Positions 1-37,317 of a stretch of DNA of 37,317 nucleotides are shown piece by piece. The notes below the pieces were generated by a model. That model was not told the origin of the DNA, searched no databases, and was given only the letters and a program-made list of their open reading frames with translations. The DNA is taken from IMG/VR virus record IMGVR_UViG_3300035661_000172, positions 1 to 37,317 of that record. One strand, given 5' to 3'. Both the position numbers and the translations under genes were made by a program. Positions within the stretch are counted from its first letter, which is position 1. Each line of letters opens with the position of its first letter. This DNA comes from a virus.

Positions 1-1
1 C

Positions 2-3000
2 CACGGCGCCAAGTGGGTCTACAGCAAGGAGGGCGGCATGGACGCCCAGAGCGCCGCCGAGGTCCTGGGATTCGACTCAGGGGACCAGCTGATCCAGACC
101 CTCAAGCGCATGGCCCCCCGGAACGAGAGGATCAAGGCAGATGCGGACCTGCTCATGAAGCAGCGCCACGGCGACATGCTAACGGACGGCTCCATTGCGG
201 AGACAGCCCTGGAGATCCTGCACAACGCGGACCGCGAGAAGGCCCTGATGACCGAGCTGCAGGCCCTGCGCAAGCTGCAGGCCCAGGTCAAGGAGGGCAA
301 GGCCCAGGCCCGGGCCACAGTGCAGGAGGTTCCTCCGATCCAGACCTTCCGGGATGCGGCCCGCGAGCTGGTGGAGCAGACCACCGTCCGGGACCTGGAG
401 CCCTACCGCTACCTCGTGGCCAGCCGCCAGGCCTCCCGAGAGGCGTTCAAGGCCATGGCCGTGGACGACTATGCGGCCGCTGGGGACGCCAAGCAGAAGG
501 AGCTCCTGAACCACTTCCTCTACCTGGAGGCGACCAAGGCCAAGACTGAGGCCAGGGACATCGCAGCCTATGGCAAGGACGGCCAGACGGGGAGGTTCCA
601 GGCCATGCTGGGCAAGGCCGGGAGCGACTACCGGGACCAGTGGAACGCGCTGGCCGGGCGGTATGAGTTCTCCCAAGTCACCAACAAGGAACTGGACAGC
701 CGGAAGAGCCTCGCCGAGTGGGCCGCGGACCAACGCGCAGCCGGGGAGGAGGTCGACATTGACCCCAGCCTCTACCGCGAGGGCCAGGTCAAGAACTGGC
801 GTGAGGTCCCGCTCTCCGAGCTTCGGGCCGTGAAGGACGCCCTGAAGAACATCGAGACCATCGCCCGGCGGGCGAACAAGGTCACCGCCGCGGGCAAGGC
901 CATCGACTACGAAACAGCCGTGGAGAACCTCGTCAACACCGCAACCCTGAACCTGAAGAGCAAGGCCGTGCCGCTGGCGGGCTCCACCCTGACGGCCGGG
1001 GAGAGGCTGGCCGCCAAGGCGAGCCACATCAATGCCGTCTTGCTCCCCATGGAGCAACTCATGGACCGCCTGGACGGCGGGGATGTCACGGGGCCATGGC
1101 ACGAGCACTTCATGAACCGGGCCAGCGAAGCGCAGAACAAGGAGCACGAGCTGGCCGAACGCTTGGCCATGCCCATCAAGGAGGCTCTGGAGGCGATCCC
1201 CACCGAGATCAAGCACTCCATGCTGGACTTCACTGGCATCCGGCTCCCCGGCATGGACCGGGACTTGAACCGGAAGCAGCTCATCTCCATCGCCCTGAAC
1301 CGGGGCAACGAGCAGAACTGGGAGAAGCTCCTTCATGGCAGGGGCTGGACCTCCATGGAGTCCCAGGCCGAAATCGGCCGGGGCCTGGCCAAGCTCACGG
1401 CCCCCGAGTGGGAGTTCGTCCAGAAGGTCTGGGATGCCTTCGAATCCCTCCGCCCGGAGATCGGGGACCTTCAGCGCAAGATGACCGGCCTGGAGCCTCA
1501 GTGGGTGGAGGCCAAGCCCTTTGCCGCCGTGGACGAGAAGGGGAACACCATCGCCAACCTTCGCGGCGGCTACTATCCCCTCGTGGCCGATCCCGGAGAG
1601 AGCGGCGTGGGCATGCGCCAGGACATCGACGCGGGCAAGGGCGTCATGGACAGCGGCTCCGGCTACGTCCGGGCCACCACCTCCACCGGCTACACCAAGG
1701 AGCGGACCAAGGCCACCTATCCCCTCCTGCTGGACTTTGAGCAGATCGTGACTCAGCATGCCGCCAAGATCGCCAAGGATCTCGCCTACCGCGAGTTCTT
1801 GGTGGACTCCAACCGCCTGCTGACGGACCAGCGCGTCCGGGACACCCTCCGGGAGACCCTGGGGCCCGAGTACGAGAAGCAGTTCATGCCTTGGCTCCGC
1901 TACCAGGCCAACAACCGGAACGGGTCCGCGGTCCAGGGCCTCGGCGAGGTCTCCCGCTGGATGATGCAGCTGCGAGCCAATGCGGTCGTGGCCACCATGG
2001 GCTTCAACCTGGCGACCACCGTGGTCCAGTTCTCGGGCATCACCCGGGCCCAGCACTACGTAGAGGGCGGGCACCTCATGCGGGCCTTCGGCGAGTTCCT
2101 GGCCCACCCCATCGAGACGACCAGGATGGTCCGCGAGCTCTCCGGGGAGATGGCCAACCGGGGCGAGAACTACGACCGCGACATGGGCTCCGTCATGCGG
2201 GGCGAGCTCACGAACAGCCTGGCAGCCTCGGCCAATAAGACCGTGCGCGGCTTGGTGCTCCCCTTGATGAAGGCCAACTCTGAGGTGATGAAGTTCGCCT
2301 TCCACGGGATCCTGCTGGCGGACGTGGCCCTGGGCATCCCCACCTGGCTCGGGGCCTATCGCCAGGGCCTAGCAACCCATGGGGATGCCGCGCGCGCCGC
2401 GCTGGAAGGGGACCGCGCCGTGCGCATGACTCTTCCCGCGGGCGGCGCCAAGGACCTTGCCCCGATCATGCGGAACAATGAGTTTTGGAAGATGGCAACA
2501 ATGTATTACGGCCACTTCAACAAGCTCTACGCCAACATGGAGGACTCCGCCCACAAGAGCGGCGTGATGGCTGGCAACGGGGACTTCCTGGGCGCCACCA
2601 AGCAGGCGGGCTCCACGGCCCTCCTCACGCTCATGATCCCTGCGGTGGCTGGCGCGCTCTTCAAGAATCGAGGGCCCGCCGATAAGGAGGACCCCGCCGA
2701 GTGGGCCATCCTGGAATCCCTCCACTTCGGGGCCAGCTCCATCCCCATCCTGCGGAACATCGCGGACGCCATGAAGACCGGGAAGAGCGGGAAGGACTTC
2801 AAGTTCTCCCCCCTGTTCGGAATCTTCGAGGAGCAGACCCAGGCGCTCATGAGCATGGGAGAGGCCGCTCAAGGGAAGGTGGAGTGGTCCAAAGCTGGCT
2901 TCGACGCCGCCAAGGCCTTCGGCCATACCTTCGGCATCGGTGGCACCACCCAGGCCGTGAAGTCCGCTCACTACCTCCAGCAGGTCTACTCCGGTCAGGA

Positions 3001-3076
3001 GCGGCCCGCCAACACCACCGAGCTCGTGAAGAATACCCTCCTCGGCAAGAACCCTGCGGAAGGAGGGCACCGATGA
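2..3076 (+). CDS. Giant internal virion (ejection) protein, C-terminal part
   Basis: This is the C-terminal half of a very large phage polyvalent protein. The frame is open from base 2, and the first ATG is at 38, but this is probably not the true start: the frame at the right edge of the window runs into it in phase if the ends are joined, giving 1,997 residues. The part seen here is largely helical and charged. Around residues 10-45 after the ATG it has the GF-SGD pattern common in phage large polyvalent proteins. A hydrophobic stretch (LLTLMIPAVAGALF) lies near the C-terminus. In T7-like phages the gene at this place encodes a core protein ejected into the cell with the DNA, which is inferred here. 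I see no transglycosylase motif in this part. The stop overlaps the next ATG as ATGA. Confidence 0.8.
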   Translation, partial: HGAKWVYSKEGGMDAQSAAEVLGFDSGDQLIQTLKRMAPRNERIKADADLLMKQRHGDMLTDGSIAETALEILHNADREKALMTELQALRKLQAQVKEGKAQARATVQEVPPIQTFRDAARELVEQTTVRDLEPYRYLVASRQASREAFKAMAVDDYAAAGDAKQKELLNHFLYLEATKAKTEARDIAAYGKDGQTGRFQAMLGKAGSDYRDQWNALAGRYEFSQVTNKELDSRKSLAEWAADQRAAGEEVDIDPSLYREGQVKNWREVPLSELRAVKDALKNIETIARRANKVTAAGKAIDYETAVENLVNTATLNLKSKAVPLAGSTLTAGERLAAKASHINAVLLPMEQLMDRLDGGDVTGPWHEHFMNRASEAQNKEHELAERLAMPIKEALEAIPTEIKHSMLDFTGIRLPGMDRDLNRKQLISIALNRGNEQNWEKLLHGRGWTSMESQAEIGRGLAKLTAPEWEFVQKVWDAFESLRPEIGDLQRKMTGLEPQWVEAKPFAAVDEKGNTIANLRGGYYPLVADPGESGVGMRQDIDAGKGVMDSGSGYVRATTSTGYTKERTKATYPLLLDFEQIVTQHAAKIAKDLAYREFLVDSNRLLTDQRVRDTLRETLGPEYEKQFMPWLRYQANNRNGSAVQGLGEVSRWMMQLRANAVVATMGFNLATTVVQFSGITRAQHYVEGGHLMRAFGEFLAHPIETTRMVRELSGEMANRGENYDRDMGSVMRGELTNSLAASANKTVRGLVLPLMKANSEVMKFAFHGILLADVALGIPTWLGAYRQGLATHGDAARAALEGDRAVRMTLPAGGAKDLAPIMRNNEFWKMATMYYGHFNKLYANMEDSAHKSGVMAGNGDFLGATKQAGSTALLTLMIPAVAGALFKNRGPADKEDPAEWAILESLHFGASSIPILRNIADAMKTGKSGKDFKFSPLFGIFEEQTQALMSMGEAAQGKVEWSKAGFDAAKAFGHTFGIGGTTQAVKSAHYLQQVYSGQERPANTTELVKNTLLGKNPAEGGHR

Positions 3077-3465
3077 GACGCGACCAGCTGCCGCCTGATG
3101 CAGGCCTGACCACGGATATCGGCGGGACGGCCCTGGGGAACTACCAGGAGAATACCTGGACTCCCACCTTCACCGGTCTGACGGTCGTCGGGACCCCCAC
3201 CTACACCGGAACCTACACCCGCATCGGGAGGGTGGTGTTCTTCACCCTCCGGATCCAGGCCACGACCAGCACGGCTTCTTCTGGAGGAGGAGGCGCCTAT
3301 TTCAACCTGCCCTTTGTACCTGCGACCAACTCCACCATGCAGGCGATCACGAGTGGGGTCTCGACGCTCCCCAACGGTTTCATCCTCGGCGGGAATGACA
3401 ACGGGTTTCTCCCCGCCTGGTCCGCCAACGCTGACATAACGATCTCTGGGTTCTACTTCGTTTAG
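3073..3465 (+). CDS. Small beta-rich tail-associated protein (G-WTP domain)
   Basis: A 130-residue protein starting at an ATG that overlaps the stop of the giant ejection protein. From residue 20 it carries the NTWTPTF...YTRIGRVVFF pattern, a beta-strand-rich module often found in phage tail fibres, spikes and nearby structural proteins. Glycine and serine/threonine are abundant, and there is no signal peptide or membrane segment. It sits just upstream of the tail spike, so a tail accessory or receptor-binding role is likely, but this is inferred from domain type and position only. The start is decided by the overlap, since the upstream extension in this frame is a shadow of the ejection gene. 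Confidence 0.7.
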   Translation: MRRDQLPPDAGLTTDIGGTALGNYQENTWTPTFTGLTVVGTPTYTGTYTRIGRVVFFTLRIQATTSTASSGGGGAYFNLPFVPATNSTMQAITSGVSTLPNGFILGGNDNGFLPAWSANADITISGFYFV

Positions 3466-3475
3466 TTAAACCGCC

Positions 3476-3510
3476 ACCTCCTTTGCCGGTACACCCGGCC
3501 CTCCGGAGAC
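3476..3510 (+). promoter_or_regulatory. Structured leader of the tail spike gene
   Basis: The sequence ACCTCCTTTG (3476-3485) is followed by a 5-bp hairpin, GCCGG / CCGGC (3485-3489 and 3495-3499), and by CCCTCCGGAGAC (3499-3510), which holds the Shine-Dalgarno GGAG for the ATG at 3515. The same 10-base and 12-base blocks, with a differently sequenced but still complementary stem between them, precede the major capsid gene at 26262-26299. ACCTCCTTT matches the conserved 3' end of bacterial 16S rRNA and could pair with the Shine-Dalgarno, so a translational role is possible. That role is inferred. Confidence 0.5.
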
Positions 3511-3514
3511 CACC

Positions 3515-5668
3515 ATGACCGTTTCGACCACTCTCTCCCGTGCTGACTTCCCCTGCAATGGGGTGACTACCTCTTTCCCCTTCAGCTTCCCGGTGAACGC
3601 CGCTTCCGACCTGACCGTGACGCTCACGGACGCCGACGGGAATGAGACTCTCTTGAACCAGAACTCGGACTATTCGGTGACTCTCGCGGGCACCTCGGGC
3701 GGGAGTGTGACGACCGTCCAGGCCTATGCCACGGGGATGGTCACCGTGAAGCGCATCGTGGACCTGACCCAGCCCACCAGCATCCGGAACCAGGGCGCCT
3801 TCTTCCCGGAGATCCACGAGAATGTCTTCGACCGGCTCACCATGATCGACCAGCAGCAGCAGGAGCAGCTCGACCGCAGCCTGAAGTTCCGGAATGCGCC
3901 TTCGGCCAGCATGACTATTCCGACACCCACCCCCAACGCAGCCCTCGCATGGGATGCCACAGGTAGCAGCCTCATCAATGTGCCAGCCCTCACACCCTCC
4001 GCCGAAGCCCTCCAAGCCAATCTCGCCGCCACCGGCGCCGGCCAGGGCGCGGAGATGGTGGGATACAAGGCGCCGTTCACGGGAGCGGTAGCAACGACGC
4101 AGGCAAGTAAAAACTTACAGACAGTTGATCTAACCGACTTTGGAACTGTGGATGTATCCGGGGTAGAGGATAGTTCCGCAGCATTCGCCAATGCCATAAA
4201 TGCTCTGGCTCATATCAACGGTAGCGCGGGTGGTGTCATCAACTGCCCCCGTGGTCTCATCAAGTGTAACATTGTACTAACTCAATCTGGAATCACTATC
4301 AGGGGAAAGGGCAAACGCGCCACGCGGCTGACTCCTGCTATTAATGCCCCAGTAATTTCAATTGGAAACATGAATGGGCCATTAGTTGATGACCACATCG
4401 AGGATCTAGGTTTTGACAACTCGGGTGGGGTAGCGACTGGAACGACGCCGGCCATTAGTTCTATTAGCACCACTCAAATCAACGATTCTAACCACTTCAA
4501 AAATCTGTTTATTCAGTATTTCCCTATTGGTATTTCAGTTACTGGACGATCAATTCTGACTGTATTTGATACAGTAGAAATCCTTAACTCGACATTGTAT
4601 GGGTGGAATATACATCCAGTCTCAGGAGCCTCTGTGAATCACATGCAAGTGATTAATAGTCGGTCCTATGTCAGTGGGAGTCACGGTTTCTATGCGAATG
4701 GTACCGATACAGATTTCATACTAGGTATTGACTTTGATCATTTTGACGCTGAATTTTGTGGTTACTCAAATGATAGGGTAGCCAACACGAATAATGGTAC
4801 CGCCGGAATCTGGGCAGAGAATGTTGAAGGCCTGAATCTCAGTAATGAGTGCTATTTCGAGAATAACGGGCTTGGAGCAGCAGACGGTAAAGGGGCCGGA
4901 GTCCGTATCACAGGAACTTATGGTGGGTGGTTCAACATTTGTTCGACACTTTCGTGGGCAACGCAAAATGCCATCTACATTGACGCTATTCAATCCATCG
5001 GTAATATTAGTTCTTGTCATTTGGCTGGAACTAATGCTGACATCAAAACTGCTTTTCCTATCGGGGGTGGGTCTAATATCTCCATCAGCGCAAATAAGAA
5101 CTCGGATGTCGGTGACAAGATTTATGTAGATGGTTACAGCCGTTCCTTCGTCAACTACCCTCAGCAGGCAACGGCCAACACCATCCAGGGGGCGCTTACG
5201 GATGGGATGTCCATGGCTCTCTGTAATGTCTTCTTCGCCAACTCTGGCCCCACAACGATGAACACGCTGACCGATGGAGCAATTGGGCAAGAGATCACCA
5301 TAATCTGCCCTAATTCAGTAATCACATGGGCCCACAAAAATGTATCTGATAATGGGTTCTATTTCCCGCAACTTGCCAATTTTGCATCGGCTCCGAACGC
5401 GATTATGACTTTCCGCCGTTTTCCAGGTCGCGGCTGGGTTTTTATCAGTGTTGCCACTAAGAGCTGGGGCATCAGCCAACTTTCATCCGGGACCGTCACA
5501 GTCTCGGACACCTCGATCACTAGCAATTCGATTATTCAAGTAAGTGTAATGTCCGCAGGAGGAACGCAAGGATTCCTTCGGGTTACACTTAATGCGGGGT
5601 CCGGTTTCACCATTACCAGCACATCAGGGACTGAAACATCCTGGGTGGCGTGGAATAAGTTGCAGTAA
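3515..5668 (+). CDS. Tail spike / receptor-binding protein (T7-fibre-like N-terminus, beta-helix body)
   Basis: A 717-residue tail spike. Residues 1 to about 130 resemble the virion-attachment domain shared by T7-type fibres and many podovirus spikes (LSRADFPCNGVTTSFPFSFP near the start, a TVKRIVDLTQPT segment, then a Gln-rich coiled stretch at QQQQEQLDRS). From about residue 225 there is a pectate-lyase-like start (GGVINCPRG, GITIRGKG) followed by asparagine- and glycine-rich repeats typical of a right-handed parallel beta-helix that binds or cleaves surface glycans. The last 60 or so residues (VTVSDTSITSNS, GFTITSTSGTETS) match a common C-terminal fibre tip domain. Base composition drops sharply from about 4100 onward, with many AT-ending codons, so the receptor-binding part looks newly acquired. 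The catalytic residues cannot be named from sequence alone. Confidence 0.9.
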   Translation: MTVSTTLSRADFPCNGVTTSFPFSFPVNAASDLTVTLTDADGNETLLNQNSDYSVTLAGTSGGSVTTVQAYATGMVTVKRIVDLTQPTSIRNQGAFFPEIHENVFDRLTMIDQQQQEQLDRSLKFRNAPSASMTIPTPTPNAALAWDATGSSLINVPALTPSAEALQANLAATGAGQGAEMVGYKAPFTGAVATTQASKNLQTVDLTDFGTVDVSGVEDSSAAFANAINALAHINGSAGGVINCPRGLIKCNIVLTQSGITIRGKGKRATRLTPAINAPVISIGNMNGPLVDDHIEDLGFDNSGGVATGTTPAISSISTTQINDSNHFKNLFIQYFPIGISVTGRSILTVFDTVEILNSTLYGWNIHPVSGASVNHMQVINSRSYVSGSHGFYANGTDTDFILGIDFDHFDAEFCGYSNDRVANTNNGTAGIWAENVEGLNLSNECYFENNGLGAADGKGAGVRITGTYGGWFNICSTLSWATQNAIYIDAIQSIGNISSCHLAGTNADIKTAFPIGGGSNISISANKNSDVGDKIYVDGYSRSFVNYPQQATANTIQGALTDGMSMALCNVFFANSGPTTMNTLTDGAIGQEITIICPNSVITWAHKNVSDNGFYFPQLANFASAPNAIMTFRRFPGRGWVFISVATKSWGISQLSSGTVTVSDTSITSNSIIQVSVMSAGGTQGFLRVTLNAGSGFTITSTSGTETSWVAWNKLQ

Positions 5669-5729
5669 TCCCGACGACTCCGGGCGGGTTACTCGCACAG
5701 CCAACCTTGGCCCTCAACAGGAGCACCAC

Positions 5730-5873
5730 ATGAGCTTCGACCAAGCATTCCAACGGTTCATTGGTTTCGTTGGAGGTTGCACCAACGAACACGGCCATCA
5801 TCGTAGCCGGTGCCGATGGACGCCGCAGGGGTTGGCGGGCTACCTGGTGGACGAACGGCGGACGAACGGATAG
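5730..5873 (+). pseudogene. Remnant of a GH108-type lysozyme gene (N-terminus only)
   Basis: A 47-codon frame with a good ribosome site (AGGAG at 5719-5723) whose first 17 residues, MSFDQAFQRFIGFVGGC, look like the start of glycoside hydrolase 108 phage lysozymes (pattern FD-AF-R-IG-EGGY-N). The catalytic glutamate of the EGG motif is Val here, and after residue 20 the similarity ends in a His/Arg-rich tail. Intact enzymes of this family are about 160-200 residues. The place just after the tail spike is usual for such a gene. I therefore read it as a decayed or recombined endolysin; the peptide may still be made. The active lysis enzyme is probably the M15 peptidase at 21683. It could also be an unrelated small protein. 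Confidence 0.45.
5847..5866 (+). repeat. Direct repeat copy 1 (GGACGAACGG type)
   Basis: GTGGACGAACGGCGGACGAA matches the block at 6044-6063 at 19 of 20 positions. Each block itself holds two spaced copies of GGACGAA(CGG). Such short direct repeats beside an integrase gene could be arm-type integrase or excisionase binding sites. That role is inferred. Confidence 0.4.
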
Positions 5874-5931
5874 GCCGCGCTTCCGGGTTCGCCTGCATTT
5901 TCAATCACTTACGGGACGTCACCAACGGATT

Positions 5932-5959
5932 TTGAGTGGGTCACGCCGGGCCCACTCAA
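5932..5959 (+). terminator. Hairpin in the spike-integrase intergenic region, possible terminator
   Basis: A perfect 9-bp inverted repeat, TTGAGTGGG (5932-5940) and CCCACTCAA (5951-5959), with a 10-base loop. No T-tract follows, so it is a weak candidate for an intrinsic terminator of the virion operon and may instead be part of the recombination region. The surrounding stretch 5874-6064 contains no gene I can support. Confidence 0.3.
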
Positions 5960-6043
5960 GGCCCGTGCACTCCACGAAACGCCCGTGACTACTGGCTTGC
6001 GCTCCACCTGGCTCCATGGCTAGCCTCTTGAGTTCACGGTTCC

Positions 6044-6063
6044 GTGGACGAACGGGGGACGAA
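6044..6063 (+). repeat. Direct repeat copy 2 (GGACGAACGG type)
   Basis: GTGGACGAACGGGGGACGAA is the second copy of the block at 5847-5866, with one mismatch. It lies directly upstream of the chosen integrase ATG at 6065, and its GGGGGAC doubles as the ribosome site. Confidence 0.4.
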
Positions 6064-6064
6064 A

Positions 6065-7249
6065 ATGCGGTGGACGGAGGCGGGGCTTCGGGCCCTTCAG
6101 CCGACCGGGAAACGCGAGCAGTTCACAGACCCGACCACGCCTGGCCTGGTCCTGCTCATGACTCCGGCGGGCGCCAAGACATTCTACTTGGTTTACCGGG
6201 CGGGGGGAGGCCGGGCCGGCCGGAAGCGGTGGCACAAGATCGGTCGTTTCGGAGTAGACGGCGGCCTGGAGTGGGCCCAGCGCCGGGCGGTGGTCCTCCG
6301 CGGGAGGGTCCAGGAGGGTCAGGACCCGCAGGAGACCCGGAAGGCCGGGCGCGGGGCGAAGCCGGGCTACACCGTGGCGGACCTGTGTGACCGCTTCGAG
6401 CGCGACTACCTGGACGCGGAGAAGGTGCGCCCCTCCACAGCGGTGGGCTACAGGCAGCACATCAAGGCCCACATCCGCCCCGAACTCGGGGGGCTGACCG
6501 TGGCCGAGGTCCGGCCCACTCACATCACCGCGCTGCTTGAGTCCGTGGCGAAGCGGTCTCCCGGGCAGGCCAACAAGCTCCGGGCCACGCTCTCCCGCAT
6601 GTTCAACCGGGCCGAGCTGTGGGAGCTCCGATCGGCGGGCTCCAACCCGGTGAGGGGGCAGGACCGGCAGCCCAGCACGCCGCGGACGGTTCGGCTCAGT
6701 GAGGCCCAGGTCCAGCGCCTCGGGGCTGCGCTGCGGGATTCCGGCGAGGGGTGGCAGGCCAAGGCCGGGGTGGTGATCCTCCTGCTCACCGGGATGCGGC
6801 TCTCCGAGGTGAAGGGGAACGCCGCGAAGAAGATCGCCCCCCTGCCATGGTCCGCGGTGGACCTGGAGGCCGGGGTGGTGCGCCTGGAGTGGCACAAGAC
6901 GGCGAAGAAGGTGGGCGCCAAGACCGTCTATCTCTGCCCCGAGCTGGTGGCCTACCTAAAGGCCCTGCCCAAGGCGGGCCCCCTGGTCCTGGCCGACTAC
7001 CGGAACATGCACGGCGCATGGCAGCGGCTGCGCAAGGCGGCGGATCTACCGGGCGTCACCCTTCACGACCTCCGGCACACCTTCACCAGTTTCGGGGATG
7101 ACCTGGGGTTCAGCGAGGCGACCCGGGCCGCGCTGGTGGGCCACAAGGCGGGGACGATGACCGGTCGCTACACCCACAAGGTGGACTCAGCCCTCGCCGG
7201 AGCCGCCGCAAAGATTGGCGGGCACCTGTGGGGGCTGTTAGGCTTGTGA
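6065..7249 (+). CDS. int: Tyrosine-recombinase integrase
   Basis: A 394-residue phage integrase of the P4/DUF4102-containing type. The N-terminal part (residues about 1-90) fits the arm-binding domain (TEAGLRAL, DPTTPGLVLL, KTFYLVYR), the middle (about 100-190) the core-binding SAM-like domain, and the C-terminal part the catalytic domain. Catalytic residues visible are Arg245 in TGMRLSE, His334 and Arg337 in LHDLRH, His360 in VGHK and the nucleophile Tyr369 in GRYTH. The set is complete, so it should be active. A GTG at 6044 would add seven residues, but the ATG at 6065 has GGGGGAC at good spacing and gives the usual N-terminus. The stop lies 3 bases before a tRNA-Leu gene, and the excisionase converges from the other side. 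Confidence 0.95.
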   Translation: MRWTEAGLRALQPTGKREQFTDPTTPGLVLLMTPAGAKTFYLVYRAGGGRAGRKRWHKIGRFGVDGGLEWAQRRAVVLRGRVQEGQDPQETRKAGRGAKPGYTVADLCDRFERDYLDAEKVRPSTAVGYRQHIKAHIRPELGGLTVAEVRPTHITALLESVAKRSPGQANKLRATLSRMFNRAELWELRSAGSNPVRGQDRQPSTPRTVRLSEAQVQRLGAALRDSGEGWQAKAGVVILLLTGMRLSEVKGNAAKKIAPLPWSAVDLEAGVVRLEWHKTAKKVGAKTVYLCPELVAYLKALPKAGPLVLADYRNMHGAWQRLRKAADLPGVTLHDLRHTFTSFGDDLGFSEATRAALVGHKAGTMTGRYTHKVDSALAGAAAKIGGHLWGLLGL

Positions 7250-7252
7250 CCT

Positions 7253-7336
7253 CCCCGAGTGGCGGAATGGCAGACGCACTCGACTCAAAATCGAGCGCCG
7301 CAAGGCGTGCCGGTTCGACCCCGGCCTCGGGGACCA
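7253..7336 (+). tRNA. tRNA-Leu(CAA)
   Basis: An 84-base tRNA that folds completely by eye. The acceptor stem is CCCCGAG (7253-7259) with CTCGGGG (7326-7332). The D stem is GCG/CGC, the anticodon stem CTCGA/TCGAG with loop CTCAAAA (anticodon CAA), the long class II variable arm CGCC-GCAA-GGCG, and the T arm GCCGG-TTCGACC-CCGGC. Discriminator A and an encoded CCA follow. Class II shape, discriminator A and CAA anticodon give leucine, reading TTG. It lies 3 bases after int and 1 base before the xis stop. It is probably the integration target or attP core (inferred). A pure codon-supply role is less likely, because TTG is uncommon in these genes. Confidence 0.93.
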
Positions 7337-7337
7337 G

Positions 7338-7517
7338 TCACGCCGCCCCCTTCTGCGCCTCGATCCAGGCGTCCAGGTCGGAGCGGTCGTACCGCACGGA
7401 CCGGCCCAGGTGGATGACCCGGGGCCCTAGGCCCTTGTACCGCCAGTTCTCCAGCGTGCCCGGCTCCATGCCCAGGTAGGCGGCGGCGGCGATGGTGTCG
7501 AAAAGGCGGATCTCCAT
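7338..7517 (-). CDS. xis: Excisionase / AlpA-like helix-turn-helix protein
   Basis: A 59-residue protein of the MerR-type or HTH_17 winged-helix fold used by phage excisionases: DTIAAAAYLGMEPGTLENWR forms the helix-turn-helix and GPRVIHLGRSVRYDRSDLDAWI the wing and last helix. It would bind DNA near the attachment site and direct integrase toward excision. It is the last gene of the leftward early operon and converges on int with only the tRNA between them, so excisionase is more likely than a transcription regulator such as AlpA. The start ATG at 7517 lies 1 base after the stop of a tiny upstream frame (7519-7578), suggesting coupling. Confidence 0.8.
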   Translation of the reverse strand: MEIRLFDTIAAAAYLGMEPGTLENWRYKGLGPRVIHLGRSVRYDRSDLDAWIEAQKGAA

Positions 7518-7518
7518 C

Positions 7519-7578
7519 CTACGCCTCCCCCTCTGTGCCGGTGAGGGTCAGGCACCGGGGGCAACATTTTGCCTTCAT
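7519..7578 (-). CDS. Tiny Cys-rich peptide upstream of xis
   Basis: A 19-residue frame, MKAKCCPRCLTLTGTEGEA, with a strong ribosome site (AAGGAG, 6 bases upstream) and a stop just before the xis start. It may be a translational leader for xis or a minimal CxxC peptide. Evidence is the ribosome site, the spacing and the pattern of tightly packed genes in this operon; I know no family for it. Confidence 0.35.
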   Translation of the reverse strand: MKAKCCPRCLTLTGTEGEA

Positions 7579-7626
7579 GGTTGCTCCTTCTGGTTCGTGT
7601 TTCGCGCGATAGGCGGACTAGTTGTT

Positions 7627-7647
7627 CGCCTAAATTAAAGTTAGGCG
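7627..7647 (-). other. Hairpin spanning a stop codon
   Basis: A perfect 7-bp inverted repeat, CGCCTAA (7627-7633) and TTAGGCG (7641-7647), covers the stop codon of the 84-residue gene that ends at 7641. A second, imperfect one (7612-7632, AGGCGGAC/GTTCGCCT) follows on the minus strand. No T-run follows, so this may be an RNA processing or regulatory element before xis, not a terminator. The stretch 7579-7640 holds no gene I can support. Confidence 0.3.
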
Positions 7648-7895
7648 TCTTGCCCGCATACGTAATGCGCAGGTGCAAACATGGGTTTTGCCCACTCCCA
7701 CTTGGCTCCGTTCCGGCTGCCCCGGATGGCGATTCTGGGGCCATTCTCTGTTTCCACTTCTTTGGCCCACACCCCTCTTGAATGATGGAATCCCATGTTG
7801 TCCAGCACCTTGTATTTCTTCCCCTCTACCTCGACACTTCCGAGGCGCCTAACCACGCGCTCAACCCGGACCCCGCCTTCATTGTTGTGGCTCAT
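7641..7895 (-). CDS. Hypothetical early protein (84 aa)
   Basis: An 84-residue soluble protein of unknown function. It is rich in basic and aromatic residues (VERVVRRLGSVEVEG, GVWAKEVETENGPRIAIRG, AKWEWAKPMF) and looks like a small beta-sheet fold. I chose the ATG at 7895 because GGAGGAAC sits 6-12 bases upstream. A longer start at 7916 overlaps the previous stop by one base and lacks such a site. It is one of a run of small genes in the leftward early operon between the recombination genes and xis. Such genes often encode host-takeover or anti-defence proteins, but nothing here shows that. Confidence 0.6.
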   Translation of the reverse strand: MSHNNEGGVRVERVVRRLGSVEVEGKKYKVLDNMGFHHSRGVWAKEVETENGPRIAIRGSRNGAKWEWAKPMFAPAHYVCGQDA

Positions 7896-7915
7896 GTCGT
7901 TCCTCCAGATGGTCA

Positions 7916-8128
7916 TCAGCCGTTGCAGGGTGGGAAAACCATCGTCTGTCTGACGAGGATCAACCCGCGATAGGTGGTGGCGTTGCCACTCTGAACGAAG
8001 GGCGTGTATCGAGCCATCGTCTTTTTCAGTTCATCGAAGGCGTCGTCTTTAAGGACCAACCCTGCGGGAAGGGGAAGATTCCGTCGCGCGAGATCCGTGA
8101 TGAAGTCGTCGATCTGTTCAAAGGTCAT
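7916..8128 (-). CDS. Hypothetical early protein (70 aa)
   Basis: A 70-residue protein with no recognised family. The first half is helical and acidic (MTFEQIDDFITDLARRN), and the second half ends in hydrophobic strands (YRGLILVRQTMVF). There is no membrane segment or metal motif. The start ATG overlaps the stop of the upstream gene as ATGA, which fixes the start. The longer frame upstream of it is a shadow of the neighbouring gene. It belongs to the leftward early operon. Confidence 0.6.
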   Translation of the reverse strand: MTFEQIDDFITDLARRNLPLPAGLVLKDDAFDELKKTMARYTPFVQSGNATTYRGLILVRQTMVFPPCNG

Positions 8129-8388
8129 CTGTAGTCTTCCTTCAGGGTGAGTGGCGATCCGCAGAGCGGGCAGAAGCGAGAGCCGAAGATCTTGAGGACC
8201 ATTTGCTTCTGGTCGCAACCGGGTTGGTAGTAGGCACCATGCCGATCAACCAGCCTCCATTCACACTCCCCGGGCTTCCAGTGCGCTTGGATTTCTTCCA
8301 GGGACTCTAGCGCCTCAGCCCTGACGTGCTCTGCGTGGTAGCCGGTTTCAATGGCAGATCTCAAGCGGCGGAAATGGTCGGGAATCAT
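8125..8388 (-). CDS. Hypothetical early protein with C-terminal CPLCG zinc-knuckle half
   Basis: An 87-residue protein. The N-terminal half is helical (HFRRLRSAIETGYHAEHV). The C-terminal half contains YYQPGCDQKQ and FCPLCGSPL, the spacing of a single CxxC knuckle with one more Cys upstream. Small phage proteins with this FCP-CG pattern are common and mostly uncharacterised, and they may bind one zinc. The ATG at 8388 overlaps a possible 27-codon frame upstream (8385-8468). It is co-transcribed with the other leftward early genes. Confidence 0.6.
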   Translation of the reverse strand: MIPDHFRRLRSAIETGYHAEHVRAEALESLEEIQAHWKPGECEWRLVDRHGAYYQPGCDQKQMVLKIFGSRFCPLCGSPLTLKEDYR

Positions 8389-8468
8389 TGCTGGCTCCTT
8401 GGCCCCCGTTGGGGCCGCTGAACTCGGGCGTTAGGGCTCAAAAGGCTCATGGTCTGCTCAACCCTCAT
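8385..8468 (-). CDS. Possible tiny early peptide (27 aa)
   Basis: A 27-codon minus-strand frame starting at 8468 (or at an internal ATG at 8450) and ending in an ATGA overlap with the 87-residue gene. It fills the gap 8389-8507 between two early genes. The ribosome site is poor, and the peptide is Arg/Pro/Gln-rich without a known family. The overlap pattern is the only argument, so this gap may simply be non-coding. Confidence 0.2.
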   Translation of the reverse strand: MRVEQTMSLLSPNARVQRPQRGPRSQQ

Positions 8469-8507
8469 GCCGCCACCCGCTTCCCGAGGCGATCTAGCTT
8501 GTGGTCG

Positions 8508-8879
8508 TCAGACGGTCGGGGGTTCAGGGAGGGGCATCCAGTGGGTCGGCTGGCAACCGTCCTCGATGGGCGCATTGGCATCGGCTTCCCAATCACGGGA
8601 CCACTCATCACCTTCCCCGGTATATGTGGCGATGGTGATAAGGCTGGTGTATCCAAGTTCGAGCATCCCGCCTTCGTTCTCATCCAGGTAGATCAGCACT
8701 TCCTGACCCTTCTCGGGGAGACGATCAGCGCATGGAATCCAGCCTTTCAACTTTCGCTCCTTCTCTAGTGCGTCGAGGGCATCGCCTAAGACCTGGGCTG
8801 TTTCGGGGTCAATGGTCGGAATAAACTTCTCCAGGCTGAACCCGCCTTCCATCGGCGTCTTTGCGGGGTGGATCGTCAT
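8508..8879 (-). CDS. DUF551-domain protein
   Basis: A 123-residue protein. The C-terminal part has the pattern of the DUF551 phage family: WIPCADRLPEKGQEVLIYL, then a variable strand region, then THWMPLPEPP at the end. The N-terminal 45 residues are helical (DPETAQVLGDALDALEKE). The function of the family is not known; it is frequent in accessory regions of temperate phages. The ATG at 8879 overlaps the stop of the upstream membrane peptide as ATGA. A GTG at 8888 is possible but less likely. Confidence 0.75.
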   Translation of the reverse strand: MTIHPAKTPMEGGFSLEKFIPTIDPETAQVLGDALDALEKERKLKGWIPCADRLPEKGQEVLIYLDENEGGMLELGYTSLITIATYTGEGDEWSRDWEADANAPIEDGCQPTHWMPLPEPPTV

Positions 8880-9022
8880 GGCAGCCACCAGGTCTTGGTG
8901 GTGTCGTGGGTGCGGGGCTCGCTGCGACGTTCGTCGGGCGTGGGCAGCAGCAGGACCGCCGCCAGGCCGATAATGAAGAGAAAGAGAAAGCAGAGCTGGT
9001 AATCGAGGTTGGTTTCAGGCAT
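8876..9022 (-). CDS. Small membrane peptide (48 aa)
   Basis: A 48-residue protein with one clear membrane segment at residues 8-27 (QLCFLFLFIIGLAAVLLL), then a short polar tail rich in Asp, Arg and Thr. It overlaps the upstream gene by 8 bases and the downstream gene by 4, which supports that it is translated. It has no cysteine lipobox and no known family. A small inner-membrane protein of the early operon is all that can be said; roles such as exclusion or lysis timing are speculation. Confidence 0.55.
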   Translation of the reverse strand: MPETNLDYQLCFLFLFIIGLAAVLLLPTPDERRSEPRTHDTTKTWWLP

Positions 9023-9344
9023 GGGGCACCTCGGCCAACTCTCCGGTATTCCCGGAGGGTTCAGGTGTGCGGCCTAGCCGTTCGGTCCAGAGCAGGCGGA
9101 GGTCCCGCACATGCTTGCTGTGTTCGGCCTCGTGTCTCCGCATCTCCCACAACTGCTGTTCGGCGTAGCGGGTGGAGCGTAGGGCCCGCACGCGGTCCCG
9201 GTCACGTTTCCTGTATAGTTCCTGCGCTGCCTTTTCATCCGGTGTCAGGGGGCGCACCTTGCGGGCCGACTGCTGCCGGTCGATGTCCCGGAGAATCACG
9301 GCGAGTCCGAGGGCCCAGAGGGGAAGGAGAACTGCGAGGATCAT
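9015..9344 (-). CDS. Membrane-anchored charged helical protein (109 aa)
   Basis: A 109-residue protein with a single N-terminal membrane segment (MILAVLLPLWALGLAVIL) followed by a long, strongly basic helical region (RKRDRDRVRALRSTRYAEQQ, MRRHEAEHSKHVRDLRLL). The shape resembles an inner-membrane spanin, but it lies in the early leftward operon and not in the lysis region, so I do not assign that role. The ATG overlaps the stop of the 118-residue upstream gene as ATGA. Confidence 0.55.
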   Translation of the reverse strand: MILAVLLPLWALGLAVILRDIDRQQSARKVRPLTPDEKAAQELYRKRDRDRVRALRSTRYAEQQLWEMRRHEAEHSKHVRDLRLLWTERLGRTPEPSGNTGELAEVPHA

Positions 9345-9697
9345 CGCGGCCCCCTTTCCCCCAGGGCCTCACGGATCGCGGCCCGGCGGCGATCCCGTGA
9401 CTCTCTGGCCTTCTGGCGGTTGTACTCGCGGGTAGCACCGGACCAGGCGGGCCTCTTGCGCGGGGCCGGGATGTCGCGCCACTGGTAGTCGGAAGCCGGC
9501 ATGCACCGCGGCTTCTGCCTCTCGGGGTCGGAGACCAGCCCCGCCACGCGCTCGGCGCACTCCAGACGCTCCTTTTCGTCCACCCACAGCTGGAAGGCCT
9601 GCTGCCAGGCTATACACTCAGGCTGGTCAGTGTTGAAGGGGCGCGGCATCTCCGGGCGCCGGGAGCGATGCAGGGCCAGGACCTCGGCGGCGGTCAT
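9341..9697 (-). CDS. Hypothetical early protein (118 aa)
   Basis: A 118-residue protein directly after the exonuclease gene, with ATGA overlaps at both ends. It is Arg-rich, has Trp-containing helices (ECIAWQQAFQLWVDEKERL) and ends in a very basic tail (YNRQKARESRDRRRAAIREA), so nucleic-acid binding is possible. I recognise no family. The place beside the YqaJ and ERF genes suggests a link to recombination, but this is by context only. Confidence 0.6.
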   Translation of the reverse strand: MTAAEVLALHRSRRPEMPRPFNTDQPECIAWQQAFQLWVDEKERLECAERVAGLVSDPERQKPRCMPASDYQWRDIPAPRKRPAWSGATREYNRQKARESRDRRRAAIREALGERGPR

Positions 9698-10416
9698 GCT
9701 GCCAGCCCCTGCAGCTGCTCGATGGTCTTGGCGACCTCGGATAGGAACTGGCGGACCTCGGCCTCCATGGTGGCGATCCGGGCCTCGTCGCGGTGGAACC
9801 GCTTCACGAAGAGCTGGAACTTCTCGGGGAGCCTGGGGTCGAAGCTGATGAAGTCGCACCACTGGGCGCCGGTGCAGGCCATCTGCCAGAGCATCTGGGG
9901 CTGGTAGTCTGCGGGAACCTCGTTGGCAATGAGGTAGTCGAGGTGGGTGGCCGTGTTCGGGCACTTGATCTCGATCAGACCTTCACAGGGGGCCATGCCC
10001 TTCTTCATCCAGAGCGCGCGGAGCTTGTCCTCCTCCTCCTCATTCATGCCCCTCAGCAGGTTGGCTTCCACCTGGTGGTCCAGGGTGATTCCGTCCGGGG
10101 AGGCGGCGCCCAACTCGATGGTCGGGTGGATGACGAGGCCCAACTGGTCCACCATGCGACCCGTGCGCACCTCGTAGGCGGCCCGGGCGTAGGGCTCCTG
10201 CTCGGTGCCCCACTTCATTTCAGCGGAGACGAAGGCCTGCTCCTGGGGCATGCCAGTGAGTGTCTCGGCCACCAGCTGGGCGCGGTAGTTCCGGCGCGTG
10301 GCGGCTTCCCCGCTCTTCCCTTTGGCCATGACATCCTTGATCCTGCTGGCGGTGACCTTCCCGGCGCGGGCCTGGAGCCACTCGGTTGTTCCCTGGGCAC
10401 ATTCGATGACGTTCAC
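9694..10416 (-). CDS. YqaJ-type (lambda-exonuclease-like) viral recombinase
   Basis: A 240-residue exonuclease of the PD-(D/E)XK YqaJ family, which resects double-strand ends so that an annealing protein can pair the single strands. Visible motifs: QGTTEWLQARAGKVTAS near the start, WGTEQEP (69-75), ASPDG with Asp108, and IEIKCP with Glu149 and Lys151. These form the metal-binding and catalytic core. About 40 residues separate Asp108 from Glu149, including an acidic stretch (NEEEED); the usual gap is shorter, so this looks like an inserted loop. The gene directly follows the ERF annealing protein (ATGA overlap), making a two-component recombination module. Confidence 0.9.
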   Translation of the reverse strand: MNVIECAQGTTEWLQARAGKVTASRIKDVMAKGKSGEAATRRNYRAQLVAETLTGMPQEQAFVSAEMKWGTEQEPYARAAYEVRTGRMVDQLGLVIHPTIELGAASPDGITLDHQVEANLLRGMNEEEEDKLRALWMKKGMAPCEGLIEIKCPNTATHLDYLIANEVPADYQPQMLWQMACTGAQWCDFISFDPRLPEKFQLFVKRFHRDEARIATMEAEVRQFLSEVAKTIEQLQGLAA

Positions 10417-11201
10417 TTGGAACCTCCCTTCGAGAGATCGGCCTTGCGGATGTCCTTGGCAGCCAGGAGCGCCTTCTTGGTGTCCTGGTCCTTGGTGGCT
10501 GAGTAGGCGACAGTGAAGGCCTTCTGAAGGTCTTCCATGGTCTGGGCGGTATTCAGCGCCTTGATGTGGGCCTGGAAGATGTCCTCGGCCATGTCCTTCT
10601 CCTTGGGGGTTCGCCCATCCGTGTCCTGGTCACTGGAGGCCAGGCCAGTGATGGCAAGGAAGGTGTAGCGCTCCAGGTAGCTCACCGAGCTGGCCCTGGC
10701 CTGGATAGCGTTCTTGGCTCCTCCGGAGTCCGGGGGCCCGCCCATGGATACGGTCTCGGAATGGCCCAGCTCGTGGCTCAGGGTGCAGGTCACCTCCAGC
10801 CAGTCCTTCTCGTCCTTGGTCAGCTTCCAGGAGTGGCTGAGCCCGTTCCTGGACAAGGCGGGCGTGGCGGAATCCACCACGGCGAAGAGGTCGGCGTACT
10901 TCTTCCCCTTCAGGGGGCCATCCGTGACGCTGATGTTCTTGATGATGCGGACCGCTTCCGACTTGAAGGCGGCGAAGGCCTGGTTATAGGCCTTCCGTGC
11001 TTCGTTCTTCTCGAAGCGGTCGGAGAGGTCCATGAACTTTTCCAGGGTCTCCAGCGGGGCGCCCTGCTTCAGCGCCATGGCCAAGAGGCCCATGGGGGAG
11101 GTATCGGCGGGCGTCTTCACCGGGGCGGGGCGCCGGGTGACCACGGCCATGACTTCGGTGCCAGTGGCTTCGAGGGGGAGGATTTCGGGTTCTTGGCTCA
11201 T
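10413..11201 (-). CDS. erf: ERF-family single-strand annealing protein
   Basis: A 262-residue protein of the ERF superfamily of phage single-strand annealing proteins. The core runs from about residue 70 to 190: FAAFKSEAVRIIKN, KYADLFAVVDSATPALSRNGLSHSW, then TCTLSHELGHSETVSM and SSVSYLERYTFLAITGL, the typical order of strands and helices. It promotes annealing during recombination and circularisation of infecting DNA, working with the downstream exonuclease. The C-terminus is Lys-rich and probably flexible. The ATG lies 7 bases after the stop of the coiled-coil gene, with GAGGAA as ribosome site. Confidence 0.9.
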   Translation of the reverse strand: MSQEPEILPLEATGTEVMAVVTRRPAPVKTPADTSPMGLLAMALKQGAPLETLEKFMDLSDRFEKNEARKAYNQAFAAFKSEAVRIIKNISVTDGPLKGKKYADLFAVVDSATPALSRNGLSHSWKLTKDEKDWLEVTCTLSHELGHSETVSMGGPPDSGGAKNAIQARASSVSYLERYTFLAITGLASSDQDTDGRTPKEKDMAEDIFQAHIKALNTAQTMEDLQKAFTVAYSATKDQDTKKALLAAKDIRKADLSKGGSK

Positions 11202-11208
11202 GGGTTCC

Positions 11209-12135
11209 TCAGTAGGCGATCAAGATGTGGCGGATCTTCTTCTGGACGATGGCGGTGAGGATCGCCTTGGCGATCTCCTCGGGGGTTTTCTGGCCCAGCA
11301 TCGCGGTGTGCACGTCTGCCAGAGCCTCGGTGTTGAACTTGCGGCGGTGCTCGATGTCGGCCTCGCGCTTGGCGGTCTCGGCGGCCACCCGGCACTGGTC
11401 GTCTTCCTGGCGCTTGCGCTCGGCAGCTGCGGCCTCCTCCCGGGCCCGGGCCTCGCGCTCGACGGAGTCCTTCTTCTCCTGCTGCAGGCGGGCCTCGGCG
11501 GCGAGGGCCTCCAGGGCGGCTTCCTGCTCCCGTCGCGCAGCAGCCTCCAGGGCGGCCTTGGCTTCGGCCTCAGCCTTCTCCCGGGCCTCCTTGGCGATGC
11601 GCTCATCGCGCTCGCGGGCCTCCTGCTCCTTGGCCTTCCGGCGATCCTCAGCCTTGCGGTCGTAGACCTCGTTCAAGAGCAGACCCAGCTCGTGGTCGTT
11701 CTCGATCTGGCGGGCCAGGGCCGCGGCGGCTTCAACCTCGGCCGCTTCGTGGGCGATGCGCTCCTGCTCGGCTTCCCAATCGGTGAGGGGGACGCGGATC
11801 TCATCCCGGAGCTGGTCCAGCCCATCGCGCAGGGCCTTGCGTCCGGCGTCGATCTGCTTGGGGAGTTCCTTCAGGCGGGCCACTTCCTCCTTGCCCAGGT
11901 CGTCCAGGTAGGTCTTGGTCTTGGCCACCCGGAAGGCGCGGGAGGCGATCTCCTTCCGGCCCTTGTCCGTGGTGAGGTCAGGGGTGAAGTCCCGGGCCGC
12001 GGTGCCGACCATGGCCAGCAGGCCCTGGATGATCTCAGGGGTAGTGAAGATGTCCTGGGGGTTCCGATTCTGGACCAGGACCAGGCCGCCCTGCTCTTCC
12101 GTGGAAACGATGATTCCTTCGAGGACGGTGGTCAT
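11209..12135 (-). CDS. Long coiled-coil protein of the recombination module
   Basis: A 308-residue protein with a folded N-terminal part (residues about 1-110, IIQGLLAMVGTAARDF, ASRAFRVAKTKTYLDDLGKE) and a very long Ala/Glu/Arg coiled coil from about 125 to 260. A short C-terminal domain follows (EALADVHTAMLGQKTPEEIAKAILTAI). Similar coiled-coil proteins often sit next to annealing proteins and exonucleases in temperate phages, and their role is not established. It may organise the recombination proteins on DNA, which is inferred from context. The start overlaps the preceding 34-residue gene as ATGA. Confidence 0.75.
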   Translation of the reverse strand: MTTVLEGIIVSTEEQGGLVLVQNRNPQDIFTTPEIIQGLLAMVGTAARDFTPDLTTDKGRKEIASRAFRVAKTKTYLDDLGKEEVARLKELPKQIDAGRKALRDGLDQLRDEIRVPLTDWEAEQERIAHEAAEVEAAAALARQIENDHELGLLLNEVYDRKAEDRRKAKEQEARERDERIAKEAREKAEAEAKAALEAAARREQEAALEALAAEARLQQEKKDSVEREARAREEAAAAERKRQEDDQCRVAAETAKREADIEHRRKFNTEALADVHTAMLGQKTPEEIAKAILTAIVQKKIRHILIAY

Positions 12136-12236
12136 GAGAGCGCCTCGATCACATCAGGAAGGCCCTGGAGGATCCCGAAGGCGATGGCGGAGAAGATGAG
12201 AACCAGGACCACGGTGTTGGCGGTTCGGTTTTTCAT
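12132..12236 (-). CDS. 34-residue single-span membrane peptide
   Basis: A peptide starting MKNRTANTVVLVLIFSAIAF, with a basic N-terminus and one membrane helix (about residues 8-24), ending in an acidic tail. It overlaps both neighbours by ATGA (12233-12236 and 12132-12135), which strongly suggests translation despite its size. No family is recognised. It may anchor or regulate something at the membrane early in infection, but there is no direct evidence for this. Confidence 0.55.
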   Translation of the reverse strand: MKNRTANTVVLVLIFSAIAFGILQGLPDVIEALS

Positions 12237-12526
12237 CGCGCGTACCTCGCAGCCCGTTCCTGGCTGATCTGTTCGGCGCGGGCCCGGGCCTGGGCGTAAA
12301 GCGGGCTGTCTTCGAAGAGGGTTACGTGCCCCTTGTCGAAGTAGTCGGTGTAGATGTCGGTCTCGTTCTTCCAGCCCTCGGGTATGACCTTGCCCAGCAG
12401 GTGGTCATGGTCCTTGGCGTAGAGGGTCACGCAGGGGCGGCCATCGCAGCGGTTGTCCAGGCTGTAGTGGACGCGGGCCTTGATCGCCCCGTTGGTGACG
12501 TGGTGCTTGTTGAACTTGATGGCCAT
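12233..12526 (-). CDS. First gene of the leftward early operon, unknown function
   Basis: A 97-residue protein starting at the ATG at 12526, which has AGGAG at good spacing. The longer frame to 12595 runs into the promoter and operator and is rejected. It has basic beta-strand-like segments (KHHVTNGAIKARVHYSLDN, CVTLYAKDHDHLLGKVI) and a helical Arg/Ala C-terminus. There is no membrane segment and no known family. As the first gene after the repressed leftward promoter it would be among the earliest products, a position that in other phages often holds antitermination or host-control proteins. That is only an inference. Confidence 0.65.
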   Translation of the reverse strand: MAIKFNKHHVTNGAIKARVHYSLDNRCDGRPCVTLYAKDHDHLLGKVIPEGWKNETDIYTDYFDKGHVTLFEDSPLYAQARARAEQISQERAARYAR

Positions 12527-12574
12527 GTCGTTCTCCTCGTTGTGGGGTAGCTGCCCCGGTTGTTGGTCAATCCC

Positions 12575-12603
12575 AATTTGGGACGATTCATCCAACCTGT
12601 CAA
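12575..12603 (-). promoter_or_regulatory. Leftward early promoter with operator in the spacer
   Basis: On the minus strand there is a perfect -35 TTGACA (12598-12603), a 17-base spacer (12581-12597) and a weak -10 CAAATT (12575-12580). The 15-base operator-like GGACGATTCATCCAA (read on the plus strand at 12581-12595) fills the spacer. Bound repressor would block polymerase. It drives the operon from 12526 down to xis. Confidence 0.6.
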
Positions 12604-12647
12604 GTGAGAACTTTCAAGGCCTTTCGTTCAATGTTTTCAGATAGATA

Positions 12648-12671
12648 AATAAAAACCCCGCCGAAGCGGGG
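12648..12671 (-). terminator. Intrinsic terminator of the immunity operon
   Basis: Read on the minus strand, a 6-bp G/C stem, CCCCGC and GCGGGG with a TTCG tetraloop (12656-12671), is followed at once by TTTTTATTT. It ends transcripts from the repressor/ImmA/membrane-protein operon before the leftward early promoter. Confidence 0.85.
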
Positions 12672-12696
12672 CCGGATTGGACAATTTTTGACGAAT

Positions 12697-12972
12697 CTAG
12701 GTCAGCACGGAGTGGACGCCGCGACCGATGAGGTAGGGGATGGCCAGCTTAATAAGCCATCCCGCGAACATCATTAAAACCGAAGGTGCCATTTCCCACC
12801 GATCAGGGGACTTGAGCACCAGGGCGGTATGCTCCCATGGGATGCAAATAGCTGTCATGCAAAGGGCATGGATGGGCACAACGATGAACGGAAAGGCCAC
12901 GGCCCCAAAGACGAAAGAGGCCGGATATGAAATGAAACCAGCGATAAATAAATGCTTGGTCGATATGCTCAT
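12697..12972 (-). CDS. Membrane protein of the immunity operon (91 aa)
   Basis: A 91-residue hydrophobic protein with about three membrane segments (around residues 8-28, 30-45 and 65-85). It starts at an ATG overlapping the ImmA stop (ATGA), so it is the last gene of the repressor operon and should be made in the lysogen. A terminator follows. Membrane proteins expressed from the immunity operon often exclude superinfecting phages or change the cell surface, and that is the working guess, with no motif to prove it. A longer frame to 13071 overlaps the peptidase gene and is rejected. Confidence 0.65.
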   Translation of the reverse strand: MSISTKHLFIAGFISYPASFVFGAVAFPFIVVPIHALCMTAICIPWEHTALVLKSPDRWEMAPSVLMMFAGWLIKLAIPYLIGRGVHSVLT

Positions 12973-13391
12973 GCCGTCCTTTCCGCCAAGCCGAGCTTTC
13001 GGCAGGCGATGAAGACCCCGAGGTTCCCGGGCAGCTCCTGCTGGTAGTTCTCGACCAGGACCTCCAGGCACTCATCAAAGGTCGGCTTGTCCAAGGGGAT
13101 CAGGGCGTCTGCGGCCCAGCGGTTCGCTTCCGCTTCCTGGCGGAGGTAGAGCTCGCGGTCGAAGGCCGGGGAGTGCATTTGCATCAGGTGCCCGCACTCA
13201 TGCGCCACGGCCCAGGCCCGGGCCAGGTAGCCGAACTGCGCCGGCACCCCCAGGAACCAGGGCTCGCCGTCTTCATGGATCCAGAGCCGGGCTACATCGA
13301 AGTGCAGGTCATAGATGACGGGGATCCCTTGACCCTCCGCCACCATTTCCAGCTCTTCCAAGGAGGGAGAACGTCTTCCATACCAGTTCAC
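12969..13391 (-). CDS. immA: ImmA/IrrE-type metallopeptidase
   Basis: A 140-residue zinc peptidase of the ImmA/IrrE (COG2856) family. The zinc site HECGH is at residues 64-68 (AVAHECGHLMQ), followed by the typical EAEANRWAADALIP at about 86-99. Known members of this family cleave or inactivate the partner repressor encoded beside them after DNA damage or quorum signals. The gene lies 7 bases after the repressor gene in one operon. Since that repressor has no self-cleaving domain, induction probably needs this enzyme. Length is close to the small end of the family. Confidence 0.9.
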   Translation of the reverse strand: MNWYGRRSPSLEELEMVAEGQGIPVIYDLHFDVARLWIHEDGEPWFLGVPAQFGYLARAWAVAHECGHLMQMHSPAFDRELYLRQEAEANRWAADALIPLDKPTFDECLEVLVENYQQELPGNLGVFIACRKLGLAERTA

Positions 13392-13398
13392 AGCTCTC

Positions 13399-13800
13399 CT
13401 ACGGCCTGATCTTCCCCGCCTTGATCAATGAGTCGATGACCCGGAAGTACGCCTCGGCAGCTTCATCGGATACGTTTTCGGACCCCAGCTTCTGCGCCAG
13501 GGAGCGCATGACGAGGCGCTTGGCCGGCGTCAGCTTGGCCATCTCGTCCGGCTCCATCCCTGGGACAGGTTCACTGGGCATGTCCGTGAGGTCGGCGACC
13601 GGAACACCGTAGTAGGCCGCCAGGAGCTTCACCGTCTTGATGCCTGGCGGTCGGTTCCCGGAGTACCACGTGGTGAAGCTGGTCTCGGCGATCCCTGCTT
13701 CCTTGGCCTGCTGCTCCTTCGGGATGCCCTTGGCCACCTTCGCGTCAACGAGGGATCGGAAGTATTCCTGCTGAGGCCAGGGAGCCGGTGTGGTTGCCAT
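13399..13800 (-). CDS. Repressor with XRE-type helix-turn-helix (cI-like), no peptidase domain
   Basis: A 133-residue DNA-binding protein. The helix-turn-helix lies at about residues 14-65 (IPKEQQAKEAGIAETSFTTW, GIKTVKLLAAYYGVPVADL). The rest is a short dimerisation tail, with no LexA/S24 Ser-Lys peptidase domain. The start ATG at 13800 is chosen because the frame above it crosses the divergent cro gene. It is divergent from the Cro/YdaS-like gene at 13885 and co-transcribed with the ImmA-type peptidase. It most likely binds the GGAYGATTCATCCAA sites and keeps the prophage silent. Direct proof of binding is lacking. Confidence 0.88.
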   Translation of the reverse strand: MATTPAPWPQQEYFRSLVDAKVAKGIPKEQQAKEAGIAETSFTTWYSGNRPPGIKTVKLLAAYYGVPVADLTDMPSEPVPGMEPDEMAKLTPAKRLVMRSLAQKLGSENVSDEAAEAYFRVIDSLIKAGKIRP

Positions 13801-13812
13801 CGGCCAATGGTT

Positions 13813-13827
13813 GGATGATTGGTCAAA
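13813..13827 (+). promoter_or_regulatory. Operator-like site near the repressor start
   Basis: GGATGATTGGTCAAA matches the site at 13861-13875 at 12 of 15 positions. It lies 13 bases upstream of the repressor start and may mediate autoregulation of the immunity operon. Confidence 0.4.
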
Positions 13828-13850
13828 ATTTTGCAATTGGATTTTCGGGC

Positions 13851-13878
13851 TTGAATTTTGGGATGATTCATCTAAATT
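13851..13878 (+). promoter_or_regulatory. cro promoter with operator; probably leaderless mRNA
   Basis: -35 TTGAAT (13851-13856), a 16-base spacer, -10 TAAATT (13873-13878). GGATGATTCATCTAA (13861-13875) occupies the spacer and the start of the -10; its GATGATTCATC core is palindromic around a central T. The -10 ends only 6 bases before the ATG at 13885 and there is no Shine-Dalgarno, so the mRNA probably begins at or next to the start codon. Confidence 0.5.
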
Positions 13879-13884
13879 AAAGTC

Positions 13885-14142
13885 ATGGGATCCTACACTC
13901 CGCCTGTCCTCACCCGCTCCGAATGGCTCCGGCTGCGCAAGTTGGCTCGGAAGGGCAGTTTGCCAATAGGTCCGGCATCCATCGACAAGATTCGTCAGGG
14001 CATCAATCGGTGCACCGAGGACAACGCCATCGGGATCCACCGAGCCACAAAGGGGGAGTTCCCGTGCTGGTTGCTTCGTCCTGATCGCTGGTCTCCAGGG
14101 CAGCTCCCCCCGGTTCTTCAGGATCTGGGTCAGTCGGCATGA
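13885..14142 (+). CDS. Cro/YdaS-like early regulator
   Basis: An 85-residue protein divergent from the repressor. The C-terminal half has the pattern of YdaS-type Cro proteins, NAIGIHRATKGEFPCWLLRPDRW (compare AI-IE-AT-G-V---LRPD), which forms the last DNA-contact helices. The N-terminal half is Leu/Arg-rich and less typical. It should compete with the repressor at the shared operators and favour lytic growth. No ribosome site is seen before the ATG, and the predicted promoter nearly touches it, so translation is probably leaderless. Confidence 0.7.
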   Translation: MGSYTPPVLTRSEWLRLRKLARKGSLPIGPASIDKIRQGINRCTEDNAIGIHRATKGEFPCWLLRPDRWSPGQLPPVLQDLGQSA

Positions 14143-14156
14143 GGAATTTCCGTGCA

Positions 14157-14185
14157 TTGTCCACCTCTATCGGACGATATATCCA
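14157..14185 (+). promoter_or_regulatory. Rightward operon promoter
   Basis: -35 TTGTCC (14157-14162), a 17-base spacer and -10 TATCCA (14180-14185), a moderate match. GGACGATATATCCAA (14172-14186) overlaps the spacer and -10 and matches the leftward operator at 13 of 15 positions. It would drive the replication operon starting at 14287. Confidence 0.45.
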
Positions 14186-14190
14186 ATATC

Positions 14191-14205
14191 GGTCAGAACA
14201 TCCAA
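14191..14205 (+). promoter_or_regulatory. Second operator-like site in the rightward control region
   Basis: GGTCAGAACATCCAA matches the leftward operator at 10 of 15 positions, with the right half-site (CATCCAA) intact. It lies just downstream of the predicted -10, where bound protein could still block transcription. Confidence 0.3.
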
Positions 14206-14233
14206 CTTCTCAAGTCCTTCTCAACAAAGAAAC

Positions 14234-14255
14234 GGCCCCGGTGCTACCCGGGGCC
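14234..14255 (+). other. Strong hairpin in the leader of the replication operon
   Basis: A perfect 8-bp inverted repeat, GGCCCCGG (14234-14241) and CCGGGGCC (14248-14255), with a 6-base loop, between the rightward promoter and the first gene. No T-tract follows on the plus strand. On the minus strand GTTTCTTT follows, so it would work better as a terminator for leftward readthrough. It may also act as an attenuator or antitermination target. Confidence 0.4.
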
Positions 14256-14286
14256 TGAACCAACAACCCGCTTCTGAGGAGCGAGC

Positions 14287-14505
14287 ATGTCCAATCCTAC
14301 GACCAAAAAGCCTGATCCGCAATGCCCGGTGTGTAAGGGCCTCGGCTGGTACCAAGGCCCGTCCTACGGCAACTTCGCGCCCGAGATCGACATCTTCCCG
14401 TGCCCTGACTGCAACGAAGTTGAGCCCATCGGCCGCACTGGTTGCCTCCTGGCCGTGGCCTTTCTCGCGATCGTGATCGCCCTCGTGGCGTGGGGTGCCA
14501 AATGA
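14287..14505 (+). CDS. Zinc-ribbon plus membrane-helix small protein
   Basis: A 72-residue protein with two CxxC pairs (CPVCKG at about 18-23 and CPDCNE at about 39-44), the spacing of a DnaJ-like zinc ribbon, followed by one membrane helix at the C-terminus (LLAVAFLAIVIALVAW). GAGGAG gives a good ribosome site. It opens the replication operon and overlaps the ParB-domain gene as ATGA. The function is unknown; a membrane-tethered zinc protein in a replication operon is unusual. Confidence 0.65.
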   Translation: MSNPTTKKPDPQCPVCKGLGWYQGPSYGNFAPEIDIFPCPDCNEVEPIGRTGCLLAVAFLAIVIALVAWGAK

Positions 14506-15359
14506 AACGCCATCCCCTCTCTGCCCTTTTCTCCCGCTGCGACCTGCAGGGGGAAGACCTCCGCAACCTGGCCGATGACATCAAGACCAATGGCCAGCTA
14601 TTGCCGATCACCATCCACGAGGGCATGGTTCTGGACGGATGGAACCGTTTCCAGGCCTGCCGGATGGCCGAGGTCGAACCGGTGACCATGCCGCTCGGTC
14701 ATGGCATTGATCCCTGGGAGTTCGTGAAGAGCTCCAACATGCTCCGGCGCCACATGAGCCCGGCTGAGCGGGTGGCCATCTTCCAATTGAAAAGACAGAT
14801 GGATGGTGAATTCTCAAAATTGAGAATCCCGACTGAGCATGAAATTGCCAAGGACCTTGAAGTCTCTGCTGGCACAGCACACAAGGCGGCGGTCATCGCC
14901 AAGGCCCAGGATCCCGTACTGAACGAGGCCCTAGCGGACAAGCGGATCTCCCTGGATCAGGCGGCGGACCTCGCCAAGCTCCCTGAGCCTGAGCGCAAGG
15001 CCGCCCTGGAGAACCCCGAGCCCAAGGCACCCAAGGTTAAGGATGCCCCTTCCGGTTGCCCCTCCTGCAAGGCCCTCCGCGAGGAACTGGATGAGCTGAT
15101 CTCGGAGTCTCGGTCCCAGAACGAAGAGTTCCAGGCCATGATCCGGATCTGCGATGCGGACGACAAGCTGGCCCAGCTGCGCGTTGAGCTGGAGCGCATG
15201 GCCGGGCAGAACCGCCTGCTCAACGAGCGCCTGGCGGCGAAGATGACCGAGTGCCACGCCCTGGCCGCCGATGCCAAGCGCTGGATGAACAAGTTCCTGA
15301 AGCTGGAGAAGAAGCTCAACGCGCTCGACAAGGACGGAACCTTCGAGAAGGGAGCGTGA
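14502..15359 (+). CDS. ParB/sulfiredoxin-domain protein with C-terminal coiled coil
   Basis: A 285-residue protein. Residues 1-85 form a ParB N-terminal-like domain: LRNLADDIKTNGQLLPITIH, then GMVLDGWNRFQACRMAEVEP, equivalent to the ParB DGxRR region. Residues about 85-150 look like a helix-turn-helix (MSPAERVAIFQLKR, EHEIAKDLEVSAGTAHKA). A CPSCK pair at about 186 and a long coiled coil to the C-terminus follow. Such phage proteins are thought to bind DNA or, through the ParB fold, hydrolyse nucleotides; plasmid-type partition is not shown, since no ParA is present. It is the second gene of the replication operon. Confidence 0.75.
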   Translation: MKRHPLSALFSRCDLQGEDLRNLADDIKTNGQLLPITIHEGMVLDGWNRFQACRMAEVEPVTMPLGHGIDPWEFVKSSNMLRRHMSPAERVAIFQLKRQMDGEFSKLRIPTEHEIAKDLEVSAGTAHKAAVIAKAQDPVLNEALADKRISLDQAADLAKLPEPERKAALENPEPKAPKVKDAPSGCPSCKALREELDELISESRSQNEEFQAMIRICDADDKLAQLRVELERMAGQNRLLNERLAAKMTECHALAADAKRWMNKFLKLEKKLNALDKDGTFEKGA

Positions 15360-15362
15360 GCC

Positions 15363-16874
15363 ATGACGCCTCTCTTCGAGGAAACAGGGAGATTCCCCGA
15401 GCCGCGGGCCTTCCAGCATACCGCCCATGAGGCGCTGAGGGAGGGCGCCCGGGCCGGCCACAGGCGCCAGTGCATCATGGCGGCCACCGGTGCCGGGAAG
15501 ACCTTCCTGGGCATGCGTGTGATCTCCGAGGCCCTGAAGAAGGGCAAGCGGGCCATGTTCCTCTGCGACCGCCGGACCCTGATCACCCAGACCAGCGAGG
15601 TCGCCACCCGGTACGGGCTGGGGAACCACTCGATCATCATGGCGGACAACCCCCGCCTGGACCTCCGGAAGAACTTTCAGATCGCCAGCCTCCAGACCCT
15701 CATGCGCCGCGGATGGCCAGAGGTGGACGTGCTGATCATTGACGAATGTCACACCCAGTACAAGAGCTGGGTGGACTTCGTCATGTCCGCCGAGTGCAAG
15801 GCGATGGTCGTTGGCCTCAGCGCCACCCCTTTCTCTCCTGGCCTGGGCCGGATCTTCACGAACCTCGTGAACGCCGCCACCATGGCCAGCCTCACGGATT
15901 CCGGGGTCCTGGTCCCCATGCGGGTGTTCTCCTGCAGGCGCCCGGACATGAGCGGGGCGGAGACCTCTGGCGGGGAGTGGACGGATCGGGCGGCCGAGGA
16001 GCGGGAGCTGGTTCTTGTGGGCGATGTGGTCTCCGAGTGGAACCGCTTGGCCCGGGGCCTGAAGACCATCGTCTTTGGCGCCACCATCAACCACTGTGCC
16101 GAGATCGCCCGCCAGTTCAACGAGGCGGGGGTGCCCGCGGCCATGTTCACCTGCGAGACCCAGGAAGACGAGCGCAAGGCCCTGCTGGACGACTACCGGA
16201 AGCCCGACAGCTACATACGAGTGCTGGTGAGCGTGGAGGCCCTGGCCAAGGGCTTCGACGTCCCCGATGTGACCTGCGTCTGTGACTGCCGGCCACTCCG
16301 CAAGAGCCTCAGCACCGCCATTCAGATGTGGGGCCGCGGGCTCCGGAGCTCGCCCGAGACCGGGAAGACGGAGTGCAAGCTGCTGGACTTCAGCGGCAAC
16401 ATCATCCGCTTCGCCGACGACTACTCCCAGATCTTCTTCAACGGCCTGGACAAGCTGGATGACGGCGAGAAGCTGGACAAGGCGGTCCGCCGGGACGAGG
16501 ACAAGGAGCCCAAGGCCTGCCCCAAGTGCGGCTACACCCCCATGGGCAAGCGCTGCGTCCGGTGTGGGTACGAGCCCGCGCCCCAGAGCCTGGTTCAGCA
16601 CCTGCCGGGCGAGATGCAGGAGATCACCCTCAACGGGAAGAAACTGGCGCCCGATGCGGCCCACCTCTGGGCCCAGCTGGCGACCTACGCCCGCACCCAC
16701 AGCGCGCCCGAGAAGCAGCAGGGCCGGGCCGCGCACCTTTACCGGGAGATGACCGGGGATTGGCCGCCGCGCGAGTTCAAGGTGGAGGCGGCCCCCGTGG
16801 TCGAGCCCACCCGAAACGTGATCGGCAAGATCAAGTCCCTCCAGATCGCCTTCCACAACCGGAGGGCCTCATGA
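15363..16874 (+). CDS. DEAD/DEAH-box superfamily 2 helicase
   Basis: A 503-residue SF2 helicase. Motif I ATGAGKT is at residues 41-47, motif II DECH at 127-130 and motif III SAT at 153-155. The second RecA-like domain has motifs near VSVEALAKGFDVPDV and the arginine-finger motif QMWGRGLRS. A zinc ribbon follows (CPKC at 386-389, CVRC at 398-401). It should unwind DNA with ATP during phage replication. GGGAG upstream of the ATG is the ribosome site, 3 bases after the previous stop. It resembles the stand-alone helicases paired with a small TOPRIM primase in many temperate phages. Confidence 0.92.
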   Translation: MTPLFEETGRFPEPRAFQHTAHEALREGARAGHRRQCIMAATGAGKTFLGMRVISEALKKGKRAMFLCDRRTLITQTSEVATRYGLGNHSIIMADNPRLDLRKNFQIASLQTLMRRGWPEVDVLIIDECHTQYKSWVDFVMSAECKAMVVGLSATPFSPGLGRIFTNLVNAATMASLTDSGVLVPMRVFSCRRPDMSGAETSGGEWTDRAAEERELVLVGDVVSEWNRLARGLKTIVFGATINHCAEIARQFNEAGVPAAMFTCETQEDERKALLDDYRKPDSYIRVLVSVEALAKGFDVPDVTCVCDCRPLRKSLSTAIQMWGRGLRSSPETGKTECKLLDFSGNIIRFADDYSQIFFNGLDKLDDGEKLDKAVRRDEDKEPKACPKCGYTPMGKRCVRCGYEPAPQSLVQHLPGEMQEITLNGKKLAPDAAHLWAQLATYARTHSAPEKQQGRAAHLYREMTGDWPPREFKVEAAPVVEPTRNVIGKIKSLQIAFHNRRAS

Positions 16875-17791
16875 CCTCGAACATGGAAAAGACCAGGGAC
16901 GCGGCCCGCGGCAAGTGGCGGGACATCCTTCTGCGGTTCGGGGTGGACGAGTCCTACCTAAAGAACGAGCACGGGCCCTGCCCGATCTGCAGGGACGGCA
17001 AGGACCGCTTCCGCTTCGATGACCTGGAAGGGGATGGGACCTACTACTGCAACCAGTGCGGGCCCGGGTCCGGGATGAAGCTGATCATGACCCTCAAGGG
17101 CTGGCCCTTCGACAAGGCGGCCCGGGAGATCGACGCCATCCTGGGCACGGTCCACGTGACCCAGCAGCAGGCCAAGAAGACCGAGGACGACAAGCGCCGG
17201 ATCCTGATCAAGCTCTGGATGGACGCCAAACCCGTGCAGAAGGGCGACCCGGTCTGGCTCTACCTGGAGCGCCGCTGCGGGGATCCCTCAGCGGTCCTGG
17301 AGGATCTGCGCTACCACCCGGCCCTCCGCCACACGATGGATGGCCAGGCCCACCCCGCCATGTTGGCCCTGCTGCGCCCCAACGAGGGCAAGGCGGTCGG
17401 CATCCACCGGACCTACCTCACCCCGGACGGCCGGAAGGCAGCCGTGGATCCGGTTCGGATGGTGCTCGGGGAATGTGCCCAGGTGCGCCTGGGAGGGGTC
17501 CAGGAGCGCTTGGGGGTGGCCGAGGGCATAGAGACGGCCATCTGCGCCTCGAAGGCCTTCTCCCTGCCCGTTTGGAGCGCCCTGAACGCCAATGGCATGA
17601 AGACCTGGGAGCCGCCCGCGGGCGTCAAGTCCGTGGTGGTCTTCGGGGACAACGATGCGAACTTCACCGGCCAGGACGCGGCCTACACCCTGGCCCACCG
17701 CCTGGCGCGCCAGGGCATGCAGGTGGACGTTCAGATCCCGCCTGTGGTTGGAACGGACTGGGCGGATGCGCAGTTTGAGGGGGTGGGCTGA
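16871..17791 (+). CDS. Phage DNA primase with zinc-binding and TOPRIM domains
   Basis: A 306-residue primase. The N-terminal zinc-binding domain has CPIC (37-40) and CNQC (60-63) with the DGKDRFRF signature between them, as in gp4-type and P4-alpha-like primases. The TOPRIM domain shows Glu218 in VAEGIET and Asp260/Asp262 in VVFGDNDAN, which bind the catalytic metals. No helicase motor is fused to it; the separate SF2 helicase just upstream (ATGA overlap) may take that part. It synthesises RNA primers on the phage template. Confidence 0.9.
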   Translation: MTSNMEKTRDAARGKWRDILLRFGVDESYLKNEHGPCPICRDGKDRFRFDDLEGDGTYYCNQCGPGSGMKLIMTLKGWPFDKAAREIDAILGTVHVTQQQAKKTEDDKRRILIKLWMDAKPVQKGDPVWLYLERRCGDPSAVLEDLRYHPALRHTMDGQAHPAMLALLRPNEGKAVGIHRTYLTPDGRKAAVDPVRMVLGECAQVRLGGVQERLGVAEGIETAICASKAFSLPVWSALNANGMKTWEPPAGVKSVVVFGDNDANFTGQDAAYTLAHRLARQGMQVDVQIPPVVGTDWADAQFEGVG

Positions 17792-18156
17792 TGGCCGGCT
17801 ACGCGAAACTCTCTGCTTCAATCATCACAAGCTCCATCTGGTGCGAGGACGACAAGACCTTCCGCATGTGGATCGCCATGCTGGCCATGGCTGACGCCAA
17901 GGGGCACGTGGATGGATCGGTTCCTGGGATCGCACGGCTGGTGAACTGCACCATCGCCGAGGCCGAGGCCAGCCTTGAGCGCCTCATGGCCCCCGACCCC
18001 TACTCTCGGACGCCTGACCACGAAGGCCGACGCTTGGTGGCCGAGCAAGGGGGTTGGCATGTCGTGAACTACGAACTCTACCGCGGGCAGGGCCAGTCCA
18101 AGGACGGCAGCCGAGCCGAGTATTTCAGGGCCTACCGGAAGCGGAGGGCCTCGTGA
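17791..18156 (+). CDS. Replication initiator-like winged-helix protein
   Basis: A 121-residue protein of the phage replication-organiser type. Residues 8-75 have the pattern SIITSSIWCEDDKTFRMWIAMLAMAD, then GHVDGSVPGIARLVNCT and LERLMAPDPYSRTP, a conserved winged helix-turn-helix seen in O-like replication proteins. A basic C-terminus (EYFRAYRKRR) follows. It probably binds the phage origin. The gene starts in a TGATG overlap with the primase stop. Repeats just downstream (18163-18236) may be its target. Confidence 0.8.
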   Translation: MAGYAKLSASIITSSIWCEDDKTFRMWIAMLAMADAKGHVDGSVPGIARLVNCTIAEAEASLERLMAPDPYSRTPDHEGRRLVAEQGGWHVVNYELYRGQGQSKDGSRAEYFRAYRKRRAS

Positions 18157-18425
18157 ACGCAGACCGCAACACACCGCAACAGTTGCGCAACACCGAACCG
18201 TTGCATGATACCGCTCCTGCTTATGCTTATGCTTATGCCTGTACCAGGAAGGAACCACTACCTAGGTTGGAACCTGTACCCCTGACCCGGTCGGACTGGG
18301 ACTACCTCCTGCAGGAACGCATCGGGATCATGCACAACTCCGGGATGACCTCGGCCCGGGCGCAGGCCCTCGCCCTGGGCGACACCCAGCGGACCCATGG
18401 CGACCGCCCGCGGGGTGACGCATGA
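18153..18425 (+). CDS. Small replication-region protein with AYAYAYA tract (GTG start)
   Basis: A 90-residue frame starting with GTG in a GTGA overlap with the previous stop. The N-terminal 35 residues are low-complexity (NTPQQLRNTEPL, AYAYAYACT). The C-terminal part (LTRSDWDYLLQERIGIMHNSGMTSARAQALAL) matches a small domain often found after replication genes in temperate phages. The function is unknown. The AT-richer N-terminal coding region carries DNA repeats and may serve as an origin more than as protein. Confidence 0.6.
   Translation: MNADRNTPQQLRNTEPLHDTAPAYAYAYACTRKEPLPRLEPVPLTRSDWDYLLQERIGIMHNSGMTSARAQALALGDTQRTHGDRPRGDA
18163..18236 (+). repeat. Iteron-like repeats and GCTTAT tandem: candidate replication origin
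   Basis: ACCGCAACA occurs at 18163 and 18173, CGCAACACC begins at 18186, and GCAACAGTTGC (18176-18186) is a perfect palindrome. Three tandem GCTTAT copies (18219-18236) form an AT-richer tract right after them. Lying just behind the replication initiator-like gene, this resembles the iteron-plus-AT layout of a lambda-type origin. The role is inferred. Confidence 0.35.
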
Positions 18426-18715
18426 AGAGCTACCGGAACCAGGCCCTGCGGGACCTGGCCCAGAAGATCCCCTTCTGTGTCATCTGTGGGGCCCCCAACA
18501 AGGGCCAGGTGGTGGGCGCCCACTCCAACCGCCTGATCGACGGCAAGGGCATGGGCGTGAAGAGCCACGACCTGGTCGCTTACGTCTGCGGAGACTGCCA
18601 CGCGAAGCTGGACGGCGACGGGGACCGGAGGGATCGGCACAACGACTTCCTCCAGGCCTTCTACGACTCCATGCTCCAGGCCTTCCTCCACGAACTGGTG
18701 GTGGTGAAGAAATGA
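18422..18715 (+). CDS. DUF1364-like HNH-type zinc protein
   Basis: A 97-residue protein with CVICG (about residues 19-23), GAHSNRL with His34, and YVCGDCHAKLDG (about 54-65), the layout of DUF1364 / NinG-related phage proteins with a treble-clef HNH-like fold. It may be a nuclease that processes recombination intermediates. The place next to NinB supports a recombination role, as in the lambda nin region. It overlaps both neighbours by ATGA. Confidence 0.7.
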   Translation: MKSYRNQALRDLAQKIPFCVICGAPNKGQVVGAHSNRLIDGKGMGVKSHDLVAYVCGDCHAKLDGDGDRRDRHNDFLQAFYDSMLQAFLHELVVVKK

Positions 18716-19134
18716 AATTCAAGCAGACTTTCATCCTCACCGCTCCCCCGCACCCCGCGCGCCAGAACCTCCGTCGTGCCCTGGAAGGGGCCCCTGACGG
18801 CTACGTGGTCACCATCAGCGAGCCCACCCGCACCCTGGAACAGAACAGTGCCCAGTGGCCCATCTTGGCATGCTGGTCGAAGCAGAAGGAATGGCCCGTG
18901 AACGGGGTCATGACCAAGCTCTCGCCCGAGGAGTGGAAGATCATCCTGACCTCGGCCTTCAAGCGGGAAACCCTCCGTATCGCCCAGGGCCTCGACGGAG
19001 GCATGGTCCTGCTGGGTGCCCGGACCCGGGACTTCAGCGATAAGGAGTTCTCGGACTGGCTGGAGTTCCTCCACGCTGCCTCCGCTCAGCATGGCATCAA
19101 CATCGAACGGACCCTGGAGCGCATCAATGGGTAG
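18712..19134 (+). CDS. ninB: NinB-family recombination protein
   Basis: A 140-residue protein of the NinB (lambda Orf) family, which binds single-stranded DNA and SSB and helps load recombination proteins. Diagnostic segments: YVVTISEPTRTLEQNSAQWPIL, GVMTKLSPEEWKIILTSAF, and the C-terminal FSDWLEFLHAASAQHGI. Length agrees with the family. The gene ends in an 8-base overlap with the small terminase gene. Confidence 0.88.
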   Translation: MKFKQTFILTAPPHPARQNLRRALEGAPDGYVVTISEPTRTLEQNSAQWPILACWSKQKEWPVNGVMTKLSPEEWKIILTSAFKRETLRIAQGLDGGMVLLGARTRDFSDKEFSDWLEFLHAASAQHGINIERTLERING

Positions 19135-19627
19135 ACCTCCCGCTCTCGATGAACGCCAGAAGGCGGAGATCACCCGCCGCCTGGCGGCAGGTGAGTCCGG
19201 CAGGAAGCTCGCCAAGGAGTTCGGCGTCTCCGAGGGGACTATCCGCGCAAATATTTCTACGCACCCCGCAACAATTCGAGACATTGCAAGTAGGCTGGCT
19301 TCAGCGGAGTCCGACCTGAAGAGGCTCCCTGTTTCTGCGCAGGGGTCCGTGCGTAGTCTCGCAGATCAGCTCCAAGGGATCTCCCACGGCCTTGCAGAGG
19401 TGGCCTCGAAGGGGGTCGAGACCGGGAAGATCCTCGCTGAGGCGGCCCACAAGAAAGCCAAGGCGCTGGGGGACGATCCTTGCCCGGATGATCTGAGGAT
19501 GACCGTGGCCCTGCAGGAGGGCGCCAATCGGTCCGTGTCCACCGCGGTAGTCATGATGCAGGCGAACAAGGGGGCCATCCACGATGACGGCGGCCTGGTG
19601 GTCGTAGAGACCGGGGTTCCCCATGGC
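19127..19627 (+). CDS. Terminase small subunit
   Basis: A 167-residue protein directly before the large terminase. The N-terminus is a helix-turn-helix (LDERQKAEITRRLAAG, GRKLAKEFGVSEGTIRANI), followed by a long helical region (HKKAKALGDDPCPDDLRMTV) likely used for oligomerisation. It should recognise the packaging site and load the large subunit. The ATG at 19127 is set by an 8-base overlap with ninB; longer frames upstream are shadows. Its last codons overlap the large subunit start. The assignment rests on HTH plus position. Confidence 0.75.
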
Positions 19628-20996
19628 TGAGAAGCGTATCAGCCTGGGCTATGTCCCCAGGGCCTGGCAGGCGGAGTGCCACCGGCACATGAACAATGCC
19701 CGCTTCGTGGTCCTCGCCCTGCACCGGCGGGCCGGGAAGACCGAGCTGGCCATCATGGAGCTGCTGGACAACGCCCTCCGCTGTCAGAAGGACCTGCCCC
19801 ACTTCGCCTATATCGCACCCTTCCGGAACCAGGCCAAAGCCATCGCCTGGGACAGGCTGAAGCACTACGCCCGGCTGGTGCCCGGGACCGAGATCAACGA
19901 GTCCGAGCTCTGGATCCGCTTCCGGCATAACAAGGCCAAGATCCAGGTCTTCGGGGCGGACAATGCTGATGCCATGCGCGGCCTGCGGTTCGATGGCGTG
20001 GTAATTGACGAGTTCGCCCAGATCAAGCCCGAGGTCTGGCTGGAGATCATCCAGCCCGCACTCTCCGACCGCCTGGGCTGGGCCCTGTTCATCGGGACGC
20101 CCCACGGTATCAACCTGTTCTCGGACCTGTTCTACAAGGCCAAGACCCTCCCGGATTGGTTCTCGACCCTCTACACGGTCTACGACACCGATGCCCTGGA
20201 CCCCGCCGAGGTGGCCCGCCTGAAGCGGGACATGCCGGACAACGAGTTTGCCCGGGAGTATCTGTGTGACTTCTCGGCCAGCGCCGAGGACCAGTTGATC
20301 AGCATCGGCATGGCCGAGGCCGCGGCCCAGCGCCACATGAAGCCCGAGGACGTGGCCAGGGCGCCCCGCATCCTTGGAGTGGACGTGGCCAGGTTTGGGG
20401 ACGACAAGAGTGTCATCGTCCGGCGCCAGGGCCTGATCTGCTTCGAGCCCTTGGTATTCGCGGGTATGGACAACATGACCTTCGCGCAGCGCGTGGCCCA
20501 GGAGATCGGCGACTGGCATCCGGACGCGACCTTCGTGGATGTGGGCCAGGGCTCCGGGGTCATTGACCGCCTGCGGCAGCTGGGCTACGTGATCACCGAG
20601 ATCAACTTTGGCGGCCGAGCTACCAGCCCCGAGTATGTCAACAAGCGGACGGAGATGTGGTGGGCGGTGAAGGATTGGATCGAGAATGGCGGGGTGATAC
20701 CGAACCGGCAGGATCTGAAGCAGGACCTGGCCAGCCCGACCTATAGCTTCAACTCCAAGAACCAGATCTGCCTGGAGTCCAAGGACCAGATCAAGGCCCG
20801 CATCATGCGGAGTCCTGATGTGGCCGATGCCCTAGCCCTAACCTTCGCCTACCCCGTGACGGCCGGCCTGGGGCATATCCACCCATCCCTGGGCGCCACC
20901 TCCCGGTCCCTGATGGACTACGACCCCTACGAGACGGCCCAGGAGCGGGGGGCAAAGACCGTCATGGAATACGACATCTTCAGCGGGAGGAACTGA
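19623..20996 (+). CDS. terL: Terminase large subunit
   Basis: A 457-residue packaging motor. The ATPase domain has Walker A HRRAGKT at residues 34-40 and Walker B VVIDEF at about 126-131. The RNase H-like nuclease has the first Asp in GVDVARFGDDKS (about 253-264), a second acidic site in FVDVGQGSGVID, and a C-terminal acidic region near SPDVADALALTFAY. It cuts and pumps phage DNA into the procapsid using the portal. The sequence type is that of BPP-1/epsilon15-like podoviruses. The start overlaps the small subunit end. Confidence 0.95.
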   Translation: MAEKRISLGYVPRAWQAECHRHMNNARFVVLALHRRAGKTELAIMELLDNALRCQKDLPHFAYIAPFRNQAKAIAWDRLKHYARLVPGTEINESELWIRFRHNKAKIQVFGADNADAMRGLRFDGVVIDEFAQIKPEVWLEIIQPALSDRLGWALFIGTPHGINLFSDLFYKAKTLPDWFSTLYTVYDTDALDPAEVARLKRDMPDNEFAREYLCDFSASAEDQLISIGMAEAAAQRHMKPEDVARAPRILGVDVARFGDDKSVIVRRQGLICFEPLVFAGMDNMTFAQRVAQEIGDWHPDATFVDVGQGSGVIDRLRQLGYVITEINFGGRATSPEYVNKRTEMWWAVKDWIENGGVIPNRQDLKQDLASPTYSFNSKNQICLESKDQIKARIMRSPDVADALALTFAYPVTAGLGHIHPSLGATSRSLMDYDPYETAQERGAKTVMEYDIFSGRN

Positions 20997-21187
20997 TGAA
21001 GAACGACTGGCTCTCAATCAAAGAGGCGGCGCAGCTCATTGGCTACAGCCCCAACTATTTCCGGAGGACCTTCTGCCAAGGTGACCCACCGCTCATCGAG
21101 ACCCATGTTTTCAGCCACCGCATGTTTATCAAAGTCGAGGTAATGCAGGCCTTCATCAATGCAAGCGCCCGGAGAACCGCCTCATGA
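20996..21187 (+). CDS. Small HTH_17-like DNA-binding protein
   Basis: A 63-residue protein with the start of a MerR-type helix-turn-helix (WLSIKEAAQLIGYSPNYFRR) and a wing-like C-terminus (HRMFIKVEVMQAFI). It begins in a TGATG overlap with the terminase stop. A late-operon regulator or packaging-site binder are both possible; it differs from the xis-like protein at 7338 but has the same general fold. Confidence 0.6.
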   Translation: MKNDWLSIKEAAQLIGYSPNYFRRTFCQGDPPLIETHVFSHRMFIKVEVMQAFINASARRTAS

Positions 21188-21525
21188 GTATGGTCGAGAT
21201 CATCAACCTCCAGAACGAGAACGCAACCCTGAAGGAGCAGCGCGCCCAGCTGCTCGGCGAAATCGACGTGTTGCGCCAGGCTCTCGCAGATTGGGCGGGG
21301 CCTGAGATCACCAGTTCCAAGCAGGTGAAGATCCGGGTCATGATCGCCGGGGCCCAGGGCCAGGCCTTAGCCGACGAGGACGTGAACATGGATCTGGTCC
21401 TCCTGGCCAAGGACCAACTGGGGATACTGGCTGGCTGCATCAAGCCTGTGGCCTTAGCCACCGCGCAGTCCTTCCTCCAGAACATGGGCGTCCTCAAGGA
21501 ACCCAGCATCATCCACCCGATTTAA
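21184..21525 (+). CDS. Hypothetical protein with N-terminal coiled coil (113 aa)
   Basis: A 113-residue protein, coiled coil at residues 4-38 (EIINLQNENATLKEQRAQLL) followed by a mixed region (VKIRVMIAGAQG, MDLVLLAKDQLGILAG). I recognise no family. The ATG overlaps the previous stop as ATGA. It is the last gene before the 157-base gap that separates terminase genes from the lysis region. Confidence 0.55.
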   Translation: MSMVEIINLQNENATLKEQRAQLLGEIDVLRQALADWAGPEITSSKQVKIRVMIAGAQGQALADEDVNMDLVLLAKDQLGILAGCIKPVALATAQSFLQNMGVLKEPSIIHPI

Positions 21526-21536
21526 GTAGAAGCAGG

Positions 21537-21573
21537 TGATCAAAATTGATCAGGGCCCCTTCACTGGGGCCCT
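21537..21573 (+). terminator. Twin palindromes at the end of the terminase segment, possible terminator
   Basis: TGATCAAAATTGATCA (21537-21552) is a perfect inverted repeat. It is followed at once by an 8-bp hairpin, AGGGCCCC (21552-21559) and GGGGCCCT (21566-21573). Only a weak T-containing tail follows, so termination would be partial. Tandem CATCACTTCG copies lie at 21591-21610. The gap 21526-21682 has no gene I can support. Confidence 0.4.
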
Positions 21574-21682
21574 CGTCATTGTGCTTTGTCCATCACTTCG
21601 CATCACTTCGCAACACTCTGCACCCTCGCAATGAGGACACTCGCATCCATGGGACGGATGCTGGGTTACGGAGACGCGTCCG

Positions 21683-22162
21683 ATGCAACTGTCCGAGCAC
21701 TTCAGCTTCGAAGAGCTGACCACGGTCGGGCCGCATATCGGCATCTTCAACGATCCTCCGCAGGATCTCGCGGGCAACCTGATCAAGGTGGCCGAGAAGC
21801 TGGAGCAGGCCCGGGCCATCTGGAACGTGCCGGTCCGCATCTCCTACGGCTACCGATCCGAGGCGCTGAACGAGGCCGCGGGCGGGAGCACCACCAGCGC
21901 GCACGTGGACGGCTTGGCCGCGGATGTCATCCCCCAGGGCCTGGATCTGCGGGCTGCATGGGACGCCTTGGTCGCTGACCCTGCGTTCATGCAGGACGTG
22001 GACCAACTCATCATCGAGCGCGGCTGCATCCACATCGGGCTTCCGGTCTTCCAGCACCACTTCATCCCCCGGCACGAGCTCCGGCTGGACGAGGACATCA
22101 ACGGTCGGAGGGCCTATCCCCTCTTCGGGGTCTGGACCGACAACGGCGTCGTCAAAGCGTAG
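21683..22162 (+). CDS. Peptidase M15-type endolysin
   Basis: A 159-residue zinc peptidase of the M15 (D-Ala-D-Ala carboxypeptidase-like) family used by phages to cut peptidoglycan cross-bridges. The zinc ligands are His74 and Asp81 in SAHVDGLAAD and His117 in CIHIGL, with Glu112 as a possible catalytic residue. SYGYRSEALNEAAGG is the usual lead-in. There is no signal peptide, so the holin gene 370 bases downstream should release it. With the GH108 gene decayed, this is probably the phage's working endolysin. Confidence 0.92.
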   Translation: MQLSEHFSFEELTTVGPHIGIFNDPPQDLAGNLIKVAEKLEQARAIWNVPVRISYGYRSEALNEAAGGSTTSAHVDGLAADVIPQGLDLRAAWDALVADPAFMQDVDQLIIERGCIHIGLPVFQHHFIPRHELRLDEDINGRRAYPLFGVWTDNGVVKA

Positions 22163-22170
22163 GAGAACCC

Positions 22171-22521
22171 ATGTCCACCTGGTATCCGCCCTCCCTCGGC
22201 TACAGCGTGAACAGCTTGGCCACGACCAACGCCGCGCTGATCAAGGCGGGGCCCTCGCGGCTGCAGGGCTACTACATCAACAACACCTCCGCCGCCACCA
22301 AGTGGGTTCGGTTCTACGACAAGGCCACCGTGCCGGTCCCCGGCACGGACATTCCCGTTCTGGTCATAGCTGTCCCTGCGACACTTAGCAAGGAATTGGC
22401 GCTGGACGAGGGCTACCCCTTTCTGCTCGGTATCGGTGTCTCCATCACCGGCGCAGCCCCCGCAAACGATGCCACCGCAGTCGCTGCTGGCGATGTGCAG
22501 GTGGCCATCGAGTACGTGTGA
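22171..22521 (+). CDS. Hypothetical beta-rich protein in the lysis region (116 aa)
   Basis: A 116-residue protein of a type often seen in phage genomes but not functionally named: SLATTNAALIKAGPSRLQGYYINNTSA, then KWVRFYDKATVPVPGTDIPV and a strand-rich end closing in VQVAIEYV. It looks like a single beta-sandwich without membrane segments. A decoration or head/tail accessory protein is possible, though it sits between endolysin and holin genes. GGAGAACCC upstream of the ATG is the ribosome site. Confidence 0.6.
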   Translation: MSTWYPPSLGYSVNSLATTNAALIKAGPSRLQGYYINNTSAATKWVRFYDKATVPVPGTDIPVLVIAVPATLSKELALDEGYPFLLGIGVSITGAAPANDATAVAAGDVQVAIEYV

Positions 22522-22529
22522 GGCAGGCC

Positions 22530-23060
22530 ATGGCATTCGACTGGAGGGCTCTTGTTAAATCGGTGGCTCCGTCCATCGGGACTGCTCTGGGCGGCCCGCT
22601 CGGGGGCGTGGCAGGTCTGGCGCTGGCGAAGGTTCTTGGTGTTCCAGACGCAAGCGCGGGCGACGATACAGCCCTTGCGGCCGCCGTCCAGGGCGCCACT
22701 CCCGATCAACTTCTTGCGCTCAAGAAGGCTGACCAGGACTTCCAGATCCAGATGACCGAGCTGGGATTCAAGGACCAGGAGGCCATCGCCGCCATCAACG
22801 CCGGGGACAGGGCCAGCGCCCGCGACCGCGAAGTCGCCACGAAGGACTGGACCCCGAAGGCCTTGGCCATCTCCATCACCATCGGATTCTTCGGGCTCCT
22901 CTACTACCTGCTGCGCCACGAGCCTCCACAAGGCTCCCGGGACATCCTCAACATCATGCTCGGCTCCCTGGGTGCGGCCTGGATGGGGGTCGTCACCTAC
23001 TACTTCGGCAGCTCCGCCGGGTCTGACCGAAAGACCGAGATCTTGGGAGGGAAACCATGA
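22530..23060 (+). CDS. Holin of the 3TM family
   Basis: A 176-residue holin matching the Holin_3TMs type: a Gly/Ala-rich N-terminal membrane segment (VAPSIGTALGGPLGGVAGLALAKVL), the signature ATPDQLLALKKADQDFQIQM, then GDRASARDREVATKD, and two C-terminal membrane helices (ALAISITIGFFGLLYYLL and IMLGSLGAAWMGVVTYYF). It should form the membrane lesion that lets the M15 enzyme reach the wall. A GTG at 22518 would add four residues and overlap the previous stop; the ATG at 22530 gives the usual start. A dual start cannot be excluded. Confidence 0.88.
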   Translation: MAFDWRALVKSVAPSIGTALGGPLGGVAGLALAKVLGVPDASAGDDTALAAAVQGATPDQLLALKKADQDFQIQMTELGFKDQEAIAAINAGDRASARDREVATKDWTPKALAISITIGFFGLLYYLLRHEPPQGSRDILNIMLGSLGAAWMGVVTYYFGSSAGSDRKTEILGGKP

Positions 23061-23368
23061 CTGGACGCACCTGCGATGCGGATGGCTGCCCTTACAACGG
23101 CAAACCTAGTGAAGAACGGCGAGGCTGGCACTTGGAACGACGAATCGGCCTGGACGTGATCATTTCCTTCCTGCTGATGCTCTTCGCTGGCATCGGCTAC
23201 GTGATCCACGAGGACACCAGGGTAACGAAGGTTGAGGATCGGGCCACGAGCCTCGAAGCCTCCGATGTCCGGATCCAGAAGGCCCAGGACGACCAGAAGA
23301 GCGAGGTCAGGTCGGACCTCAAGGCCATCAACGACAAGCTGGATCGATTGATTGAACGGAGGCCCTGA
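23057..23368 (+). CDS. Membrane-anchored coiled-coil protein of the lysis region
   Basis: A 103-residue protein. The N-terminus has CDADGCPYNG, a possible small metal knuckle; then one membrane helix (LDVIISFLLMLFAGIGYVI, about 32-50), then a coiled coil to the end (VEDRATSLEASDVRIQKA, LKAINDKLDRLIER). The layout and place after the holin suggest an accessory lysis protein, for example a spanin-like or holin-partner role, but the cysteine-rich cytosolic side is not typical for an i-spanin. It overlaps holin by ATGA. Confidence 0.6.
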   Translation: MTGRTCDADGCPYNGKPSEERRGWHLERRIGLDVIISFLLMLFAGIGYVIHEDTRVTKVEDRATSLEASDVRIQKAQDDQKSEVRSDLKAINDKLDRLIERRP

Positions 23369-23568
23369 TGTGCTTCCCCTCCGCCAGCCCTCCCCCGGCC
23401 CCGGTGATCCCACCCACCGAGCAGCCCAACGACCCCGCCATCTCCGCGGCCGTGAACGCTGACCGGAAGCGCCGGGCCGCAGCCAACGGCATGGACTCGA
23501 CCCTCCTCACCGGCGCGGCCGGCCTGGCCGCACCCACCACCACCACGAAGACCCTTCTGGGATCATGA
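23368..23568 (+). CDS. Small proline-rich virion-region protein before portal
   Basis: A 66-residue protein with a Pro-rich N-terminus (PSASPPPAPVIPPTEQP) and a C-terminus (RRAAANGMDSTLLTGAAGL, KTLLGS) typical of a small conserved protein found next to portal or head-tail genes in many phages (pattern RR-GRA-TILTG-GL...TKTLLG). The role is not established. It overlaps both neighbours (TGATG at its start, ATGATG at its end). Confidence 0.65.
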   Translation: MCFPSASPPPAPVIPPTEQPNDPAISAAVNADRKRRAAANGMDSTLLTGAAGLAAPTTTTKTLLGS

Positions 23569-25265
23569 TGCGCGCCATCGCCAAGATCGAACCCGATGTC
23601 GAGCTCCGAAGGGAGCTGGACCGGCGTCTTGGTGCCCTGCGCATCGAGCGGGCCTCCTTCATCGATCACTGGCGAGATCTGAGCGACCACATCCTTCCGC
23701 GTGGCGCCCGGTTCTTCGTGACGGACCGGAACCGGGGCGAGCGTAAGAACATGCGCATCATGGACAACACGGCCACCATGAGCGTCCGAACCATGTCCTC
23801 GGGCATGATGTCGGGTCTTACCTCCCCCGCCCGGCCTTGGTTCAGCCTGAAGACCTCCGACCCGGGGCTCAACGAATACAAGCCTATCAAGATGTGGCTG
23901 GAGCTGGTCCGCGACCGTATGGCCGAGGTCTTCCTACGGTCGAACCTCTACACCACCCTGCCCGTCACCTACACGGACCTGGGTGTCTTCGGGACCCACG
24001 CCTTCGCTGTCCTGGAGGACGACCAGAGCGTGATCAGGTGCTTCCCGTTCCCCATCGGGTCATACTGCATCGGCACCAACCACCGCGGCGTGGTAGACAC
24101 TTGCTTCCGCGAGTTCCAAATGACGCGCAAGCAGTTGGTGGAGCAGTTCGGCATCGAGAATGTCTCCCCCCAGGTCCGCCAGGCCTTCGAGCTCCGCGTG
24201 GGTACCGATGCTTGGGTGGACGTGGTCCATGCCGTGGAGCCTAATCCGGACTTCGATGAGCGGAAGGCACACGCCAAGTACAAGCCCTTCCGGTCCGTCT
24301 ACTACGAGAAGGGCGGCATCGCGGGCCAGTTCCTGAAGATCAGCGGCTTCGACACCTTCCCGATCATGGTAGCCCGGTGGAGCATCACCGGCGAGGACAT
24401 CTACGGGACCAGCCCGGCCATGGACGCCCTGGGAGACATCCGCGCCCTGCAGCTGCTCCAGAAGCGCAAGGCCCAGGCCATCGACAAGCTGGTGAATCCC
24501 CCCATGAAGGCGCCCAGCAGCCTACGGAACCAGCGCGCCAGCCTCCTGCCCGGGGATGTGACCTATGTGGACCAGAGCCAGGGCGGCCAGTCCTTCGAGC
24601 CCGCGTATGTGATCAGGCCCGAACTGCAGGCCCTGCTGGAGGACATCCAGGAGAACCAGGCCCGCATCCGCAAGGCCTTCTTCGAGGACATCTTCCTCAT
24701 GATCGCCAACGATCAGCGCAGCGGCGTGACCGCTACCGAGATCCAGGAGCGCCACGAAGAGAAGATGCTCATGCTCGGGCCCATCCTTGAGCGAATGAAC
24801 GACGAGCTGCTTGATCCGCTGATTGAGCGGACCTTCAGCATCATGGTCAAGATGAACGTTATTCCCCCGCCTCCGCCCGAGGTGCAGGGGATGAACATGA
24901 CCATCGAATACGTGTCCATCCTGGCTCAGGCCCAGAAGATGATCGGGGTTGGTGCCATCGAGAAGTGGGTGGCCTTCGTCGGGAACCTGGCCAGTGCCAA
25001 GCCCGATGTGCTCGATCTCCCCGACTTCGACCAGGCCGTTCAGGTCTATGGCGACATGGTGGGCGTCCCGCCCCAGCTCCAGCGGGACCAGATGGCCGTG
25101 GCCGCGGACCGTCAGCAGCGAGCCAAGCAGCAGCAGGCCCAGCAGGCGATGCAGATGGCCCAGGCTGGCGCACAGACCGCCCAGACCCTTGGGCAGACCC
25201 CGGTCACTTCTGACAGCGCCCTCGGGGCCATGATCAGTCGGGCCACCGGCGGGGTGGCACAGTGA
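23565..25265 (+). CDS. Portal protein (head-tail connector, BPP-1/epsilon15 type)
   Basis: A 566-residue portal. The conserved N-terminal stretch has RASFIDHWRDLSDHILPRGARF, NTATMSVRTMSSGMMSGLTSPARPWF and FGTHAFAVLEDD, characteristic of podovirus head-to-tail connecting proteins. The middle has GTSPAMDALGDIRALQLLQKRK, the long stem helix region, and IANDQRSGVTATEIQERHEE. The last 60 residues are Gln/Ala-rich (QQRAKQQQAQQAMQM), probably the barrel or a disordered tail. As a dodecamer it forms the DNA entry vertex and docks terminase. Two adjacent ATGs exist (23565 and 23568). Confidence 0.93.
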   Translation: MMRAIAKIEPDVELRRELDRRLGALRIERASFIDHWRDLSDHILPRGARFFVTDRNRGERKNMRIMDNTATMSVRTMSSGMMSGLTSPARPWFSLKTSDPGLNEYKPIKMWLELVRDRMAEVFLRSNLYTTLPVTYTDLGVFGTHAFAVLEDDQSVIRCFPFPIGSYCIGTNHRGVVDTCFREFQMTRKQLVEQFGIENVSPQVRQAFELRVGTDAWVDVVHAVEPNPDFDERKAHAKYKPFRSVYYEKGGIAGQFLKISGFDTFPIMVARWSITGEDIYGTSPAMDALGDIRALQLLQKRKAQAIDKLVNPPMKAPSSLRNQRASLLPGDVTYVDQSQGGQSFEPAYVIRPELQALLEDIQENQARIRKAFFEDIFLMIANDQRSGVTATEIQERHEEKMLMLGPILERMNDELLDPLIERTFSIMVKMNVIPPPPPEVQGMNMTIEYVSILAQAQKMIGVGAIEKWVAFVGNLASAKPDVLDLPDFDQAVQVYGDMVGVPPQLQRDQMAVAADRQQRAKQQQAQQAMQMAQAGAQTAQTLGQTPVTSDSALGAMISRATGGVAQ

Positions 25266-25603
25266 CCGAAGAACTGCGGCCCCCCCTGGAGGGATTCAAC
25301 GCCTCCGACGAGAAGCAGGTCGCCAAGCGGAAGCGCAAGGAGGACCGGGACCAGGAGCAGCGCCTGGCGGACCTCAAGGCCGTGCTCTCCACCCCGGAGG
25401 GCCGCCGCTTCGTGTGGCGCCAGCTGGGCGGCGTCTTCCGGCTCAGCTTCACCCCTGACCCCTACGCGACCGCCTTCAACGAAGGGATGAAGAGCCCCGG
25501 GCTCCAGCTCACTGCCGAGATCACCACCGAGTTCCCTGACCTCTACCTGCTGATGCAGGACGAGGCATTCCAGGCTGCCAAGAAGGAGAAAGCCAATGGC
25601 TGA
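25262..25603 (+). CDS. Bbp19-like small phage protein
   Basis: A 113-residue protein starting with GTG in a GTGA overlap with the portal stop. After a Lys/Glu/Arg-rich helix, the segment GRRFVWRQLGGVFRLSF, then TAFNEGMKSPGLQL and FPDLYLLMQDEAF matches the small conserved family named after BPP-1 Bbp19, always between portal and scaffold genes. Its role is not known; a head-assembly accessory is likely from position. Confidence 0.8.
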   Translation: MTEELRPPLEGFNASDEKQVAKRKRKEDRDQEQRLADLKAVLSTPEGRRFVWRQLGGVFRLSFTPDPYATAFNEGMKSPGLQLTAEITTEFPDLYLLMQDEAFQAAKKEKANG

Positions 25604-26249
25604 TGAAACCACGGGCACCGCAACCGCCACGGCGGAGACGACTGCCACGACCACCACCGAGACCGCGGCCGCCGAGACGACTGCCGCGGCCTCCACTGAA
25701 TCGCTCCTGACCGGCAAGCCCGGTGAGGGGGAAACCAAGGCCACCGAGGAACAGACCTCGACGGATGCGAAGGCGGCCGAGGAGAAGGGGAAGGAGGGCC
25801 CCCCCGAGAAGTACGAGTTCACGGCCCCCGAAGGCATTACGCTCGACCCCGCCGCCCTGGAGGCCTTCGAGCCTCTTGCCAAGGAACTCGGACTCTCCCA
25901 GGAGGCCGCCCAGAAGGTGGTCAACTTCGAGGCCGCCCGGATGAAGGCGCAGGCGGAAGCCTGGTCGAAGCAGCAGTCCAACTGGATCGCCGAGGTGAAG
26001 GCGGATAAGGAGATCGGCGGCCAGAACTTCGCCACCGCGATCCGTCAGGCCAACACCGCCCTGAACAAGTTCGGCGGCGAGCCCCTTGTGGCCGCGCTCC
26101 AGCAGCTCGGCATCGCCAACCACCCGGAACTGGTCAGAGCCTTCGCCCGCGTGGGCAAGGACATGGGCGAGGATACCGTCCACCAGCCTGGGAGCAGCCC
26201 CGGTGGGCCCCGCGACCTCGCCAAGATCCTCTACCCGAACCAGCCGTAA
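25596..26249 (+). CDS. Putative capsid scaffolding protein
   Basis: A 217-residue acidic protein just before the major capsid gene. Residues 1-70 are a low-complexity Thr/Ala/Glu tract. Then PEKYEFTAPEGITLDPAALEAF and KELGLSQEAAQKVVNFEA form the pattern typical of podovirus scaffolding proteins, followed by a helical core (AIRQANTALNKFGGEPLVAAL) and a Pro/Gly-rich end. It should guide capsid shell assembly and leave before maturation. Overlap with the previous gene is 8 bases. Confidence 0.78.
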   Translation: MADETTGTATATAETTATTTTETAAAETTAAASTESLLTGKPGEGETKATEEQTSTDAKAAEEKGKEGPPEKYEFTAPEGITLDPAALEAFEPLAKELGLSQEAAQKVVNFEAARMKAQAEAWSKQQSNWIAEVKADKEIGGQNFATAIRQANTALNKFGGEPLVAALQQLGIANHPELVRAFARVGKDMGEDTVHQPGSSPGGPRDLAKILYPNQP

Positions 26250-26261
26250 GGCTCCTTTCCA

Positions 26262-26299
26262 ACCTCCTTTGGCGGATAAAAACCGCCCCCTCCGGAGAC
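26262..26299 (+). promoter_or_regulatory. Structured leader of the major capsid gene
   Basis: ACCTCCTTTG (26262-26271), hairpin GGCGG / CCGCC (26271-26275 and 26283-26287) with an AT-rich loop, then CCCTCCGGAGAC (26288-26299) carrying the Shine-Dalgarno. The spike leader at 3476-3510 has the same outer blocks and a stem of different sequence that still pairs, which suggests selection on RNA structure. Confidence 0.5.
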
Positions 26300-26303
26300 T
26301 CAC

Positions 26304-27317
26304 ATGGCCACTCTTCCCAAGGCAGGCGCAGTTACCCTCCTCGACTTCGCCAAGTCCATCAACCCTGACGGCACCACCGCGGCTGTCGTCGAACTCCTCA
26401 ACCAGACCAACGAGGTCCTGGATGACATGCTGTGGATCGAGGGCAACCTGCCCACCGGCCACCGCTCCACCATCCGCACCGGCCTGCCCACGGTCGTCTG
26501 GCGCCAGCTCTACGGCGGCGTTCCCCCTAGCAAGAGCATCCGCGCCCAGGTGGACGACTCCTGTGGCATGCTCGAAGCCCGGTCCGAAGTGGACAAGGAC
26601 ATCGCCGAGCTGAACGGCAACACCGCCGCCTTCCGGCTGTCCGAGGCCGACTCCTTCCTGGAGTCCATGAACCAGACCTTCGTGCAGACCCTCTTCTACG
26701 GGGACACCAGCGTCAACCCTGAGCGCTTCCTGGGCCTCTCCGCCCGGTACGGCCTCAGCACCGCCACCAACGGCCAGAACATCATCAAGGCCGGCGGCGC
26801 CACCGCGAACAACAACAACTCGATCTGGCTCATCGGCTGGGGCGAGAACACCATCACAGGCATCTTCCCCAAGGGATCTTCGGCCGGCCTGGTCCACCAG
26901 GATCTCGGCGAGATCGACGCCTTCGACTCCAGCAACAACCGCTTCCGCGCCTACGCGGATCGGTTCCAGTGGAAGTGCGGCCTGGCCGTGCGCGACTGGC
27001 GCTACGCCGTCCGCATCTGCAACATTGACCAGACTAACCTCCTCACGGACACCGGCGGCACGACCTTCAAGCTCATCGAACTGATGATCAAGGCCCAGGC
27101 GCGCATCCCGGCCCTGAAGAAGTGCCGACCCGTGTTCTACGTGAACCGCACCATCAGCGAAATGCTGAAGATCCAGGCGATGAACAAGAGCACCGCGGCC
27201 CTGAGCCTCACCGAGGGCGCCGATCAGTTCGGCAACCAGCAGTTCGTCACGAACTTCATGGGGATCCCCATCCGCATGTGCGACCAGCTGCTCACCACCG
27301 AGGCGCTCGTCTCGTAG
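26304..27317 (+). CDS. Major capsid protein (epsilon15/BPP-1 type)
   Basis: A 337-residue capsid protein of HK97 fold as in epsilon15 and BPP-1. Characteristic segments: ATLPKAGAVTLLDFAKSINPDG at the start, ILNxx-like VVELLNQTNEVLDDMLWIEGN, GLPTVVWRQLYGGVPPSKS, TFVQTLFYGDTSVNPERFLGL, and SIWLIGWGENTITGIFPKGS. The C-terminal part (NRTISEMLKIQAMN, QQFVTNFMGIPIRMCDQLL) is also conserved. It builds the icosahedral shell with the cement protein encoded next. It has its own strong ribosome site and a structured leader, in keeping with high expression. Confidence 0.95.
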   Translation: MATLPKAGAVTLLDFAKSINPDGTTAAVVELLNQTNEVLDDMLWIEGNLPTGHRSTIRTGLPTVVWRQLYGGVPPSKSIRAQVDDSCGMLEARSEVDKDIAELNGNTAAFRLSEADSFLESMNQTFVQTLFYGDTSVNPERFLGLSARYGLSTATNGQNIIKAGGATANNNNSIWLIGWGENTITGIFPKGSSAGLVHQDLGEIDAFDSSNNRFRAYADRFQWKCGLAVRDWRYAVRICNIDQTNLLTDTGGTTFKLIELMIKAQARIPALKKCRPVFYVNRTISEMLKIQAMNKSTAALSLTEGADQFGNQQFVTNFMGIPIRMCDQLLTTEALVS

Positions 27318-27325
27318 GTCCTCCT

Positions 27326-27353
27326 CCTGGCCTGGGGCGACCCCTGGGCCAGG
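27326..27353 (+). other. Intergenic hairpin after the capsid gene
   Basis: CCTGGCCTGGGG (27326-27337) pairs with CCCC-TGGGCCAGG (27341-27353) with a single bulged T and a 3-base loop. No T-tract follows. It may stabilise the 3' end of the capsid message or set the level of the downstream cement gene. Confidence 0.4.
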
Positions 27354-27385
27354 TTCCACCCTCCCTCAACCATTCGGAGATCCCC

Positions 27386-27847
27386 ATGTTTCTCGATTCC
27401 CAGGAAGTCTTCAGTGCCTCGCAGAACTGCTTCGCCAGCAGCGCGGATGTCACGAGCACCAACATCATCGACCTCGCCCCGCACCTGGCGGCCAATGCCG
27501 CTTGGGCGTCCGACCTCGGCCCCGGCGAGGAGATCTCCATCCTCGCCCAGATCAATACCGCGGTCACTGGCGGCACCTCCTTGCAGCCCGTGCTGCAGAC
27601 CGATACCAACACCAACTTCGCCACCGCCCTCGCCGAGTTCCCACTCAGCGCCGCGATCCCCGTGGCGTCCCTGGTGGCCGGCTACCGCTTCCCGGTGATG
27701 CGCGTCCCCGGCTCCGGCCTGAAGCGCTACCTGCGCATCGCCTGGCGCAACGTGGGCGCCAATGCCGCGGGCGCGGCCTCCGCCTTCATCGTCAAGGACC
27801 CCCAGAACAGCCCGATCCAGATCGGCTCCGGCTTCTCCGTCGGCTAG
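27386..27847 (+). CDS. Bbp16-like capsid cement (decoration) protein
   Basis: A 153-residue protein placed right after the major capsid gene, as the jellyroll cement protein Bbp16 is in BPP-1. It begins with MFLDSQEVFSASQN, typical for this family, and continues with beta-strands such as EEISILAQINTAVTGGTS, YRFPVMRVPGSGLKRYLRIAW and SAFIVKDPQNSP. It probably binds between capsomers and stabilises the mature shell. CGGAG is the ribosome site. A longer frame to 27122 is a shadow of the capsid gene. Confidence 0.85.
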   Translation: MFLDSQEVFSASQNCFASSADVTSTNIIDLAPHLAANAAWASDLGPGEEISILAQINTAVTGGTSLQPVLQTDTNTNFATALAEFPLSAAIPVASLVAGYRFPVMRVPGSGLKRYLRIAWRNVGANAAGAASAFIVKDPQNSPIQIGSGFSVG

Positions 27848-27857
27848 TCCTCAACCG

Positions 27858-27897
27858 CCGGAGTGGGTCTTCGGGCCCGCTCCGGCTCCTTCTTTCT
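27858..27897 (+). terminator. Intrinsic terminator with TTCG loop after the cement gene
   Basis: An 11-bp stem, CCGGAGTGGGTC (27858-27869) with GGGCCCGCTCCGG (27873-27885, including G-T pairs), has a TTCG tetraloop and is followed by CTCCTTCTTTCT. It should end part of the transcripts from capsid and cement genes and so lower expression of downstream tail genes. Confidence 0.6.
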
Positions 27898-27906
27898 GGA
27901 GCACCC

Positions 27907-28077
27907 ATGTTCGTCAAAGCGAAAGTCCGGCTCTACCACAAGAACATCAAGGAACCAGGCGAGATCTTCGAGGTTCCCGACGACAACGGTGAGTCTCCGG
28001 CCTACGAGATCCTCCCCAAGGCCCAGGTGAAGAAGCTCGGCCTGACCTCCGAAGCGGACGACACCGACCAGGCCTAA
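27907..28077 (+). CDS. Small conserved head-region protein (56 aa)
   Basis: A 56-residue protein: a beta segment FVKAKVRLYHKNIKEPGEIFEV, then a helical end (YEILPKAQVKKLGL) with an acidic tail. Similar short proteins that resemble an SH3-like or small beta fold are common between capsid and tail genes, with no known role. CTGGAG upstream gives the ribosome site. It lies between two hairpins. Confidence 0.55.
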   Translation: MFVKAKVRLYHKNIKEPGEIFEVPDDNGESPAYEILPKAQVKKLGLTSEADDTDQA

Positions 28078-28087
28078 TCCGTTCTGA

Positions 28088-28114
28088 CCGGCCGCTCCTC
28101 CCAGGGGCGGCCGG
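28088..28114 (+). other. Intergenic hairpin before the tail tube genes
   Basis: An 11-bp stem, CCGGCCGCTCC (28088-28098) with GGGGCGGCCGG (28104-28114), loop TCCCA. No T-tract follows, so it is not a classic terminator. It lies between the small head-region gene and the adaptor gene, whose ribosome site AAGGA follows 17 bases later. Confidence 0.4.
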
Positions 28115-28141
28115 CGCAGGGCTCGCCACAAGGACCCCCTC

Positions 28142-28786
28142 ATGGCCTCCAAGGTAGACATCTGCAACATGGCCCTGATGCGGATCGGGGTCTCCACGAT
28201 CATCGCAGACATGAAGGAGGGCTCCCAGGAGGCCAACGTCTGCGCGCAGTTCTTCGACGCCACGCTGGACTACATCCTCCGGGACTACCCCTGGAACTTT
28301 GCCGAGGTGCGCGTCACCCTGGCCCAGGCTGCGGGCGATCCACCTACCAACTGGGCCTTCAAGTACGCCTACCCCTCGGACTGCCTGATGGCCATCGCCA
28401 TCACCATCCCGGGTCTCCGCACCCCTACCGCCGCCGCCCGGGTCCCCTTCAGAGTGGCCTACGAACCAGGTGTGGGCCGCGTGATCTACACGGACATGGG
28501 CTCTGCGGAGTTGGTGTACCGGGCCCGCGTCACCGACACCACCATGTGGGACCCCATGTTCGTCTCGGCCTTCGCCTACTTGCTGGCCTCCGAGATCGCC
28601 ATGCCCTTGTCCGTGAACCCTGCCGTCTCACAACAGGCGCGGCAGGCCTATGCGCTGGTCTCCAGCGCCGCCGCCGCTCGGAACATGAGCGAGGGCGCCG
28701 AGGGCCCGGAACCGCCTTCCGAGCTGATCGCCACCCGGAACATGGCCGTTCCCTTCTCCCGCGACAGTTGGCCCTACTATGGGTAG
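28142..28786 (+). CDS. Tail tube / adaptor protein A (T7 gp11-like)
   Basis: A 214-residue protein of the tail tubular A type: MASKVDICNMALMRIG, then DATLDYILRDYPWNFAEVRVTLA, WAFKYAYPSDCL and the C-terminal LLASEIAMPLSVNPAVSQQARQ. It docks below the portal as a 12-mer ring and connects to the nozzle protein. The following nozzle gene begins within its last 8 bases. Confidence 0.9.
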   Translation: MASKVDICNMALMRIGVSTIIADMKEGSQEANVCAQFFDATLDYILRDYPWNFAEVRVTLAQAAGDPPTNWAFKYAYPSDCLMAIAITIPGLRTPTAAARVPFRVAYEPGVGRVIYTDMGSAELVYRARVTDTTMWDPMFVSAFAYLLASEIAMPLSVNPAVSQQARQAYALVSSAAAARNMSEGAEGPEPPSELIATRNMAVPFSRDSWPYYG

Positions 28787-31556
28787 CCAAGCCATCCAGG
28801 CTTCCCTCGCTGGCGGCGAACTCGCGCCCACTCTCTGGGGTCGGGTCGATGTTGCGCGCTATGGGACCAGCCTTAAGACTTGCCGGAACTTCGTGGTCTA
28901 CCCCTACGGTGGGGTCAAGAACCGGGCCGGGAGCCGCTACCTGGGCACGGTCAAGGATCAGACCAAGCGCTGCCGCCTGATCCCCTTCAGCTTCAACACC
29001 ATCCAGACCTACGTGCTGGAGTTCGGCGCGGGCTACATCCGCTTTTGGAGCAACGGTGGCCAGGTCGTCTACCCAGTGGGATCGGCCTATGGCACTCCAG
29101 GCCAGCCCGTAGAGATCGCCACACCCTACGGCACGGCGGACCTGCCCTTGCTGAAGTTCACCCAGACCGCGGACGTGATGACCATCGTGCATCCGAACCA
29201 CCCAGTGCAGCAGCTCAAGCGCTACGCCAATGACCACTGGACTCTCACGGCCTTCAACCCCCAGAATGGGCCCTTCCAGACGATCAATTCCGATCTGACC
29301 GTCTCCATGACTGTGAGCAAAACCACTGGCATAGCTACGGTCACTTGTTCGAAGCCGATCTTCACCAGTGCTCATGTGGGCCTCCTGCTCTACCTGGAGC
29401 AGAAGGACTTCGGGGTGCCCTGGGAGGTCAACAAGCCCATCTCCATCGGAGACATCCGCCGATCCGATGGGAAGTACTACCAGGCCACCAGCGCCGGGAC
29501 CACCGGCGCCCTGCGTCCCATCAACACCGTGGACATCTGGAACGATGGCGGCGTGACATGGATGTTCCTGCACCAGGGCTACGGGATCGGCTTGATCCAG
29601 GCGGGGACCCTGAACGCCACGCCCAGCACCAGCTGCTCGATCAGCATCCTGAGCCGGATGCCGGACAGTCTCCTCGATGGCTTGGGTACCCCCGTGACCC
29701 TCACGGGCGCCACGGCTGATGGTCTGGCCCTGACCTGCGCGGCCGCTGCCTTCCCTGGTTTCGTGACCGGGGACACCTGCAACTTCACCCTGACCTACAT
29801 CTCGATCGTCAGCGGCATGCCGGTCACCATCTCGGGATCCTCGGCCATCACTGTCGTTAACCCTACCAATATCAGCATCAACCCCGGCATCGTCATGTTG
29901 GATGGGGTCACCTCGGACTTCGCCAGCTTTGTCTCTGGCACCGTGACCGATGCGTCCCTGGCCACCACCCACGCCCCGACCTACAAGTACGCCTTCGGCG
30001 CCTGGGGGCCCTCGTTGGGCTACCCCTCTTGTGTGGCCATGCACCAGCAGCGCCTATGCTTCGGGAACAACGCTAATCAGCCCCAGACGATCTGGATGAG
30101 CCGGACCGGCGCCTTTAATGACTTTGGGGTATCCAGCCCTGTTCTGGATGACGATGCCGTGACCTTCACCCTGGCCTCCGCCAAGGTGGACTCCATCAAG
30201 TCCATGCTGGCCATGAACCGCCTCATGCTTCTGACGGCTGGCGGTGAGTGGGTGGTGGGCAACTCCTCCCAGGACGTGATCACGCCCTCCAACATCAACT
30301 GCATCCTGCAGGGATACCGCGGGTCCTCTGACCTTCCCCCTATCGGGGTCGGGAACACCGCCATCTTCCTCCAGCGCATGGGCCAGGTGGTCCGGGACCT
30401 GTCCTACCAGTTCGCCAACGACAGTTTCACAGGGGAGGACCTCACAGTCTTCGCCAACCACTTGGTAGAGGGGCACACCATCACCGAGTGGGCCTACCAG
30501 CAGATCCCCAACACCATCGTTTACGCGATCCGGGATGACGGCATTCTCCTGGGCCTCACCTACATGAAGGAGCAGCAGGTCGTGGCCTGGCACCGGCACG
30601 ACACCCTGGGCACCTATGAGAGCCTATGTGTGGTCTCCGAGGGCAATGAGGACGTGCTCTATGTGATCGTGAACCGGACCATCGGCGGAGCCACCAAGCG
30701 CTATGTGGAGCGGATCGACACCCGGGTCGTGACGGACATCAAGGACGGATTCTTTGTGGACGCTGGCCTTTCCTACGATGGCCGCGTGAAGACCAAGGGC
30801 GGCGTGAGCGCCACCACAGACCTGACAGGGGTCACGGTCACCATCACCGGCGGAACCCTCTGGAATGAGACCGAGAGCCTCACGGTCACCAGCTCGGCCC
30901 CGATCTTCGCCTACCCTGCCACCACGGACGCTGGGGACCAGCTGGTCTTCGTGGACGCCTCGGGCATCGCCTACCGCTTGACCATCCAGGCCACCTCCAG
31001 CACCACCCAGGCCTTGGCCATCCCCAACCGGATCCTGCCCGTGGGCTACCGCAACACGCCCCGCTCGGACTGGTTCATGGCCAGGAACACCTTCTCCGGG
31101 CTTTCCCACCTGGAAGGGCAGACCGTCAACATTCTTGCGGACGGCAACGTGCAGGACCAGCAGGTAGTGTCGGGTGGGGCTATTGTTATCAACCCCCCGG
31201 CCTATCGGGTGCATGTGGGCCTGCCCATCACGGCAGACCTCCAGACCCTGGACCTAAGCGTCCCCAACATCGAGACCATCGTCCCAAAGGCGAAAGCAAT
31301 CTCGGCTGTCCGCATGCTGGTGAACGAGTCCCGGAGCATCAAGGCGGGCCGTGACCTAGATCACCTCTCCGAGGTGAAGGTCCGATCCGCTGAGAACTAC
31401 GACACACCCACCAATATGTTCACGGGCATCGCCCCGGTGCGCATCGCCACGAGCTGGGGGCCCGCCGGTGACCTTTGGATCCGCCACGATACCCCGGACC
31501 CGATTTCGATCCTGGCCCTGATCCCCGAGGTCAGCGTGGGAGGGCCCTTCTCATGA
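28779..31556 (+). CDS. Tail nozzle / tubular protein B-like (T7 gp12-like)
   Basis: A 925-residue tail protein. The start (AIQASLAGGELAPTLWGRVDVARYGTSLKTCRNF, then GGVKNRAGSRYLGTVKD) is typical for the large nozzle-type proteins that follow the adaptor in BPP-1-like podoviruses. Further conserved points are QQRLCFGNNANQPQTIWMSR, AMNRLMLLTAGGEWVV and GLTYMKEQQVVAWHRHDT. A region rich in Ser/Thr strands (about 300-400) may be an inserted immunoglobulin-like domain. It forms the tail tube tip through which DNA passes. It ends in an ATGA overlap. Confidence 0.88.
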   Translation: MGSQAIQASLAGGELAPTLWGRVDVARYGTSLKTCRNFVVYPYGGVKNRAGSRYLGTVKDQTKRCRLIPFSFNTIQTYVLEFGAGYIRFWSNGGQVVYPVGSAYGTPGQPVEIATPYGTADLPLLKFTQTADVMTIVHPNHPVQQLKRYANDHWTLTAFNPQNGPFQTINSDLTVSMTVSKTTGIATVTCSKPIFTSAHVGLLLYLEQKDFGVPWEVNKPISIGDIRRSDGKYYQATSAGTTGALRPINTVDIWNDGGVTWMFLHQGYGIGLIQAGTLNATPSTSCSISILSRMPDSLLDGLGTPVTLTGATADGLALTCAAAAFPGFVTGDTCNFTLTYISIVSGMPVTISGSSAITVVNPTNISINPGIVMLDGVTSDFASFVSGTVTDASLATTHAPTYKYAFGAWGPSLGYPSCVAMHQQRLCFGNNANQPQTIWMSRTGAFNDFGVSSPVLDDDAVTFTLASAKVDSIKSMLAMNRLMLLTAGGEWVVGNSSQDVITPSNINCILQGYRGSSDLPPIGVGNTAIFLQRMGQVVRDLSYQFANDSFTGEDLTVFANHLVEGHTITEWAYQQIPNTIVYAIRDDGILLGLTYMKEQQVVAWHRHDTLGTYESLCVVSEGNEDVLYVIVNRTIGGATKRYVERIDTRVVTDIKDGFFVDAGLSYDGRVKTKGGVSATTDLTGVTVTITGGTLWNETESLTVTSSAPIFAYPATTDAGDQLVFVDASGIAYRLTIQATSSTTQALAIPNRILPVGYRNTPRSDWFMARNTFSGLSHLEGQTVNILADGNVQDQQVVSGGAIVINPPAYRVHVGLPITADLQTLDLSVPNIETIVPKAKAISAVRMLVNESRSIKAGRDLDHLSEVKVRSAENYDTPTNMFTGIAPVRIATSWGPAGDLWIRHDTPDPISILALIPEVSVGGPFS

Positions 31557-32023
31557 CCTATGAGATCGTCCCCGCCACCGAGGAGCATGTCCACCTCCTG
31601 GCTCCCTACGTTCGCCAGGCTGATGTGGACGAGCTCTGGGCTTCCAGCCTCCAGCTCCCCCTAGAGGTGATGAAGCACGGCCTGGAGGTATCCTCCGAGT
31701 GCTGGGTGGCCCTGGCTGATGGGGTGCCGTTCTGCGTCTTCGGCGTGGTGCCCGGATCCCTCCTGGGCGGGGCTGGCGTCCCTTGGGCCGTGGGCACGGA
31801 CCAGATCACCAAGCATGCTCGATTCTTCCTGCAGGGCTCCAAGCCGGTCGTGCACCGTTGGCTGGAGACCTTCCCCGTGCTGGTGAACCTCGTGGACGCC
31901 CGGAACACCGTGGCCATCCGCTGGCTGAAGTGGATCGGCTTCCAGTTCAACCCTCCCGCCCCGGCCGGTCCGCTAGGGATGGACTTCCACCTCTTCCAGA
32001 TCTGGAGGGCTCATGTGCAATAA
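31553..32023 (+). CDS. T7 gp13-like internal virion protein (GNAT-like fold)
   Basis: A 156-residue protein with segments of the DUF2833 / gp13 type: EIVPATEEHVHLLAPYVRQAD, HGLEVSSECWVALADGVPFC, VFGVVP and VDARNTVAIRWLKWIGFQF, which resembles an acetyltransferase fold. In T7 gp13 is needed for virion morphogenesis, but its enzyme activity is unproven. The gene begins in an ATGA overlap and ends 11 bases inside the next gene. Confidence 0.82.
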   Translation: MTYEIVPATEEHVHLLAPYVRQADVDELWASSLQLPLEVMKHGLEVSSECWVALADGVPFCVFGVVPGSLLGGAGVPWAVGTDQITKHARFFLQGSKPVVHRWLETFPVLVNLVDARNTVAIRWLKWIGFQFNPPAPAGPLGMDFHLFQIWRAHVQ

Positions 32024-32579
32024 CCAAATGCTCGGCTTGGCCGCCCTCGCAGCCGTGGCCTACTTCACCGGCGGGGCTGGAGCAGCCGCCGCTGGTGGAT
32101 CCTCCAGCCTGCTCACGGGCGCTGCGCTGGCTGGCACCGCCATGACCGCCTACGGCCAGATCCAGAAGGGCAAGGCCGAGAGCGACATGGCGGACTACAA
32201 CGCCAACGTGGCCACCCAGCGCTCCAACGAGGCCCTCCAGATGGGCTCCATCGCCGAGGAGCAGCAGCGGAACAAGGTCCGCCAGGTGGAGGGCCAGCAG
32301 ACGGCCGCCATGGGCGCCTCCGGGGCCGTGGCCGGATCGGGCAGCTTCGGGGACGTGCTGGACCAGACCACCAAGTTCGGTGAGTTCGACGCCCTGACGA
32401 TCCGATCCAACGCCATGAAACAGGCCTGGGGCCTTCAGACGCAGGCGGTCGGGGACCAGCTCATGGGCAGTTACGCCAAGCAGGGCGCTGCCATAGGCGC
32501 GGCCGGTTCCCTGCTCAGTGGCTCGGTGAACGCCTACGGTGTCGGAACCAACTGGGGGCGGAAGCCCTTCGGGAGTTGA
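32013..32579 (+). CDS. T7 gp14-like internal virion protein
   Basis: A 188-residue protein with an Ala/Gly-rich hydrophobic N-terminus (LGLAALAAVAYFTGGAGAAAA), a second hydrophobic part (LLTGAALAGTAMTAYG) and a helical core (YNANVATQRSNEALQMGSIA, QTAAMGASGAVAGSGSFGDV) of the internal core type. After ejection such proteins probably form the channel in the outer membrane. Together with the next two genes it makes up the ejection apparatus. Confidence 0.82.
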   Translation: MCNNQMLGLAALAAVAYFTGGAGAAAAGGSSSLLTGAALAGTAMTAYGQIQKGKAESDMADYNANVATQRSNEALQMGSIAEEQQRNKVRQVEGQQTAAMGASGAVAGSGSFGDVLDQTTKFGEFDALTIRSNAMKQAWGLQTQAVGDQLMGSYAKQGAAIGAAGSLLSGSVNAYGVGTNWGRKPFGS

Positions 32580-32582
32580 TCC

Positions 32583-34400
32583 ATGCAAATCCCGGTCTAC
32601 AACGCTCCCCAGGTCGCCGCCCAGCTGACACCGGACGCCCAGCTCGACCCCCATCGGATCCTCCGTGGGGCGGGCGATGCCTTCGGGACGGAGATGGGGG
32701 AGAAGATCCAGGGCGCCGCCGGCCAGCTGGCCCACATCCAGGCCACGGCCCAGGACGAGGCGGATCAGCTCAGGGCCCAGGACGCCTTCAACAAGGTCAT
32801 GCCGGACGTGCAGAACCTGACCGCCAAGATCAAGACCATCACCGGCGGGAATGTCCTGGATCCAAATGCCTACGGCGCCGACCCGGGCGTGAGCCTGGTC
32901 GATGCTGCCATGCAGACCCACAAGGCCCTGATGGACAACGCCTCGGACGGCCTGACCGGCGGGGCCCTGAAGTACTTCAACCAGCTCGCCAGCCGCTCCC
33001 AGGTCGAGGTGAACGGAGTCGCCACGAACCAGCTGGTCTCTCAGGCCCAGGCCCATGCCCAGTCGATCCCCCTGGCCACCATCGGGAACCTGCAGAGCAA
33101 GGTGGGCCAGAACGCCACGGACCCGGCCATCGTGAACGACTCCATTGGCGGCATCAAGCAGACCGCCGCCCAATACGCCAGCCTCGTCGGCATGAGCCCC
33201 GAGCAGGAGCAATTCTTCACGCGCCAGCAGGTGGGCGTTGCCCGCACCACCCAGATCCAGGCCCTGCTGGCCTCCAACCTCACCGGCCCGGCCTACCAGG
33301 TCCTTGGCGAGGCCAAGAAGAACGACGAGATCACCGGGCCCGAATACGAGGCCCTCCTGGAGAAGGTGAAGGGGAAGAACGACCTCCTCGTGGGCATGCA
33401 GGCGGGGGACGCCGCCCTGAAGCAGACCCTGCTCCCGGATGGCACGGTCCAGATCGAGCAGGCCTCGGACATCCTGAAGCAGCAGCGGGACGCCGGAACC
33501 CTGAGCGTCGAAGCCTACAAGGTCGCCGACCAGCAGCTGAAGGAGGCCTATTCCGTCCACAAGGAGCAGATCGAGGCCACCGATAGCTCTGGAATCAATG
33601 CGGCCCTGAAGATCCGCCAGGCCCCCGGGGGCACCACCGCGGCCGCCCTTCTGGCGCCCGAGGTCCAGAACCTCTCCGGCAAGGGTCGGATGACACTCAA
33701 CACCTACCTCCATGCCATCGACCACCGGAACGATGGGGAGCCCGCGGGGCCGGCGCAGTTCGCCGCCTACTGGGCCCTCACTGGAACTCCTGAGGCCCTG
33801 GCGAAGCTGAAGAACACCCCCGACTCGGTGATCTTCTCCCAGATCAAGACCCTGGGCCTCCCCATGATGGAGCGGGTCCTGCAGGTAAAGCAGCAGCTGA
33901 ACTCTCCCGGGAAGGAGATCCCCATCTCCGCTTCCATGCAGGTGATCAAGGAGATCGCCGAGTCCTACGGGGTGGACCCGAAGGCCAAGGACGACAATGG
34001 GAACGTGGGCGGCCAGATGGGGCAGATTGCCCTTCAGTCCCGCCTGGACATCGCCTATGAGCAGGAGCGCCTCGGACGCCCCCTCTCTGAGCCCGAGATG
34101 CAGACCATTGTGGGCCGGAACTCGGTCAAGGTGATCCGAACCTCCCCGGGCACTCTCTGGGGCATCTTCGGTCCCCACCGTGACGAGGTTCCGCTCGCCA
34201 TGGTTTCCGACCCGGCCACCATCGAAGTTCCGAGCGACGACAGGGAAAAGATCATCACGGCCTTCAAGAACAACGGTGTCACGGCTCCGACCGATGCCCA
34301 GATCCGCCAGGCCTACCTCGCGGGCAAGATGCCCAACCTGGTCGTGGCCCCGCCCGTGATCAAGACGCCTCGTGTGCCCATCACCAAGGGGAGCAAGTAA
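32583..34400 (+). CDS. Internal virion protein (T7 gp15-like position, 605 aa)
   Basis: A 605-residue mostly helical protein at the place of T7 gp15. Low-hydrophobicity helices run throughout (QAQAHAQSIPLATIGNLQ, DEITGPEYEALLEKVKGKND, AIDHRNDGEPAGPAQFAAYW) and no membrane segment is visible. It is inferred to be part of the ejectosome that spans the periplasm. GGGAG precedes the ATG, and its stop shares one base with the start of the giant ejection protein (TAATG). Confidence 0.75.
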   Translation: MQIPVYNAPQVAAQLTPDAQLDPHRILRGAGDAFGTEMGEKIQGAAGQLAHIQATAQDEADQLRAQDAFNKVMPDVQNLTAKIKTITGGNVLDPNAYGADPGVSLVDAAMQTHKALMDNASDGLTGGALKYFNQLASRSQVEVNGVATNQLVSQAQAHAQSIPLATIGNLQSKVGQNATDPAIVNDSIGGIKQTAAQYASLVGMSPEQEQFFTRQQVGVARTTQIQALLASNLTGPAYQVLGEAKKNDEITGPEYEALLEKVKGKNDLLVGMQAGDAALKQTLLPDGTVQIEQASDILKQQRDAGTLSVEAYKVADQQLKEAYSVHKEQIEATDSSGINAALKIRQAPGGTTAAALLAPEVQNLSGKGRMTLNTYLHAIDHRNDGEPAGPAQFAAYWALTGTPEALAKLKNTPDSVIFSQIKTLGLPMMERVLQVKQQLNSPGKEIPISASMQVIKEIAESYGVDPKAKDDNGNVGGQMGQIALQSRLDIAYEQERLGRPLSEPEMQTIVGRNSVKVIRTSPGTLWGIFGPHRDEVPLAMVSDPATIEVPSDDREKIITAFKNNGVTAPTDAQIRQAYLAGKMPNLVVAPPVIKTPRVPITKGSK

Positions 34401-37317
34401 TGGCCGAGCCCGATTACAACGCATCGGTGCAGCAACTCCTGCAGGGGCAGAGTCAGGCGGCCCAGCTCAAGCAGTCCATGGCCGTAGGCCTGGACTATGA
34501 CCCGGACGCCTATGCGAAGACCCTCAAGTTGGCCATGAAGACCGGCGTCCCGCCCCAGGTGGTGCAGCAGAGCGACCTTCAGCCCATGCTCCAGAAGCAG
34601 TCCACCCTGGATTCCATCGACTTCGATTCTCTGGTGCGAAGCCATTCCCGGACCGCACAGTGGCTCTCCACACCGGACAACGCTGCAGTGGCGCATGACG
34701 ACATCTGGACGCTGGCCCACCTGGAGAGGGTCGCTAAGGACGTGACGAGCCAGGTGGCCCAGTTCCCCCAGAAGATGATGGGCGGCACCTTCCGCGCCAT
34801 CGGCGGCGCGGCCATACTCATGGACGCCGTGAATGCGGAAGCCAGCAAGCCTGACGGAGCTCTGTGGGCCAAGGCACTTAACCTAGCCTTCAATCCTGCT
34901 GGGAATGTGGACCGGGAGCAGTTGGTGGCCCGGGTCGGCAAGGATATCCGGGACTACTACACCCCCCTGTTCACCGATCCCAGCCTTGCGCCTGAGACCA
35001 CCTCTGGGCACGTAGCAGACTTCGCCGCTGGCATCGCGGGCACCATGACCAAGGCGGTTCTCACGGGCCCCGCGGCGCCCTTCGTCTTCGGCGGTGAAGC
35101 CTTCGGTGAATCAGGCGGGTCTGCGCTTGAACGCGGGGCAACCCCGGGCCAGGCCATGTTCAAGGCGACCGGATCTGGGGCACTGAATACGGCACTCGCC
35201 TTCGTCCCGGGCGGGAAGTTCGGCAGCGAGCAGGCTCTGGCGGATGCCTTCGCCCAGGGCGGCAAGATGGCCGTGGCTAAGGAACTCGCCAAGGGCGTGA
35301 CTGCCCGGGTAGCCCGGGGCGCCGCCCTGGGAACCGGTGTCACCGTGGCGGAGAATCTACTCAGCCGCCCCTATGCCCCCAACACCCCCCTGCTGGAGGG
35401 CGCCCAGGACAACATCGCTTCATTCATCGGCCTGGAGGGCGCGGGATACCTGAACCACGCCATCGCCTTGACGGCGCAGTCGAAGCTGAAGGCGCGCTCC
35501 CCCGAGGCTTTTCAAGATGCCGCCACGGGCATCTTCAAGGACACGGGTGCCGAGACGGCACTGATCAATTCTGATCACCTTCAGACCTTCTTCCAGAAGC
35601 AGGGCCTGGACGCTCCGGCCGCGGCCCAAATGATCGAGAAGCTGGGCGTGAAGAACTACGTGGAGGCCCTGGCGGCCGGGACGGACGTGCAGATCCCAAC
35701 GGCGAACCTCCTGGCTCATCTGAACCCCCAGCAGCTGGAGGCCATCAAGCCGGACCTCCGGCTTCTCTCTCAGGAGATGACCCCGCGCCAGGCGGAGGAG
35801 TACGAGAAGACCGCCCCCGAGCGCGTGGCGCAGCTGGTAGAGCAGGCCAAGGCCGAACTCCCCGACGAGCAGTTCCAGGCCTTCACCGCGATCAAGGCCG
35901 AGTTGCAGAAGCGCCTGGAGGCCACCGGCCGATTCACCCCGGCCATCGCTGAGGACAACGCCACCCTGGCGGCCCGGGGGCTTGTGAATCTGTCCCAGCG
36001 TGAGGGGCTGGACCCTTTAAAACAGTTTGAGAAGTATGGTCTCACCATCACCGGGCCAGGCGGGGAAGGCTCCCCGATGCGTCCTCTCATGGGGCAGGTC
36101 CCGGAAGCCTTCAAGGACATCCCCGGCCTGCAGCCCAGCGGCGAGGACTTCACCATCCCCACCTCCGAGCTGACCGCGGACCCATCCAGGTTCCAGTACA
36201 AGGGCCGGAACGAGACCACCGGCTTGAACCAGGTCAACAAGGAGACCGGCGCCTCGGGCTCCCTGGCGGGCGTGAAGGTCTGGAACCCTGATAGCGCGGG
36301 AACCATCAGCGCCTGGCGCGACCCTGCGGACGGCAAGACCTACGTGGTGAACGGGCACAATCGCTACGACCTGGCGAAGAAGCTGGGCGTGGACCGGCTC
36401 AAGGTTCGCTTCATTGACGCGAAGAACGCGGGCGAGGCCAAGATCGCCGGGGCCATCCAGAACATCGCCTCCGGGAAGGGCACGGCCATGGACGCCGGGA
36501 CCCTCTTCCGGGACGGCAAGTACACCCTGGGGGACCTGGAGCGCCTGGGCATCCCCACGAACAAGGACGTGGTGGTGAACGGCCTGGCCCTCTCCCGCCT
36601 TAGCGATCCCTGGTTCCAGGCCGCCAAGAGCGATCCCGAGTTTGAGCGCCTGGCGGTCGAGACCGGGAAGGCTGGCCTGACGCCCCAACAACAGGGCGTG
36701 GCCCTGCAGGAGCTGAACACGATCCTGAAGAAGAAGGGCGCCGAGGACATCACTAGCGCCTTCTGGCGGGACATGCTGGACCGCATCAAGGGCTCCCGGG
36801 TGACCACCACCCAGGAAGAGGGGCTCTTCGGCTCCGAGGAGTCCTACCAGTCCACCCTGGAGCAGCAAACGGACCTGATCCGCTTCATCCGGTCGAAGCT
36901 GCGCGCGGACAAGACGGTGGGCCAGGTGCTCACCGGGGGCCGTTACGAGGAGGCCGTGGGCAAGGCCGCCACCGTGGACAAGGAGGCCGCGACCGGGATC
37001 AAGCAGGACGCCGGGACCACCCTGGGGACCTTCGAGGCCATGAAGAACCTCACGGGTGTGGGAGATGTGATCAACGAGTTCGCCACCAAGCTCCAGCAGG
37101 CTCGCTCTGCCAAGGAGGCCGATGCCATCCGGCAGGAGGCCCTGGCCGCCGTGAAGGATTCCATCAAGGAGATGCAGGGCAAGCCCAAGCCGCCAGTGGA
37201 GGAGGGGCAGACCCTATTCCAGCCTGCAGAAAAGACCACAGAGCAGATCAAGCAGGAGGCATTCGATCGGTTCAACGACCCCCGCACCGAAGAGGAATAC
37301 AACGCGATGCCTGGTAC
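34400..37317 (+). CDS. Giant internal virion polyvalent protein, N-terminal part, with DarB/DdrB-like ParB domain
   Basis: 972 complete codons plus two bases, open at the right edge. The frame continues in phase into base 1. Residues 1-200 are helical with a segment MMGGTFRAIGGAAILMDAV; residues about 200-340 are Ala/Gly-rich, with hydrophobic stretches that may insert in the membrane on ejection. Residues about 585-730 match the ParB-like domain of phage DarB/DdrB antirestriction proteins: TGLNQVNKETGASGSLAGVKV, YVVNGHNRYDLAKKLGV (GHNRYD near 651), then AIQNIASGKGTAMDAGTLFRD. It probably enters the cell with the DNA and may protect it from host defences in addition to forming the channel. 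Confidence 0.82.
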   Translation, partial: MAEPDYNASVQQLLQGQSQAAQLKQSMAVGLDYDPDAYAKTLKLAMKTGVPPQVVQQSDLQPMLQKQSTLDSIDFDSLVRSHSRTAQWLSTPDNAAVAHDDIWTLAHLERVAKDVTSQVAQFPQKMMGGTFRAIGGAAILMDAVNAEASKPDGALWAKALNLAFNPAGNVDREQLVARVGKDIRDYYTPLFTDPSLAPETTSGHVADFAAGIAGTMTKAVLTGPAAPFVFGGEAFGESGGSALERGATPGQAMFKATGSGALNTALAFVPGGKFGSEQALADAFAQGGKMAVAKELAKGVTARVARGAALGTGVTVAENLLSRPYAPNTPLLEGAQDNIASFIGLEGAGYLNHAIALTAQSKLKARSPEAFQDAATGIFKDTGAETALINSDHLQTFFQKQGLDAPAAAQMIEKLGVKNYVEALAAGTDVQIPTANLLAHLNPQQLEAIKPDLRLLSQEMTPRQAEEYEKTAPERVAQLVEQAKAELPDEQFQAFTAIKAELQKRLEATGRFTPAIAEDNATLAARGLVNLSQREGLDPLKQFEKYGLTITGPGGEGSPMRPLMGQVPEAFKDIPGLQPSGEDFTIPTSELTADPSRFQYKGRNETTGLNQVNKETGASGSLAGVKVWNPDSAGTISAWRDPADGKTYVVNGHNRYDLAKKLGVDRLKVRFIDAKNAGEAKIAGAIQNIASGKGTAMDAGTLFRDGKYTLGDLERLGIPTNKDVVVNGLALSRLSDPWFQAAKSDPEFERLAVETGKAGLTPQQQGVALQELNTILKKKGAEDITSAFWRDMLDRIKGSRVTTTQEEGLFGSEESYQSTLEQQTDLIRFIRSKLRADKTVGQVLTGGRYEEAVGKAATVDKEAATGIKQDAGTTLGTFEAMKNLTGVGDVINEFATKLQQARSAKEADAIRQEALAAVKDSIKEMQGKPKPPVEEGQTLFQPAEKTTEQIKQEAFDRFNDPRTEEEYNAMPG

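Follow-up and report, generated by a model that had tools for sequence, protein, structure and literature searches.

A complete tRNA-Leu(CAA) gene behind the integrase of a podovirus-type phage as a strong candidate for tRNA-dependent lysogeny

Analysis of a 37,317-nucleotide viral DNA (here called the window, the whole stretch that was analysed and the entire IMG/VR virus record IMGVR_UViG_3300035661_000172; GC 63.6%) revealed a complete tRNA-Leu(CAA) gene directly behind a tyrosine integrase gene. Judged from the sequence, this arrangement is probably best explained by tRNA-dependent lysogeny, for which we consider the phage a strong candidate. In tRNA-dependent lysogeny, integration through a core of 8-17 bp destroys the host tRNA, and an isotype-matched tRNA encoded by the phage replaces it (Guerrero-Bustamante & Hatfull 2024; PMC10865867). 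The spread of this mechanism beyond actinobacteriophages was left open by these authors (PMC10865867). It is familiar in mycobacterial phages and hardly described elsewhere, and we found no report of it for the phage group of the window. The features concerned are the following:

5669-6064, no strand: noncoding region from the tail spike gene (stop codon ending at 5668) to int (ATG 6065), holding the proposed attP
5849-5869, plus strand: proposed arm-type integrase sites, two exact copies of GGACGAACGG 11 bp apart (repeat family D1)
5928-5937, minus strand: proposed attP core ACTCAAAATC, equal to positions 31-40 of tRNA-Leu(CAA)
6046-6066, plus strand: proposed arm-type sites, GGACGAACGG followed at a spacing of 11 bp by the degenerate GGACGAAAAT, reaching the int start
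6065-7249, plus strand: tyrosine integrase (Int) with arm-binding, SAM-like and catalytic domains
7253-7336, plus strand: complete tRNA-Leu(CAA) gene with encoded CCA, the proposed replacement of the host tRNA
7338-7517, minus strand: excisionase-like HTH_17 protein of 59 aa (xis), convergent with int and the tRNA gene

ARAGORN detected a single tRNA in the window, tRNA-Leu(caa) at 7253-7336 on the plus strand. The Rfam tRNA model RF00005 matched 7253-7333 with 52.8 bits (cut-off 29); this match was missed by a fast scan of the whole window and was found in a later Rfam run. Pairing is intact in the acceptor, D, anticodon and T stems, CCA is encoded at the 3' end, and the anticodon loop CTCAAAA lies between the inverted repeat halves CTCGA and TCGAG. 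The int stop codon (7247-7249) is followed by a gap at 7250-7252 and then by the tRNA gene, which is separated by position 7337 from the convergent xis stop codon (7338-7340, minus strand). The sequence-only reading of this DNA had described a complete tRNA with encoded CCA, spaced 3 bases from the int stop and one base from the xis stop, and ARAGORN, Rfam and the coordinates all confirm it. No sigma-70-like promoter was seen in 5600-8000.

Int matched the Pfam families Phage_integrase (PF00589) and Arm-DNA-bind_3, a SAM-like domain and the PHROG family phrog_1, and it contains the conserved catalytic motifs TGMRL, HKTAKK, LHDLRHT, VGHKA and RYTHK. Its start is probably the ATG at 6065, the value given by the earlier reading, rather than the mechanically assigned GTG at 6044. 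The xis product carries the Pfam domain HTH_17 and belongs to the PHROG excisionase family phrog_66; its match to TIGR01764 scores under the cut-off of that model. An inverted repeat (CGCCTAA/TTAGGCG) at 7618-7646, upstream of xis, is perhaps an operator. Other genes in the window are of podovirus type (terminase, head-tail adaptor, major head protein, tail proteins and tail spike), with the head-tail adaptor sharing about 54% identity with its counterparts in enterobacterial podoviruses, e.g. SPN1S and TL-2011b. The tail spike gene (3515-5668) displayed a GC content of 0.51 and a GC3 of 0.56, compared with about 0.65 and 0.88 elsewhere; located beside the integration module, it is perhaps a recent acquisition.

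Both contig ends (37317/1) lie inside one giant virion gene and join in frame; the record therefore holds no host DNA, and the tRNA gene belongs to the free phage genome. In the related phage IMGVR_UViG_3300021139_000049 (hereafter G001), whose head-tail adaptor is 94% identical, about 1.7 kb of extra coding sequence was found exactly at this junction, so the circle is perhaps incomplete. The difference at 37317/1 may stem from sequence lacking in the record or from the genuine loss of a domain.

The sequence ACTCAAAATC occurs twice in the 37.3 kb, once in the tRNA-Leu(CAA) gene and once at 5928-5937 on the minus strand. It spans the whole anticodon loop CTCAAAA together with closing bases and, in the noncoding region, sits between two pairs of direct repeats, 128 bp from int. 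Exact copies of GGACGAACGG were found in the window only at 5849, 5860 and 6046, with the degenerate copy at 6057. In 5000 dinucleotide shuffles of the upstream region, in which any loop-containing 10-mer was counted, such matches arose in 0.12% (p = 0.0012); a core of 10 bp is short, and the region was searched for it only after tRNA-dependent lysogeny was known to us from the literature. Apart from the core, no tRNA match of at least 8 bp was found in 5669-6064, and a classical 3'-fragment attP upstream of int was rejected, as the candidate holds only tRNA positions 31-40. The candidate attP matches the phage's own tRNA-Leu(CAA) and those of Dawidia, Sinorhizobium and Sphingomonas over 10 bp, and that of Mycobacterium phage Gaia over 12 bp. 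A perfect 9-bp inverted repeat, TTGAGTGGG/CCCACTCAA at 5932-5959, overlaps the proposed core, and there is a second inverted repeat, CGGGCC/GGCCCG, which encloses CACTCAA; these repeats are possibly an extra Int or Xis site. Integration at the repeats of 5847-6063, which the sequence-only reading had listed as an outcome contrary to its own proposal, is now the likely one, given the candidate core and the paired repeats found there.

Among 80 related integrase loci, about 15 contain a 3' tRNA fragment that starts near the anticodon loop. All of these fragments lie upstream of int, on the strand opposite to it, as does the proposed core of the window, and the integrase family therefore usually has its attP upstream. 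Complete tRNAs were rare at these 80 loci, and none was located just downstream of int. Locus L049 was rejected as a complete-tRNA attP, with flanks showing no recognised phage genes and no second core found. A search for close relatives of Int in IMG/VR revealed none.

In the proposed mechanism, Int would recombine the upstream attP (core 5928-5937) with a host tRNA-Leu(CAA) gene, a target whose isotype is predicted from the attP core and not from host sequence. The predicted junctions consist of the host 5' half, ACTCAAAATC and CGTTGGTGACG on one side, and of GGCGTGACCC, ACTCAAAATC and the host 3' half on the other. Since attP and target would have just about 10-12 bp in common, neither junction would rebuild a working tRNA, and the host tRNA-Leu(CAA) gene would be lost. 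ARAGORN found no tRNA in the attL and attR hybrids, modelled with the phage tRNA in place of the host gene, and did find one in the intact gene. In the lysogen, the phage tRNA-Leu(CAA), whose gene follows int on the same strand after 3 bases, would be expressed, perhaps by way of the int transcript, and would take over UUG decoding, so that the host survives. With a core too short to rebuild the host tRNA, the complete phage tRNA with the same anticodon most likely acts as the substitute. A genuine phage tRNA had been one of the options of the earlier reading; the evidence favours it, with the specific role of substitute for a host tRNA broken by integration. If the host had more than one copy of tRNA-Leu(CAA), the phage tRNA would help but be dispensable. 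More speculatively, Int might also recombine attP with the phage tRNA, which has the same core in opposite orientation, and thereby invert its own gene.

A search of the scanned GTDB genomes with the tRNA 3' half as an exact 49-base pattern gave 0 matches. A loose tRNA pattern detected only Dawidia soli in the GTDB genomes (90% identical across the tRNA); this match was judged coincidental and D. soli was rejected as host. No host was found by the tRNA search in IMG/VR, and the searches made revealed no lysogen, attL or attR.

We consider it unlikely that the tRNA is ordinary cargo, acting as a translation aid or as a replacement for tRNAs cut by host defences and located beside int by chance. 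Such phages do carry cargo tRNAs, as G001 has a tRNA-Tyr far from its integrases and without a matching core nearby. However, UUG codons are rare in the phage of the window (about 5 per 1000) and are not enriched in the AT-richer spike gene; these counts do not support codon usage as the reason for the tRNA. Moreover, the cargo explanation makes the isotype match to the upstream core a coincidence. G001 itself (L018-L020; 355-1550, 25856-25940, 36882-38207) has two different integrases, the first of them directly followed by a 3' tRNA-Asn(GTT) fragment; at a great distance it also carries a complete tRNA-Tyr(GTA), behind which there are tRNA-like remnants. This tRNA-Tyr was rejected as a second case of tRNA-dependent lysogeny, with no anticodon-loop core found near the integrases.

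Less probable again is that the tRNA-Leu(CAA) gene is itself attP and that a crossover in its anticodon loop leaves each end of the prophage with a complete hybrid tRNA, the gene thus being duplicated. This was our first reading, later dropped for the upstream core and repeats. The gene does adjoin int and xis, and its loop CTCAAAA flanked by CTCGA/TCGAG has the usual core shape for tRNA integrases (PMC8371274). In Acidovorax phage AP1, a 3' fragment of tRNA-Leu follows int in the same direction at a distance of about 100 bp, and the 3' tRNA-Asn fragment of G001 directly follows an int different from ours. Yet arm-type repeats around the tRNA did not exceed chance (two shared 9-mers in the flanks versus 1.3 expected), and, with a better attP upstream, the earlier suggestion of an attP inside the tRNA with arm sites in int and xis is not supported. 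The attP fragments of related integrases are likewise found upstream of int on the other strand and never downstream, and a tRNA serving as attP would leave the upstream core and repeats without explanation. Our literature search revealed nothing direct on a complete tRNA within attP.

A non-functional relic of past imprecise excision at a host tRNA-Leu locus is very improbable: although the gene adjoins the integration genes and convergent transcription would read into it, its stems are all intact and its CCA encoded where a relic would be expected to decay, its score is like that of a bacterial gene (52.8 versus 56.2 bits for Dawidia), and no host flank accompanies it.

Arrangements comparable to the one proposed here as tRNA-dependent lysogeny were detected in other phages. 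Aeromonas phage ST4 (OR261032; L023, 2613-3012) and Achromobacter phage Mano (MT708550; L124, 3001-3199) each have a complete tRNA-Lys(TTT) near int and a short, separate tRNA-Lys core upstream on the opposite strand, and in the IMG/VR contig L046 (526-700) a complete tRNA is accompanied, upstream of int, by a short, separate anticodon-loop core that matches its isotype. On such sequence evidence, ST4, Mano and L046 are further candidates for tRNA-dependent lysogeny. ST4 and Mano differ from the window in that their tRNA is a tRNA-Lys located upstream of int and in that they are other phage types; the ST4 integrase is the best full-length match to Int in the phage collection (27%). No publication describing ST4 or Mano as cases of tRNA-dependent lysogeny was found.

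The region upstream of int matched the anticodon loop of the phage's own isotype over 10 bases in the window, 9 in ST4, 9 in Mano, 10 in L046 and 7 in Mycobacterium phage LeBron, whereas tRNAs of other isotypes reached at most 8 bases in the same cross-matrix; the core of the window is isotype-specific in this comparison. The own-tRNA match of LeBron (7) is not above that of the best other isotype, and other tRNA-Lys(TTT) genes match by 11. Shuffling gave values of 0.01 for ST4, 0.0013 for L046 and 0.009 for LeBron. The ST4 attP has 12 bp in common with E. coli tRNA-Lys versus 9 with its own tRNA, and the L046 attP 15 bp with another tRNA-Met versus 10 with its own. The longer core match to a foreign than to the own tRNA in ST4, L046 and the window likely arises because the phage tRNA stays different from the host gene and is thereby spared by Int.

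tRNA-dependent lysogeny would explain why a single complete tRNA is retained next to the integrase of a temperate phage. It also provides a sequence test for any phage collection, in which a complete tRNA is sought together with an anticodon-loop core of matching isotype, 9-15 bp long and separate from it, upstream of int. Two isolated phages that are amenable to laboratory work, ST4 and Mano, emerged from this test. If the arrangement is common, some phage tRNAs credited to codon usage would be lysogeny genes. More tentatively, tRNA-dependent lysogeny could be recurrent and independently evolved outside Actinobacteria, with the replacement tRNA here fused to the integrase transcription unit and delivered with each integration.

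Among phages of classical design, AP1 has a tRNA-targeting integrase with a tRNA-Leu(CAA)-like target and carries only the 3' tRNA part, and G001 has another integrase and a classical 3' tRNA-Asn fragment, with no tRNA-Asn gene. The contrast between related phages such as that of the window and G001 resembles the one among related mycobacteriophages (PMC10865867). Gaia (cluster X) integrates at attB-11, a tRNA-Leu-CAA gene, through an 8-bp core, and its junctions were sequenced (PMC10865867). Like the window, it has a tyrosine int with a complete tRNA-Leu(CAA) behind it in the same orientation, and its short core in common with a host tRNA-Leu-CAA corresponds to the core proposed here; however, its int-tRNA gap is 286 bp instead of 3, its excise gene lies upstream and divergent whereas xis of the window is downstream and convergent, its integrase is barely similar to Int (38% over 39 aa) and its host is actinobacterial. 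The same own-tRNA core search, applied to Gaia as a control, did not recover the published 8-bp core and is thus incomplete. LeBron (cluster L1) uses tRNA-dependent lysogeny at tRNA-Lys-TTT (PMC10865867). Like the proposed core of the window, its anticodon-loop core GGACTTTTAATCC lies opposite to the int strand and upstream, at 144 bp (128 here), with tandem repeats beside int; unlike in the window, the tRNA is a tRNA-Lys encoded close to a tRNA cluster, at a distance of about 31 kb from int, and the integrase is distant. Prophages of Sinorhizobium meliloti that resemble Mesorhizobium phage Lo5R7ANS were later reported to disrupt tRNA-Leu(UAG) when they integrate and to supply one of their own (PMC11476347). 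A core matching its own tRNA was not found near int of Lo5R7ANS, which differs from the window in the isoacceptor (UAG), in being T7-like and in a distance of 1.4 kb between tRNA and int. What these prophages share with the reading proposed for the window is a host tRNA-Leu that is destroyed and replaced, in a Gram-negative host.
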